Positions 1 to 47,186 of a stretch of DNA of 47,186 bases are shown here, one piece after another. Within the stretch, counting starts at the first letter, position 1. Every line of letters begins with the position of its first letter. The stretch is from a virus. The notes below the pieces were generated by a model that worked only from the letters and a program-made list of their open reading frames with translations, was not told the DNA's origin and did not search any database. The position numbers and the translations under genes are program-made. Location of the stretch: IMG/VR virus record IMGVR_UViG_3300027907_000020, positions 1 through 47,186 of that record; one strand, 5' to 3'.

Positions 1-277
1 CCGCCGGTCGCCCGCGTACGCTGAGATTTTCGGGAGAACCTATCGCACCCGGCCGCCCCCCCCCGTCTCGTTGATCGCATCGTCGACAGACTCGACCTCG
101 CCGCGTCCGCCTCGAACAGCCGGGCGACGTGCAAACATCTTCGCCGCAGTCGACGCACGATGATACGGACGCTTGCGCGCAACGGAACAGGCCCCCACCT
201 GGACCGCCGACCTGGAATCCCGCGGGCGCCCTGCAATCATGACCCTCGACGATTGAACAGTGTCCTCGTCGACCCAT
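1..277 (-). CDS. Cysteine-rich zinc-finger protein, running off left edge
   Basis: The frame opens with ATG at 277, behind an AGGGG ribosome site six bases upstream, and has no stop down to position 1. The 92 visible codons contain a dense cysteine pattern (CVDCGEDVCTSPGC, then RVCRRC) typical of a small zinc-binding fold; no enzyme motif is visible. It follows the 286-567 gene by 8 bases. If the molecule is circular the frame continues from 47186 and stops at 47122-47124, giving 113 residues. Positions 56-64 are a run of nine C, a possible sequencing-error site that could shift the frame. A shorter arginine-rich frame at 40-240 is a less likely alternative. Confidence 0.6.
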   Translation of the reverse strand, partial: MGRRGHCSIVEGHDCRAPAGFQVGGPGGGLFRCAQASVSSCVDCGEDVCTSPGCSRRTRRGRVCRRCDQRDGGGRPGAIGSPENLSVRGRPA

Positions 278-285
278 GATCGCCC

Positions 286-567
286 CTACCACGAACCGAT
301 CAACATGACGCGGCCGGTAATCGGACCCGACCAGATTTTCTCGACGTCGCCGGCGAGCGTCCAATGGTCGCCGAGGCGCGCGGCGACACCGACGATGAGT
401 TTCGGTTTCCCGTCTGGACCGATCGAGGCGACGGCGACGGCGGCGCCCTGTCGACCATCAGGAATCATGTCGGCGATCGCCCGTTCAACCGATTGTCGAA
501 AATCTACGGTAACAGGCCCGGGCGGGAGGGTGAGGCCGGTCGGCATCGGTTCGTCGAGTCGTGGCAT
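286..567 (-). CDS. Small conserved phage-type protein, unknown function
   Basis: The protein has 93 residues. The ATG at 567 has an AGGGG ribosome site nine bases upstream; an in-frame ATG seven codons later is possible. After a proline-rich start the sequence alternates short beta-like stretches (GAAVAVASIGPDGKPKLIVG) and ends in a hydrophobic strand. This suggests a compact alpha/beta fold that I cannot name. It is the penultimate gene of the early operon, 20 bases after the preceding stop. Confidence 0.72.
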   Translation of the reverse strand: MPRLDEPMPTGLTLPPGPVTVDFRQSVERAIADMIPDGRQGAAVAVASIGPDGKPKLIVGVAARLGDHWTLAGDVEKIWSGPITGRVMLIGSW

Positions 568-587
568 TGTGTGCGCCCCTGTTCTTT

Positions 588-794
588 TCAGAATGAACCG
601 GCCCCCGGTGTTTCATCCTTGAGCGTGGGAAAACGTCGGAGGAGGGCCTCGGCGATCGGAACGTATTGGAACCATCCGATCGGCGCGGTGTCGTTGTCGA
701 TCTCTGATAACCAGAACGCGAGGCGCCACGCGGGCGACGCGTCGATCGTCGCCCGCGCGTACGTGGGATCCGGAACCATCTTCCGCGCGATCAC
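588..794 (-). CDS. Small hypothetical protein
   Basis: The protein has 68 residues. The GTG start at 794 overlaps the TGA of the upstream gene in a GTGA junction and has a GGG-A-rich ribosome site. The sequence is aromatic and amphipathic (AWRLAFWLSEIDND, then GWFQYVPIAEALLRRF), which suggests a small helical protein. No catalytic or metal-binding motif is visible. An in-frame ATG five codons in is an alternative start. Translational coupling to 791-1489 suggests co-expression. Confidence 0.7.
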   Translation of the reverse strand: MIARKMVPDPTYARATIDASPAWRLAFWLSEIDNDTAPIGWFQYVPIAEALLRRFPTLKDETPGAGSF

Positions 795-1489
795 TTTTTC
801 CCTTTGCCCTTTCCTGTTTTGCTTTTCCGCACGGACGCGGGTCCCGTCATGACGCGTACCCGAGTACGTTTCGGTTTCTCGTCGAGGACGTCGCCTGCGG
901 CCGGGTCGGGTTGCGGCGCGTCGATGCCGGCGAGTTCCGGTTCGTCGTCCTCTGTGTCGTCGTTCTCCTCGTCGCCCGTATAGACGCCGGCGAATAGGTC
1001 CTCCTGTTCGTTCTCGAATGTGAAATACATCGTCCGCGCGAAAAATCCGCAGAGGAAATCCCGATGCGTTTTCTCGGCCGAGTCGACGAGACATTCGAGC
1101 GTCGCGCGGAGGGTCGCCTGTTGCGGCGCGACCTTTTTCGACTTCCGTTTCGAGTCGCCCGAGAGATCGCGTTTTGTGATCTTGATTCGCTTGATCCGGA
1201 CGTGCCGGAGGCGCGCGTTCTCCTCGACGTCGGCCGCCATGCGGGCGACGAGAATCTGTTCGGGTTGATCGACTGTGACGACGACCTCGGACATCAGTTC
1301 CCGGATCTGTTGCTTGTTCGTGAAACAGTGTCCGAGGACCTCCGGCCCGAGTTGTTTCGCCTGATCGTACGTGAGCGGTTCGAGCACGAGGCCGACCGCA
1401 AAAACCGGGAACCGTTCATCTTTTTTCCGTTCTTCGGTTTTGAGGGCGACGTTCTTCACGTGGAGAGCGGTGAATCGATCGGTGAACAT
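791..1489 (-). CDS. Hypothetical protein with acidic then basic tail
   Basis: The protein has 232 residues, with ATG at 1489 behind GGAGGAGG nine bases upstream. The N-terminal 150 residues look like a mixed alpha/beta domain with no motif I can name. After it comes a strongly acidic stretch (GDEENDDTEDDEPE, about residues 168-181), then a lysine/arginine-rich end. The acidic tail recalls nucleic-acid-metabolism accessory proteins, but the order acidic-then-basic is unlike classic SSB. It overlaps the resolvase gene by 74 bases in another frame, so it probably belongs to the same recombination module. Confidence 0.75.
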   Translation of the reverse strand: MFTDRFTALHVKNVALKTEERKKDERFPVFAVGLVLEPLTYDQAKQLGPEVLGHCFTNKQQIRELMSEVVVTVDQPEQILVARMAADVEENARLRHVRIKRIKITKRDLSGDSKRKSKKVAPQQATLRATLECLVDSAEKTHRDFLCGFFARTMYFTFENEQEDLFAGVYTGDEENDDTEDDEPELAGIDAPQPDPAAGDVLDEKPKRTRVRVMTGPASVRKSKTGKGKGKK

Positions 1490-2105
1490 GAACACGATCC
1501 TCCTCCTGAAAGAGCGGCCAGAGTAGAAACACAGTGATCGGCGTATCGGCAATCGGTGTCACGTCTTGCACGGGCGGTCGCATCGCGAGCCACTCGCGAC
1601 GGTCCTCGAAAATCAGGCCGACGTCTTTCATCGCGTCGTACAGTTGTTTCGGCGCGCCGGCGAGGCCGTCGTCGTCGCGGATGAAATTCCGGACCGATGG
1701 AACGAACCGAACGACCTGGACGGCCATTCGGATCCGACAGGTCGGGTACCGCCCGAGGATTTTGAGCGATTCGATCGAGGCGACCGCCTCGGCATCGCAG
1801 ATCGCGAGCGCGAGGAGTCGGCCCCATGATTTTCGGGCCTGTTGCCGCAGTCGCCAATCTTGCATCCAGCGGTTGACGCCGTCCAGGCGCCGCGGGAGAA
1901 CGCCGACCCACGCGACCGGGCGCGCGTCGAGCGTCGATCGATCGACGAGCGGGTCGACGATCCCGAGTTTCACCCCGATCGGGAGATCCCATCGTGCGAG
2001 CGCCGCGAGGTCGTGACGGATCGCGACCGATAGATCCGGGTCGCCGGCGGCCGCGAGCCTCACAAGGTCGGGCGCGCGCGATTTGAAATCATCCTTTGCG
2101 TTCAT
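1416..2105 (-). CDS. RusA-like Holliday junction resolvase
   Basis: The protein has 229 residues, with ATG at 2105 in an ATGA overlap. RusA-family enzymes are dimeric, Mg-dependent nucleases that cut four-way junctions in phage replication and packaging intermediates. The C-terminal half carries the family layout: RMAVQVVRFVPSVRNFIRDDDGL, a KQLYDAMKDVGLIFED segment, then WLAMRPPVQDV, giving the expected spaced aspartates. The usual asparagine of the DxDN motif is glycine here, a deviation. The N-terminal 80 residues are extra relative to the roughly 120-residue E. coli RusA. The 3' end overlaps the next gene by 74 bases. Confidence 0.72.
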   Translation of the reverse strand: MNAKDDFKSRAPDLVRLAAAGDPDLSVAIRHDLAALARWDLPIGVKLGIVDPLVDRSTLDARPVAWVGVLPRRLDGVNRWMQDWRLRQQARKSWGRLLALAICDAEAVASIESLKILGRYPTCRIRMAVQVVRFVPSVRNFIRDDDGLAGAPKQLYDAMKDVGLIFEDRREWLAMRPPVQDVTPIADTPITVFLLWPLFQEEDRVHVHRSIHRSPREERRPQNRRTEKR

Positions 2106-2485
2106 CGGTCTATCGGCGTGAAATCGACCCGGTCGGTATGTCCACACGCAACGCACGTGTGAGGCGCCGCCGGCGCCTGGACGCGACCGCGGAGCGCGTT
2201 GAACGTCATCGTGTGAATTGTCATTCCGAGTGTTCCCATCGCGACCGGGAGGACCGGTTCGAGCGCGCGGGCGATCGCATCCGACAGATCGTCGTCAGAC
2301 AGAACTCCGGCCGGCGGATTTCTGTGTTTGAGAATCGCCTCGCCCATCGCCTCGACATTGTTCGCGATCGACGCGAGTTCGGCCGCGTCGAGAGTCGTCC
2401 CGGCGCGGAGCGCGGATCGGATGTACGCCGCGGACGACGACAAGACCTCGTACACGGTGAGGGCCGACGGTTGTTCATTTGACAT
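2102..2485 (-). CDS. Hypothetical protein with C-terminal CxxC
   Basis: The protein has 127 residues, with ATG at 2485 behind an AAAGGAAA ribosome site. The body is predicted helical (alanine, leucine and glutamate rich). The C-terminus ends in CVACGHTDRVDF, half of a zinc-ribbon pair, suggesting metal binding by a dimer or a capped turn. No enzyme motif is visible. It lies just upstream of the RusA-like gene and overlaps it by 4 bases. Confidence 0.72.
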   Translation of the reverse strand: MSNEQPSALTVYEVLSSSAAYIRSALRAGTTLDAAELASIANNVEAMGEAILKHRNPPAGVLSDDDLSDAIARALEPVLPVAMGTLGMTIHTMTFNALRGRVQAPAAPHTCVACGHTDRVDFTPIDR

Positions 2486-2810
2486 CGTGTTTCCTTTTCT
2501 GAGGGTCGCGGTACTGTCGCCACGGATGATCGGCGCGCGGTTTGTTCCTTGGACGTTTCGATTCCCGCGGCCCATCGTCAAAGAGGAACGGTTCGGGTTT
2601 CCGATTGCGGTGTGTCACGCGCCGATCGGGTCGCCTGGAGGCGGCGAGGACGGCGCGACGGCCGGCCGGCGTCATGCGGTACGACGTGTACGCGCCTTTG
2701 TCCGGCCCTTCGATGTTGATACAGGTGTTGTCGAGGTCGGTCGCCCTCGCGAACGAGGACGCGAGCCGATGGAGGCGCGCGCGGTTCGGCAGTACGATCG
2801 GCGCCTTCAT
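2475..2810 (-). CDS. Basic hypothetical protein
   Basis: The protein has 111 residues, with ATG at 2810 overlapping the previous TGA. The N-terminal half contains a helix (RARLHRLASSFARATDLDN) and a segment ending in TPAGRRAVLAA. The C-terminal third is very rich in arginine, lysine and proline, suggesting nucleic-acid contact and disorder. I recognise no family. It overlaps the next start by 11 bases. Confidence 0.65.
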   Translation of the reverse strand: MKAPIVLPNRARLHRLASSFARATDLDNTCINIEGPDKGAYTSYRMTPAGRRAVLAASRRPDRRVTHRNRKPEPFLFDDGPRESKRPRNKPRADHPWRQYRDPQKRKHDVK

Positions 2811-3151
2811 CGGCGTTTGTCTTTCAGGTCGTCGAACAGCGTTCCGGCGAGGTCGGCGAGCGGGACCATCGCCGGCGGTTTGACGTCGGCCCTCCAGGTC
2901 GAGAGCGTCGGCGGCGCGGCCGCGAGTTCGGCCTCTCGCGCCTCGATCGCGAGCCGTGCGGCGTCGACCTCGGCCTCGTTCACGGGACCCGAGGCGCATT
3001 CCTCGCAACGGAGGAACCGGCGCGCGATCCCGGTGAGTGTGATGATTTGAACCGGCGAGCCGTTCGCGATCTGGCGACTGCAATGTCCGCAGACCTCGAA
3101 CCCTTTTCCGCTACGCCCGACCGGGCCTTGCGCGACTGTCCAGGTTCGCAT
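2807..3151 (-). CDS. Zinc-ribbon hypothetical protein
   Basis: The protein has 114 residues. Two CxxC knuckles (CGHC near residue 21 and CEEC near residue 49) are spaced as in a zinc ribbon, followed by an alanine- and glutamate-rich helix and a short acidic-basic end. The likely role is protein or nucleic-acid binding; no catalytic residues are visible. It is four bases downstream of the previous stop and is coupled by ATGA to the next gene. Confidence 0.72.
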   Translation of the reverse strand: MRTWTVAQGPVGRSGKGFEVCGHCSRQIANGSPVQIITLTGIARRFLRCEECASGPVNEAEVDAARLAIEAREAELAAAPPTLSTWRADVKPPAMVPLADLAGTLFDDLKDKRR

Positions 3152-3155
3152 TAGT

Positions 3156-3698
3156 TCACCATCGAATATTGAGCGGCGCCTCCGGATCGATCGGGTTCAA
3201 CGCCTCGCGCGGTTCGAGTTCCCATCCGTCGAGGTCCTCTTGTTCGACGACCCACGCCGGCCGCGGCAAGTACGGCCCCCATCGTCGACGCGCGATCGCG
3301 CGTTGCTTGGAAATCTTTCCCATGATCGCGAACCGCGGCGCCTCATTGAGCATCAGTACGACGGTCGCGACGTCGGCGACGAGGTCGCCGTCGTCGAACA
3401 GGAGTCGGTACGACCGTTGACTCACGGTTTTGACGGCGAACGACGCGACGTCCGCGTGTTTCCAGGTCCCGGCCATCGCCTCGACGGTCGGCAACGGTCG
3501 ACCCGTGATCACGCGGAACGCGACCTCGCCTTGCGCGCCGACGAGATTCTGGTACCGGCGATCGACGGTGTGACTGTATCGGTTTTGCGGGAGGTTCAAC
3601 GCGCGGATCGTGGCGTCGAACGTCTCGGCAAGTTGTGCGGCGACGCGGAGTTGATCCGGCGTCAGAGTTCCCCACACCCATTGAGAGGGAACGCTCAT
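3156..3698 (-). CDS. PD-(D/E)XK-like nuclease-fold protein
   Basis: The protein has 180 residues, with ATG at 3698 in an ATGA overlap. The core reads GAQGEVAFRVITG, then DVASFAVKTVS, then a strand-rich region and AWVVEQEDL. This G-x-x-G-E-x-A-F helix followed by D and a V-K-T strand resembles restriction endonuclease-fold proteins, where E, D and the K of the strand bind metal. A phage resolvase, repair nuclease or anti-host nuclease is possible. The assignment rests on motif spacing only. It sits between the DUF1376 replication gene and the recombination genes. Confidence 0.6.
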   Translation of the reverse strand: MSVPSQWVWGTLTPDQLRVAAQLAETFDATIRALNLPQNRYSHTVDRRYQNLVGAQGEVAFRVITGRPLPTVEAMAGTWKHADVASFAVKTVSQRSYRLLFDDGDLVADVATVVLMLNEAPRFAIMGKISKQRAIARRRWGPYLPRPAWVVEQEDLDGWELEPREALNPIDPEAPLNIRW

Positions 3699-3991
3699 GC
3701 GCCGCCGCCGATCGTTTGGCCGCCGAGCATCGGGCCGACCGCGCGGAACGTCTGGTAATACTTCCACATTGCGATCGCGTCGTCGGTCGCCGGCGTGTAC
3801 CGGGCGAACCACGTCGAGACGGCGCGGCCGTTCGTGACGAGGAGAACCATCGCGATCCGCGCGTCGGTCGTCGTCGGCCATATGTGGAGGCGGTGTTTCG
3901 TCCCGACGGAGGTTTCGATCTCGACGGTGTATCCGGTCGCCGACGGCGTTCGTTCGTGGTTCACGTTGCGACGACTATACCGGCCTCTCAT
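3695..3991 (-). CDS. Hypothetical protein
   Basis: The protein has 98 residues, with ATG at 3991 overlapping the TGA of the DUF1376 gene. After a basic start there are alternating beta strands (YTVEIETSV, HRLHIW, ARIAMVLLV), then a helix with aromatic residues and a glycine-rich end. No motif is recognised. Tight coupling to the replication gene upstream suggests an accessory role, which is inference. Confidence 0.68.
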   Translation of the reverse strand: MRGRYSRRNVNHERTPSATGYTVEIETSVGTKHRLHIWPTTTDARIAMVLLVTNGRAVSTWFARYTPATDDAIAMWKYYQTFRAVGPMLGGQTIGGGA

Positions 3992-4704
3992 GCGCGGCGC
4001 CCTCCGGCCGCGCGACGTTCGCGAACGGCGACGGCCTCGTTCACGACCTTGTCGAGATCGCGCGTGTGCGACCATGAGACGCCGAGTTTTGTCGCGACGG
4101 TTTTTAGTTCGTCGGTGATCTCGGCGATCTGGAGGCCGTCGGCCGTGACGTACGGCGGTCCGGCCTCGATCATGCTGTGAACCGCGGCGAGGAGATGTCG
4201 ACGGAGGTTGTGAGGGAGAACCATTTTCAAGGGTCGAGGGCGCGGAACGCGCGGATCTTGATCTGTACGATCTGGAGTAGCAATAGCAAAAGCAAAGGAA
4301 TCCATTTGCAATGCATGTGCATTGCTCTTTGCATGGGAGGTGTTCCATCGGGCGCGCGCCGCTAACTGTCTGACTCGACTGTTCTTCCGTTGTTTCTTCC
4401 GTTCTCGTTCCTGTCGACGGTTGCGCCGTTTGCCGTCGGGACCCTGCGGAAAGAGCGGCGAAATGATCGCCCAAATGCGATCGAAATGTCGTCGCGATTT
4501 CACGCGGCAGAGCGGCCGGATGTCGTCCAGGTCGGCCGGGAGGCCGTGTTCGAGCCACGCGTGATCGAGGAGGCGTCGGTATATACCCTCGACCTCGTTC
4601 GACATCCCGAGGATCGACCGCGAGGAGAGCGCGTCTTTTGGGTACCACTGATACGCGGGCGATTGTTCACGCGTCGCCCGGCGCGGTTTCCGGCCCGTTG
4701 TCAT
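3988..4704 (-). CDS. DUF1376 replication-initiation-like protein
   Basis: The protein has 238 residues. Residues about 16-70 (PAYQWYPKDALSSRSI, then EGIYRRLLDHAWLEHGLP) match the DUF1376 domain of phage YdaU-like proteins, which occupy the place of lambda O-type initiators and probably act in DNA replication. A basic linker follows, then a low-GC stretch encoding SNAHALQMDSFAFAIA, then a helical C-terminal domain. The 4279-4345 segment inside this gene is AT-rich with palindromes and may hold the origin, as lambda ori lies in gene O. The ATG at 4704 lies 21 bases after the upstream stop. Confidence 0.75.
   Translation of the reverse strand: MTTGRKPRRATREQSPAYQWYPKDALSSRSILGMSNEVEGIYRRLLDHAWLEHGLPADLDDIRPLCRVKSRRHFDRIWAIISPLFPQGPDGKRRNRRQERERKKQRKNSRVRQLAARARWNTSHAKSNAHALQMDSFAFAIATPDRTDQDPRVPRPRPLKMVLPHNLRRHLLAAVHSMIEAGPPYVTADGLQIAEITDELKTVATKLGVSWSHTRDLDKVVNEAVAVRERRAAGGRRA
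4279..4345. repeat. Low-GC iteron/palindrome cluster, candidate replication origin
   Basis: This is a local AT-rich island in an otherwise very GC-rich genome. It holds repeated AGCAAT/AGCAAA units at about 4279-4296. A perfect inverted repeat, GCAATGCA-TG-TGCATTGC, spans 4308-4325. TTTGCA occurs at 4305-4310 and 4328-4333. It lies inside the DUF1376 gene. Origin function is inference by analogy with lambda. Confidence 0.4.
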
Positions 4705-4725
4705 GCGTCGAGTTCCCGTTCGGTT

Positions 4726-5079
4726 CTAGCGTTTGAAACGTCGGAGGCGCGCGAGACAGTCGACGAGCGCCGGCGACACTTGATCGTCGAGCGCGAGCGC
4801 GAACATTGCCCGCGGGTCGAGGGCGACGATCCGTTTCATCGCGCGCGGCCTAGGCGGGATCTGACTCTGCGCCCGGCGATGTTCCTCCGGCGTCCGGTCG
4901 ACGCACGGTTCGGCGTGTCCGCAGTCCTCACACACAAAATGGAGGACCTCCAGGCCGTCGACGTCGCTATAAAGGCCGACCTTGAGCGGTCGACGCTCGC
5001 GGTACGTGCGGCGGTGTCGACACGCAAAGAGGCGGCCGAACCATCGGGCGATTAGATCGAACACGGGTTCCCTCCTCAT
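4726..5079 (-). CDS. Zinc-binding hypothetical protein
   Basis: The protein has 117 residues, with ATG at 5079 overlapping the previous TGA. The N-terminal half contains CRHRRTYRERR, then FVCEDCGHAEPC, a cysteine/histidine set consistent with one zinc site. The C-terminal half is helical and arginine-rich. No enzymatic motif is visible. It is one of a run of small metal-binding proteins between 4.7 and 6.7 kb. Confidence 0.68.
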   Translation of the reverse strand: MRREPVFDLIARWFGRLFACRHRRTYRERRPLKVGLYSDVDGLEVLHFVCEDCGHAEPCVDRTPEEHRRAQSQIPPRPRAMKRIVALDPRAMFALALDDQVSPALVDCLARLRRFKR

Positions 5080-5543
5080 GACACGTACGGCCAGCATGAA
5101 CGCCGGCGCCGGCGCCCGGCGGCCGCCGAAAACTTGCCCGTTCGGGTTTTCTTGTGATCGAGGTCGATATAGTCGGCGCGTTTCCGTTCCGCGGCGAGGA
5201 ACGCCGAGGCCCGTTCTTGACGCGCGATTTTTTCCCGGACGAATGTGGATTTCACGAACCGATGATCGGAGCAGAGGCCGATCGACCCGGACCGGTACAA
5301 CGCTTTTTTGCCGCACACGACGCACGATTTGATCAACGCGTCGTACACCTGTCGGACGTCGCGAGCACTCACGAACCCGGCCCGACATCGCGCCGCGCGT
5401 TTTTTTAGCCGGTCGACGTGGTACCGGTCCTGATCGTTTTTGATTTCGATCGCGGCCGCGTCGCGGTCGAGTTGATCCGCGATCGCCTCGTCGGAGAACG
5501 GAATCGTTTTGCGCCACGCGTCGTACGCCGCTTGGTTCATCAT
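5076..5543 (-). CDS. Hypothetical protein with treble-clef-like cysteines
   Basis: The protein has 155 residues. Two adjacent ATGs occur (5543 and 5540); the first forms the ATGA overlap. A helical, charged N-terminal half is followed by CVVCGKKALYRSGSIGLCSDH, a C-x2-C ... C-x2-H zinc site resembling a treble clef. There is no clear HNH catalytic triad. The C-terminus is strongly basic and ends with a short hydrophobic turn. Confidence 0.72.
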   Translation of the reverse strand: MMNQAAYDAWRKTIPFSDEAIADQLDRDAAAIEIKNDQDRYHVDRLKKRAARCRAGFVSARDVRQVYDALIKSCVVCGKKALYRSGSIGLCSDHRFVKSTFVREKIARQERASAFLAAERKRADYIDLDHKKTRTGKFSAAAGRRRRRSCWPYVS

Positions 5544-5758
5544 GATCGGTCGTTCTCATGTGCTAAACGAACAAGGTTCCAGGCGTCGAGCTTGAGTTGA
5601 TCGGTTGTGAGTTCTTTTCCGCGGATCGAGCGCCCGTTGTCCCGCAACGCGAACAGGGTTTGCGTCCCGCAACGACACGAGATCACGCGCGGGAGGTTCG
5701 CCGGCCCGAGCCGCGGCGACAATCCTCGACGACAACGCGGACAGTAGACGCGCGGCAT
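5540..5758 (-). CDS. Zinc-ribbon small protein
   Basis: The protein has 72 residues, with ATG at 5758 in a TGATG overlap. The N-terminal 35 residues hold CPRC and CRCG, the two knuckles of a compact zinc ribbon, followed by a charged helix (TTDQLKLDAWNLVRLAHEN). It is likely a protein or nucleic-acid adaptor; no specific role can be assigned. Confidence 0.7.
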   Translation of the reverse strand: MPRVYCPRCRRGLSPRLGPANLPRVISCRCGTQTLFALRDNGRSIRGKELTTDQLKLDAWNLVRLAHENDRS

Positions 5759-5976
5759 CAGTGCGGCCGCCCCATGCGCCGGGCGATCATTTCCGGATGC
5801 TCGCGGTCGACGTGTTCGATGAGGCGCGCGCGGAGGAACGCGATCGCGTCGATCGTGTCGCGGATGATCGTCTCGGGAGGCGACACGATCCGCGGATGCG
5901 TCGCCGTCCAGGAACAAAAGACACATTCGGCGACGAGGTCGCCCTCGCGATCGACGCGGCCGTGATGTTCAAGCAT
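5758..5976 (-). CDS. Small C2H2-like zinc-binding protein
   Basis: The protein has 72 residues. It contains CVFCSWTATH and, after an amphipathic helix, HVDREHPE, giving a C-x2-C ... H-x4-H arrangement that can bind one zinc. It overlaps the upstream gene by 8 bases and is coupled to the next by TGATG. The function is unknown. Confidence 0.7.
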   Translation of the reverse strand: MLEHHGRVDREGDLVAECVFCSWTATHPRIVSPPETIIRDTIDAIAFLRARLIEHVDREHPEMIARRMGRPH

Positions 5977-6250
5977 GAGGCGGCCCCCCGATCAACACGA
6001 TCGGCCCGGGTTGTTCGTTGTTCCGCCGATCGATCGCCTCGCGGATGAATCGGTCGCGTTCCTCCGAGAGGAATATCGCGACGTCGACGAGCGCGTCCTC
6101 GCGCGAGAGCAGATCGAGCGCGACCATCCGAACAGCCTGAGAGAGGATCGGACATGATCGCGCGCGGCGTTCGACGTCGCCCCACGTGTGACGGCGCGTC
6201 ACGTCAGACGGACGGAGAAACCGCGGTCGTTCGTCGTGTTCGGGATCCAT
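5969..6250 (-). CDS. Hypothetical helical protein
   Basis: The protein has 93 residues, with ATG at 6250 behind a GGGAGGAAA ribosome site. The body is helical and charged (VDVAIFLSEERDRFIREAID) and ends in a short hydrophobic segment before a histidine. No domain is recognised. It is part of the early small-protein run. Confidence 0.66.
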   Translation of the reverse strand: MDPEHDERPRFLRPSDVTRRHTWGDVERRARSCPILSQAVRMVALDLLSREDALVDVAIFLSEERDRFIREAIDRRNNEQPGPIVLIGGPPHA

Positions 6251-6252
6251 GT

Positions 6253-6516
6253 TTATTTCCTCCCGCGCCGGGCGCCGGCGCGCCGGCGGCGTTCGAGTGC
6301 GAGTCGCCGGAGGCGCCGCGGGTTCGTGTTGCGTTCGATCTCGGCGAGCCGTGTCGGCATCGCGAGAAACGATCCGCAGTCCAGGCGCGCGGCGATCCGG
6401 TTCAACGCGTCGCGGATTTCCTGGAGGAGCGCGCGGTCGACGTCGCCCCATTGCAAACTGTCGTCCTTTTGGTGATCCCACGACCGGCCGTAGAGGTTCC
6501 GGAGCGGCACACCCAT
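6253..6516 (-). CDS. Hypothetical basic helical protein
   Basis: The protein has 87 residues, with its ATG directly after the upstream TAA. Its middle is a helical segment (WGDVDRALLQEIRDALNRIA), and its last 25 residues are almost all arginine, alanine and lysine. A nucleic-acid-binding tail is likely. No family is recognised. Confidence 0.62.
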   Translation of the reverse strand: MGVPLRNLYGRSWDHQKDDSLQWGDVDRALLQEIRDALNRIAARLDCGSFLAMPTRLAEIERNTNPRRLRRLALERRRRAGARRGRK

Positions 6517-6741
6517 TTAGTCACACTCCTCGCGGCCTTCGATCTTCAGTTCGGCGATCACGCCAAACGGCGCGCCGCCCAACATGAGCGCCGGCCGTAC
6601 TCGAACCGTTGCCGACGTCAGACATCGGCGACATTGCACGCGCGCGAACGCGACCGGATCCCGTCCGCGCGAACGGCGGACGACCGGCGCGCCGACGCGA
6701 CCCCACGCGTGACGACGATCGCCGTTGAACGCGGCCGACAT
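6517..6741 (-). CDS. Small CxxC hypothetical protein
   Basis: The protein has 74 residues and contains a single CRRC knuckle flanked by basic residues, then a strand-rich end and a C-terminal EECD. It could bind metal as a dimer. It is three bases from the upstream stop. The function is unknown and confidence is moderate because it is short. Confidence 0.58.
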   Translation of the reverse strand: MSAAFNGDRRHAWGRVGAPVVRRSRGRDPVAFARVQCRRCLTSATVRVRPALMLGGAPFGVIAELKIEGREECD

Positions 6742-6744
6742 TGT

Positions 6745-7581
6745 TCATCGACTCCCGGCCGCGATGTCCGGCGTCTCGACCGCCCGGCATCCCGGGATAG
6801 ACGCGAGGCCGTGTTGCATCGACTTCGCCCGCGTGTTCAACGCCGATTGATTGACCTGGAGGAGGTTGAGGTCGGCCGGATGCGTCGCAACGTGTTTCAC
6901 GAGCGCGAGGAGGTCGGTACAGACGCCGGACCAGATCGTTTTCCGCGCGATCCCGGCGACCTTTGGCGTCTCACGCGGAACGAGCGGCGTCGGCGGCGGC
7001 GTCCGATTCTGGATCTGTTCCTCGACGATTTGTTCGGCCTCGGCGACGAGGCCCGTGTCGCCGTACTCTTTGCCCTCCTGCCAGAGTGCGGCCGCGCGCG
7101 CGAGGGCCTCGTCGTCGGCCTGTCGTTTGGCCTCCTCGTCGCGGCGTCGTTGTTCCTCGCGTTGTTTCCGTTTCTGTTCCTCGTCGTACGCGACCATCGC
7201 GTTTTTGATGATTCGTTCCGCTTGCGCGAGTGGATCGTTCACTTTCCGTTTTTGCGAACAGGCGGTCGCGTGCGCGCGGTGTGCGTCGGCGATGATCGGG
7301 TCGAACGTCGCGTCGGCCTCTTTCTGGAGGGCCTTGATCCCCTTCAGGAGTTCGGCGGCCTTGACGTACCCGTCGGCGTCGGTGATCGTCACGGCGCGCG
7401 CCTTTTCGGGCCACGTGAGGGCCTGTTTCAGGACCTCCAGGCCGGGCGGATCTGGTTTCGGTGTCGCCGGCGCCGGATCGGACGTGAGGACCTCGACCGG
7501 GACCTCGATCGCGTCGGCGATCTTGCCGAGTGTGTCTTTCACGAACGGGCCGACCGCGTCGGTTTTGAGTTTGCGTTTCAT
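6745..7581 (-). CDS. Long coiled-coil protein of recombination module
   Basis: The protein has 278 residues, with ATG at 7581 overlapping the exonuclease stop. From about residue 100 to 190 it is a highly charged heptad-like coiled coil (DEEQKRKQREEQRRRDEEAK). A C-terminal alpha/beta part contains VCTDLLALVKHVATHPADLN and NTRAKSMQHGLASIPGC. Its place next to the annealing-protein and exonuclease genes suggests a host-nuclease inhibitor or recombination accessory in the position of Gam-like proteins, but that is inference. Confidence 0.75.
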   Translation of the reverse strand: MKRKLKTDAVGPFVKDTLGKIADAIEVPVEVLTSDPAPATPKPDPPGLEVLKQALTWPEKARAVTITDADGYVKAAELLKGIKALQKEADATFDPIIADAHRAHATACSQKRKVNDPLAQAERIIKNAMVAYDEEQKRKQREEQRRRDEEAKRQADDEALARAAALWQEGKEYGDTGLVAEAEQIVEEQIQNRTPPPTPLVPRETPKVAGIARKTIWSGVCTDLLALVKHVATHPADLNLLQVNQSALNTRAKSMQHGLASIPGCRAVETPDIAAGSR

Positions 7582-8207
7582 TCGGCGTTTGCCTTTCGCC
7601 AGTGTGCGACCCGAGCGGCCGCGAGGAACACGTGTTCGTCGCCGGCGTTCGTGAACGGGTCGAGAGAATAATTCCCGTCGCCAGGGAGAATCAAGCCGGC
7701 GCGCGTGAACGAGACGGGCCGATCGTAGAGGGCGCGCGCCATGCGCGCGTACGCCGCGGTTTGAATCGCGGTCGCCGCGGACTTGCCCGGTTTCACGTCG
7801 TACAGTCGTCGGCGCAACGGATGATCGTCCGGATGTCGGATGATCAGGTCGAGGGTCCCGGCGATCCCGATCGTGTCCTCGGCGACGATCTCCTCCGAGA
7901 ACTCGACCTCGCCGCCGACCTCGGCGCGGAACTTCCGGAACCCGACCAGGAATCCCGAGAGGTCCGCGCCGACCGTGTCCTCGTCGAGCGCGCCCGTGAC
8001 GTCGAGCGCGACCATTTCGTGTACGAGTTGTCCGCGGCGTAAGTGCCACTCGGTAAACCACGGCGCCGAAAAATCCGTGATGTTCGCCGATTCGAGGATC
8101 CGCGTCACGCCGAGGAGTTCCCGGTCGCCGATCCAGTACTGATGTCCGAGCGTCCGCACGATCTGTTCGAGGATCCCGCGCGACGTCCGGACGGCCGTCA
8201 CTTTCAT
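7578..8207 (-). CDS. RecB/Cas4-like PD-(D/E)XK exonuclease
   Basis: The protein has 209 residues. Its catalytic core reads GIAGTLDLIIRHP (Asp120), then LYDVKPGKS (Asp137, Lys139), then QTAAYARMA (Gln149, Tyr153), the motif order of RecB/Cas4-type and phage 5'-3' exonucleases. His63 in the N-terminal helix may complete the metal site. Such enzymes resect double-stranded ends to load an annealing protein. The immediately upstream gene is the annealing-protein candidate, with an ATGA overlap, which supports a two-part recombination system. Confidence 0.78.
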   Translation of the reverse strand: MKVTAVRTSRGILEQIVRTLGHQYWIGDRELLGVTRILESANITDFSAPWFTEWHLRRGQLVHEMVALDVTGALDEDTVGADLSGFLVGFRKFRAEVGGEVEFSEEIVAEDTIGIAGTLDLIIRHPDDHPLRRRLYDVKPGKSAATAIQTAAYARMARALYDRPVSFTRAGLILPGDGNYSLDPFTNAGDEHVFLAAARVAHWRKANAE

Positions 8208-9142
8208 CGGAGGAACCCTGGACCCTCGTCGCCGGGTTCCCGGTCGGCCGGCGCCGCGGCCTCGGGATTCGAGGTCGCGACCGCGCGACACGCCGCCTCG
8301 TAATCAGATTTGAGGAGGTCGCGGTCGGAGTCGACGTTGTACGTTTTCTTGAGCCACTCGGCGAGCGCCTCTTTCGTCCAGCGGTTCCCCATCGCGATCG
8401 CGAAAAACCGTTTCGCTTGCGCCTCGGAAATCTTCGCGCCGGCGGCGCCGGCTTTCCGTTGCGGCGATCCGATCGGCGGCCGCCGTTGATCGATGTCCTC
8501 GTCGGCCGCGGCGTCGCCGAGGCCGGCCGGGAGGTCCTCGACGTCTTGCGAGAAAATCGAGCCGGCCGCGGTCGCCATGATCACGCCGTGAATGTACGCG
8601 CGTTTGTGTGCGATCTTGAGGACGGTGTTCGCGACGTCGGCCGGGTTGACCCGGACCTGTTTCCACACGGATCCGTCGCCCTGGAATTTCTCACGCCGGC
8701 GGTCGACGTCGGCCGCGTTGTACTCGTTCACGTGAACCGGCCGCCGCCATTTGTACTTTTCCTCGCCGGTCGAACACTCGCCGACGCCGACGCCGAGGGT
8801 CCCGCCCGAGGCGTTCACGATGCGAACGTGGAGGCGGTACCGGATGTCGCCGACCAAACTCGGGAGTTCTTCAATGATCGGATCCTCGGCCGCGAGGCGG
8901 AACGTGACGCACAGTTTTTCCGCGCCCGGTTTGAGGAGGGTCGGTTTGTTCTTCGTTCCCGGGATCACGCCGTAATCGACATCGGGAACCATGACGCTTT
9001 TCATGACCTGTTGAATCAGGTCGAGGCGTGCTTTCAATTGGAGCGCGGTGAGCGGAACGCCCTCGGCGACCGGTTGCAATGTGTCGATCGACGCAGAGGG
9101 ATCGGACTTCGGATCGCGTGCTAGACTGTTCGTGTTCGTCAT
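8204..9142 (-). CDS. Candidate single-strand annealing protein
   Basis: The protein has 312 residues, with ATG at 9142 behind an AGGAGAA site. The region MKSVMVPDVDYGVIPGT, then LLKPGAEKLCVTFRLA, is a signature of a conserved phage family usually found beside exonuclease genes. I infer a single-strand annealing or replication-recombination role from this partnership. The middle contains VANTVLKIAHKRAYIHGV. The C-terminal 90 residues form a separate helical domain (AKRFFAIAMGNRWTKEALAEW), perhaps for protein contacts. An annealing fold is not proved by motif alone. Confidence 0.68.
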   Translation of the reverse strand: MTNTNSLARDPKSDPSASIDTLQPVAEGVPLTALQLKARLDLIQQVMKSVMVPDVDYGVIPGTKNKPTLLKPGAEKLCVTFRLAAEDPIIEELPSLVGDIRYRLHVRIVNASGGTLGVGVGECSTGEEKYKWRRPVHVNEYNAADVDRRREKFQGDGSVWKQVRVNPADVANTVLKIAHKRAYIHGVIMATAAGSIFSQDVEDLPAGLGDAAADEDIDQRRPPIGSPQRKAGAAGAKISEAQAKRFFAIAMGNRWTKEALAEWLKKTYNVDSDRDLLKSDYEAACRAVATSNPEAAAPADREPGDEGPGFLR

Positions 9143-9165
9143 TGGTGCGGTTCTCCTGACAGTGA

Positions 9166-9207
9166 GGCCGCGTCGTCCTCGCCCGACGACGCGGCCGTTT
9201 TGTTTTG
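9166..9207 (+). terminator. Perfect hairpin with T tract on plus strand
   Basis: A 12-bp perfect stem spans 9166-9177 and 9185-9196 with a 7-base loop, followed on the plus strand by GTTTTGTTTTG. It has the form of a Rho-independent terminator for plus-strand transcription. On the minus strand no T tract follows. It sits in the 78-base gap between two minus-strand genes. Confidence 0.7.
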
Positions 9208-9220
9208 TAGTTTCCTTTTT

Positions 9221-9751
9221 TTACGTATCGGCGGCCGTCCTCTCGAACACCGTGAACCATCGCGCGCGTGAGTTCCGCCCGCATCCGACTCCGACCGTTG
9301 CGACCTCTTGGCCCATCTTGCCTGGATGCGGCCACAGGTAATCGAGGACGCCGACGCGATCGCCTTCCTGCACTAGCATGAGCGCGCGTTTTAGTAACGG
9401 GTTCAAATCCGGCAACGTCCCGCGGCCGGTCGCGTACTTGTCGGCGTCCTCGTCGGTGTAGGGCCGATCGATCAGGACCGCAGCCCACAGCCCCGCGGGC
9501 AACGCGCCGCGAACGTCCATCAGAAAATCCGGCGAACACGCCGGATCGATGTCTACCGTCTTGTCGTTCGGGCCGACCCCGCGGTAAGGGTACTCGCGGA
9601 CCTTCCCCGCACACACGTGCAGTACGGGATCTGTCCGTCGAACCCCGAGCAACGCGCGCGCGCGATGCAGGAACCCGGCCGGATATGCGCCGTGGTACTT
9701 CACCTTGGCGCGCGCCAGAATCCAGACATCGGTGATCGGCCGGTAGTTCAT
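9221..9751 (-). CDS. Methyltransferase-like Rossmann-fold protein
   Basis: The protein has 176 residues. VLHVCAGKV resembles the SAM-binding strand and glycine loop, VDIDPACSPDF the acidic strand-2 position, and AVLIDRPYTDEDADKY a degenerate form of the catalytic (D/N)PPY strand. GDRVGVLDYLWPHPGK follows as a later strand. This order matches class I SAM-dependent methyltransferases. Because the first proline of DPPY is arginine, it may modify an unusual substrate or be inactive. It begins the distal early operon; its ATG directly follows the previous gene's stop. Confidence 0.58.
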   Translation of the reverse strand: MNYRPITDVWILARAKVKYHGAYPAGFLHRARALLGVRRTDPVLHVCAGKVREYPYRGVGPNDKTVDIDPACSPDFLMDVRGALPAGLWAAVLIDRPYTDEDADKYATGRGTLPDLNPLLKRALMLVQEGDRVGVLDYLWPHPGKMGQEVATVGVGCGRNSRARWFTVFERTAADT

Positions 9752-10120
9752 CTACGTTTGATCCTCCTCCGGCCGTTCGGCGACGGCGTCCGGATCGATC
9801 GCCGCGGCGGTGTTCGCGTCCGCGACGTTGGCGTTTGCGTTGGCGTCGGCCGGCGCCTGTTCCTCCGCGCCGCCGCCGTTCGTCGGCGCCGGTTCTTCGT
9901 ACAGTTCGCCGACCGGCGCCGGCGTCGTGATGTTCGTGAGCGTGTCGACCGCGAGCCATCGACCCTCGCGCCGCCCGTTGACGGCGTCGGCCTCGACGAG
10001 CGCGAGGCCCGGGTTGTTCTGATTGAACGCGTATACGGTTCCCTCGAATCCGTCCTCGGCGCGGACGCGCGAGCCGATGTTTATCGGTTTCTGTTCCTCG
10101 ATCCCCTGTTCCGGTTCCAT
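9752..10120 (-). CDS. Hypothetical protein with acidic Asn/Ala-rich tail
   Basis: The protein has 122 residues, with ATG at 10120 behind AGGAGGG. Residues about 12-65 form a small beta-rich domain (SRVRAEDGFEGTVYAF, then WLAVDTLTNI) of SH3/KOW type. The rest is disordered, rich in proline, alanine, asparagine and acidic residues, including ANANANVADAN. The function is unknown; a regulatory or structural adaptor is possible. Confidence 0.7.
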   Translation of the reverse strand: MEPEQGIEEQKPINIGSRVRAEDGFEGTVYAFNQNNPGLALVEADAVNGRREGRWLAVDTLTNITTPAPVGELYEEPAPTNGGGAEEQAPADANANANVADANTAAAIDPDAVAERPEEDQT

Positions 10121-10146
10121 CCTTGCCCTCCTTTTGCGCCGGCTGT

Positions 10147-10398
10147 TTACTGCCGCGGCGCCGGCTTGTCGCATCCCGGTGTCGCCGGGATCGGTTCGAT
10201 CAGGTTCAACCGATCGCCCGACGTCTTGACCGTGAGCCGTGAGACGTCGAACCACTCGGCGTCGACGCGTTTTCCCTCTTTGTCGACTCTCGGCGCGACG
10301 AGCGCCTGTCGACATCCCGTGATGTATTGCACGATGCCGGTGACGTACCCCACGAATCCCGAGACTTTGTCCTCGACCTGATTTCCGAGTTCCACCAT
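10147..10398 (-). CDS. Small conserved phage beta-domain protein
   Basis: The protein has 83 residues, with ATG at 10398 behind GGGAGG. The pattern DKVSGFVGYVTGIVQYITGC, then ALVAP and EWFDVSRLTV, is a compact beta-barrel arrangement that I recall in many small phage proteins of unknown function. The terminal CDKPAP is probably disordered. No catalytic residues are visible. Confidence 0.72.
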   Translation of the reverse strand: MVELGNQVEDKVSGFVGYVTGIVQYITGCRQALVAPRVDKEGKRVDAEWFDVSRLTVKTSGDRLNLIEPIPATPGCDKPAPRQ

Positions 10399-10415
10399 CG
10401 ATCGCCTCCCTGTTC

Positions 10416-10721
10416 TTAATTGCACGGTTGCCCGGTGTCGGCGGCGTACACGTGCGTTCCGCACACGATCGCGCGCGCGTTGGTTTGCGCGTCGGTCGTC
10501 CAGGTCGACCCGACGAGAACCGCGACGCACATTTGATCGCGGCCGCGGCCGACGTACCGGACCCGATCGCCGCACACGGTGATCTGATTGACGCGTTCAC
10601 TCCCGATCCGAAACAGGCGGAACGACGACGTCGCCGGCGTGTTCGGCGTGATCACGACGACGAGGCCGATCGTGACGACAATCGAGACAATGACGACGCC
10701 GAGGTACCCGCGGAGTGTCAC
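10416..10721 (-). CDS. Single-pass membrane-anchored protein
   Basis: The protein has 101 residues, with GTG at 10721 in a GTGA overlap. Residues about 4-26 form a transmembrane or signal-anchor segment (GYLGVVIVSIVVTIGLVVVI). The remaining 75 residues hold four cysteines, suggesting a disulfide-bonded extracytoplasmic domain. It lies in a cluster of tiny membrane proteins below the XRE regulator; superinfection exclusion is one possibility. Confidence 0.68.
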   Translation of the reverse strand: MTLRGYLGVVIVSIVVTIGLVVVITPNTPATSSFRLFRIGSERVNQITVCGDRVRYVGRGRDQMCVAVLVGSTWTTDAQTNARAIVCGTHVYAADTGQPCN

Positions 10722-10951
10722 GGTCGCCCTCGACCAAACGTCCAGGGTTCCCGGTCGTCGACTCGCGGGCGCCGGCGGCGCGTCGGGACCGGCGGACCGG
10801 CCGGCGGCGACCCTCGCCGGTTCCACGCGCGTTTCAGTGTGCGGACGTCGCCGGCGGTCGGGAGTTCGTCACGGGTCGGCGCGCGGCCGAGGCGTCGCCG
10901 GAGTTCGGCCAGGAGGTCGCGCCGGATCTGTTTCGCGCGCGCGCCCCTCAT
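10718..10951 (-). CDS. Small arginine-rich protein
   Basis: The protein has 77 residues, with ATG at 10951 overlapping the preceding TGA. It starts with a basic helix (RAKQIRRDLLAELRRRLGRA) that could bind nucleic acid and ends in a proline/arginine-rich tail. No domain is recognised. It is flanked on both sides by membrane proteins and coupled to both. Confidence 0.6.
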   Translation of the reverse strand: MRGARAKQIRRDLLAELRRRLGRAPTRDELPTAGDVRTLKRAWNRRGSPPAGPPVPTRRRRPRVDDREPWTFGRGRP

Positions 10952-11151
10952 GACGCGAACCATCCGCGATAGAACGCGCGCCAGAGATCGATCACGCCGG
11001 CGACCCATCCGAGGAGGACCGCGGTCGCGACGGAGCCGAATATCACGACGAGCCACCATCCGGACGCGTCGCGCGCGGCCTCGCGCCGGAGTTCGTTCGG
11101 CGATCGGAACTCGTCGTGCGAGAGGTCCTCGTACGGTCGAAGGAGTCTCAT
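10948..11151 (-). CDS. Small single-pass membrane protein
   Basis: The protein has 67 residues, with ATG at 11151 in a TAATG overlap. A polar, charged N-terminal 30 residues precede one transmembrane helix (WWLVVIFGSVATAVLLGWVA, residues about 32-51), followed by a short aromatic end. The size and topology suit an inner-membrane peptide. The function is unknown. Confidence 0.66.
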   Translation of the reverse strand: MRLLRPYEDLSHDEFRSPNELRREAARDASGWWLVVIFGSVATAVLLGWVAGVIDLWRAFYRGWFAS

Positions 11152-11378
11152 TAGGTTGTGACCTTTTGGAAAAGCCTCACGGCGCGAACGTCGACGCGTT
11201 CAACGACGCGCGTCTCGACATCCGGTTCGAGTCGTTCCCACGGGTAGATATGCCAGTTGTGTTTGACGTCGCGCGCCGCGGCGAACTCGTCGGCCGCCTC
11301 AACCTTGATCGTCGTGCGCGTCACGACGCGCGTCACGACCTCGACGGCGACGGCGAACAAGCGCGGATCGTTCTTCAT
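11151..11378 (-). CDS. Small soluble hypothetical protein
   Basis: The protein has 75 residues, with ATG at 11378 in an ATGA overlap with the preceding 43-residue gene. It is beta-rich (LFAVAVEVVTRVVTRTTIKV) with a central HNWHIYPWERL. It has no membrane segment, unlike its neighbours. No family is recognised. Confidence 0.63.
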   Translation of the reverse strand: MKNDPRLFAVAVEVVTRVVTRTTIKVEAADEFAAARDVKHNWHIYPWERLEPDVETRVVERVDVRAVRLFQKVTT

Positions 11379-11506
11379 CGCGTGATCCAGTCGCCGACGC
11401 GGTCGAGGAGTCGCGGCGCGTACCGTTCGAGGACGAATCCTCCGACGGCCGTCGCCGCGACCCATCCGATATAAACCACGAGGAATGTGAGCGCCGATTC
11501 GTACAC
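11375..11506 (-). CDS. 43-residue membrane peptide
   Basis: The GTG start at 11506 has an AGGAGG ribosome site six bases upstream, and the TGA overlaps the next ATG. The peptide has one hydrophobic helix (LTFLVVYIGWVAATAVGGFV, residues about 6-25) followed by a basic amphipathic tail. The strong ribosome site and coupled junction are the main evidence that it is real. Confidence 0.65.
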   Translation of the reverse strand: MYESALTFLVVYIGWVAATAVGGFVLERYAPRLLDRVGDWITR

Positions 11507-11519
11507 GACCGGCCTCCTG

Positions 11520-11711
11520 TTACCGGCCGAGGCCGGCGACGATCTCGTTCACGCGATCGGCGAGGAGCATCATCGGATGCACGTCGTACACGGTCGCGAG
11601 GAGGATCGAGATCCCGACCGTCATGGCGAGAACCATAACGGTGTAGCGGAGCGCGACCGCGGGCGCCGAGGTCGGCGCGTCGTAGTCGGTGAATGCGTCG
11701 TGATGGTACAT
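11520..11711 (-). CDS. Small single-pass membrane protein
   Basis: The protein has 63 residues. The ATG at 11711 follows GGAGG with seven-base spacing; an upstream in-frame ATG would overlap the regulator and lacks such a site. After 20 polar residues there is one transmembrane helix (YTVMVLAMTVGISILLATVY) and a short amphipathic tail. It is the first gene after the XRE regulator, so it is likely under its control. Confidence 0.68.
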   Translation of the reverse strand: MYHHDAFTDYDAPTSAPAVALRYTVMVLAMTVGISILLATVYDVHPMMLLADRVNEIVAGLGR

Positions 11712-11721
11712 GGTCGGCCTC

Positions 11722-11958
11722 CTATTTGCCGGCGTCGGTTGTGACGGCGTCGACGTCAACGAACGCCGACGGGCGGACCCCGGTGATCGTTTCGATTTTC
11801 ACGGCGATGTCGAGCGACGGTTGTCGTTTGCCGTCGAGGATCAACGACAACGCGCCCTCGGTGATCCCGAGTTCGCCGGCGAGCCACTCTTGCGTACGCT
11901 CGCGGCGTTTGAGCCATCGCCGAATCCGTTGTTTGACCGGGTTCATGACGGGAATCAT
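11722..11958 (-). CDS. XRE-family helix-turn-helix regulator
   Basis: The protein has 78 residues, with ATG at 11958 behind GGAG. Residues about 8-65 form a Cro/CI-type five-helix DNA-binding domain: the turn-containing pair reads TQEWLAGELGITEGALSLIL, followed by a helix ending GVRPSAFV. It has no oligomerisation or peptidase domain, so it resembles Cro or a small antitoxin-like repressor. Its ribosome site lies inside the inverted element at 11961-11975, suggesting autoregulation. It separates the fibre region from the early membrane-protein cluster. Confidence 0.82.
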   Translation of the reverse strand: MIPVMNPVKQRIRRWLKRRERTQEWLAGELGITEGALSLILDGKRQPSLDIAVKIETITGVRPSAFVDVDAVTTDAGK

Positions 11959-11960
11959 CT

Positions 11961-11978
11961 TAACTCCGAGTAAAGGCC
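11961..11978. promoter_or_regulatory. Inverted operator-like element before XRE gene
   Basis: TTAACTC-C-GAGTAAA (11961-11975) is an imperfect inverted repeat overlapping the ribosome site of the XRE gene. GAGTAAAGGCC at 11968-11978 is identical to 40627-40637, in the region upstream of the DUF932 gene. It is a candidate binding site for the XRE protein. Confidence 0.45.
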
Positions 11979-12025
11979 GCCCGCAAGGGTCCCCGTAACT
12001 CGCGGCGCCGGCGGAACTTCCGGAC

Positions 12026-12331
12026 TTACAGAATTTTGATTTTGAGTTTGAACGACCGGTGTTCCGTTTGCGGGATCGCCTCGTTCGTGACGATCCGATT
12101 CGTGACGAGGTACTCCGTCCCGAGGGTCCCGCCCGAGATCCGGACGCGCGTCGAGTCGCCGTCGTTCGTTTCACTGTCTTTCGTGATCCCGGGCGGAATG
12201 ATCCACGTCGACGTCTGGATCTGCGCCGGCGGCGTGAGGAAATCGATCCACTCCCATCCGTAGAACAAAATCGAATCCGGATGTTTTTCGATCACGGGAA
12301 TCACGGTCGGATTGATCACGAGTGGCGGCAT
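12026..12331 (-). CDS. Fibre-associated beta-rich phage protein
   Basis: The protein has 101 residues, with ATG at 12331 and an AAGGGAA site. The pattern FYGWEWIDFL, then TSTWIIPPGIT, then VRISGGTLGTEYLVTNRI, is that of a conserved small beta-sandwich protein found near phage fibre genes, probably a fibre-associated adaptor or decoration. It follows the long repeat fibre by 16 bases. Confidence 0.68.
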   Translation of the reverse strand: MPPLVINPTVIPVIEKHPDSILFYGWEWIDFLTPPAQIQTSTWIIPPGITKDSETNDGDSTRVRISGGTLGTEYLVTNRIVTNEAIPQTEHRSFKLKIKIL

Positions 12332-12347
12332 CGTCGGTTCCCTTTTC

Positions 12348-14573
12348 TCAGTGTGCGGCGCGGAACGTCCGCGGCGTCGCGATCGCGCGATGAATGCGTT
12401 CGAGTGGCGGCGCCGACCGGAACACGCGCGCGGTCCCGAACGCGTGGAACTTCACCACGGGTTCGGCGAGCGCGGCGCCGACGATTCCGCCGGCGAACAG
12501 AATACCCGTCGGGCCGAGGAACGCGCCGGCCAGATCCAGATCGCCCGACACGGTTCCGGCAAAGAGCGTCGAGCCGGACGCGAGCGTCGCGCCGGCGACC
12601 TGGAGGGCGACCGATCCGGCAAAGAGCGTCGACGTCGGGCCGAGGAACGCGCCGGTCGCCTGGACGGCCGCGGTTCCGGCAAAGAGGATCCCGGTCGGTC
12701 CGATGAACGCGCCGGCGACCGTGCCGGCGGTCGTGACGGTCCCGGCAAAGAGGGCCGAGGTCGCGAGCGTCGCGCCGGAGACCGTGAGCGTCGTCGCGCC
12801 GGCGAACAGGGTCCCGGTCGGGCCGAGGAACGCGCCGGCGACCTGGAGGCCGGCGGTCCCCGCGAACAATTGCGAGCCGGCCGCGATCGTGCCTCCCTGG
12901 AGGGCGATCGTCGCGGCGCCGGCGAATAGGGCGCCGGTCGGGCCGATCGTCGCGCCCTGGACCGCGAGCGAGGTCGCGCCGGCAAACAGGGAGGATGTCG
13001 GCCCGAGGAACGCGCCCGAGACGTCGATCGACGTCGTGCCGGCAAAGAGAGTCGACGTCGCGAGCGTCGCGCCGCCAATATTGCCGGCCGCGGTCGCGGC
13101 CGTAAAAACTGCCATCGCCGCCGCGCGCGCGACGCCGGACGTCGGCGTCCAGGTCGGATTTTCGGATCCCGTCGCCGGGCGAACTTTGAACGCAAACACG
13201 CCGGCGTCGTGATCGCCGGATTCCTTTAAGGCGGCGGTGTTCATGAACGCCGAGTCGACGACTTGCGTTCCATCGCCGCCCGATGGGTTCCCGGCAAACA
13301 CGAACAGTTCCGTCGCGGCCGCGGCCGTCAGACTGCCGGGTTGCAGCGTTCCGGCCGATCCGGTCGCGCCGCTTTCACTGTCGAACGCGCCGCCGCCTTT
13401 CCACGCCTGGACCGCGACCGACGGGTACGACGTATTCCCGCCCGTGTGCGTCACGGTGAACGTGTGCCCGGCGCCGACGGTCGGCGTAAAGCAGTAATAG
13501 ATCCGGACCTGTTTCAGGAGGATCGGATCCTGTCGTTCCGTGAGGCCGATCCACGTGTTGCTGTTCGAGTCGGTGAGGGTTGTCTCGCCGTCCTCGTCGA
13601 ATACGGCCGCCACGAGTAGATCGGCGCCCGTCGTATCGATCGCCGGCGTCGTCGCGTCCGTCTGATTGGCTGATTGCGCCGACGCGGTCGCGACTTTCAG
13701 CCACGGCGAGATGTTCGCGCCGGCAAAGAGCGTCGACGTCGAGAGCGTCGCGCCGGCGACGTCTTGCGCGGCGCCAGAGACGGCGCCGGCAAAGAGGGCC
13801 GAGGTCGCGAGCGTCGCGCCGGAGACCTGGAGGGCGACCGATCCGGCAAAGAGGGCCGAGGTCGCGAGCGTCGCGCCCGAGACGTTGAGCGCCGCGGCGC
13901 CGGCAAAGAGCGTCGACGTCGAGAGCGTCGCGCCGGCGACGTCTTGCGGAAATGTCAGATTGACGGACGACTCGAACCATGGTCGGAGTGTCGTCGTTGT
14001 GTCGGTTTCGTTGACGCCGAGATCGCCCGATCCGCCACTATCGGCGCCGAACCGCAAGGTCCCCGAGACGGTCGAGCCGGCCGAATCGTCGTGTCCGACC
14101 TCCAGCACGAGGCGGTCGCCGGCAACGGTCGTGTACGTCGCGCCGACGGTCGTCGCATTGAGAAACGTCAGGTTTCTCATTGCGGTATTCCACTCGACGA
14201 CCGACGTCGCATTGCCGAGCGCGATGAGCGTCGCGCGGATCGTGTTGCCGTCCTCGCTGACGACTTTCACGCAACGGACACGGTTGATGATGTTGTCGTT
14301 CGCGGCCGATTCGAGGCCCTGGATCTGACACGTGAGCGTCGAGACGCCCGACGTAAACGTGATGCCGGCCGCGAGCCGATCCGAAACGAATTGTCGATGG
14401 AGTTGAGTGTTACCGGCCGTCGACGCTTGCGCCGATCCGTTCGCGAGCGCGTCGCCCGCGTCGGTAAACGTCCGCATCCGCCGACGGAGGGCGCCGTCGG
14501 TTTCCTGCCATGCGGCGAACCCCGGTGTTACCGGGGTCGCCTCGGCCGCACAGAGATAGAGACGTGTCGCCAT
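12348..14573 (-). CDS. Repeat-rich tail fibre protein
   Basis: The protein has 741 residues. Residues 1-210 form a beta-rich N-terminal domain, probably for virion attachment. Residues about 211-288 hold four copies, and about 497-705 ten copies, of a roughly 20-residue repeat with core TLATSALFAG or FLGPTSTLFAG. Between them, residues about 290-497 form a distinct globular domain. The last 36 residues are basic. The repeats suggest a beta-solenoid or trimeric fibre shaft with an inserted head domain for receptor binding. The ribosome site is poor and two hairpins flank the start. Confidence 0.78.
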   Translation of the reverse strand: MATRLYLCAAEATPVTPGFAAWQETDGALRRRMRTFTDAGDALANGSAQASTAGNTQLHRQFVSDRLAAGITFTSGVSTLTCQIQGLESAANDNIINRVRCVKVVSEDGNTIRATLIALGNATSVVEWNTAMRNLTFLNATTVGATYTTVAGDRLVLEVGHDDSAGSTVSGTLRFGADSGGSGDLGVNETDTTTTLRPWFESSVNLTFPQDVAGATLSTSTLFAGAAALNVSGATLATSALFAGSVALQVSGATLATSALFAGAVSGAAQDVAGATLSTSTLFAGANISPWLKVATASAQSANQTDATTPAIDTTGADLLVAAVFDEDGETTLTDSNSNTWIGLTERQDPILLKQVRIYYCFTPTVGAGHTFTVTHTGGNTSYPSVAVQAWKGGGAFDSESGATGSAGTLQPGSLTAAAATELFVFAGNPSGGDGTQVVDSAFMNTAALKESGDHDAGVFAFKVRPATGSENPTWTPTSGVARAAAMAVFTAATAAGNIGGATLATSTLFAGTTSIDVSGAFLGPTSSLFAGATSLAVQGATIGPTGALFAGAATIALQGGTIAAGSQLFAGTAGLQVAGAFLGPTGTLFAGATTLTVSGATLATSALFAGTVTTAGTVAGAFIGPTGILFAGTAAVQATGAFLGPTSTLFAGSVALQVAGATLASGSTLFAGTVSGDLDLAGAFLGPTGILFAGGIVGAALAEPVVKFHAFGTARVFRSAPPLERIHRAIATPRTFRAAH
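12459..13085. repeat. Ten tandem coding repeats of fibre shaft (60-base unit)
   Basis: Ten degenerate copies of an approximately 60-base unit encode the (L/F)FAG repeats. At DNA level the shared core reads GGCAAAGAG or similar on the plus strand. The repeats could recombine and change fibre length. A second block of four lies at 13710-13943. Confidence 0.75.
13710..13943. repeat. Four tandem coding repeats of fibre shaft
   Basis: Four copies of the same unit as the 12459-13085 block encode ATLSTSTLFAG-type repeats. The first and last copies are nearly identical, including the flanking GACGTCTTGCG on the plus strand. The block is separated from the larger one by about 620 bases encoding a non-repetitive domain. 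Confidence 0.72.
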
Positions 14574-14580
14574 TGCCGGC

Positions 14581-14612
14581 GCGAGTACGTACTCGCGTAC
14601 TCGGGTACTCGC
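14581..14612. repeat. Palindrome and 8-base tandem repeats before fibre gene
   Basis: GCGAGTACGTACTCGC (14581-14596) is a perfect 16-base palindrome. GTACTCGC/GTACTCGG/GTACTCGC are three tandem 8-mers at 14589-14612. They occupy the untranslated gap just before the fibre ATG at 14573, so they could affect its translation or mark a regulator site. Confidence 0.6.
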
Positions 14613-14615
14613 GCG

Positions 14616-15029
14616 TTAGAGCGCGAACCAACCGGAGGCGTGAACCGCGAAATTAATGTTTCCGCCCGACGGCGTGACCGGCATCCCGGTCATACCGGTG
14701 TCGTAAAACGCCATGAGGCGATCGTTCGTAACGGTGTCGTCCCACAAAATGACGGCCTCCGACTGATCGCCGGTGACGGACGTCCAGGCGAAATCCGCCG
14801 TGTCGAACGTCCCGTTCGTACACGTCGGCGACGTGAGCGCCGCCGACTCGGCGACCTTTGCGGCGGTCGCGACGTCGGTCGCGCCGCCCGAGTACTCGTC
14901 GTGCGCCGCGGAGAATGTGTAGTCGGCCGAGTCGATGAGCGTCGCCTTTATGACGTCGCCGTCGAGGTCGAGCGCGGTCGAGTTGTCGAGTAACTGTTGT
15001 TTGAACGGGTTGTAAAAAGCGTTCGCCAT
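14616..15029 (-). CDS. Structural protein of fibre region
   Basis: The protein has 137 residues, with ATG at 15029 and an AAAGGG site. The sequence is beta-rich, with NPFKQQLLDNSTALDLDGD at the start and GGNINFAVHASGWFAL at the end. This is the pattern of a phage tail or fibre accessory protein. No catalytic motif is visible. It lies directly upstream of the repeat fibre. Confidence 0.7.
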   Translation of the reverse strand: MANAFYNPFKQQLLDNSTALDLDGDVIKATLIDSADYTFSAAHDEYSGGATDVATAAKVAESAALTSPTCTNGTFDTADFAWTSVTGDQSEAVILWDDTVTNDRLMAFYDTGMTGMPVTPSGGNINFAVHASGWFAL

Positions 15030-15105
15030 AGGCCGGCCCTTTGCCTCACGTGGAATCGGCCATGCGGAAATCCGCTACGCCTGCGGTTGACGGTTGCGCG
15101 CGATC

Positions 15106-15336
15106 TTACTGCGCGACGATCGAATCCTTGCCCGCGGCCGCGAGTGCCTCGTCGGCGCGCGCCCGCGGGAAATAGTGTCCTTTGATCGGTGTCGTGCGAT
15201 GCGCCGGATCTTGGTGACATCGATCGCACACGGGTTTCGCGACCCACGCCGGCGCCGCTTGCGTTCCGACGTTCACGATCGCGACGAACGTCGACGGTTT
15301 CGTGAGGGTTGCATTACATCCGCAGCATGGTTCCAT
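15106..15336 (-). CDS. Small zinc-binding protein in fibre region
   Basis: The protein has 76 residues, with ATG at 15336 behind AGGGGG. It contains CCGC at residues 4-7 and CDRCHQDPAH near residue 37, enough for one zinc site. A helical, alanine-rich end follows. The function is unknown. It is flanked by structural genes, so a virion or host-takeover role is equally possible. A gap of 76 bases follows with no convincing signal. Confidence 0.66.
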   Translation of the reverse strand: MEPCCGCNATLTKPSTFVAIVNVGTQAAPAWVAKPVCDRCHQDPAHRTTPIKGHYFPRARADEALAAAGKDSIVAQ

Positions 15337-15345
15337 CGGTCCCCC

Positions 15346-15756
15346 TTAATTGGTGAGTCTGATCCGCATCGCCTCGGCGTCGAAAATCACGAGTTGATCG
15401 CGCGGCGATCCGTCTTGCCGCGTGCCGGCTTCGAGGCGCGCCTCGACGAGGCGACAGGTCGTGCCATTGCCGAACCCACGGATCGCCCACCTGTTCCACT
15501 CGGCCGTCGTGAACGCGACGTACTGCGGATCGTGAACCGGAACGCCCTCGACGCGAATCAGGATCACGAGCCGGCGCCGGCCCGGGACCGTGTCGTACAG
15601 ATCGTCGATCTTCATCGCGCCGGCCGATCCGAAGTGTAAGCGGCCGAATTTCGCGGCCGCGAGTTTGATCTCGTCGAACGACGGACGCCGGAGGCGGCCC
15701 GGGAGGATCTCGAACTCCCATTTCGACCATCGTTGATTCTGACTGTTCGGGTCCAT
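15346..15756 (-). CDS. Hypothetical protein
   Basis: The protein has 136 residues. It appears as a mixed alpha/beta fold with several strands (RRLVILIRVEGVPV, then QYVAFTTAEWNRWAI). I recognise no motif. It lies 7 bases after the collagen-like protein and before the zinc-binding protein, so it may be an accessory of the same adhesin group. Confidence 0.68.
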   Translation of the reverse strand: MDPNSQNQRWSKWEFEILPGRLRRPSFDEIKLAAAKFGRLHFGSAGAMKIDDLYDTVPGRRRLVILIRVEGVPVHDPQYVAFTTAEWNRWAIRGFGNGTTCRLVEARLEAGTRQDGSPRDQLVIFDAEAMRIRLTN

Positions 15757-15763
15757 CGTGCGA

Positions 15764-17011
15764 TCAGTTCTTTCGGTAGACGATCCCGATTCCGGCGATC
15801 TCGCCGACGCGTGTGAACCCGGCCGGCGCCGGCGTCGAGGCCGGGAGCGCGATCAACGCGCCGGACGGAATCGTCGCGACGCCGTCGGCGCCTGGAGGCC
15901 CGGCCGGACCGGTCGCGCCCGTGGCACCTGTCGCGCCCGTCGAGCCGGCCGGACCCGTGGGACCTGGAGGCCCGGGAGGCCCGGCCGGACCCGTCGCGCC
16001 GACCGCGCCCGCGGGACCTGGAGGCCCGGGAGGCCCGGCCGGACCGGGAACCGGAGTACCGGTACCGCCGGCGACCGTCTGATCCGCCGTGAACGTGACC
16101 GGTGTCCCGATCGTTTTGTTCCCGCGGCGATCGATCGCATCGAACCGAACCGTATATGCGCCCGCCGGCGCCGCGCGCGTTTCCCACGGAACCCAAATTA
16201 ATCCGTCGGGACCTGGACCCACGGTCGACCCGACGAAAATCCCGTTCGGCCCGGCGAGGTCCGGCGTCGATCCCGGCCATGCGAGGAGGAACGCGACCAT
16301 CCCGACGACGCCGGTCGGATCTTTCGCGCGCGCGATCAGATTGCTCATGCCGACGACCGGTGTCGGCGGTTTCGGAAAGAGGATCTCGATCGTCGGGCCG
16401 GTCGTGTCCGGCGGACATCCGATAAACGGTCCGGACATGTCGACGACCGGTCCGGCGAGGTCCGGACATTGATCGGTCGCGTCCGGGATCGTGTCGCCGT
16501 CACGATCGGGCGCGGCCGGCGGCGGCGCCGGGAGTGGCGACGGCGGCGACGTGACGGCGACGGCCGGCGACGTGAACGGCGTCGCGCCGGAGAACACGGA
16601 CACGGCGAACCGGTTCCCATCGGCGAACCGCGCGGCCTCGCCGCCGGCGACGAACACGAAAAACCGGTTCGCGGTAAACCGGACCTCGCCGTTCGGATCG
16701 TTCCGCAACGGTCCGTCGACCGTGTCGGCGACGCCGACGATCCAGGAGGTTCCGGTCGTGACCCACATTCCGCCCGGCCCGTTCTGAAGTGTCAACACGA
16801 CCGCGTCGATCGACAACGCGGCGCCGGAGATCGAGACGGAGAATACGCCGTCGAGGGCGCCGTCGGCCGACTGGACGCGGCCGGTTCCGACGCGGTCGTA
16901 CAGCGTCCCGTGATAGAGCAACGTGATCTCGGGTTGTCGCGGCGTCGACGCGATGAGCGTCCCGGCGCCGGCGAGCGCGAGGAGAACGGCGAGCGCGGTT
17001 CGGTTCATCAT
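15764..17011 (-). CDS. Secreted collagen-like repeat protein
   Basis: The protein has 415 residues; ATGATG allows 17011 or 17008, and GAGG spacing favours 17011. Residues 1-22 are a signal peptide (hydrophobic [17 protein letters not shown]). Next come a beta domain (about 28-150), a proline linker, a thrombospondin type 3-like calcium motif ([16 protein letters not shown], about 169-184), an Ig-like domain (about 200-310) and a collagen-like Gly-x-Pro region (about 321-376). A short globular end follows. A signal peptide is unusual for a tail fibre, so it may be a secreted or surface-exposed cargo protein. Confidence 0.75.
15884..16051. repeat. Collagen-like Gly-Xaa-Yaa coding repeat
   Basis: Nine-base units encode GPP, GPA and GAT triplets of the collagen-like region of the secreted protein. 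On the plus strand the recurring words are CCTGGAGGCCCGGGAGGCCCGG and close variants. Length change by recombination is plausible. Confidence 0.8.
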
Positions 17012-17217
17012 GATCGACCTCGTCGGTTGCGAACGCGGATGTACGCGGCGGTGAGTTCGCCGGCGACGGCCTCGCGGAGCGGCCGCGGTCGATCGTCGCC
17101 GGGCGGGTAAAAAAAGTGACGCTCGCGGCGCCATCCGCGGCGGACGAGGAGATCGGCGATCGCCTCGTACTCGCGTTGGAGCGTCATACACGGGAGCGCG
17201 TTGAACGTCGACGGCAT
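17008..17217 (-). CDS. Small hypothetical protein
   Basis: The protein has 69 residues, with ATG at 17217 in a TGATG overlap with the preceding adhesin. It contains YEAIADLLVRRGWRRERHFF and a basic end ([11 protein letters not shown]). No motif is recognised. Tight coupling on both sides suggests real expression. Confidence 0.62.
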   Translation of the reverse strand: MPSTFNALPCMTLQREYEAIADLLVRRGWRRERHFFYPPGDDRPRPLREAVAGELTAAYIRVRNRRGRS

Positions 17218-18770
17218 CAGACTTTCGGTTTCATCGTGAACCGCACGGTCCCGAGGACCGGAATCCTCGCCTCGCCGGTGTACTCCGGGAACGCGGCCGG
17301 CGAACCCGGCGGCCGGTCGCGGATCTGATCGACATGATCGCGGACCTGATCGAGTTCGCCTTTCACGTCGACGAGCAACATCCGGACCGCCTCGCCGCGG
17401 CCGTCGAGGCGCATGACCTCGCCGGTGAGCGATTCGACCGCGTTGAACAACGCGTCGAGTCGCTGGAGGATCGGGTACGGGTCGAGTGGCGGCGGATGAT
17501 CGGGCGGGAATCCTCCTCCAGGCGGCGGCGGATCCGGCGGCGCGTCTTGCGGCGCGATCGGTTCGACCCATCGGTTCGTGTCCGTCTCGGGTCCGGCCGT
17601 CGGTTTCGTGTCGCCCCATTGCGGCCGCGACGGTCCCGACTTGCCGTGTTCGTCCGGACCGCCGGCGTCGCTGAGAACGTCGAGCGCGGATTTCGTCGGC
17701 GCGTGAATCAGAAAATCGTGAGAGCAGCGTTTCCCGTCGTACCGCGTTCCGCCGGCGCCCGACGGTTTCTCGAACAGGCGCCAGCCTCGATCGGGCGCCG
17801 ACCAGAGGACGGCATTCAACATCGCGACACATTCGTCCGATGTCATCGTCGCGCCGTACTTCGCGCGCGCGGTTTCTAGCAATGGAAGCAAGGAATCAGG
17901 TTGCACGATCGGTTCCTCCGGCGGTGGCGGCGGTGGCGGCGGTGGCGGTGGCGGCGGCGGCGGATCGATCGCGTCGAGTGGCAGCGTCGCCAGTTCGTCG
18001 CGCGTAAGCCACGCGAGTTTCGCGACGCGGTCCGGTTTTCCCGGATCGCCCGAGGGTCCGGCTTGCCAGTACGCGATCGCGAGCGAATCGCCCGATCGAT
18101 TGAACCGGACGAACCAACAGAACCCGGTGTCGAGGCGGTACCGTTTGCCGGCATGAAGGATCACGACGCCGCCGGTCCCGCCTTGCGCCGCGATGATGTC
18201 GCCGATCTCCGTCCACTCGGCAATGTTCCGGACGGGGTCGGCGTACGTGTGACTGTAAACGCGAACGACCTCGCGGCCGCCCTCGTCGACAATGTGTCGG
18301 ATCCCGCCGGCGGCCGCGTCGGGTCCGTCGACGATCGCGCGGCCGTCCTCGCCGATGATCCGATCCCATCCGCCGCGGCCGTCGCCGGCGCCCGGCAACC
18401 AGTACACTTTCCCGGTCGGGCCGAATGCACACGAGTTCCCGCCGACCGGCGAGGTCCCGACCGCGCGCCACACGCCGGCCTCGTACACGACGACGCGCGC
18501 GCCGTCTTGATCGTGTCCGCAGATCCGGCGACTCCCGGCGACCGGGTCGAGGCGCGCGGTAATCAGGCCGGCCGGCTTGTCGGGTTCCACGTCGCCCCAC
18601 GACGTTTGTATCGCGTTCCACGGTCCCGTCTGACAGATCCATCGGCCATCCGGCATCGCCTCGGCGTACGTGCCGAGCGGTTTCGTGTCGAACCGGAGGA
18701 GGCCGAGCGGCGCCGCGGGAACCGTGTCGGCGAACGCGGACGGCGGGAGGGTGATCGTTCGGCGGATCAT
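17217..18770 (-). CDS. Two-domain protein with poly-proline linker
   Basis: The protein has 517 residues. Residues about 20-260 are a series of short beta strands with repeating glycine/aspartate turns (VVVYEAGVWRAVG, KVYWLPGAGDGRGGWDRI), suggesting a beta-propeller-like domain. Residues about 270-284 are an uninterrupted poly-proline run. The C-terminal part has a small helical domain, a second proline-rich linker, a coiled-coil helix (LFNAVESLTGEVMRLD) and a beta end. A host-recognition or tail-associated adhesin is likely. Confidence 0.65.
   Translation of the reverse strand: MIRRTITLPPSAFADTVPAAPLGLLRFDTKPLGTYAEAMPDGRWICQTGPWNAIQTSWGDVEPDKPAGLITARLDPVAGSRRICGHDQDGARVVVYEAGVWRAVGTSPVGGNSCAFGPTGKVYWLPGAGDGRGGWDRIIGEDGRAIVDGPDAAAGGIRHIVDEGGREVVRVYSHTYADPVRNIAEWTEIGDIIAAQGGTGGVVILHAGKRYRLDTGFCWFVRFNRSGDSLAIAYWQAGPSGDPGKPDRVAKLAWLTRDELATLPLDAIDPPPPPPPPPPPPPPPEEPIVQPDSLLPLLETARAKYGATMTSDECVAMLNAVLWSAPDRGWRLFEKPSGAGGTRYDGKRCSHDFLIHAPTKSALDVLSDAGGPDEHGKSGPSRPQWGDTKPTAGPETDTNRWVEPIAPQDAPPDPPPPGGGFPPDHPPPLDPYPILQRLDALFNAVESLTGEVMRLDGRGEAVRMLLVDVKGELDQVRDHVDQIRDRPPGSPAAFPEYTGEARIPVLGTVRFTMKPKV
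17930..17965. repeat. GGCGGT/GGCGGC short tandem repeat
   Basis: A simple repeat of GGCGGT and GGCGGC triplet pairs encodes the poly-proline linker of the 17217-18770 protein on the minus strand. Slippage in steps of three would only change linker length. Confidence 0.75.
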
Positions 18771-18774
18771 GTGT

Positions 18775-19404
18775 TCACGCCGCTTTCGCCGGCGGATCCT
18801 TGATCACTTCCATCACAGTTTGAGGGTTTGACGCCTGCGTTTGAATCAGGCCGCGATCCTCCAGGCGTTCGATCTTCGCCGTCGCCGTGACGCTCCGTCG
18901 TTGCCACGCGGTGACAAGGGTCCCGATGAACACAAAGACGGCCGCGAGCGTCGCCTCGTCGACCTCGACGCCGGCAAACTGTCGGAGGAGGATCACGACG
19001 ATCGGAACGAGGCCGGTTCCCGCGGCGAACTTCACGTACAACGGTTCCTCTCGAATCTTCTGTACGATGCCGATTCCCTGATCCATTGCGCGCCTCCTGA
19101 GATGAATCGCCCACACGACCACGACACCGACGATGATATACGCCCATCCCTCGGGACTTGTCCAGGTCTGCGGAACCGTCGGCACGAACCAAAAGTGAAC
19201 CGCGAGCACGAGACAGGCCGAGAAAAAGAGCGGCGTAAAGTGCGGATACCGTTGAATCGCGAGCCACATTCGGGAGGAAATCGTGTACACGACCACGGTC
19301 GGCCGGTACTTCTGTTTCCCTTGCCAGATCGCGATCGCCTCGATCACGGCGGCGACGCCGACGATGATCCAGAGTTCCCGGAAATCGGTGATCCATGACG
19401 GCAT
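18775..19404 (-). CDS. Multi-pass membrane protein, holin-like candidate
   Basis: The protein has 209 residues, with ATG at 19404 behind AGGGG. Hydrophobic segments occur near residues 11-27, 57-75, 87-103, 128-142 and 150-165. An in-frame ATG at 19086 (residue 107) has a perfect AGGAGG ribosome site seven bases upstream and would give a separate 103-residue two-helix protein. This is either a fusion of two membrane genes or a dual-start holin-like design. It closes the lysis cassette after the endolysin. Confidence 0.7.
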   Translation of the reverse strand: MPSWITDFRELWIIVGVAAVIEAIAIWQGKQKYRPTVVVYTISSRMWLAIQRYPHFTPLFFSACLVLAVHFWFVPTVPQTWTSPEGWAYIIVGVVVVWAIHLRRRAMDQGIGIVQKIREEPLYVKFAAGTGLVPIVVILLRQFAGVEVDEATLAAVFVFIGTLVTAWQRRSVTATAKIERLEDRGLIQTQASNPQTVMEVIKDPPAKAA

Positions 19405-19421
19405 CGCCGGCCCCTGTCAGC

Positions 19422-19565
19422 CTACCGGCCCATCGTTTGAATCAGGAGGACGATGCAGAGGAGGACGACCGCGACCCACAGAGGCGCGTACTTTTGCCCG
19501 GCCGCGGCGGCGACTGCACAGATCAACGCGATCACGACGAGCAACGGAACGAGTGTCAACGTCAT
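19422..19565 (-). CDS. 47-residue two-helix membrane peptide
   Basis: The ATG at 19565 overlaps the TGA of the endolysin gene (ATGA) and the frame ends at TAG. The peptide begins with a hydrophobic helix (LTLVPLLVVIALICAVAAAA), has a short QKYAP turn and a second hydrophobic helix (WVAVVLLCIVLLI). This is the size and topology of a small holin, antiholin or spanin-like component. Confidence 0.68.
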   Translation of the reverse strand: MTLTLVPLLVVIALICAVAAAAGQKYAPLWVAVVLLCIVLLIQTMGR

Positions 19566-19957
19566 GGTTTTTGCCTCACGAGTTCAAAGTGTCCGAGGTC
19601 CGGTTTTGCCGGCGGACCGAACCGGCCGCCCCATCGAATCCGAAACGGAGGATCGACGACGAGCGACTCGCCGATCTCGCCGATCCGCGCCCACACGGGA
19701 TCGGATCCGTTCCATTGCAATTTATCCGGCCCGTGGAGTTGATAGACCTCGAACGGCGCGACGTCGATCGCGTCGCCGACGAGATGTTTCGAGAACTTGA
19801 TCCAGGAGGTTCCGTTCGCGAGGTTCGCGGCATGTTCGGCCGGCGTCCGGAGCGTGTCGACGATCACGATCGGGATCCCGGCCTCGACGAGGCGCGCGAG
19901 GAGGGCCATCGCGATCGGCCGGAACTCCGGCGAGAGGTCGTCGAGGCGCCGACTCAC
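19562..19957 (-). CDS. M15-type peptidase endolysin
   Basis: The protein has 131 residues, with GTG at 19957 in a GTGA overlap. It cuts peptide bonds in peptidoglycan (L-alanyl-D-glutamate peptidase or D-Ala-D-Ala type). The zinc motif SKHLVGDAIDVAPF gives the first His and Asp, and GHFEL near the C-terminus gives the last His, as in the T5 endolysin family. The N-terminal helix and VDTLRTPAEH are also typical. No cell-wall-binding domain is present, which fits a Gram-negative host. It is flanked by small membrane proteins of the lysis cassette. Confidence 0.85.
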   Translation of the reverse strand: MSRRLDDLSPEFRPIAMALLARLVEAGIPIVIVDTLRTPAEHAANLANGTSWIKFSKHLVGDAIDVAPFEVYQLHGPDKLQWNGSDPVWARIGEIGESLVVDPPFRIRWGGRFGPPAKPDLGHFELVRQKP

Positions 19958-20136
19958 AAGATCCAACCTTTCAGGATCCGGACGCCGTAGATCAACACGA
20001 GGACGACGAGCGTCCCGAATCCGACATGCAACGCGAGCCGGAGTTCCGTTTCGCCCGGCATTGTGATCCGCGCGCGCCGCGCGATCAGCCCGAGCGCGAC
20101 GGCGACGGCGACAAGAATCCAAAACACGGCGATCAT
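19954..20136 (-). CDS. 60-residue two-helix membrane protein, holin candidate
   Basis: The protein begins with a hydrophobic helix (FWILVAVAVALGLIA), has a basic-polar loop (RRARITMPGETELRL) and a second helix (FGTLVVLVLIYGVRIL), ending in a short basic tail. Two helices directly before an endolysin gene is a common holin layout. The ATG at 20136 overlaps the PAS-protein stop. Confidence 0.7.
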   Translation of the reverse strand: MIAVFWILVAVAVALGLIARRARITMPGETELRLALHVGFGTLVVLVLIYGVRILKGWIL

Positions 20137-20537
20137 GCGGCGCGACCTCCGAGGTCGACCACGATTCCGATCACGACCGCGCGATCGTCGTCAATGGTCG
20201 TCGGCGAGAGTTGAATCGCGACCGGGAACGTCGAGCCGTCTTTCCGTTGTCCGAGGAGATCCATCCCGGGCGCGCCCATCGGTCGGATCCGCGGCGCGGC
20301 CGCAAACGTCGCGCGGTGTTGCCGATGTCGATCCCGAAGTGCCTCGGGAACGAATCGATCGATTGTCTCGCCGTCCAGGTCGTCGGCCGTGTACCCGAAC
20401 ATCGCGAGAAATGACGGCGACGCCGCGAGGACCTCGCCGCCGTCGGCATCGGCGACAACGATCGACGTCGATTGCCAGAGGCCCTCGAACAGAGACGCGC
20501 GATAGAGCATGAGTTCGAGGTTCGAGAACAGACTCAT
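20133..20537 (-). CDS. PAS-domain protein in lysis cassette
   Basis: The protein has 134 residues. From about residue 20 the sequence follows a PAS fold: TSIVVADADGGEVLAASPSF, then FLAMFGYTADDLDG, then DRFVPEALRDRHRQHRATF, then GQRKDGSTFPVAIQLSP and a final beta strand. PAS domains sense small ligands, light or redox state, or mediate protein contact. No kinase, cyclase or DNA-binding domain is attached. It is joined by ATGA overlaps to a membrane coiled-coil protein and the holin candidate, so a role in lysis timing is conceivable. Confidence 0.8.
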   Translation of the reverse strand: MSLFSNLELMLYRASLFEGLWQSTSIVVADADGGEVLAASPSFLAMFGYTADDLDGETIDRFVPEALRDRHRQHRATFAAAPRIRPMGAPGMDLLGQRKDGSTFPVAIQLSPTTIDDDRAVVIGIVVDLGGRAA

Positions 20538-20926
20538 TCCCCCCCCCTCGATCGCGGCGGACGTTCACTGTTACTCCGGCGGTCGGCCTCGATCGCCCGG
20601 CGGATCTCCTGCATGTCTTTCGCGAATGCCTCGGCGAGGTACCGGGTTTGCGTTTCGTGATGTTGCACGATGAGTTCGAGGTTCTCGGTAAACGCGGTGT
20701 GTTGCCGGTCCATCGACCCGAGAAAATCCGACCGTTGCGCGACCGCGGCCGAGACAAGATCCGAGACGCGTTGATCGTGCGATTTGAGAACGGCCGGAAT
20801 GATTTTGAAAAAGACGACCGCGAGGACGGCGCCGAGGAGGCCGGCCCCGATCCACCCGGCGCCGCCGGAGAGTGGATCCGACATTTGAGCAACGACGAAT
20901 CCCTCAAGCATGAGCGGTCGCGACAT
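20534..20926 (-). CDS. Membrane-anchored coiled-coil protein
   Basis: The protein has 130 residues from ATG at 20926; an ATG at 20884 gives 116 residues and neither has a clear ribosome site. One transmembrane helix (WIGAGLLGAVLAVVFFKIIP) is followed by about 75 residues of heptad-like coiled coil (SDLVSAAVAQRSDFLGSM and onward). The layout suggests an i-spanin-like or holin-associated protein at the start of the lysis cassette, just after the tail-tip gene. Confidence 0.66.
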   Translation of the reverse strand: MSRPLMLEGFVVAQMSDPLSGGAGWIGAGLLGAVLAVVFFKIIPAVLKSHDQRVSDLVSAAVAQRSDFLGSMDRQHTAFTENLELIVQHHETQTRYLAEAFAKDMQEIRRAIEADRRSNSERPPRSRGGE

Positions 20927-20944
20927 AGTAACAGGACATCGGGA

Positions 20945-23900
20945 TCACAGACCTGTAAGGTCGAGGTTCTCAGTCGCCACAGTGAGAGCGTCAAGATCGA
21001 GCGTGTGTTTTTCGCAACGGAGTTCCCGGTTGAGGTACCCGGTCGCGGTCGCGCCCTCGAAATGCGAGAGGAGAACTTTGTCGCCGAGGTCGACGTTCGT
21101 CCCGCAAAGTTTTTCCTTGTAATCGATCTGTTTCGGCCCGGTCGCGAGCAGTTCTTTTTGCAAGAGCGCGAGATCGGCCGCGGTCGCCGCGTCGCGCGTC
21201 AGATCGAGCGGGAGATCGAGTTTCCGTTCGCCGTACTTCCCGATCGACGTCGTGTCCCGCGTGTCGAGCGGCCCGAGGTACTGCGTCGAGAAAAATTCGG
21301 CGCGGACCCGCGGCGGCGGCAACGGGTCGCCCTCCGGCGGCGTAAATTGCGGATCGTTCGGTGCGTAGTTCCGCGCGTACCGATAGTCGATGATGTTTTT
21401 GATCTGATCGCGGCGGCGCCGGTACCGGAATGATTTTTTGACGACGTCGTACAGATCGATCACTTGCCGGACGGAGGCGGCCGCCGGCGTGACCATTGAC
21501 GCGACGATCTGCCCGTCTTTATTGACGCCGAGATCGAGGCCGTGAAAGTGAAACATTCGCGCGAGGTCGGCGATCGTGTGCGTCCCACCATCCCATCCGA
21601 GGACGAACGCGCCGAGGTACCCGTTCGACGGGAGTCGTTGTGTCGACCGCGTCCGAACGTCCTCGAATGACGTCGTCCGGATCCGCGAGTAGGCCGGCGA
21701 CCCGATCGTCGGCGGCGACAGCCACGCGCCCGTCTGATAGTTCTGGAGTACGAATTGCGTCAAGAGATGGAGGATTTGTCGCGCGAGCGAATCGATCACG
21801 GTCCCGGTTCCGTCGCCGACCGATTCGATCGCGGCGACGTTTGCCAAGAGCGGGACCTGTCCCGACCGATTGAGTTCGGATCCCGGCCCTTCGGCATAAA
21901 TCGCCGTGTACGTTCGGCCGTTCACGACGATGTAATTCGCGGCGCCGAACTGAGCGACCCACAACGGTCCGCCCGGCCCGTAGTACGGCCCGGCGCCGGT
22001 ACCGGGAATCGCGGTTCGGATCGGATACGCCTGCGGCGTCCCGGTCGGAATCCAGATCGAGAGGAACTGTTTGATCGCGTGTCCGAAAAACACGTACTCG
22101 TCGAGTTCCTTCCCGGCGGCCGCGATGAAGCGCCGCCCGGTGTAGATCCCAGGACAGACGCCGGTCGGTACCGTTGACGCGGAATCCTCCAGGAACCCGT
22201 ACCCGATCGGGACCGCCTTTCCGAGCATCGCGGGATTACCCGGCGAGGTCGGATGGTTTGGATCGTTCCCCATGTTCGGGAAATCCGTGAGCGTAAACGT
22301 CCGTTGTGGGAACGTGAGGGCCGGTTCGCGATCGATCATCGCCTGCAAAAAATCGGAGCAGATCAATTGCATCGTCAGTGACGCGCCGGGAATCGCCTCA
22401 GTGACACTCCCTTGAAAGACGCGGCGCGGCGCGTTCGCGCCGGTCCCGCCGGCTTTAATCGCCGCCTCGGACGTGAGGTACGTGTGTACTTCGGCGCCGA
22501 CGAGACTGTCGGTTGATTCGAGCGCGCGGAGCGCGCGGTCGACGTCGGCGAGGACCGGCGAAATTTCCGACCCGCGGAGGCCGCCCGTCCGGTCGACGAG
22601 CGCGCGCGTGATCACGCCGGCCGACAGGATCCGCGGATCATCCCGCCCGGTTGCCGCTTGATGAATGCCGACCTTGCTGTACCGGGTTTGCGATCCGCCC
22701 GGCGGCGTGAGGTCCATGTACACGATCGGGACCTCGACCGGACAGAGGTCGACGCCGACGGGCGGATTCGTTCCGGCCGGAATCGTCCCGCCGCCGGCCG
22801 GCGGCGTGATCGGCGTTTGCGGCGCGCGCGAGCGGACGACCATCGCCGCGATCTGCGTCACACGCGCGCCGATGGTGAGGTCCGATCCGATCCCGCTAAC
22901 ACTGACGCGCACGTTCGGCGATCCGCCGGAGGTCGCCTGGATGCGAACGCGTGCACTAATCCGCGTGCCGGCCGGGAACAAATGCGGGACCGATAGATTG
23001 ATCGATTTACGAATGACCGCCCACGCCGTGAACCGGAACGTCGTCGCCACGACCTCGGCGCCGCCGGCGCCCGTACCGATGTCGACCTCGACGCCCTGTT
23101 CGGCGATCTGATTGGAATAGATCGCGAGATGCGTCAAGAGGTACTGTTCGGACCGTCCCGCGTGTAATTCCTGCCACGCGGTCGAGGCCCATCCGGTCGC
23201 CGGCGTGAACGAGAGCGCGTTCGTCGTGTCTCCAGGTAAGGCGGTATGGATCGCGTTCGCGTGTCGCTGTTCAAAATCAGGATTTTCGATGTACCCGATC
23301 GCCCGGCCGACGTCGACGGACGACGATCCCCCATGTCGCCCGCGCGTCGAGAGGCGCGTTCCGGCGGGAATGTCCGAGAGGGAAATTACCCACGGGATCC
23401 ACAAGTGATTCCCTTGTGGTTGATTGCCGATGTTTCCGTACCGTTGCAGCGTTCGCTGCGTCTCGGCGCCGGCGGCGCCGGTCCCGATCTCGATCGCGGT
23501 TCCCTCGGCCAAACCGACCGCCGGACAACGGAGGTACAAGCCAGTGAGGGCGATCGGGTTCGCCGTCGAGGCGAGATGTTCAGTCCAGGGATTATCGCCC
23601 CACAAATTGACGGAGTCGGTTGTCACGGGCGCGACCGCGGCCGCCGGCGCGTACTTTTGCGGCCGAGCCGTCACGAGTTCGCCGACGCCCGACGGGTTCG
23701 TGTGATATTTCAGCCGGCAAAAGATTTGCGCCGAGGCGCGATCGCAGCGTGATCGGACGGCGACCCGCGACCCGGCCGGGATCGCGTCGAGACAGGGAAT
23801 CACACTCAGGTACCCGGAGTCGTTGCTAATCCAGTACCCGGAGAACCGCACGGTCGTGACGACGACCTCGGAGCCGGCGCCGCCGACTCCGACGTCGAGT

Positions 23901-24499
23901 TCAAATTCGCGGTAATCGAATCCGATCGAGCCGATCGCGAGCGCGACGCCTGTTAGGACCCATCGGTTCGGCGACGAGGCGACGACTTGCACCCACGCGC
24001 CAGATCCCCACACGGATCCGCCCGATGTCGTTTGGAGGAAATCGGTCCCGGCCGCCGGCGAGACTTCCGAGGCGGTCGCGGTCGCGACGACGTGTCCGGC
24101 GACCGGTTGCGGGAGGTATCCGATCGCGATCTGCCATGTCGACGTGTTTGTGCTTTTTTTGCGGAGGCGAACCGCGACGCGCGACGAGGCCGGGATCAGG
24201 TCGATCGGGATTTCCGCCGGCAACCAAGACGGCGCCATTGACGGGCCGACGCCGAGATGTCCGGGAAATGATCCGATGATCACTTCCGACCCGGCGGCCC
24301 CGACGCCGACCTCGATCACGAACTGTTGATCGCCGGCCGCGACGAACGATACGCCGGTGAGGAGCCACGACTCCGGCGTCGACGCGATGATCTCGGCCCA
24401 CGCCGACGCGACCCACGTGGTTCCGTTTGGCGTGACGGTGACGCCGTTCGCCGCCGCCGGCGCCCATTTCTGCGGACTTGTCGTGTAGACGATCGGCAT
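20945..24499 (-). CDS. Tail-tip hub protein with four N-terminal repeats
   Basis: The protein has 1184 residues. Residues about 1-545 hold four tandem, diverged copies (about 135 residues each) of a beta-sandwich unit with W-E/Q-x-(I/L/V)-x-A, then L-T-G-(V/L), then E-V-G-V-G-x-G-G-S-E and R-V-(A/S)-V-R cores. After a proline linker near 560-580, the C-terminal 600 residues (VEVPIVYMDLTPPGGSQTRY onward) are a single region with the features of a baseplate-hub or tail-tip protein, ending in a beta-rich SHFEGATATGYLNREL segment. The repeats may be receptor-binding or carbohydrate-binding domains fused to the hub. Confidence 0.75.
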   Translation of the reverse strand: MPIVYTTSPQKWAPAAANGVTVTPNGTTWVASAWAEIIASTPESWLLTGVSFVAAGDQQFVIEVGVGAAGSEVIIGSFPGHLGVGPSMAPSWLPAEIPIDLIPASSRVAVRLRKKSTNTSTWQIAIGYLPQPVAGHVVATATASEVSPAAGTDFLQTTSGGSVWGSGAWVQVVASSPNRWVLTGVALAIGSIGFDYREFELDVGVGGAGSEVVVTTVRFSGYWISNDSGYLSVIPCLDAIPAGSRVAVRSRCDRASAQIFCRLKYHTNPSGVGELVTARPQKYAPAAAVAPVTTDSVNLWGDNPWTEHLASTANPIALTGLYLRCPAVGLAEGTAIEIGTGAAGAETQRTLQRYGNIGNQPQGNHLWIPWVISLSDIPAGTRLSTRGRHGGSSSVDVGRAIGYIENPDFEQRHANAIHTALPGDTTNALSFTPATGWASTAWQELHAGRSEQYLLTHLAIYSNQIAEQGVEVDIGTGAGGAEVVATTFRFTAWAVIRKSINLSVPHLFPAGTRISARVRIQATSGGSPNVRVSVSGIGSDLTIGARVTQIAAMVVRSRAPQTPITPPAGGGTIPAGTNPPVGVDLCPVEVPIVYMDLTPPGGSQTRYSKVGIHQAATGRDDPRILSAGVITRALVDRTGGLRGSEISPVLADVDRALRALESTDSLVGAEVHTYLTSEAAIKAGGTGANAPRRVFQGSVTEAIPGASLTMQLICSDFLQAMIDREPALTFPQRTFTLTDFPNMGNDPNHPTSPGNPAMLGKAVPIGYGFLEDSASTVPTGVCPGIYTGRRFIAAAGKELDEYVFFGHAIKQFLSIWIPTGTPQAYPIRTAIPGTGAGPYYGPGGPLWVAQFGAANYIVVNGRTYTAIYAEGPGSELNRSGQVPLLANVAAIESVGDGTGTVIDSLARQILHLLTQFVLQNYQTGAWLSPPTIGSPAYSRIRTTSFEDVRTRSTQRLPSNGYLGAFVLGWDGGTHTIADLARMFHFHGLDLGVNKDGQIVASMVTPAAASVRQVIDLYDVVKKSFRYRRRRDQIKNIIDYRYARNYAPNDPQFTPPEGDPLPPPRVRAEFFSTQYLGPLDTRDTTSIGKYGERKLDLPLDLTRDAATAADLALLQKELLATGPKQIDYKEKLCGTNVDLGDKVLLSHFEGATATGYLNRELRCEKHTLDLDALTVATENLDLTGL

Positions 24500-24504
24500 C
24501 GCGT

Positions 24505-25536
24505 TTAGGTCGTCCGTTTATATCCGAGTTGGATCAAGTTCCACTCGTCGACCGTCCAGGGCGCGCCGGCCGGCGTCGTCGAGTACGCGCGTTGGTACGC
24601 GAGGTACGCCGACGTGAGGTTCGGGAACGCGGCGCCGACCGTGTCGCTGATCCCCTGTCGGATCACGGGCGCGATCGCGACCGTCCCGCCACTCCGGCGC
24701 GCGGTCCAAATGCCCATCAGGCCGTACACGGTGATCGCCGGATCGAGGAGGTCGTCAAATTCGTGAGTATCGATCGCGTTGACGACGGCCGTCTCGTTGT
24801 ACGTCGTGTCGTCGTCGGCCGTCGGGTCGTCGACGTTTTCGTGGCGGAACACGGACCCGACGCGTTTCTCGAACTCGCCGTGTGTGCCGACCCCGTTCGG
24901 GCCTTTGTCCTCGACCTCGACATCCGGTCCGAGGATGTCGTTCGCGACCGCGCCGGTCGAATCTTGCGCGACGACACTCCCGAAATCGTTCACGCCGCCC
25001 GACCACGCGTTGATCGTGAACCGATCCCACGTCGCCGACCCGCCGGTTTGTGTGTCGACCGACGTGAGATTGTTTGTGATCGTCGTCGTGCCGCTTTCGG
25101 TGACGCGGACGACGACCGACCCGGCATTATCAATCACGACGCGCGGGTTCACGTGTACGAACTTATTGAGCGGGATCGCGTATGACGAGGTTCCGAGGAG
25201 GGTCCCGCCGACGCCGTCGCGATAGATCGCGATCTGCCGCGACGTGTTCACGGCGATCGTAATGTGCACGGTCGCGCCGAGGCGGATGTTCGCGAGTGCC
25301 ACGGTCGCGGCCGGCGCCGCCGAGATCCGGAGATCAAAACTCAGGATCGCCGTCGCGAACTGCGGGACCGGATTGAGCGGGATCGCGAGGAGTTCGGCGC
25401 CGGCGCCCGTCAACCGAAACGCCGGACCGCCATTGATCCCGTACGGGCCGGTCGCGACCGATCCGCCGACGGTATAGAGTCGCCCGAGTTGTCCGGACGT
25501 CAACCGGGCGCCGTTGTCGGCCCACAAGATCGCCAT
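24505..25536 (-). CDS. Concanavalin-like tail protein
   Basis: The protein has 343 residues, with ATG at 25536 one base before the preceding stop. Residues about 1-200 show the strand order of a concanavalin-like (LamG) jelly roll: ATAILSFDLRIS, then VHITIAVNTSRQIAIYRDG, then VHVNPRVVIDNAGSVVVRV. The C-terminal part is helical, ending in DEWNLIQLGYKRT, and probably contacts the tail. A carbohydrate-binding or tip decoration function is likely. Confidence 0.65.
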   Translation of the reverse strand: MAILWADNGARLTSGQLGRLYTVGGSVATGPYGINGGPAFRLTGAGAELLAIPLNPVPQFATAILSFDLRISAAPAATVALANIRLGATVHITIAVNTSRQIAIYRDGVGGTLLGTSSYAIPLNKFVHVNPRVVIDNAGSVVVRVTESGTTTITNNLTSVDTQTGGSATWDRFTINAWSGGVNDFGSVVAQDSTGAVANDILGPDVEVEDKGPNGVGTHGEFEKRVGSVFRHENVDDPTADDDTTYNETAVVNAIDTHEFDDLLDPAITVYGLMGIWTARRSGGTVAIAPVIRQGISDTVGAAFPNLTSAYLAYQRAYSTTPAGAPWTVDEWNLIQLGYKRTT

Positions 25537-25538
25537 GA

Positions 25539-26222
25539 TCAGGCGTTCACGACCTCGGTAAATTCGCAGTCGATGTACACCGACGAGGCCGCCGCGGCGC
25601 CGAGGAGTACGCGGTTCTCCAGGAGGATCCCCTCCCCGTTCCCGAGCATCAGAGAATGCACGCGCGAGTCGAGGCCGATGTACTCCCGGTCGCGCGCGAC
25701 GACCTGCGCCGCGGTCGGGACGGCCGCGAGCAACCATTGCGGACAGTGTCCGAGGGCCGATCCGTCTTTCGTCCCGTTCCCGCCCGTCATGCCGGCCGCG
25801 GCGCCGGCGGCCGTCACGCCGCGGATCACGGCCGCGTTGCCCGGGAACGCCTGCATCCCGGCGCGTTTGATCGACCCGCCCGGTGTGACGGTGTTCGTTG
25901 TCGACGTCGTCGTGAACGCCGTCAGTTTGTACAGGTCGAGGGAATCCTCGATCGCCGCCGTGTGCGCGCCCGTCTGTAACCATTGCACGTACAGCCGCGT
26001 CAAGAGGATCAGGTTTGACGCGTGCGAGTTCCGGATCTCGAATAGGCGCGCGTTTGCCGCTTGATTGTTCACGAGCGCGCATAGATGCGTGAGGCGGTAC
26101 GCGCCGATCGACGTCGGGATCGCTTTCAGGGTGACGTGTCCGGCGCCGGTACCGGTGAACGTCGTGATCTCGCCGACGCGTTGTACATTGGCCGGCACTT
26201 GCGGATCATTCCAGGTCGCCAC
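25539..26222 (-). CDS. Tail structural protein
   Basis: The protein has 227 residues. The GTG at 26222 has a GGAGG site eight bases upstream. The sequence is beta-rich, with a helix-containing middle (LILLTRLYVQWLQTGAH) and glycine-rich loops (GAAAGMTGGNGTKDG). Position between other tail-tip genes and the absence of enzyme motifs support a virion component. Confidence 0.66.
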   Translation of the reverse strand: MATWNDPQVPANVQRVGEITTFTGTGAGHVTLKAIPTSIGAYRLTHLCALVNNQAANARLFEIRNSHASNLILLTRLYVQWLQTGAHTAAIEDSLDLYKLTAFTTTSTTNTVTPGGSIKRAGMQAFPGNAAVIRGVTAAGAAAGMTGGNGTKDGSALGHCPQWLLAAVPTAAQVVARDREYIGLDSRVHSLMLGNGEGILLENRVLLGAAAASSVYIDCEFTEVVNA

Positions 26223-26236
26223 AGGTTTCCCTCCTC

Positions 26237-26575
26237 TTACCCGCTGATGCGATAGGCGAACGCGTACGACCCGACCGCGACGTCGCCGTGTACCGTCGCC
26301 CAATAGATCCGGACCGTCGACGCCGTAAGCGCGTATCCGGTCGCGATGATCGGACACACTTCCGGTTCATCGCGCGCGTTCCCTTTCGAGCCGATCGGCG
26401 CGGCCGTCTGGACGACCTCGACCAGAGCGCCGACGGCGAGGCCGGCTTGTGTCGTCGCCAGATCGAACGATCCCGACGACTGTCCGGCGCCGAGGTCGGC
26501 CTCGAACTGGACGAACGCGACCCGATCGCGAACGAGCGCGACGACCCGTTGCCAGAGAGAATCGAGGCGCGACAT
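26237..26575 (-). CDS. Small tail-tip protein
   Basis: The protein has 112 residues. Its ATG directly follows the TAA of the previous gene. A helical N-terminus (SLWQRVVALVRDRVAFVQF) is followed by beta strands (ALVEVVQTAAP, RIYWATVHGDVAVGSYAFAY). A tail-tip component is likely from position. No family is recognised. Confidence 0.64.
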   Translation of the reverse strand: MSRLDSLWQRVVALVRDRVAFVQFEADLGAGQSSGSFDLATTQAGLAVGALVEVVQTAAPIGSKGNARDEPEVCPIIATGYALTASTVRIYWATVHGDVAVGSYAFAYRISG

Positions 26576-27346
26576 TTAGAGTGCTAACCCCTTTTGTTGT
26601 TCGGTGAGTTCGAGGTCGTACCGCGTGAAATTCGGACGCTCGCGGACCGGGATCCGTTGTTCTGACGTGAGGTCGACGAATAGGCAGTCGTTCACGGCGG
26701 CGTCGAGGATGAACGGGAACGACCGCAGGAACCCGCGCGCGTCCCGTTGCAAACTGATCAGGTTGAGACGTTCAAGATCGAGATCCATCGGGAGGCGGAC
26801 GTACCGTTGTCGGACGCCGAACCCGTATTTCAACCGAACGCCGTAGTCGGTTTCGTCGAGGATGCCGGCGTGTTTTTCCGGTTCGCCGACCCCGTCCGGT
26901 ACGTTTAGCTCGCGCAATGTTTCGATGAGGAGGACCTCGCCGATCGCGACGATGGTCGCGGCGCCGGTGATCGTGAGCGTCCAGGTCGTCGCCGACGTCG
27001 ACGCGACGCCGAGGAGGGATTTCCAAGGATCGATACAATGACCGTCCTCGCTGTTCGGCGGGATCGTGATCGTTTGTGCGGCCATCCCGGCATTGTTGGT
27101 GAGTTGAACGGTCGCGCCGACTAGCTTGTGATAGATCAACGCGATCGCCTGCAAGGTTTTCGCGACCCCGAACACCCATTGCAGCGTCGCGAACGTCGTC
27201 GTCGTTTTGAACGGCGGCGCGGCCTTGCGGTCGTACACGTTCGCGAACGGGAAATTCGTGTCGACGGTCCCGGCGGTGAGCGTCGGCGTCACGAGGTCTT
27301 GTAGACAATCGGACGGGCGCGCGTAATAGGTGACAGGCGGCGCCAT
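26576..27346 (-). CDS. Distal tail protein with discoidin-like domain
   Basis: The protein has 256 residues, with ATG at 27346 six bases after the tape measure stop. The first 145 residues resemble a galactose-binding-like (discoidin) sandwich: NFPFANVYDRKAAPPFKTTT, then LQWVFGVAKTLQAIALIY, then WTLTITGAATIVAIGEVLLI. The C-terminal 100 residues (GILDETDYGVRLKYGFGVRQ onward) look like the mounting part seen in distal tail proteins. Placement after the tape measure fits. Confidence 0.7.
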   Translation of the reverse strand: MAPPVTYYARPSDCLQDLVTPTLTAGTVDTNFPFANVYDRKAAPPFKTTTTFATLQWVFGVAKTLQAIALIYHKLVGATVQLTNNAGMAAQTITIPPNSEDGHCIDPWKSLLGVASTSATTWTLTITGAATIVAIGEVLLIETLRELNVPDGVGEPEKHAGILDETDYGVRLKYGFGVRQRYVRLPMDLDLERLNLISLQRDARGFLRSFPFILDAAVNDCLFVDLTSEQRIPVRERPNFTRYDLELTEQQKGLAL

Positions 27347-27351
27347 CGGGT

Positions 27352-30300
27352 TTACCCTCCGGCGGCGGCGCGTTCGATCGCCGACCCGAGTGAATGTGTG
27401 TTCAACGCGATCGCGCGCGCGAGGCCCTCGGCGACCTCTTTCGATTGCATCACGCGCCGGACGTCGGCGCCGTCCCACGCTTGGATCGTCGGCGAGTACT
27501 GGATCACGATCGACGGCGGTCCACTCGCGGCGCCGGCCGCGCGCGCGTCCGCGAGAGATTTTTTCCACTCCTCGAACGGCGCGTACACTTCCGGCCCACC
27601 TTCGCCGACGACCGCGAGCGTCGGGCGCGTGACGACGCCGCCGGCCGCCAGATGAGGAACGTCGAGGCCCGGCATGTCCGGCATTTCGACGCGGCCGCGG
27701 ATCGGGAACTCGAATCCGCCGCGGAACTTGTCGCGGATGCCTTGCGCGCCTTCGTCGGCCGCCTGCGGCAAACCTTTCGCGAGGAGGTCGCGGATCTCCC
27801 CGAGAATGTCTTTCATTTCTTTGAACGTGTCGTTCACGTCGCCGGTAAACGTGAACCGGTCGAGCGATTCGAGTTTGTTCCCGGTCGCGTCGACGAGTTG
27901 TCCGGCGTCGACCATTTGTTGCAGCCACGGACGGAGCGCGGCCGGGATCGACAAGCCGGCCGAGTCGGCGTTCGTGACAAGTTCCTGCATTTTCTCTTGC
28001 GCGTCGGTGAGAACCGCGCCCATGTCCGCGCCGGCGTCGTTGAACGTGACGAACGCGCGCGCGTACTGCATCGCGGTGTCGTCGAGTTTCGCCTGTTGAA
28101 ATCCTTTCCCGAGCGACGACAGTTTGACGCCGAGGCCCTCGGCCATCGACTGCATGGTTTGCCACGACGGCGCGCCGGCGAATCCCTCCAGGAGGCGGCG
28201 GTGTTCTTCGGTGAGGCCCTTCGCCTTGAGGAGTTCGGCGATAAATGGTTGTAACGCCGCCGGCGCCTTGCCTCCGAATTGTTCGGCCGCGGTCGCGAGG
28301 CGCCCGAACGCGCCGTCGAGGGCCTCTTTCAGTTTTTGCGCGTCGGCCTCGGCGTCTTTCAGGAACCGACGAACGTCCTCGATCGCGCGTTTGGTCGCGC
28401 CCTCGTCGTCGCGTTTCTGCGCGCGGTCGAGCGCGGCCGCAAGCTGCGCGCCTTTCGGCCCCATGTCCTTGAGATGTTGCGACAACGCGCCGAGGTTCTC
28501 GAACCCGAGTTCGGTTGTCGCGAACGCGTCTTGCATGTCGCGCGCGACGTTGCGCCCGAGCGTCTTGAACGCCGCCCCGAGTTTCCCGAGCAACGGGCCG
28601 AGGAGGGCGCCGACGCCCGGGAGGAACGACGTGATCGCCTCGCCGAGGAATTTCCCGAGGCCCGATTTCCCCTTGAGGACGCCGCCGAAATTCTCGGCCA
28701 TTGATTGACCGATCATCATTCCGCCCGAGGCGCCGATCGATCGCCACACGTCGCCGCCGCCGGTGACGGCCGCGAGGATGGTCGGCCCGAGGGATTTCCC
28801 GAAATCGATCGCCTTGCCTTTGAGCGACGTAAACATCGTCGCCATGAGCGACGGCGCGTTGCCGATCGACTTGAGGCCGCCGCCGACCGACCCGAGAATG
28901 TCGAGCGGGTTTTTCGACATCTTGCCGGAGAACTCCGCGACCATTTTCTGTATCGCGAGATACCCGGCGAGCGTGTCTTTCCACTCGACGTACTGCATCG
29001 AAATTTTCGGACCGATGTCGAGGATCGCGCCGAGGTCCGCGTTGACCTTGGGTAACAGTTCGTGCAGTTTGGAATGCTTGAGGTACACCTCATGCGCCTC
29101 GGCCGACAGGAGCGGCAGACCGCCGGCGTCGACGAGCGGTTTGATCTGCTTCATCATCCGCGCGACGACCTCGGGATTTTTTTTCTCCTCGGCCGTCATT
29201 TTCGCGATCGATTCGTTGAGCTTGTCGACGTCCTGTTTCAGTTTCCGGCCCGACATTTCGTCGGCCAGATCGGCGACGGCCTTTCGATGCGCCTCGGCCG
29301 CGGCCGCCGCCTTTTTCTGTGCGTCGGTGAGTTCGCCGGTTGCACTCGCGGCAAACTTCGCCGAGCGCGCGAGATGTTCTTTCGCCTCCTTGAGTCGTTT
29401 CGAGGTTTTTTCCGCCTCGGCCTCGGCCGTGTTCGATTTCTTGACCTCCTCCATGTACGCGGCGTGTGCCATCGACGCGCCGCCGAATCCGCCCGAGAAA
29501 AATCCGGCCGTCGTCGCCTTGACGTCGCCGAGGAATTTCGAGAACCCGGACATCGCGGTTCCGAGGTTCTTCATGACGGAGGACAGGAACTCGGCCGAAT
29601 AGATCGTGACGTCGTTGAAAAAGTTCTCCCACGCCTGATTTGCGTCGGCGAGTCGTTGAACCGTTTCCTCCGACATGATGTGCGCGCCGTCGGCCAGTTC
29701 GAGGAATCCGGATCGGATCGCCGGGAGGAGTTCGACGCCTGATTTTCCGAGCATCTTGAACGCGGCGTCGGTTTGCATCGCCTCATTCGGCATTTTTTCG
29801 AGCGCGGCGATGATGTCGCGGAACGCCTCCTCGGGTTTCTTTTTGCGGAGTTCCTCGATCGAGAGGCCGGCGGCCTTGAACGCGGCGACCGTCGATTTCT
29901 CCGGCGCCGCGAGGTTCCGGTTCATTTCGACGATCGATTTCGTGACGTTCTCAATATCGGCGCCGCCTTGCTTGGCGGCAAACGTGAACCGTTGTGCGGC
30001 CTCGGCCGACACTCCCATTTTTTGGGACATGTCCTGTATGTTGTCGGCCGTCGAGAGGATCGATTTGCCGAACGCGACGAGCGCGCCGGCGCCGACCGTG
30101 ACACCGAACGCGGCGGCCAGTCCCCGGACGCCGCCGACCATCGACCCGAGTTTCGAGTTGAATCCGTCGGCCGATCCCGAGACGCCGGCGAGGCCGCGGC
30201 CGAACTTGTCGAGGTTGCCGGAGGCGCCGCCGACGTCGGAACTGACGCCGCGGATCCGACCCTTGAGGGCCTCGAATTTCGAGTCGGTCTTGTCGAGATC

Positions 30301-30363
30301 CCTAAAGAATTGAGCGGAATCCGTCTTGAGTTCGAGGACGGCGCGCCCGAGGCCGGCCGGCAT
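27352..30363 (-). CDS. Tape measure protein
   Basis: The protein has 1003 residues, with ATG at 30363 behind GGAGG. The N-terminal 240 residues are the usual tape-measure head (FFRDLDKTDSKFEALKGRIR, a hydrophobic GLAAAFGVTVGAGALVAFG, then SAEAAQRFTFAAKQGG). Charged helices and coiled coils follow, with hydrophobic patches around residues 450-600 (GSVGGGLKSIGNA, ITSFLPGVGALLGPLLG). The C-terminal part holds VVTRPTLAVVGEGGPEVYAPF. No lytic transglycosylase motif is obvious. Its length predicts a tail of roughly 150 nm, by the usual 0.15 nm per residue. Confidence 0.9.
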   Translation of the reverse strand: MPAGLGRAVLELKTDSAQFFRDLDKTDSKFEALKGRIRGVSSDVGGASGNLDKFGRGLAGVSGSADGFNSKLGSMVGGVRGLAAAFGVTVGAGALVAFGKSILSTADNIQDMSQKMGVSAEAAQRFTFAAKQGGADIENVTKSIVEMNRNLAAPEKSTVAAFKAAGLSIEELRKKKPEEAFRDIIAALEKMPNEAMQTDAAFKMLGKSGVELLPAIRSGFLELADGAHIMSEETVQRLADANQAWENFFNDVTIYSAEFLSSVMKNLGTAMSGFSKFLGDVKATTAGFFSGGFGGASMAHAAYMEEVKKSNTAEAEAEKTSKRLKEAKEHLARSAKFAASATGELTDAQKKAAAAAEAHRKAVADLADEMSGRKLKQDVDKLNESIAKMTAEEKKNPEVVARMMKQIKPLVDAGGLPLLSAEAHEVYLKHSKLHELLPKVNADLGAILDIGPKISMQYVEWKDTLAGYLAIQKMVAEFSGKMSKNPLDILGSVGGGLKSIGNAPSLMATMFTSLKGKAIDFGKSLGPTILAAVTGGGDVWRSIGASGGMMIGQSMAENFGGVLKGKSGLGKFLGEAITSFLPGVGALLGPLLGKLGAAFKTLGRNVARDMQDAFATTELGFENLGALSQHLKDMGPKGAQLAAALDRAQKRDDEGATKRAIEDVRRFLKDAEADAQKLKEALDGAFGRLATAAEQFGGKAPAALQPFIAELLKAKGLTEEHRRLLEGFAGAPSWQTMQSMAEGLGVKLSSLGKGFQQAKLDDTAMQYARAFVTFNDAGADMGAVLTDAQEKMQELVTNADSAGLSIPAALRPWLQQMVDAGQLVDATGNKLESLDRFTFTGDVNDTFKEMKDILGEIRDLLAKGLPQAADEGAQGIRDKFRGGFEFPIRGRVEMPDMPGLDVPHLAAGGVVTRPTLAVVGEGGPEVYAPFEEWKKSLADARAAGAASGPPSIVIQYSPTIQAWDGADVRRVMQSKEVAEGLARAIALNTHSLGSAIERAAAGG

Positions 30364-30366
30364 GTC

Positions 30367-30903
30367 CTATACCTCCGGCCCGGCGATCGCCGCCTCGCCT
30401 GCGGCCGCCTGGAGGGTCGGCGCCTCGACCTGGACGTCAACGCGCGAGATCAGGGCCTCGGCGCCGCCGCGGAACACGACGCGCCGGGCCTGGAGGCCGT
30501 CAGAGGTCCGGCCGGGAGGCGCCGCGGAGGCGACCCGTTGCCACGTCTCGATCGCCTTGCGGGCGCCCTCCGGCGACCGCCAGAGGCCGATCCCGACGCC
30601 GGTCCGTTCGGCGGCCGCGATCGACGCCTCGGCCGTGAGTCTCGGCAGCATCCGAACGTACGCGCGAACGAGGCCGGTCGGCATCGTCGTTAACCATCCG
30701 ACGGGATCGCCGCCGTAATAAGCCTGGAGTCTCGGGACGAGTTCGCCCCAATCGGCGGGACCGCCGGCGCCTGATCCGCCGCCGGCGCCGGCGTCGGGTT
30801 CGGTCGCGTCGGCGGCGTCCAAAAAGTGACACAAATCTCGAACCGCATGTACCACGGGAGGAGGCGGTGTACCGCGTCGGGCGCGATCAGGATGTCGCGA
30901 CAC
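30367..30903 (-). CDS. Tail chaperone frameshift extension (T part)
   Basis: This open frame encodes the C-terminal part of a G-T-type fusion. It lacks a ribosome site at its first ATG. It is shifted -1 relative to the 30690-31157 frame, and the ribosome can enter it at the run of five T (minus strand) at 30821-30825, continuing FLDAADATEPDAG. Beyond that it has DWGELVPRLQAYYGGDP, WLTTMPTGLVRAYVRMLPRL and a beta-rich end. In lambda, gpGT bridges the tape measure and tail tube proteins. Confidence 0.72.
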   Translation of the reverse strand: MSRHPDRARRGTPPPPVVHAVRDLCHFLDAADATEPDAGAGGGSGAGGPADWGELVPRLQAYYGGDPVGWLTTMPTGLVRAYVRMLPRLTAEASIAAAERTGVGIGLWRSPEGARKAIETWQRVASAAPPGRTSDGLQARRVVFRGGAEALISRVDVQVEAPTLQAAAGEAAIAGPEV

Positions 30904-31157
30904 ATTTTGTCGAGGAGTGATTCGAGTTCCTCGGCCTCGGCGTCGGTGAGTTTCTCGTCGTCCATCGCCTGCATGAGTTCGACCGTCCGCGTCCGCTGGC
31001 GAGCGAATTTTTGCAACGGGAGGATCGGCATCATCGATCGACGCTTGAGTTCGTACGCCGTCCCGTTGATCGTGACGGTGTCCGGCGTGAGTGTGTTGAG
31101 GTCGAGGATCGCGCGCCCGGCGGCCCGGGCCTGTTCGGTATCGGTTGTGTCGGCCAT
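30690..31157 (-). CDS. Tail assembly chaperone (G part)
   Basis: The protein has 155 residues. It begins with a soluble helical-beta domain (LTPDTVTINGTAYELKRRSM), an acidic helix (EKLTDAEAEELESLLDKMC) and LLPWYMRFEICVTF, then continues in zero frame as a proline-rich tail. This is the arrangement of the short tail chaperone directly before a tape measure gene. The slippery ACTTTTTGG lies after the IC codons. Zero-frame translation ends at 30690, about 45 residues beyond the shift site. Confidence 0.75.
   Translation of the reverse strand: MADTTDTEQARAAGRAILDLNTLTPDTVTINGTAYELKRRSMMPILPLQKFARQRTRTVELMQAMDDEKLTDAEAEELESLLDKMCRDILIAPDAVHRLLPWYMRFEICVTFWTPPTRPNPTPAPAADQAPAVPPIGANSSRDSRLITAAIPSDG
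30818..30827 (-). promoter_or_regulatory. Probable -1 programmed frameshift site
   Basis: On the minus strand the zero-frame codons are GTC ACT TTT TGG, containing five consecutive T at 30821-30825. A -1 shift on this run joins the chaperone to the 30367-30903 frame. The position, frame direction and gene order match the G/GT system of lambda-type tails. Confidence 0.65.
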
Positions 31158-31212
31158 GAGGATGTCCTCTGCGCCTTTCCGGTTGACGGAGTGAACGGAG
31201 GCGACCTGGAGA

Positions 31213-31554
31213 TCAGGTCGCCCGACAGGCCGCCACGGTCACAGAGGCGGCGGCCGAGTAGGTGATCGACGCGATACCGGAGGCGTTCGCGAACCGGCCG
31301 GCGTCGTCGAGCGGAATGAATTTCTCGGCGCCGGCGGCGACGGCGACGACGCGATCGTGTGCGACGTTCGAGACGCCGAACGAGCACGGGTTTTGCGCGA
31401 CGATCGTCACGTTGATCGATCCGCCCGATGCGTTCTTCACGTACAGGAGTTCTTTTCCGGTACACGGCATCGTGTCGCCGCCGCCGGCCGCCGCGACGGG
31501 AACAAAGAGCGCGCCGCCGGTCGCGAACAACGATTGCACTGTCAAGAGCGCCAT
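31213..31554 (-). CDS. Small structural (decoration-like) protein
   Basis: The protein has 113 residues, with ATG at 31554 behind GGAGG. The sequence is beta-rich (ELLYVKNASGGSINVTIVAQ, DRVVAVAAGAEKFIPLDD), a pattern I recall from small phage capsid or tail decoration proteins. Three cysteines are present. A virion component is likely. It follows the bacteriocin-like gene and precedes the chaperones. Confidence 0.68.
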   Translation of the reverse strand: MALLTVQSLFATGGALFVPVAAAGGGDTMPCTGKELLYVKNASGGSINVTIVAQNPCSFGVSNVAHDRVVAVAAGAEKFIPLDDAGRFANASGIASITYSAAASVTVAACRAT

Positions 31555-31587
31555 ATCAGTTTCCTCCGGCGACCGCGTCGCCCGCGT

Positions 31588-32265
31588 TCATCGTCGACGT
31601 GGATCGTACGGGCCGTACTGTTCCTCGCACATCCCGTCGCACGTGTTGAGCCACAAAGTTCCGCACCATGACGTCTGATCGCACCATTGGTTCGCGACGC
31701 ACACGTAGTACGGAGAATTGCACCACTCGAACCAGTCGTCGGACGCGCATTGACAGTTCCCGAACGTCGACGCGGCGGCCGTGAACGTATTTCGCAACGC
31801 GTCGGAGAGGTACACGCGGAGCGCGGCGAGGGAACGCGTCGGCCGAACGGCGCCGCCGACGGTCGCCACGATCGGGCGCGCGCCCTCTTTGCCGAACAGG
31901 GTGATCGCTTCCATCGCGAGATTCGTCGCGACCTCGCGCCGGCGCGCGACATCGCCGAGGACCTCCGGCGTGATCTGCGCGATCGCCCGGTCGATGAATG
32001 TTTGGTCGAGGTTCCGGAACGTCAAGAGATGCGCGCGGAGGATCTCGGCCTTTGTCTCGACCGCGAGCGCGCCGAAAATACTCCGACGTTGCGCCTCCGG
32101 GTACGCTTCAAGTGCGTCGAGCGTCGTCGGCAGACTGCCGGCGTGTGCGGTCGTCCAGGCGGACACGCGTTTGCACGTCGGCGAGCGATCGGCCGCGTCG
32201 CGAACGACGACGAACGCCGGGAGGACGATCAAGGTACTCACGAGGGCGAATAGTCTGAGTTTCAT
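31588..32265 (-). CDS. Fulvocin C-like secreted bacteriocin precursor (candidate)
   Basis: The protein has 225 residues, with ATG at 32265 behind GGAGG. Residues 1-21 are a signal peptide (LRLFALVSTLIVLPAFVVV). The middle contains LEAYPEAQRRSIFGAL and AEILRAHLLTFRNLD, resembling the conserved leader region of proteins called fulvocin C-related. The last 55 residues are cysteine-rich with eight cysteines (171, 173, 182, 189, 195, 201, 209, 213), the number in fulvocin C, a myxobacterial peptide with four disulfides. It lies inside the tail operon, coupled by ATGA. A structural disulfide protein is the main alternative. Confidence 0.68.
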   Translation of the reverse strand: MKLRLFALVSTLIVLPAFVVVRDAADRSPTCKRVSAWTTAHAGSLPTTLDALEAYPEAQRRSIFGALAVETKAEILRAHLLTFRNLDQTFIDRAIAQITPEVLGDVARRREVATNLAMEAITLFGKEGARPIVATVGGAVRPTRSLAALRVYLSDALRNTFTAAASTFGNCQCASDDWFEWCNSPYYVCVANQWCDQTSWCGTLWLNTCDGMCEEQYGPYDPRRR

Positions 32266-32456
32266 CGGGCCTCCTGTTTGTCGGTCGGCGTCGGCGTCAC
32301 GCGATGGATCACGATGCCGGCCGCCGCGAGTTGTCGTTCGACCTCGGCGAGCGCGGCGGCGTCCATCCCGAGCGCGATCCGGATCTGACGAATGTCCCGT
32401 TTGCGCTGGACGATCCGTTGCGCGAGCCGCGCGTGTTCCGCTTGCAACGAATGCAC
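32262..32456 (-). CDS. Short coiled-coil protein
   Basis: The protein has 64 residues from GTG at 32456, with no strong ribosome site. It is a nearly continuous helix with heptad character (AEHARLAQRIVQRKRDIRQI), ending in a proline/threonine tail. It is translationally coupled (ATGA) to the bacteriocin-like gene. It could be an immunity, chaperone or tail component; the start is uncertain. Confidence 0.52.
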   Translation of the reverse strand: MHSLQAEHARLAQRIVQRKRDIRQIRIALGMDAAALAEVERQLAAAGIVIHRVTPTPTDKQEAR

Positions 32457-32467
32457 GGACGTGTCGA

Positions 32468-33094
32468 CTAGACCGGGAGTGCCGACTGCGCCTCGAGTAC
32501 GCCGAAACGCTCGAACTCGTTCGCGGCCGCGGTGTTCACCATCGCCGAGAACTCGATCGCGAGCGCGGCCGGCGTGTCCTTTTTGAACGGGAACTCCGTC
32601 GACGCGGAATTGATCGCGATCGGCATCCAGAGTTGTGACCACATCGCCGTCACGTACGGCGACGGGAACCGGATGAGAACCGCAAACGACGCGACGCCCG
32701 GGCCTTTCGAGAGGCCGATCTTTTTGTATCCGGCCGTGCCGGCGCCGGCGGCAACGGTCGTGATCGCGTTCGCGTTCAAAATGTTCGCCCATGCTTCGAG
32801 TGTCATGTCGGCGACGTTGACCCGGGCCATCGCATCTTCCAGGGTCCGGAACGCTTTCCGCGATCCCGTGTCGCCGAGCGACCGCCACTTAACGACATCC
32901 TGTTGCATTTGAATCGTGACGCCGTCCTCGGTGTAATTGAGCGAGAGCGAGGTTCCGACCTTCGCCCACGGCGCGATCGGATCCGGCAACGGATGCGCCG
33001 TCATGACCGGGCGCGCGGTGAGTGCGGGCGCGATCCAGAGATCCGCCGGCGAGGCGATGATCTCGTACGGGGCCATCGTGTTCCAATTCGGCAT
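32468..33094 (-). CDS. Major tail tube protein
   Basis: The protein has 208 residues, with ATG at 33094 behind AGGAG. It is a beta-rich single-domain protein (SLSLNYTEDGVTIQMQQDVV, ASFAVLIRFPSPYVTAMWSQ, ALAIEFSAMVNTAAANEFER) of the size and position of a tail tube subunit, after the terminator-like and gpZ-like genes. Polymerisation around the tape measure is expected. Confidence 0.78.
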   Translation of the reverse strand: MPNWNTMAPYEIIASPADLWIAPALTARPVMTAHPLPDPIAPWAKVGTSLSLNYTEDGVTIQMQQDVVKWRSLGDTGSRKAFRTLEDAMARVNVADMTLEAWANILNANAITTVAAGAGTAGYKKIGLSKGPGVASFAVLIRFPSPYVTAMWSQLWMPIAINSASTEFPFKKDTPAALAIEFSAMVNTAAANEFERFGVLEAQSALPV

Positions 33095-33109
33095 GATCGT
33101 TGACTCCTG

Positions 33110-33688
33110 TTAGGCCGCCGCCTGGAGGGCGAACCGTAATTCGTGCGCCAGATTTTTCGGGAACTGTTCCTCGTACCGCGCGATCGCGACGTCGCGATAC
33201 TTCTCGAACACGTGGGCGATCGACGGTCCAAAGAGTTCGGCGATCGGGAGGTTCGGCCTCCAGGCGCCGCGCGATTTTCGCGACGAGGCGCCGGCGCGAA
33301 TGAACACGCCGCGATGTCCGCCGGGTAACTGCACAATGAACGCCTCGGCGACGCGACCCGATGGGAGGCGCAACGCGACGCCGCGGCCGCGGCCGCGCGA
33401 TGGGAACGGCGCGCCGGCGCCGACCCGGAACTCGTACGCCGGGATCCGTTTCGCCGAGGCGTAGAACGTGACCGTATGTCGGTCCTTCGTCGCGTCGACG
33501 AGGTTGATCCGGTCGCGGACGGTCGCGGCCTTCACCTTGATGTCGGCGGTAATCTCGCGCGTGAGCGCCGTCCGGCCCGAGCCGGCCGACCTGTTCATCG
33601 CGCGCGCGATCGCGATCGGCGCCTGCGTCGCCAGTTTCCGGATCGCCCGGGTCGACGACTCCGATTTGAACGCGAGCGCGATCCTCAC
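33110..33688 (-). CDS. Minor tail protein Z-like
   Basis: The protein has 192 residues, with GTG at 33688 in a GTGA overlap. The N-terminus SESSTRAIRKLATQAPIAIA, then ARAMNRSAGSGRTALTREIT, and a beta region with ASAKRIPAYEF and PFPSRGRGRG, match the lambda gpZ family, which joins the tail to the head. The C-terminal IAELFGPSIAHVFEKYRDVA is also typical. Confidence 0.75.
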   Translation of the reverse strand: MRIALAFKSESSTRAIRKLATQAPIAIARAMNRSAGSGRTALTREITADIKVKAATVRDRINLVDATKDRHTVTFYASAKRIPAYEFRVGAGAPFPSRGRGRGVALRLPSGRVAEAFIVQLPGGHRGVFIRAGASSRKSRGAWRPNLPIAELFGPSIAHVFEKYRDVAIARYEEQFPKNLAHELRFALQAAA

Positions 33689-34158
33689 GCCTCGATCCTC
33701 GGTTGTCCCCACGGTTCCGGATACGGCACGAGGTACGTGACGGCGGCGCCGGTCGTGGTACTGCCGGCCTCGCGCGGCAATTGCCGCACGGGTCCGCGCG
33801 AGATGCGATCCGGGAGGTTCCCGTTGAGTTTCCGGTCGACCGTCTCGACCGCCTGTTTGATGTCGGCGATCAGATGTTCGACGAGACGCCACGCGTCCGT
33901 CGCGTCGATTTTCACGACGGCGCCGATCTCGATCGCCCACGTGAAAAACACGTGTTCCATTTGATGGGAGGCCGGTTCCTCGTCGCCCGGGAGGATCGCG
34001 AGACTCACGTTCGGATCGTTCGGATCATTGAGTGTCGGGATCTCGCCGAGATAGACCGCCGACCCGGCGTCGGTCGTGTACCCGTTGGCGATCCGGATCT
34101 GCCGGAGGCGGTCGGCGAATATGTCGACGATTGCCTCGCGACGTGTAACGAGTGGCAT
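33685..34158 (-). CDS. Tail terminator (gpU-like) protein
   Basis: The protein has 157 residues, with ATG at 34158 in a TGATG overlap. A first helix (REAIVDIFADRLRQIRIAN), several strands and an internal helix (DAWRLVEHLIADIKQAVETV) give the alpha/beta profile of tail terminator proteins that cap the tube at the head end. The assignment is from gene order (connector, terminator, gpZ, tube) and length. Confidence 0.62.
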   Translation of the reverse strand: MPLVTRREAIVDIFADRLRQIRIANGYTTDAGSAVYLGEIPTLNDPNDPNVSLAILPGDEEPASHQMEHVFFTWAIEIGAVVKIDATDAWRLVEHLIADIKQAVETVDRKLNGNLPDRISRGPVRQLPREAGSTTTGAAVTYLVPYPEPWGQPRIEA

Positions 34159-34502
34159 CAGGCCGGGACCTCTCGAACGAACTTGCGATGCGCGTCCGCC
34201 TGCGGATCCGCGTCGCCGTCAACGACCCACGTTTTGATCACGCCGCCCGGGAATCCCGGGCCGACGATCGTGGTTCCGTTCGGAACCGACGCGAGCGCCG
34301 ACCGTTTGATACAGGCGACGAGCCGAGACTCGACGCCGCGGTAACTAAAGCCGGACGGAACGAGTTCGGTCCCCGGTTGTAACCAGAGGACTTTCGTCAC
34401 GACCGGCGCCGGAGGTTCGCCCGGCGGTGTGACTGTCGCGTCGACGCCGTGGAGATCGAATCCGACGTCGAGACAGAGCGCGCGAACGGACCCGAAATCC
34501 AT
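34158..34502 (-). CDS. Head-tail connector protein, FII-like position
   Basis: The protein has 114 residues. The sequence is beta-rich (VVTKVLWLQPGTELVPSG, GVIKTWVVDGDADPQ) with one cysteine pair. Placement after the decoration protein and before the tail terminator suggests a head-closure or stopper role, as lambda FII. No sequence motif confirms this. Confidence 0.6.
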   Translation of the reverse strand: MDFGSVRALCLDVGFDLHGVDATVTPPGEPPAPVVTKVLWLQPGTELVPSGFSYRGVESRLVACIKRSALASVPNGTTIVGPGFPGGVIKTWVVDGDADPQADAHRKFVREVPA

Positions 34503-34517
34503 CGGCCGAGGCCGACG

Positions 34518-34865
34518 TTACGCGAGCGCCGTTCCGAGGTTCACGCCGGACAGGATCACGAGGCCGGTCGCCGACGGGTTCGCGGCCGCGGCGCCGGCAA
34601 CGCCGGCGCGGAAATTACCGGTCGTAACCGTCGTGAACCGTTTGTTCGTGTCGTCCCAATTGACTTGTTGACCCTCCGTCCAGGCTTGCGCCGAGAGTTT
34701 CGCGTGTTCGACCATCCCGGTACGGACGCCCGTGAATTTCGCGCCCGAGAGAACCGTGATCGCCGGAATCACGAGGAGGTCGCCGATCTTGACGCCGGTT
34801 CCCGCGGTGAGATTGGCCGGCGCGGTGAACGTGACCTCGTCGGCGTCGCCTTTATACGTTTTCAT
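34518..34865 (-). CDS. DUF2190-like capsid decoration protein
   Basis: The protein has 115 residues, beginning MKTYKGDADEVTFTAPANL. GVKIGDLLVIPAITVLSG and WDDTNKRFTTVTTG are typical of the DUF2190 family, which form small beta-barrel trimers or spikes that cement capsids. It directly follows the protease-capsid gene. Confidence 0.78.
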   Translation of the reverse strand: MKTYKGDADEVTFTAPANLTAGTGVKIGDLLVIPAITVLSGAKFTGVRTGMVEHAKLSAQAWTEGQQVNWDDTNKRFTTVTTGNFRAGVAGAAAANPSATGLVILSGVNLGTALA

Positions 34866-34920
34866 CGTTTCGACTCCTCTTGTCGGTTCGACCTCGATCG
34901 AGTTCGGTTCGGGCGCCCTG

Positions 34921-36975
34921 TTACGCGCCGGGATTTTTGAAAATCGCGCGCCAGTCCGCCGCCTTAAACGCGACGTCCATCCGGCAACGGAACTGCATTC
35001 CGTCGACTCGGAATCCCTCTTGCTGACGAACGTCCGGCCCGGGTTGTCCGTCCAGCGTCGCGTAATACAAAACGGGCGCCTGATCGACGCGCGTCGCGAT
35101 GTACCACGAGACAGTCGAGGCGGTGTCGAGGCGCGGTTCGACGATCACGGTGAGCGGCGTCCGGCCGCCCGCGGCAAACGGGTTGACGCTTCCCGGGAGG
35201 GCCGGCGTGATCTGTGTCACGTTCTGATCGGCGATCGTTTCTTTCGCCGCCGGAACGATCAGGTACGCGGCCTCCAGGTTGAGCAGCGTGACGCCGTCGA
35301 CGCCTTTCTGAATCCGGAGCGCGGCGCGCGCGGCGCCGAGCGAGGCCGTCGCGATCGCGTCCGAGGTTCCCGAGAGGTTCCCGTGTGTCGTGTGAAACAA
35401 CGCGAGGCCGTCGCCCATCAGGAGCGCGGCGTTTGTGATCTGTTCCCACGCCAGATCGGATTCCTTGTCGCGCGCCTTGCGGCCGAACGCCGCCGGGATT
35501 GTCCCGAACGCGTTGAGGTCGTCGTTGATGAGGGCCTGTCGCGTGATCGCGAACATCTTGCCGTACGTCTTGAGTTGAACGACTTCCTTTCCCTCGGCGA
35601 TCGTGCCCTGGAGGAACTCGCCGTGTTCGAGGACCTCGTCGAGCGCCGGCGCGTCGCTGATCTGCAATTGCCGCGACGGTTTGAAATCCGTCACGGTGAC
35701 AGGTCGCGCGAGCGGCCGCCATGTCTGCGGCGCCGCCTCGTACGCGGCGCGGAGGTTTTTGTTCGCGGCATCCTCGAACAGGTTCGGGAAATCCGAGGTC
35801 GTGTGATACCCGGTCCGTTGCAACATGACGTCGACGAGCGCGTCTTTCGACAAGTGCGAGACGCGGTTCCCGCGCGCTGTGATGAACGCGCGGCCGATGT
35901 CGAGGACCGACATCCCGCGGTACTTTTTGCCGATCTCCTCCAACGGAAACGCGCCCGGGTTCACGCGATTGAGGAGTGCGTTGACGATCCCGTTCCGCGC
36001 GTGGATCAACGGGTCGTCGCCGGCGAACTCGACGCGCGGCGCGGCGCCGCCGTTCGGCGCGCCCGTGTCGCCGCCGCGGCGTTCGTACTCCTCCATGATC
36101 TGTGTCTGACACTCCTCGGCCGACAGGCCCGACTCGATCAGGCGCGTCTCGAAATCACGCGACATCCGGAGGGCCTTGCAGCCTTTCCGAATCTTTGCGG
36201 TTCGTGTGCGTTCGGCGAGCGCGCCGGCCTCGCGGTCGGTCGGTTCGGCGGCCGCGGGCGGTGTCGGCGCCGGCGGATCCAGGAGTGGATTGTTTTCGGC
36301 GATCTCGGCGGCGGCGGTGATCGGTAGTGACATTGTCGGTGACTCCGGAGTGTGAGCCGGGGTCGCCCGGCTGATGATTTCGCACGAGTGGAGAACGATG
36401 GTCGGAGGTCGTTTTTCGGCGCGCGCGGATTCGATCGCGGCGCGGACTTGCGCGTTTGCGTCGGCCGGCATCGGAACCATTGAAATTTCGTACGGTTCCC
36501 ATCGCGTCGCGGTCCGCGTCGGGATCGCGCCGTCCTCGCCGGCCTCCTCCTCGAATTTGTGGATGATGTAGCCGACGCTCACCTTACGAACGATCCGATC
36601 GACGACATCGCGGAAAATCTTCTCGACGTCGTCCCGTTTCGAGAACCGCACGACGGCGACGGCCTTTTTCCCTTCGATGCGCGCGGTATCGTCCTCGACG
36701 ACGCCGATTTGATCCTCGATCGACCATGCCGAATGCGCGTTGAGCAACGGTCCGCCGTTGTTCAATCGGTCGAGCATGATCGCGCCCGGGTCCATCGACA
36801 ATTTTTCGATGTAGCTTTTCCCGGTCCACCAGTCGAACCGTTTAACGGGCGCGCCGGTCGAGAACACGACCGGGACGGTTCGCGCGTCGATGTCGATTCC
36901 TTTCGAGACTTCGGCGGCGCGGCCAAACGGCGGGAGGTCGACGATGGTCGACCGGACGGCGAGCGGAGCGGCCAT
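34921..36975 (-). CDS. Prohead protease fused to major capsid protein
   Basis: The protein has 684 residues. Residues about 1-200 form a U35-type serine protease: LLNAHSAWSIEDQIGVV gives His81 and VRKVSVGYI gives Ser133. A linker and a helical region (residues about 216-300, scaffold-like) lead to the capsid domain (about 320-684; NPGAFPLEEIGKKYRGMSVL, DFPNLFEDAANKNLRAAYEA, TIVEP-type strands) in Mu-gpT-like arrangement. An internal ATG at 36333 (residue 215) has GGAG nine bases upstream, so a capsid-only product may also be made. Confidence 0.85.
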   Translation of the reverse strand: MAAPLAVRSTIVDLPPFGRAAEVSKGIDIDARTVPVVFSTGAPVKRFDWWTGKSYIEKLSMDPGAIMLDRLNNGGPLLNAHSAWSIEDQIGVVEDDTARIEGKKAVAVVRFSKRDDVEKIFRDVVDRIVRKVSVGYIIHKFEEEAGEDGAIPTRTATRWEPYEISMVPMPADANAQVRAAIESARAEKRPPTIVLHSCEIISRATPAHTPESPTMSLPITAAAEIAENNPLLDPPAPTPPAAAEPTDREAGALAERTRTAKIRKGCKALRMSRDFETRLIESGLSAEECQTQIMEEYERRGGDTGAPNGGAAPRVEFAGDDPLIHARNGIVNALLNRVNPGAFPLEEIGKKYRGMSVLDIGRAFITARGNRVSHLSKDALVDVMLQRTGYHTTSDFPNLFEDAANKNLRAAYEAAPQTWRPLARPVTVTDFKPSRQLQISDAPALDEVLEHGEFLQGTIAEGKEVVQLKTYGKMFAITRQALINDDLNAFGTIPAAFGRKARDKESDLAWEQITNAALLMGDGLALFHTTHGNLSGTSDAIATASLGAARAALRIQKGVDGVTLLNLEAAYLIVPAAKETIADQNVTQITPALPGSVNPFAAGGRTPLTVIVEPRLDTASTVSWYIATRVDQAPVLYYATLDGQPGPDVRQQEGFRVDGMQFRCRMDVAFKAADWRAIFKNPGA

Positions 36976-36992
36976 TAGTCCGCGAGGGTCGC

Positions 36993-37047
36993 ACGGGCGC
37001 GGCCGACGCGGGAACTACACAATCTGAGAACTACACGAAACGTGTAG
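36993..37047. repeat. GTGTAG repeats and hairpin upstream of capsid gene
   Basis: On the plus strand, GAACTACAC occurs twice in tandem (about 37013-37021 and 37029-37037), 16 bases apart. CTACACG-AAA-CGTGTAG (37031-37047) is a perfect inverted repeat overlapping the end of the upstream gene. The GTGTAG core also occurs in the 40604-40614 and 43533-43543 intergenic motifs. A regulator or promoter element is possible. Confidence 0.45.
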
Positions 37048-37324
37048 GGACCGGACGCGGCCGTCGGGCCGGTCCAGGCCCTCGGAGGGCGACGTCGAGG
37101 CGCGCCTCGCCGAGGCCGTACGTCTCGCGGAGTTGCAACGCGATGTCGGCGAGATTCTGGAGATCGGCCGGCCGCGGGTCGTCGGCCATCTTGCGCGCGA
37201 GGCGCGCGAGTTTGATCAACGCGTCGCCGTAGTGATCGCGTTGCTTCAAGATGATTTGAACGAGCGCGGGCGCGTCGAGGTCGCGGAACTGATCGAACGG
37301 AGTCGTCGCCTGATTTCTCAACAT
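37031..37324 (-). CDS. Hypothetical helical protein before capsid gene
   Basis: The protein has 97 residues from ATG at 37324; a GTG at 37354 abuts the terminator T tract and would add ten residues. It is mainly helical (ALVQIILKQRDHYGDALIKL, ARLARKMADDPRPADLQNLA), ending in a proline-arginine tail. A scaffold or capsid-assembly role is possible from position. The ribosome site is poor, and a strong terminator lies directly upstream. Confidence 0.6.
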   Translation of the reverse strand: MLRNQATTPFDQFRDLDAPALVQIILKQRDHYGDALIKLARLARKMADDPRPADLQNLADIALQLRETYGLGEARLDVALRGPGPARRPRPVPTRFV

Positions 37325-37356
37325 GAGGGCGCGTCCGGAGTCTAACACTTGCACCG

Positions 37357-37390
37357 AAAAAAACGGGCCGAGCCGTGAGGCCCGACCCGT
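37357..37390 (-). terminator. Rho-independent terminator
   Basis: On the minus strand ACGGGTCGGGCC pairs with GGCTCGGCCCGT (12 bp with two G-U pairs) around a TCAC loop, and seven T follow. It is a strong terminator at the end of the 37449-37898 gene, directly before the 37031-37324 gene. Confidence 0.8.
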
Positions 37391-37448
37391 TGCCGGCTGT
37401 GCCGGAGGCGTGAGATGTAGAACCGCGCCGTCCGCGGCCGCCCGACGT

Positions 37449-37898
37449 CTATCTCGATTTCGATTTTCCTCCTCGCCGCGGCGGCGGTGTCGGTTTGTAC
37501 CCGCGTTCCTTGCGCGTCTCGGCCGCCTGTTTCGCGGATCGTCGCGCGGCCTGTTCCGTCAACGCGTCGCGTTGCCGCGAGATCAGCATCGCGACCGAAT
37601 GCGGGATCATGATCCGCGTCAGTTCGCGACCTTTGCCGACCTCCAGGAACACGGTGAACGTCGGCGGTTTGCGACGGACCGCGGCGCCCTCCGTCGCCTC
37701 CTCGATCTCGCCGGCCTCGCGGAACGTCGTCACACTGTACGTCGCGGTTCCGCCGATGCCGAGGAGTGGAATGTACTGAAAGAGCGCCGGCCGTGTGCGC
37801 GCGACGCCTTGCACGCGATCGAGGCGCGCGAGTTCGCGATCGAAATCGTCCGGCATGAATCCCGAGGGTCGATCGGAGCGGTCGTTGTCGTTTGCCAT
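37449..37898 (-). CDS. Hypothetical protein with basic tail
   Basis: The protein has 149 residues, with ATG at 37898 behind AGGAGG. A helical charged N-terminus leads to a beta-rich middle (LFQYIPLLGIGGTATYSVTT, FTVFLEVGKGRELTRIMIPH), and the last 25 residues are basic and proline-rich. No motif is recognised. It ends before the terminator at 37357-37390. Confidence 0.68.
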   Translation of the reverse strand: MANDNDRSDRPSGFMPDDFDRELARLDRVQGVARTRPALFQYIPLLGIGGTATYSVTTFREAGEIEEATEGAAVRRKPPTFTVFLEVGKGRELTRIMIPHSVAMLISRQRDALTEQAARRSAKQAAETRKERGYKPTPPPRRGGKSKSR

Positions 37899-37933
37899 TG
37901 GTCTGTCCTCCTGTTGACAGTTCGTACGGTTGA

Positions 37934-38218
37934 CTACTTGTCCGCATCGGCCGGGTCGCCGGCCGGCGCGATCGGGAGTGTGATGATCTGGATCACGTTC
38001 ATTCCGACGAGGTCGGCGATACATTGCCGGAACCCGGACCGGAATCCGTCGGCGAGGGCCTCGAACACTTTCCGATTTTTCGCCGAGGAGTGTCCGCCGA
38101 GCGCCGCCGCCATTTTCTCGACCTCGCCCACGCGCCGCGCGAGGAGGTCGTCGAGGATGTCTTGTGTCGTGATGCCGGACGGGTCGTCGCGCGCGTCGTT
38201 CTGTTCATCGGTTGCCAT
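37934..38218 (-). CDS. Hypothetical helical protein
   Basis: The protein has 94 residues, with ATG at 38218 behind AGGAGGG. A charged start is followed by helices (ILDDLLARRVGEVEKMAAAL, FEALADGFRSGFRQCIADLV) and an acidic, proline-containing end. It overlaps the upstream gene by 14 bases. The function is unknown. Confidence 0.65.
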   Translation of the reverse strand: MATDEQNDARDDPSGITTQDILDDLLARRVGEVEKMAAALGGHSSAKNRKVFEALADGFRSGFRQCIADLVGMNVIQIITLPIAPAGDPADADK

Positions 38219-38606
38219 GATCGTTTCCCTCCTCCTGTCGGCGCGCCGGCCATCGGCGCCCGTGTCCCGGCGTCGTGCTTCCGCCGGGAGTGCAGTACAG
38301 CCCGTGACAGGTCGCGCAACGTCCGTTCGTGCAACGCTCGCGCCTGGACGTCGGTCCGCCGCAGACCTCACACGTCGAGGTCGCCGGCGACTGTCGGATC
38401 TGATTGACCGGGAACCATCCGCCCTCCGAGACATGCGCCGGCCTCGGGATCGGCGTGTCCCGCCACTCGACGTAATACCCGTCGGTTCCTGTCCGCCGGT
38501 ACGGCGCGTGTTGCATGAGTTGAGCCGGCCGCCATCCGAGGACCCCGTCGAGGGCCTCGACCCGGTCGCCGACCTTGAACCGTGGATCGATCGTGATCGG
38601 TTTCAT
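38205..38606 (-). CDS. SH3/Tudor-like plus zinc-finger protein
   Basis: The protein has 133 residues, with ATG at 38606 behind AGGAGG. Residues about 8-55 (FKVGDRVEALDGVLGWRPAQ, then YYVEWRDT) resemble a small SH3/Tudor-like beta barrel. Residues about 78-105 hold CEVCGG, CTNGRCATCHGLYC, a cysteine-rich zinc knuckle. The C-terminus is charged. A nucleic-acid adaptor role is possible. Confidence 0.68.
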   Translation of the reverse strand: MKPITIDPRFKVGDRVEALDGVLGWRPAQLMQHAPYRRTGTDGYYVEWRDTPIPRPAHVSEGGWFPVNQIRQSPATSTCEVCGGPTSRRERCTNGRCATCHGLYCTPGGSTTPGHGRRWPARRQEEGNDHGNR

Positions 38607-38617
38607 TGTGTCGCCTC

Positions 38618-39067
38618 CTATCGGCCGAGGATGATTTCGAGGACGGTCGCCGCGAGCGCGCGACGTTGCGGCGCCGGCATTTTCCGCGCCGACGCTTTCA
38701 GGTCGGCGAGGGTAAGCGTGAGGAGTTGACCGGCGCGCGCGGACTTCTCACGCGCGGCGGCGTCTTTCATCGCGCCGGCGGCGGCGTCGAGCGCGCGCCA
38801 ATCGGCCGCCCGCGGATCGGCGGCGTCGGAGAGGAACCGGTACGCGCCTGGAGTGACGCGGATCTTCCCATCGGACCGATCGACCTTGACCTCGTACCGC
38901 GCGCCGACGGCGGTCCCGGCAATCTGTTTGCCGTAGATCAGTTCGGCGCCCGACGCGTCGAGGTACCGGAACGACAGGGATCCGTCCGAACCCCATCGCC
39001 GGCCGATGTAGATCCACGACTCGGGTACGCGCGTGTCCGGCGTGTCGGTCGTTGGCGTGTCTGTCAC
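38618..39067 (-). CDS. Hypothetical protein
   Basis: The protein has 149 residues, with GTG at 39067 in a GTGA overlap. A threonine-rich start leads to a beta-rich middle (SWIYIGRRWGSDGSLSFRYL, ARYEVKVDRSDGKIRV) and a helical C-terminal half. No family is recognised. It is coupled to a zinc-finger gene. Confidence 0.65.
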   Translation of the reverse strand: MTDTPTTDTPDTRVPESWIYIGRRWGSDGSLSFRYLDASGAELIYGKQIAGTAVGARYEVKVDRSDGKIRVTPGAYRFLSDAADPRAADWRALDAAAGAMKDAAAREKSARAGQLLTLTLADLKASARKMPAPQRRALAATVLEIILGR

Positions 39068-39357
39068 AACGCGCCCCCGATCGGCGCCCGCAACGCGTCG
39101 ATCAACGACGCCCACACGCGATCCACGTCGATCCCTTTCGAGCGGAGGTCGGCGAGGAGTTCCTCGGCCTGTTTGACGTAACCCCACTCGCGCGCCTGTT
39201 CGAGGCCCTCGTCGCTGATCGTGTTCTCGATCCCGGCGAGATCGAAGCATTGCCGGCAGAGTTGAGCGGATCCCTCGTCGCCCGTGTTCCGCGTACGCCG
39301 ATCGCACACGCGACACGCGTACGTCGTCTCGAACTTTCGGAATTTGCTGATCGCCAT
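39064..39357 (-). CDS. Zinc-binding hypothetical protein
   Basis: The protein has 97 residues, with ATG at 39357 behind AGGAGG. Residues about 12-38 contain ACRVCDRRTRNTGDEGS and LCRQCFDLAG, a two-knuckle zinc motif. The rest is helical (GLEQAREWGYVKQAEELLAD). The function is unknown. It is the first gene after the terminator closing the DUF932 unit. Confidence 0.72.
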   Translation of the reverse strand: MAISKFRKFETTYACRVCDRRTRNTGDEGSAQLCRQCFDLAGIENTISDEGLEQAREWGYVKQAEELLADLRSKGIDVDRVWASLIDALRAPIGGAL

Positions 39358-39385
39358 GTCGTGACCTCCTGAGTGTCGCCCGGGA

Positions 39386-39422
39386 CAACGAAACGGGCCG
39401 GCCCCCGGGAGGACCGGCCCGT
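39386..39422 (-). terminator. Hairpin terminator after DUF932 gene
   Basis: On the minus strand ACGGGCCGG pairs perfectly with CCGGCCCGT (9 bp; 39414-39422 and 39393-39401) and is followed by TTTCGTTGT. The T tract is short, so termination may be partial. It shares CGGCCCGTTT with the 37357-37390 terminator. Confidence 0.65.
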
Positions 39423-39436
39423 CGAGTGTTCGAGAG

Positions 39437-40534
39437 TTACGCCGCGGCCCTCGCCTCGGCGATCGCTTTCCAGTCTCGCGGCGCGAGCGCGAGGATCTGT
39501 CCGCCGGCGCGTTCGAGGTCGGTCGCGCCTTCGTAGTCCTCCCACGTGTTCGCCGCCGCGGTGATTGCCGACGAGAGGCCCCATCGCGAGAGGTCGCCGC
39601 CGCCCGCGAGGAACTTGAGGATCGGATTCCCGGCCGATTCCGGGAGGCCGAGTTGACGCGTCGCGACCTGGACGACCGCCGGCAGATCATCGGAGGCGAT
39701 CACTTGCGACTGTGAGGAACGGATCGAGGCGATCGCGGCCTGGAATTTCTCCGGCCGGAACGCGTCGACGGTGACGTCCCGGACTTTCATCCAAAACGCC
39801 GTGTCGTCCGCCTTGCGGGTTTCATCGCGGAACGCTTCGAGGTTCGCGTCGGCCTCGAACGCGCGGCCGACGTGGTATTTCTTCATCGCCGCCGCGGCAA
39901 TGACGGCGAGGTTCGTGCAACGGGTCGTAAACACGCCGGGTTCGAGGAGGAGTCGACCGGCGCCGACCTCCGAGTTCGAGATCACGATCGACGCGACGAG
40001 GCGCGACTCGCGCATGATCGTGTGACCGTGTCCCCATTGCGCGCCGTCCGGTTCGGGTTCGGACAACGTCGGAAGGATCCCCTTGATATAGAACCGCGTC
40101 TCGGTGAGTTCCGCCGACAGGACCTCGACGCGATTTTCGATGAGCGTCGGGAGAACCGCGGACGCGAGATCGATGTTGTTGAGGATCCGGTACTTCGGTG
40201 AGAGGAACGCGCGCATTTTCTGATCGAGCGTCCGGACCATGCGTTGCTCTGCGGGTTCGCGTTTGAGCCACGTGTTGACGTTGCGCGCGAGGAGTTCGGG
40301 TTCCTGCGTTCGCATCGTGTCGTAGTACTTCATCGGAATTCCGAGATGATCCGCGACCTGTCGATGCGCGTGAGGCGCGATCGCGATCGGGTCGCCGTTG
40401 AGGCCGGCGAGTTTGACCTCGTCGCCGACGACGACCGCCTCGATCTTGCCCTGCGGCGCGATGTAGTCTTTCGCGGTTTGTGATTGACGTTCCAGTTCGG
40501 CGGCGAGTTCCTGGAGGGTCCGTCCGGGTTTCAT
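39437..40534 (-). CDS. DUF932 (phage/plasmid-like) protein
   Basis: The protein has 365 residues, with ATG at 40534 behind AAGGA. The conserved blocks of the DUF932 family are present: AAPHAHRQVADHLGIPMKYY at about 70-90, FLSPKYRILNNIDLASAVLP, then SVASIV and VFTTRCTNLAVIAAAA, and a helical C-terminus. The family is common in phages and plasmids; its biochemical role is not established. The gene has its own promoter-like sequence (40604-40633) and a terminator, so it forms a separate transcription unit within the structural operon. Confidence 0.82.
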   Translation of the reverse strand: MKPGRTLQELAAELERQSQTAKDYIAPQGKIEAVVVGDEVKLAGLNGDPIAIAPHAHRQVADHLGIPMKYYDTMRTQEPELLARNVNTWLKREPAEQRMVRTLDQKMRAFLSPKYRILNNIDLASAVLPTLIENRVEVLSAELTETRFYIKGILPTLSEPEPDGAQWGHGHTIMRESRLVASIVISNSEVGAGRLLLEPGVFTTRCTNLAVIAAAAMKKYHVGRAFEADANLEAFRDETRKADDTAFWMKVRDVTVDAFRPEKFQAAIASIRSSQSQVIASDDLPAVVQVATRQLGLPESAGNPILKFLAGGGDLSRWGLSSAITAAANTWEDYEGATDLERAGGQILALAPRDWKAIAEARAAA

Positions 40535-40603
40535 GTTGTCCGTTCCTTGATCGGCGATCTGGCGTCCGGCGATATGCCGGCCCAACCGACCCCGACTCGG
40601 ACA

Positions 40604-40633
40604 ATTCTACACCCGGAGTTTACCGGGAGTAAA
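40604..40633 (-). promoter_or_regulatory. Promoter candidate for DUF932 gene
   Basis: On the minus strand TTTACT (40628-40633) and TAGAAT (40604-40609) are separated by 18 bases, close to -35 and -10 consensus boxes. The expected start is about 60 bases before the DUF932 ATG. GGGTGTAGAAT (40604-40614) is repeated exactly at 43533-43543. Confidence 0.5.
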
Positions 40634-40688
40634 GGCCCAATTGAGGCCCGTCTTTATTGAGGTTTTCGAGGGTTTAGAGGGTCGAAAA
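40615..40688. promoter_or_regulatory. Cluster of operator-like inverted repeats
   Basis: GGAGTTTA and GGAGTAAA half-sites lie at about 40616-40633; GAGTAAAGGCC at 40627-40637 equals 11968-11978. GGCCCAATTGAGGCC (about 40634-40648) is a near-palindrome around AATT. TTTTCGA (40663-40669) and TCGAAAA (40682-40688) are perfect arms 12 bases apart. The cluster lies between a winged-helix gene and the DUF932 gene and suggests regulation by one or both regulators. Confidence 0.5.
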
Positions 40689-40699
40689 TCTGCCGGCAA

Positions 40700-40921
40700 T
40701 CAGGCCCGGCGCGCGGGCGGTCGGCACCATCCTTTCCGCCGGAGGTTGTCGAGATGCGTCCAGGCGCGCCGGCGCGAAATCGAGAGGCGCCGGGCGAGGT
40801 ATCCGGCCGACGGGAGTTCGCCGGCGACCGCGGCGAACTCCTCGACGAGACGGAGTACCGATCGTTGTCGATCGGTGAGGTCGGCCGCCGGCGCCGGACG
40901 GATGTCGAGATCAATCGGCAT
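40700..40921 (-). CDS. LexA-like winged-helix DNA-binding protein
   Basis: The protein has 73 residues, with ATG at 40921 overlapping the previous gene by 11 bases. Its core (LTDRQRSVLRLVEEFAAVAG, then PSAGYLARRLSISRRRAWTH, then LDNLRRKGW) matches the winged helix of LexA and related repressors. It lacks a peptidase domain, so it is a stand-alone DNA-binding module, possibly controlling the intergenic region that begins immediately downstream. Confidence 0.72.
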   Translation of the reverse strand: MPIDLDIRPAPAADLTDRQRSVLRLVEEFAAVAGELPSAGYLARRLSISRRRAWTHLDNLRRKGWCRPPARRA

Positions 40922-41318
40922 GGGTACTTTGTGCGAGGGCCGTGTCGAGCGCGGCGGCCGCGGCCTTGACGCCTCGCGAGAAACAATCGGCGCAACGGGC
41001 GCGCGCGTCCTCGAACGCGAGCGGGTCGCGCCGGAGGTCGAGGATCCCGACGCGGACCGCGCGATCGCGATCGTGTGCGGTCGGATGCGTCGCGAGGATC
41101 GCGTCGATCTTGCCGACCGCGGCCGCGACGCCTTGCGAGAACGCCGCGACACTATGATCGCGCGCGCCGGCGAGCGTCGTCGCGTCGGTTTTGAGTTCGT
41201 GAATCAGGCGCCGGACGCCGTCGAGGCGATAGTTACTTGTCGCCGCGGGCGCCGCGCGCCGCGTTGTGAGTTTCGGTTCCTGTTCCGGCGTCTGGAGATC
41301 CGTCGGCCGTACTGCCAT
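40911..41318 (-). CDS. Hypothetical protein
   Basis: The protein has 135 residues, with ATG at 41318 behind GGAGGAAA. It is mostly helical (YRLDGVRRLIHELKTDATTL, then FSQGVAAAVGKIDAILATHP), with a CADC near residue 113 and an alanine-rich end. It overlaps the preceding gene by 86 bases in another frame, which is unusual but supported by a clear ribosome site. Confidence 0.65.
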   Translation of the reverse strand: MAVRPTDLQTPEQEPKLTTRRAAPAATSNYRLDGVRRLIHELKTDATTLAGARDHSVAAFSQGVAAAVGKIDAILATHPTAHDRDRAVRVGILDLRRDPLAFEDARARCADCFSRGVKAAAAALDTALAQSTHAD

Positions 41319-41496
41319 CGTCGTTTCCTCCGAGCGGCGATCCGTCCTCGGCACACGGTTCGTACCCGGCGGCGCGGAGTTCCTTTTCTCCGGACTTCCA
41401 ATCTTTCGCCGCCACTTCCCGTACGCCGCCCGTGTCCCGATGTCGAATCCAGGTGGTCGCCTTTTCCTTTGTCGTTGTCGCGTCTTTTGTCGTCAC
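41233..41496 (-). CDS. Small hypothetical protein after portal
   Basis: The protein has 87 residues, with GTG at 41496 behind GGGAGG. The motif TTWIRHRDTGGVREVAAKDW, then ELRAAGYEPC, is a pattern I recognise from small phage proteins after portal genes. The C-terminal half is glycine, aspartate and threonine rich. No function is known. Confidence 0.64.
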   Translation of the reverse strand: MTTKDATTTKEKATTWIRHRDTGGVREVAAKDWKSGEKELRAAGYEPCAEDGSPLGGNDDGSTADGSPDAGTGTETHNAARGARGDK

Positions 41497-41500
41497 GTGA

Positions 41501-43117
41501 TCATCGCCTCCCGTACGTTCCTGATCCGAGGCGAACCGGCCCGACTCGCACGAGGCGCCGGTCGGCGGCGTCGTCCTCCTCGTTGTCGTCGGCCGCGTCG
41601 TTCGGCGGCCGCGGTCCAGGCGGCGGATCCTCGGCGGACGTGTCGCCGGCCGGCGGCGCCGTCAACGACTGCGCTTGTCCGGCTTGTGTCATTTTCCTCG
41701 GGTCGATGTCGAGCACGACGCCGAGGCGTTCGAGGTTGTCGAAATCTTGCGCGATTTCCGCGAGGAGTTCCTCGGGATCGAATCCGCGTTCGCGAACGGC
41801 CTCCGACCAGGAGATGATCCCGGCGCGGATGTTCCGGAGGTACGCGAGGCCCTCGGCCGCCGGATCGATCATCGGCGGCGGCGGCGCGGTCCAGGCGACC
41901 GGAACGTCCTCGTCGCCGACGAGATCCATGACGGCGGCGACTTCCATCGCCCATCGCCACACGGGATCGCAAAATTGCGGGATCAGAATCTTCCATCGCC
42001 ATCCGTCGACGCGCGCCCAATGACGGAGCCACGACATCCGCGCCGCCGAGAACGGCATGTCGGCATAGTCGCCGGTGAGGTCCTCGTACGTGACGCCGAG
42101 GCCCGTCGCGATCTCGCGGAGCGTCGTCGTCGAGTACTCCGTGTGCTCGCGGACGGTCGGAGGGTTGACGACCTGGATCGTGCGGCCGGCCGGGACATTG
42201 AGGATCGCGCCGGGTTCGAGACTGTCGATCTCCGGCTTGTCGGGATCGACCTCGCCGAGGGCCGGGCCGGCGCCGAGTGGATCCGTCGTAATAACCGACA
42301 GACACGCCGCGACCTTTTGTTTCATCAGGGTTGCGTCGGCGTAATCGTCGTAATCCTTGAACCGCAGGAGGACCGGCGCGTACCACGAGAGGCCGCGGAC
42401 TTGTCCCGGCCGCGTCGCGCGAAACATATGCCGGATGTTCTCGGCCGGAACGCGAACCGACTCGGCCGACCCGAATAGCGATCCCGGATGTTCCTTGAAC
42501 AGCCAGTACCCGACGCGTTTCCCGATCGCGTCGTACTCGACGCCTTGCACGATCCGCGCGAGGCCGGCGCCGAGTTGTCGATCCTTCGACGAGTCGAGGA
42601 AATCCGGATCGAGGATCTGAATCTGCATCGGGAGCGGGAGGCCGTCGGACAGGAGGCGCGGCCGCCGGCGGATCAGGACCTCGCCGGATTCGACGACCGT
42701 TCGGAACGCGAGCGCCTGGAGGCCGTAAAAATCGTGACGGCCGTCGGCGTCACACGCCGTCGTCTCGGCCCACGCGCGCCACACGTTCATCGCCCGCGCG
42801 TTCTTCGGTTTCGGTTTCGCGACGATTCCCCATCCGCACGTGTGATCGACGATGGTCGAGAGGGCCGACTCGGCGTGTCCGTTGTTCCGAACGAGGTCGC
42901 GCGCGCGGTACCGGAGGTTCGAGAGGGCCGGGCCGACGATCGCGTTCGCGTCGCCGGTCGGGCCTTTCCATCCTTGCGTACGGCGGCCGGTCCCGGCGCC
43001 CTCGTAATGACGCCGGAGGACGTCGACGACCGCGCGAGCGCGGACACGTTTCAAGGTCCATCGCGGCGCGATCGGCGCCGTGACGCGATCGATCCAGGAG
43101 GTCGCGGAGGCCGGCAT
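41501..43117 (-). CDS. Portal protein, lambda-type
   Basis: The protein has 538 residues, with ATG at 43117 two bases before the preceding stop. It matches the lambda gpB family: WTLKRVRARAVVDVLRRHYE near the start, NLRYRARDLVRNNGHAESAL, then LDPDFLDSSKDRQLGAGLAR, then HMFRATRPGQVRGLSWYAPV and GVTYEDLTGDYADMPFSAAR. It forms the dodecameric ring for DNA entry and exit. The C-terminal 60 residues are proline and acidic rich, with no protease domain. Confidence 0.9.
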   Translation of the reverse strand: MPASATSWIDRVTAPIAPRWTLKRVRARAVVDVLRRHYEGAGTGRRTQGWKGPTGDANAIVGPALSNLRYRARDLVRNNGHAESALSTIVDHTCGWGIVAKPKPKNARAMNVWRAWAETTACDADGRHDFYGLQALAFRTVVESGEVLIRRRPRLLSDGLPLPMQIQILDPDFLDSSKDRQLGAGLARIVQGVEYDAIGKRVGYWLFKEHPGSLFGSAESVRVPAENIRHMFRATRPGQVRGLSWYAPVLLRFKDYDDYADATLMKQKVAACLSVITTDPLGAGPALGEVDPDKPEIDSLEPGAILNVPAGRTIQVVNPPTVREHTEYSTTTLREIATGLGVTYEDLTGDYADMPFSAARMSWLRHWARVDGWRWKILIPQFCDPVWRWAMEVAAVMDLVGDEDVPVAWTAPPPPMIDPAAEGLAYLRNIRAGIISWSEAVRERGFDPEELLAEIAQDFDNLERLGVVLDIDPRKMTQAGQAQSLTAPPAGDTSAEDPPPGPRPPNDAADDNEEDDAADRRLVRVGPVRLGSGTYGRR

Positions 43118-43119
43118 AG

Positions 43120-43308
43120 TTATAGGGTCCCGTTGTCGTCGACGTCGACGTGGAATCCGGTCCCGGCGACTTTCGCGGCGAACCAGACGATCGCGACGGC
43201 GAGCGTGAGGCGGACGCGAGCGAGCCGGAGGCCGCGGACACGAACGCGGAGGGTGACGTGTTCGGCCATAAATCGCCGGATCGGTAAGACGACCTCGGCC
43301 GCCGGCAT
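43120..43308 (-). CDS. Small protein with one hydrophobic segment
   Basis: The protein has 62 residues. Its ATG at 43308 abuts the stop of the gpW-like gene. A basic, strand-rich start (AEHVTLRVRVRGLRLARVRL) leads to a hydrophobic segment (LTLAVAIVWFAAKVAG) and an acidic end. It may be membrane-associated or a small portal-region adaptor. The function is unknown. Confidence 0.6.
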   Translation of the reverse strand: MPAAEVVLPIRRFMAEHVTLRVRVRGLRLARVRLTLAVAIVWFAAKVAGTGFHVDVDDNGTL

Positions 43309-43524
43309 TCAGATCCCTTTACTGAAGGCGGCGTACCGGGTTGTCGACTCGCCGGCGGCCGACTCCTCGGCCGATACATCGCCTTGCATCATTGCGAGGA
43401 GTTCTTTGAGATCGGCGATCGAGTGGAACGTCGCCTCTTGATCGGCGTGTCGCGAGACTTTCAGGCCCTTACCGGCCGCGATCGCCGCCTTGATCGCGTC
43501 GATGTCTGCTTGCGTCCACGGCAT
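43309..43524 (-). CDS. gpW-like head-tail joining protein
   Basis: The protein has 71 residues. WTQADIDAIKAAIAAGKGLK, then VSRHADQEATFHSIADLKEL, gives the helix-strand-strand-helix profile of gpW, which binds below the portal. It sits directly after the terminase and before the portal. No ribosome site is clear, but GGGTGTAGAAT (43533-43543) ends nine bases before the ATG, so a leaderless transcript is conceivable. Confidence 0.72.
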   Translation of the reverse strand: MPWTQADIDAIKAAIAAGKGLKVSRHADQEATFHSIADLKELLAMMQGDVSAEESAAGESTTRYAAFSKGI

Positions 43525-43532
43525 GAGGCGAC

Positions 43533-43543
43533 ATTCTACACCC
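43533..43543 (-). promoter_or_regulatory. GGGTGTAGAAT motif, promoter-like
   Basis: This 11-base sequence is identical to 40604-40614, where it contains a probable -10 box. Here it lies in the 39-base gap between the large terminase and the gpW-like gene. No good -35 box is visible, so only an extended -10 type promoter would apply. Confidence 0.4.
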
Positions 43544-43563
43544 GACGGCCGTCCGGCGGATCT

Positions 43564-45456
43564 CTAGCGCCCTGTCTTGAACCATCCTCGCGGCCGTTTG
43601 ATCCACGGATCCCGACGCGCCGGCGGCGTCGGCGGCGTCTCGCGCGGCGCCGCGAGGCGGTCGGCGAGTTGTTCGAGGTTCACGTTCAACAGGCGCAACG
43701 CCGCGAGCGCGTACACGGCACAATCGAGCATTTCGTTTCGCGGCCGGATCTTGATCCACGTGAGTTTCGGGATCCCGTGTTTGATCTGCCGCACGAGTTT
43801 TTCGCTTGTGAGTTGTTCGGCGAGGCCCTCGTCGGCCCAATCGGCGATCGGGACGTGCACATATCCCGGCGTGATGATGTCCGATCGGCCGTCGGCCTCG
43901 CGCGACAGTTTGAGGCGCGACATCCATAACGCTTTCGCCGCGTCGACGCCGACGGTATAGAGCGCGACCTTTCGTTCGGTCCGTCCGTACCGTTTCGGCG
44001 CCGGCGTGAATTTCACGAGTTCGCGGTCGCCGTCGACGCCGATGATCGCGTACAGCCGGAGGGCCTGTTTTTTCGCGGCGTAGTCGTACACGTGATTCGT
44101 GCGATGTCCCGCCGAGTCAATACACGCGCCGGCAAACGTGAGGCGCGCGCCCGATTCGTGTTCGTACTCGCGCGCGAGGAGGTCGTCGAGCATCCGCCAC
44201 GGTTCCGGCTGTGACGTGTCGCCCGGGAGGACGTGTCGACCGACGAGCCACGACTCCTCGCCGACGCCCCATCCGACCGCGAGGACCTCCAGGCGATCAT
44301 CCTGCGTGTCGATCCCGAGCGTGACGCAACACACGCCGGCCGGGAGTTCGGCCGCGTACGGTTCCCGGCGCGCGATCAACGTGAGCGCCTGGACCTGTTC
44401 GCCCTTCGTCGGGTCGACGGCCTCGCCGAGGGTCGTGTTCTCGAACGTGTGCATCGCCGCGTTGTCGCCGGCCTTTTGCAGTCGACGCGCGCGGAGGAAC
44501 CCGGCGACGATGTCGCGGAGGGAGGAGAGCGGCGAATACGCCTCCCATAGATGGAACGAGACGATCGTACGGTCGCCGCGGTCCGGGTTCGAGGGAATCC
44601 AGGCGCCGCGGTCGAGGAGGGCGACGCGTTCGGCCTCCGAGATCCGGTACTGACACGCGGGACATTCGAGGTACGCGGTCGTCGGATCGTCGAGTTCCCA
44701 TTTCAAGTTACGCCACTCGTACGGATGCATCGTCGAGCAACGCGGACACGGGACCTGATACCGCCGTTGGTCGCCGAGATCATGCCAGAGGTCGATCGGC
44801 GCGCCGGCGATCGTCGGCGACGAGAGCATGAGGATCCGTTTACGCGTCCGGTACGCGGCCGTCCGTTTGAACGCGATCTCGATCGTCGATCCTTCGCCCG
44901 GGAGTTCGAGCGGATACCGATCGATCTCGTCGAGGATCAGGAGGCGCGTCGGGCGCGCGGCGAGGGAGGCCGCCGAGTTCGCGCCGCCGATCGCGATGAA
45001 TCCGCCGCGGAACGTTTTGAGGAGGGTCGTGTTCGTCGAGTCTTTCGATTTCCGTTTCCCGAACATGTCGCGGAGGATCGGCGAGGCCGCGATTACCGGG
45101 TCGAGCCGGTTCCGCGCGAAATCTTTCGCCATTGGATCGACGGTCGGTTCGACGACGAGGATCGGACACGGGTCGTGTGCGACGTGGTACGCGACGATGT
45201 TTACAGCACACGCCGTTTTCCCCCATTGTGAGGACCCTTTCACGACGACCGTTTGAACGCCGGGTTCGAGGAGTGCGTCGAGGATGCCGGCCTGATACGG
45301 TGCGAACGACGTTTGCCAGCGGGTACCGGCGAGCGGTCCCGTCGTGACGACGATCTCGCGGTCCGCGAACTCCGACACGAGGAGAGTCGGCGGCGGCGCG
45401 TACCGCGCGCGAACGCGTCGGAGGAGGTCGACAGTCGCCGAGGTCGCGGCGATCAT
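43564..45456 (-). CDS. Large terminase subunit, GpA type
   Basis: The protein has 630 residues, with ATG at 45456 in an ATGA overlap; an ATG at 45480 is possible. Walker A is KGSSQWGKT (about 73-81) and Walker B is LLILDEID (about 172-179). A zinc pair CPRC (about 237) and CPAC (about 265) follows. The nuclease domain starts with VTLGIDTQDDRLEV (Asp383 region). This matches lambda GpA-type terminases, which cut and package concatemeric DNA. Length is normal for the family. Confidence 0.93.
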   Translation of the reverse strand: MIAATSATVDLLRRVRARYAPPPTLLVSEFADREIVVTTGPLAGTRWQTSFAPYQAGILDALLEPGVQTVVVKGSSQWGKTACAVNIVAYHVAHDPCPILVVEPTVDPMAKDFARNRLDPVIAASPILRDMFGKRKSKDSTNTTLLKTFRGGFIAIGGANSAASLAARPTRLLILDEIDRYPLELPGEGSTIEIAFKRTAAYRTRKRILMLSSPTIAGAPIDLWHDLGDQRRYQVPCPRCSTMHPYEWRNLKWELDDPTTAYLECPACQYRISEAERVALLDRGAWIPSNPDRGDRTIVSFHLWEAYSPLSSLRDIVAGFLRARRLQKAGDNAAMHTFENTTLGEAVDPTKGEQVQALTLIARREPYAAELPAGVCCVTLGIDTQDDRLEVLAVGWGVGEESWLVGRHVLPGDTSQPEPWRMLDDLLAREYEHESGARLTFAGACIDSAGHRTNHVYDYAAKKQALRLYAIIGVDGDRELVKFTPAPKRYGRTERKVALYTVGVDAAKALWMSRLKLSREADGRSDIITPGYVHVPIADWADEGLAEQLTSEKLVRQIKHGIPKLTWIKIRPRNEMLDCAVYALAALRLLNVNLEQLADRLAAPRETPPTPPARRDPWIKRPRGWFKTGR

Positions 45457-45662
45457 CGCCTCTTTGCCTTGAGCGGCCATCGACCCGTCACGCGGCGCGC
45501 GTCGCGTTCGCCCGGCGTCGCGTCTCGACATCGCCGCGTGTGTTGCCCGATGAGGACCGGCATCCTCGACACGGGACCGCGGACCTCGGTACGACAGGCC
45601 GAACAGGTCCACACGTGGTACGGCGTGCCTTGCCAGTCGTTCGAGAACCGCGCGCGTGTCAA
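45453..45662 (-). CDS. Small zinc-finger protein between ASCH gene and terminase
   Basis: The protein has 69 residues. The TTG at 45662 overlaps the preceding TGA (TTGA), and an ATGA junction links it to the terminase. WTCSAC near residue 20 and HTRRC near residue 41 form a C-x2-C ... H-x3-C site. The C-terminus is basic. It resembles small HNH-neighbour zinc proteins but has no HNH motif. An upstream start would overlap the previous gene. Confidence 0.6.
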   Translation of the reverse strand: MTRARFSNDWQGTPYHVWTCSACRTEVRGPVSRMPVLIGQHTRRCRDATPGERDARRVTGRWPLKAKRR

Positions 45663-46249
45663 TGTCCGCGAGGCCCGACCGTGACAGTGACACACGTTCC
45701 GACCGGACCGTCGACGCGATCGCGAACGACAGCCTCCGGGTACGCCTCCAGTTTCCGGCAATAGCGATCGGCGGCCTCGGCGTCGTCACAGATGAAGGCC
45801 GCGACGTGTCCGGCCGCGGCCGTCGCCGCAATGATCCGGATCCGTTCATCCTCCGGTAAAGCGTAGAGATCAAAGAGTGGCGGATTTCCTGTCGCCATAT
45901 GGTCGGCCCTCCAGACGTACTCGAACTGGATCCGTGTGACGCGCGTCGACACTAAACACCCGTTGTGATGCTTGAACATCTTCACGAACTCGCGCGGTCG
46001 CATCGTCGGGAATCCCTCGCGGAAAACATCCTGCGGCGTGATGTCAGAGAGGACGACGCGATCGACCTTGAGAAATCGAATCGGCGACCCGAGGCGTTCG
46101 ACGACCTCGCCGGCCTTGAGGCCCTGCGCCTTTCTCACGGGTTGAACGAGGTCGCCCGGTTTCGCGAACTCCCATCCGATCCGACGCGTCACGGTTTTTG
46201 TTTGATCGAGGATCTGTTGCGTCGTGAGGGCGAACGACATCAGGCGCAT
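45659..46249 (-). CDS. ASCH-domain protein with C-terminal extension
   Basis: The protein has 196 residues, with ATG at 46249 behind AGGA. Residues about 4-112 follow the ASCH fold: MSFALTTQQILDQTKTVTRR, IGWEFAKPGDLVQPVRKAQG, then the VDRVVLSD strand and TRVTRIQFEYV. ASCH domains bind RNA or modified nucleobases. The C-terminal 79 residues begin at an in-frame ATG at 45898 with a strong GGAGGG ribosome site, so they may also be made separately. The start is supported by a 9-base gap to the small terminase gene. Confidence 0.76.
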   Translation of the reverse strand: MRLMSFALTTQQILDQTKTVTRRIGWEFAKPGDLVQPVRKAQGLKAGEVVERLGSPIRFLKVDRVVLSDITPQDVFREGFPTMRPREFVKMFKHHNGCLVSTRVTRIQFEYVWRADHMATGNPPLFDLYALPEDERIRIIAATAAAGHVAAFICDDAEAADRYCRKLEAYPEAVVRDRVDGPVGTCVTVTVGPRGH

Positions 46250-46258
46250 AGTCGGTTC

Positions 46259-46816
46259 CTATTCTTTGTGACCGTTGCCGTTCTCGATCGGGCGGTCCGG
46301 GTCGGCGAGTTCCGTCAAAATGTCCCGCACCATTTTTTCGAGCGCGCGTTCGACGCCGGCGACGCCGTCGAGGATCGCCGCGCGATGCAATCGATCCGCT
46401 TGTGTCGCTGGAATCGCGAGGAGACGGTTCCGGACCGCGGTCGCCTCGCCCGACCACACGAGATCGACCTCGTCGGCCGGGAGGAGTTTCCGCGCGCGCA
46501 ACGCGAACCGTTGTTCCGACTCCATCGCTTGTGCGCGTTCCTTGCGAGCACGTTCGGCGGCGAGGTCGACGAGTTGTCCCGCGGCGGCCGCCTGTTCCCG
46601 TTTCTTCAGCCACGCGCGAACGGACGCCTCGCGGTACTTCGTCGAGACGCCGCGACGGCCGCGGATCTCGATCGGCATCCCGTCGCGTTCCCATTTCGTG
46701 ACGGTCATCGGATGTACGTCGAGCGCGTCGGCCAGTTCCGGCCGCGTCACGAGGCCGGACGTCGACCGCGGCCGGCCGGTCGACGACCTGGACCGCGATC
46801 GGCGCCGGCGCGTCAT
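46259..46816 (-). CDS. Terminase small subunit
   Basis: The protein has 185 residues, with ATG at 46816 in an ATGA overlap. After a basic start, residues about 20-60 form a winged helix-turn-helix of Nu1 type (VTRPELADALDVHPMTVTKW, then RDGMPIEIRGRRGVSTKYRE, then SVRAWLKK). A helical region follows (AAERARKERAQAMESEQRFA), and an acidic helical end probably contacts GpA. The gene order, just before the large subunit, fits. Confidence 0.85.
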   Translation of the reverse strand: MTRRRRSRSRSSTGRPRSTSGLVTRPELADALDVHPMTVTKWERDGMPIEIRGRRGVSTKYREASVRAWLKKREQAAAAGQLVDLAAERARKERAQAMESEQRFALRARKLLPADEVDLVWSGEATAVRNRLLAIPATQADRLHRAAILDGVAGVERALEKMVRDILTELADPDRPIENGNGHKE

Positions 46817-47121
46817 GCGGACCCGAGTGGAGGTTTCCAGGCGGCGGCCTCGACCTCGGCGAGCGGCCGCGGCGGCGCGTCCCATTTGCCGGCCCATCGC
46901 CACGCGAAACAGTTTCCGCACACGTTGTCGACGCCCGAGACGCGTCGACTCACGCCGTAGAGATGCGAGGTCCCGCCGCCGCACGACTCGCACGTGAGGC
47001 GGCCGCCTGCGGCCTCCAGGAGGCGCGGACAACGCGGCCGGTGATACTCGGCCTCCTCGACTCCACACCCGGGACAACGGTCGCGCCTGGAGGCCGGTGA
47101 GGGCGATCCCAATTCCGTCAT
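46813..47121 (-). CDS. Zinc-finger protein, first gene of the packaging operon
   Basis: The protein has 102 residues. Cysteine sets CPGCGVEEAEYHRPRCPR, then CESCGG, then CGNC give two or three zinc sites. The rest is helical and tryptophan-containing. The ATG at 47121 directly follows the TAA that ends the left-edge gene if the molecule is circular. The function is unknown; it is coupled to the small terminase. Confidence 0.72.
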   Translation of the reverse strand: MTELGSPSPASRRDRCPGCGVEEAEYHRPRCPRLLEAAGGRLTCESCGGGTSHLYGVSRRVSGVDNVCGNCFAWRWAGKWDAPPRPLAEVEAAAWKPPLGSA

Positions 47122-47186
47122 TTAGCAATTACCCCTTAGAGGCCGTTTTTTGGTGCAAAAATCCTGCGCCGCCGGTCGCCACGAGA
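47122..47186 (-). other. Right-edge segment, probable end of the left-edge gene
   Basis: If joined to position 1, the minus-strand frame of the left-edge gene continues through this 65-base segment for 21 codons and stops at TAA (47122-47124), directly before the ATG at 47121. CCGCCGGTCGCC at 47169-47180 also occurs at positions 1-12. No other signal is certain here; the region includes an AT-rich stretch at 47147-47161. Confidence 0.45.

Follow-up and report, generated by a model that had tools for sequence, protein, structure and literature searches.

The window, one IMG/VR phage record analysed over its full length of 47,186 nucleotides (IMGVR_UViG_3300027907_000020), carries within its tail operon a gene that we read as a moron-like accessory precursor of the fulvocin C family, and we give interference by a bacteriocin-like cargo peptide about even odds as its role (probability roughly 0.5). 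The gene (31588-32265, minus strand; ATG at 32265, TGA at 31588) encodes a protein of 225 aa that matched the NCBIfam profile NF033852, "bacteriocin fulvocin C-related protein", from position 1 to position 150 of 150 with 62.2 bits (E = 9.6e-17), against a curated NCBI cut-off of 35 bits. An initial annotation of the same DNA had proposed both this ORF and its relationship to fulvocin C; the ORF was recovered at those coordinates on the minus strand, and the match to the whole profile supported the family assignment. A six-frame search of the record found the gene back with E = 1.6e-18.

The precursor gene and its tail operon

The window phage is a soil-type bacterial virus with a GpA-type terminase, a lambda-type portal, a capsid-protease fusion and a tape measure protein. 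No tyrosine integrase was found in it, which leaves a benefit through lysogeny unsupported. A host search with the window capsid protein among 240 Gemmatimonadota and 237 Acidobacteriota genomes returned distant matches only. The window also encodes a DNA methyltransferase (9221-9751, minus strand; phrog_3816, E = 1.9e-34).

The tail genes are all encoded on the minus strand. The putative tail tube protein (32468-33094), assigned from gene order, is 41-53% identical to the genes in the corresponding position of related phage contigs, and it is followed by a small gene of ~64 aa with an inferred GTG start (32262-32456), homologues of which follow the tail tube in related phages. The TGA of this small gene overlaps the precursor ATG (ATGA), and an AGGAGG Shine-Dalgarno-like site (32270-32275, minus strand) lies within it, 4 bases before that ATG; the precursor start is well supported because of these two features. 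Directly downstream of the precursor is a tail protein gene (31213-31554; phrog_16194, E = 6.7e-16), followed by a putative tail assembly chaperone (30690-31157), assigned from gene order and from its counterpart ahead of the tape measure gene in two contigs (L050 and L055), with which it shares 29-35% identity, and by the tail tape measure protein (27352-30363; phrog_2276, E = 1.7e-17). The putative tube and chaperone had no PHROG match and no Pfam match above the cut-off. The position between tube and chaperone and the ATGA coupling, both noted initially, therefore hold in outline, but the coupled partner is the small gene and not the tube itself, and the phrog_16194 gene intervenes before the chaperone. 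The precursor gene has a GC content of 64.6% and a GC3 of 80.5%, equal to those of the flanking tail genes, and is thus no compositional outlier.

The gene order in contigs with related capsid or tube genes was tube, small gene, in some cases a gene of ~110 aa, chaperone and tape measure, and none of these contigs contained an NF033852 gene. The search at the same place in related phages, which the initial annotation had suggested, thus found the operon kept and the gene absent; the precursor is therefore accessory cargo, inserted between the small gene and the phrog_16194 gene and tied into the operon through its ATGA overlap. No transporter, immunity, protease, propeller or redox partner was seen beside the precursor among the neighbouring window genes. 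Dedicated immunity and export genes are common beside bacteriocin precursors but not obligatory.

Architecture and family relationships of the precursor

The hydrophobic N-terminus (residues 1-22; 32200-32265, minus strand) is signal-peptide-like, and most homologues have a similar hydrophobic start. The Kyte-Doolittle peak covered residues 3-21 with an average of 2.4; on this hydropathy profile, the signal peptide of the initial annotation is a candidate, a hydrophobic stretch of putative export type. It is followed by a helical leader (residues 30-134; 31864-32178, minus strand), likewise anticipated, which AlphaFold2 modelled as confident helices with pLDDT mostly 84-97. The leader motifs LPTTL..., (R)RxIF and FGKEGARPIVATVG were common to the precursor and its homologues. 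The C-terminal Cys-rich tail (residues 169-225; 31591-31761, minus strand) reads GNCQCASDDWFEWCNSPYYVCVANQWCDQTSWCGTLWLNTCDGMCEEQYGPYDPRRR and comprises 57 residues, two more than first reported, with the expected eight Cys (positions 171, 173, 182, 189, 195, 201, 209 and 213); residues 1-168 contain a single Cys (Cys31). At the Cys frequency of the phage itself (0.85%), the binomial probability of at least eight Cys in 57 residues is ~3e-8. The tail is acidic, with a net charge of -5.

The AlphaFold2 model, built from 14 sequences, had a mean pLDDT of 75 and a pTM of 0.71. Confidence was low around residues 141-168, and the tail was predicted as short strands with medium confidence; residues 163-225 contained no predicted helix of four or more residues. 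The model suggests an architecture of leader, linker and core. Structure search returned nothing significant (best E 2.8), neither the PDB nor the BFVD viral structures gave a significant match, a sequence-profile search of the PDB gave chance helical matches only, and the precursor had no match in Pfam or PHROGs. None of these four collections therefore linked the precursor to a known virion or structural disulfide family.

The NF033852 match begins at precursor residue 60 and runs through the leader. We aligned 19 family members drawn from Gemmatimonadota, Acidobacteriota, Bacteroidota, Streptomyces plasmids and three phages. Seven of the eight tail Cys columns were invariant and the eighth was kept in 18/19 members, with all eight Cys of the precursor in register with the family. 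Identity between the precursor and other members was at most ~30-32%. In a tree of the members, where two branches only were starred and few were well supported, the precursor was not firmly placed and the three phage genes did not group together.

Among sampled genomes, NF033852 exceeded its cut-off in 5/200 Gemmatimonadota, 4/297 Acidobacteriota and 2/297 Bacteroidota. None of 297 Actinomycetota genomes scored above it; since Streptomyces plasmids carry members, this zero does not mean that the phylum is without the family. The search of 399 Pseudomonadota genomes likewise yielded no member and returned no match anywhere. Protein-pattern scans of the viral_contigs and genome_contigs sets found no precursor relative, nor did a five-sequence profile run against viral_contigs.

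Fulvocin C sensu stricto has four disulfides and a mature peptide of ~45 residues, and the Cys pattern of the precursor presumably resembles that of fulvocin C. The comparison used the mature fulvocin C sequence alone and composition-preserving shuffles; this sequence scored z = 9.5 with the member from the Mu-like phage (L194) and z = 11.2 with a Streptomyces plasmid member (L056), but only z = 3.1 with the window tail. Fulvocin C itself is, to our knowledge, the sole member of the family characterised biochemically. The NF033852 name is an annotation defined by sequence, and papers retrieved with "fulvocin" from the open literature were mostly unrelated to the peptide, with no title or abstract among them on phages; the family has had almost no experimental follow-up in the literature searched. 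The work on fulvocin C is that of Tsai and Hirsch 1981, as cited in PMC8708641.

Members in other phages and in bacterial genomes

A DNA motif search gave 37 matches, two of which were true phage members; the remainder were chance matches or other Cys-rich frames. One of the two is encoded by a 45.7 kb Bacteroidetes-type phage (G015; IMGVR_UViG_3300015203_000005), in which a terminase, a head protease, a virion structural protein and a tail spike were matched. The precursor gene of this phage (19352-20011), with 75.6 bits to NF033852, is located in the late region between tail-fibre-type genes and an M15 peptidase gene, and it also shares an ATGA overlap with the preceding gene. The initial annotation knew of no phage tail operon with such a gene; the placement is indeed unusual, but this second ATGA-coupled member in a tail-fibre/lysis region means that it is not unique. 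The other member belongs to a 43.3 kb Mu-like phage (G016; IMGVR_UViG_3300022223_000010) with a Mu-type transposase, a Mu-like capsid protease and a tape measure protein. This precursor (NF033852 93.9 bits) is followed by a weakly matched six-bladed beta-propeller gene, and the pair sits between Mu-type genes (transposase, capsid, tape measure) in a non-tail position.

Four queries against 50,697 deposited phages retrieved no precursor relative. The single weak match, in a Psychrobacter phage, was rejected because the gene is annotated as Mu-like prophage I protein. The presence of family members in at least two further, unrelated viruses suggests that phages acquired the family more than once, and such repeated capture is likely from the sequences at hand, with the three phage genes ungrouped in a tree of few supported branches.

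Two Gemmatimonadota genomes have, directly or almost directly after the precursor, a propeller-like gene, an ABC ATPase gene and a partner gene of ~260-280 aa, which had no Pfam match and is read as a putative permease. At a third locus, a propeller-like gene is flanked by two precursors. In one Acidobacteriota genome the gene immediately downstream of the precursor encodes an ABC ATPase, and one Bacteroidota genome has, next to the precursor but on the opposite strand, genes for a thioredoxin, an ABC ATPase and an ABC-2 permease. Four loci (L236, L238, L241 and L245) had no transporter beside the precursor in the stretches examined. The propeller-like gene recurs beside family genes in three Gemmatimonadota loci (L235, L237 and L239) and in the Mu-like phage (L194), which thus shows the same pairing as the Gemmatimonadota chromosomes; the phage copy had a weak PF17170 match. 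Its product is possibly a processing, immunity or binding partner. These neighbourhoods of transporter, thioredoxin and propeller-like genes would fit an exported, disulfide-rich and possibly self-toxic peptide.

The Streptomyces plasmid members (L003, L004, L006, L056 and L057) begin with an extension containing a CxxC-like motif (FDASCGTCREV, FNASCALCKEV), after which come an internal twin-arginine-like signal and the fulvocin-type leader. The extensions of two of these members matched no named Pfam domain, so that the thioredoxin/DCC-like impression given by FDASCGTCREV is unproven. On NZ_CP108310.1, two tandem family genes (L006 and L059) have a near-identical extension and leader and differing Cys-rich tails, resembling diversifying bacteriocin precursors.

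Proposed function, rival readings and known systems

As far as sequence comparison can indicate, the gene most likely gives rise, late in infection, to an antibacterial peptide that is exported and disulfide-bonded. The precursor would be transcribed and translated with the tail genes, and its hydrophobic N-terminus would send it through Sec to the periplasm or the outside. Outside the cytoplasm the eight Cys would form disulfides and the leader would be removed, leaving a peptide of ~50 residues that may damage bacterial envelopes and that host lysis would release onto neighbouring bacteria. A toxin made late in a dying cell could do without immunity, which would account for the absence of partner genes. 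Several points count against this bacteriocin reading: the low identity to other members (at most 30-32%), the absence of a transporter, immunity, protease or propeller partner, and the low z score of the window tail against fulvocin C. Moreover, a peptide that kills close relatives would deprive the phage of its own hosts.

The dying-cell argument also allows action on the envelope of the infected cell, and this is the main rival. Here the peptide would act as a functional analogue of the disruptins, destabilising the cell surface or outer membrane when infection ends, or would block superinfection; we hold this only tentatively. Its attraction lies in the late-operon place and ATGA overlap in two unrelated phages (the window phage and G015), in the G015 copy lying between tail-fibre-type genes and an M15 peptidase, and in the needlessness of an immunity gene. 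Disruptins are phage-encoded antimicrobial peptides that aid outer-membrane disruption, and as antimicrobial-peptide-like molecules such as that of PhiKT they are hard to predict (PMC12819732). Like them, the precursor is phage-encoded, and its peptide, possibly active on membranes, would be made during the lytic cycle, but the PhiKT disruptin is a short amphipathic LL-37-like helix (PMC12819732), unlike the acidic, eight-Cys window tail, which is preceded by a long leader and an N-terminus of putative export type. The window gene is also ~12 kb from the putative lysis region, which contains an M15-like peptidase (19562-20122, minus strand; PF13539, E = 1.2e-4, just below the cut-off), and related phages manage without the gene.

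A host-benefit or neutral cargo with no antibacterial function, such as a secreted structural, binding or signalling peptide, would mean that the bacteriocin name has been over-extended from fulvocin C. The sequence-based definition of the family, its one biochemically characterised member and the several chromosomal members with no adjoining transporter in the stretches examined leave room for this, but other members repeatedly have ABC transporter, thioredoxin or propeller-like genes beside them, and we consider it unlikely. Least likely is a tail-associated disulfide protein serving tail structure or adsorption, the virion component offered as an alternative in the initial annotation: the gene lies inside the tail operon and adjoins the phrog_16194 gene, but its product has a hydrophobic N-terminus of putative export type and no virion-family match in PHROGs, the PDB or BFVD, it is missing from related phages that share the tail operon, and members occur in bacterial genomes with no evident phage context and at a non-tail position in the Mu-like phage.

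With the fulvocin C-related family NF033852, the precursor shares the full-length profile match, the eight-Cys C-terminal tail and a leader of ~130 residues. It differs from other NF033852 members in being phage-encoded within a late structural operon, with no adjoining transporter, propeller or redox partner and with identity of at most ~30%. The bacteriocins known from phages are for the most part lysogenic-conversion clusters carried by temperate phages. Sublancin 168 is an antibacterial peptide of the Bacillus prophage SPbeta, a temperate phage that encodes the immunity protein SunI and in which sunA is under several host regulators (PMC6391423); phage-borne bacteriocin clusters are also the subject of Dragos et al. 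2021, as cited in PMC10864542. The window phage resembles SPbeta in bearing an antibacterial-type peptide precursor, but in it the precursor stands by itself and overlaps a morphogenesis operon, and no tyrosine integrase turned up. Phage-borne bacteriocins are therefore already known; what is new is that a precursor stands alone and is coupled to a structural operon, and that the family recurs in unrelated phages. A bacteriocin-type precursor that overlaps tail genes, together with a relative in the late region of an unrelated phage, suggests that phages may deploy such peptides in lytic infection. More speculatively, fulvocin-family precursors could be a recurrent phage weapon or lysis tool, that is, stand-alone, late disulfide peptides captured from bacterial bacteriocin loci by unrelated tailed phages and used with no immunity or export partners on the envelope of the dying host or on neighbours at lysis. 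The precursor provides a defined peptide for the question of what phages with no recognisable spanins or disruptins use on the envelope.

Stand-alone signalling domains were observed near putative lysis genes in two unrelated phages. In the window, a lone PAS-domain gene (20133-20537, minus strand; PF13426, E = 2.7e-12) adjoins the M15-like peptidase and small membrane proteins. In G015, a response-regulator gene standing alone (PF00072, E = 7.9e-19) lies near the M15 peptidase (L199, 3398-3766 and 4107-4574).
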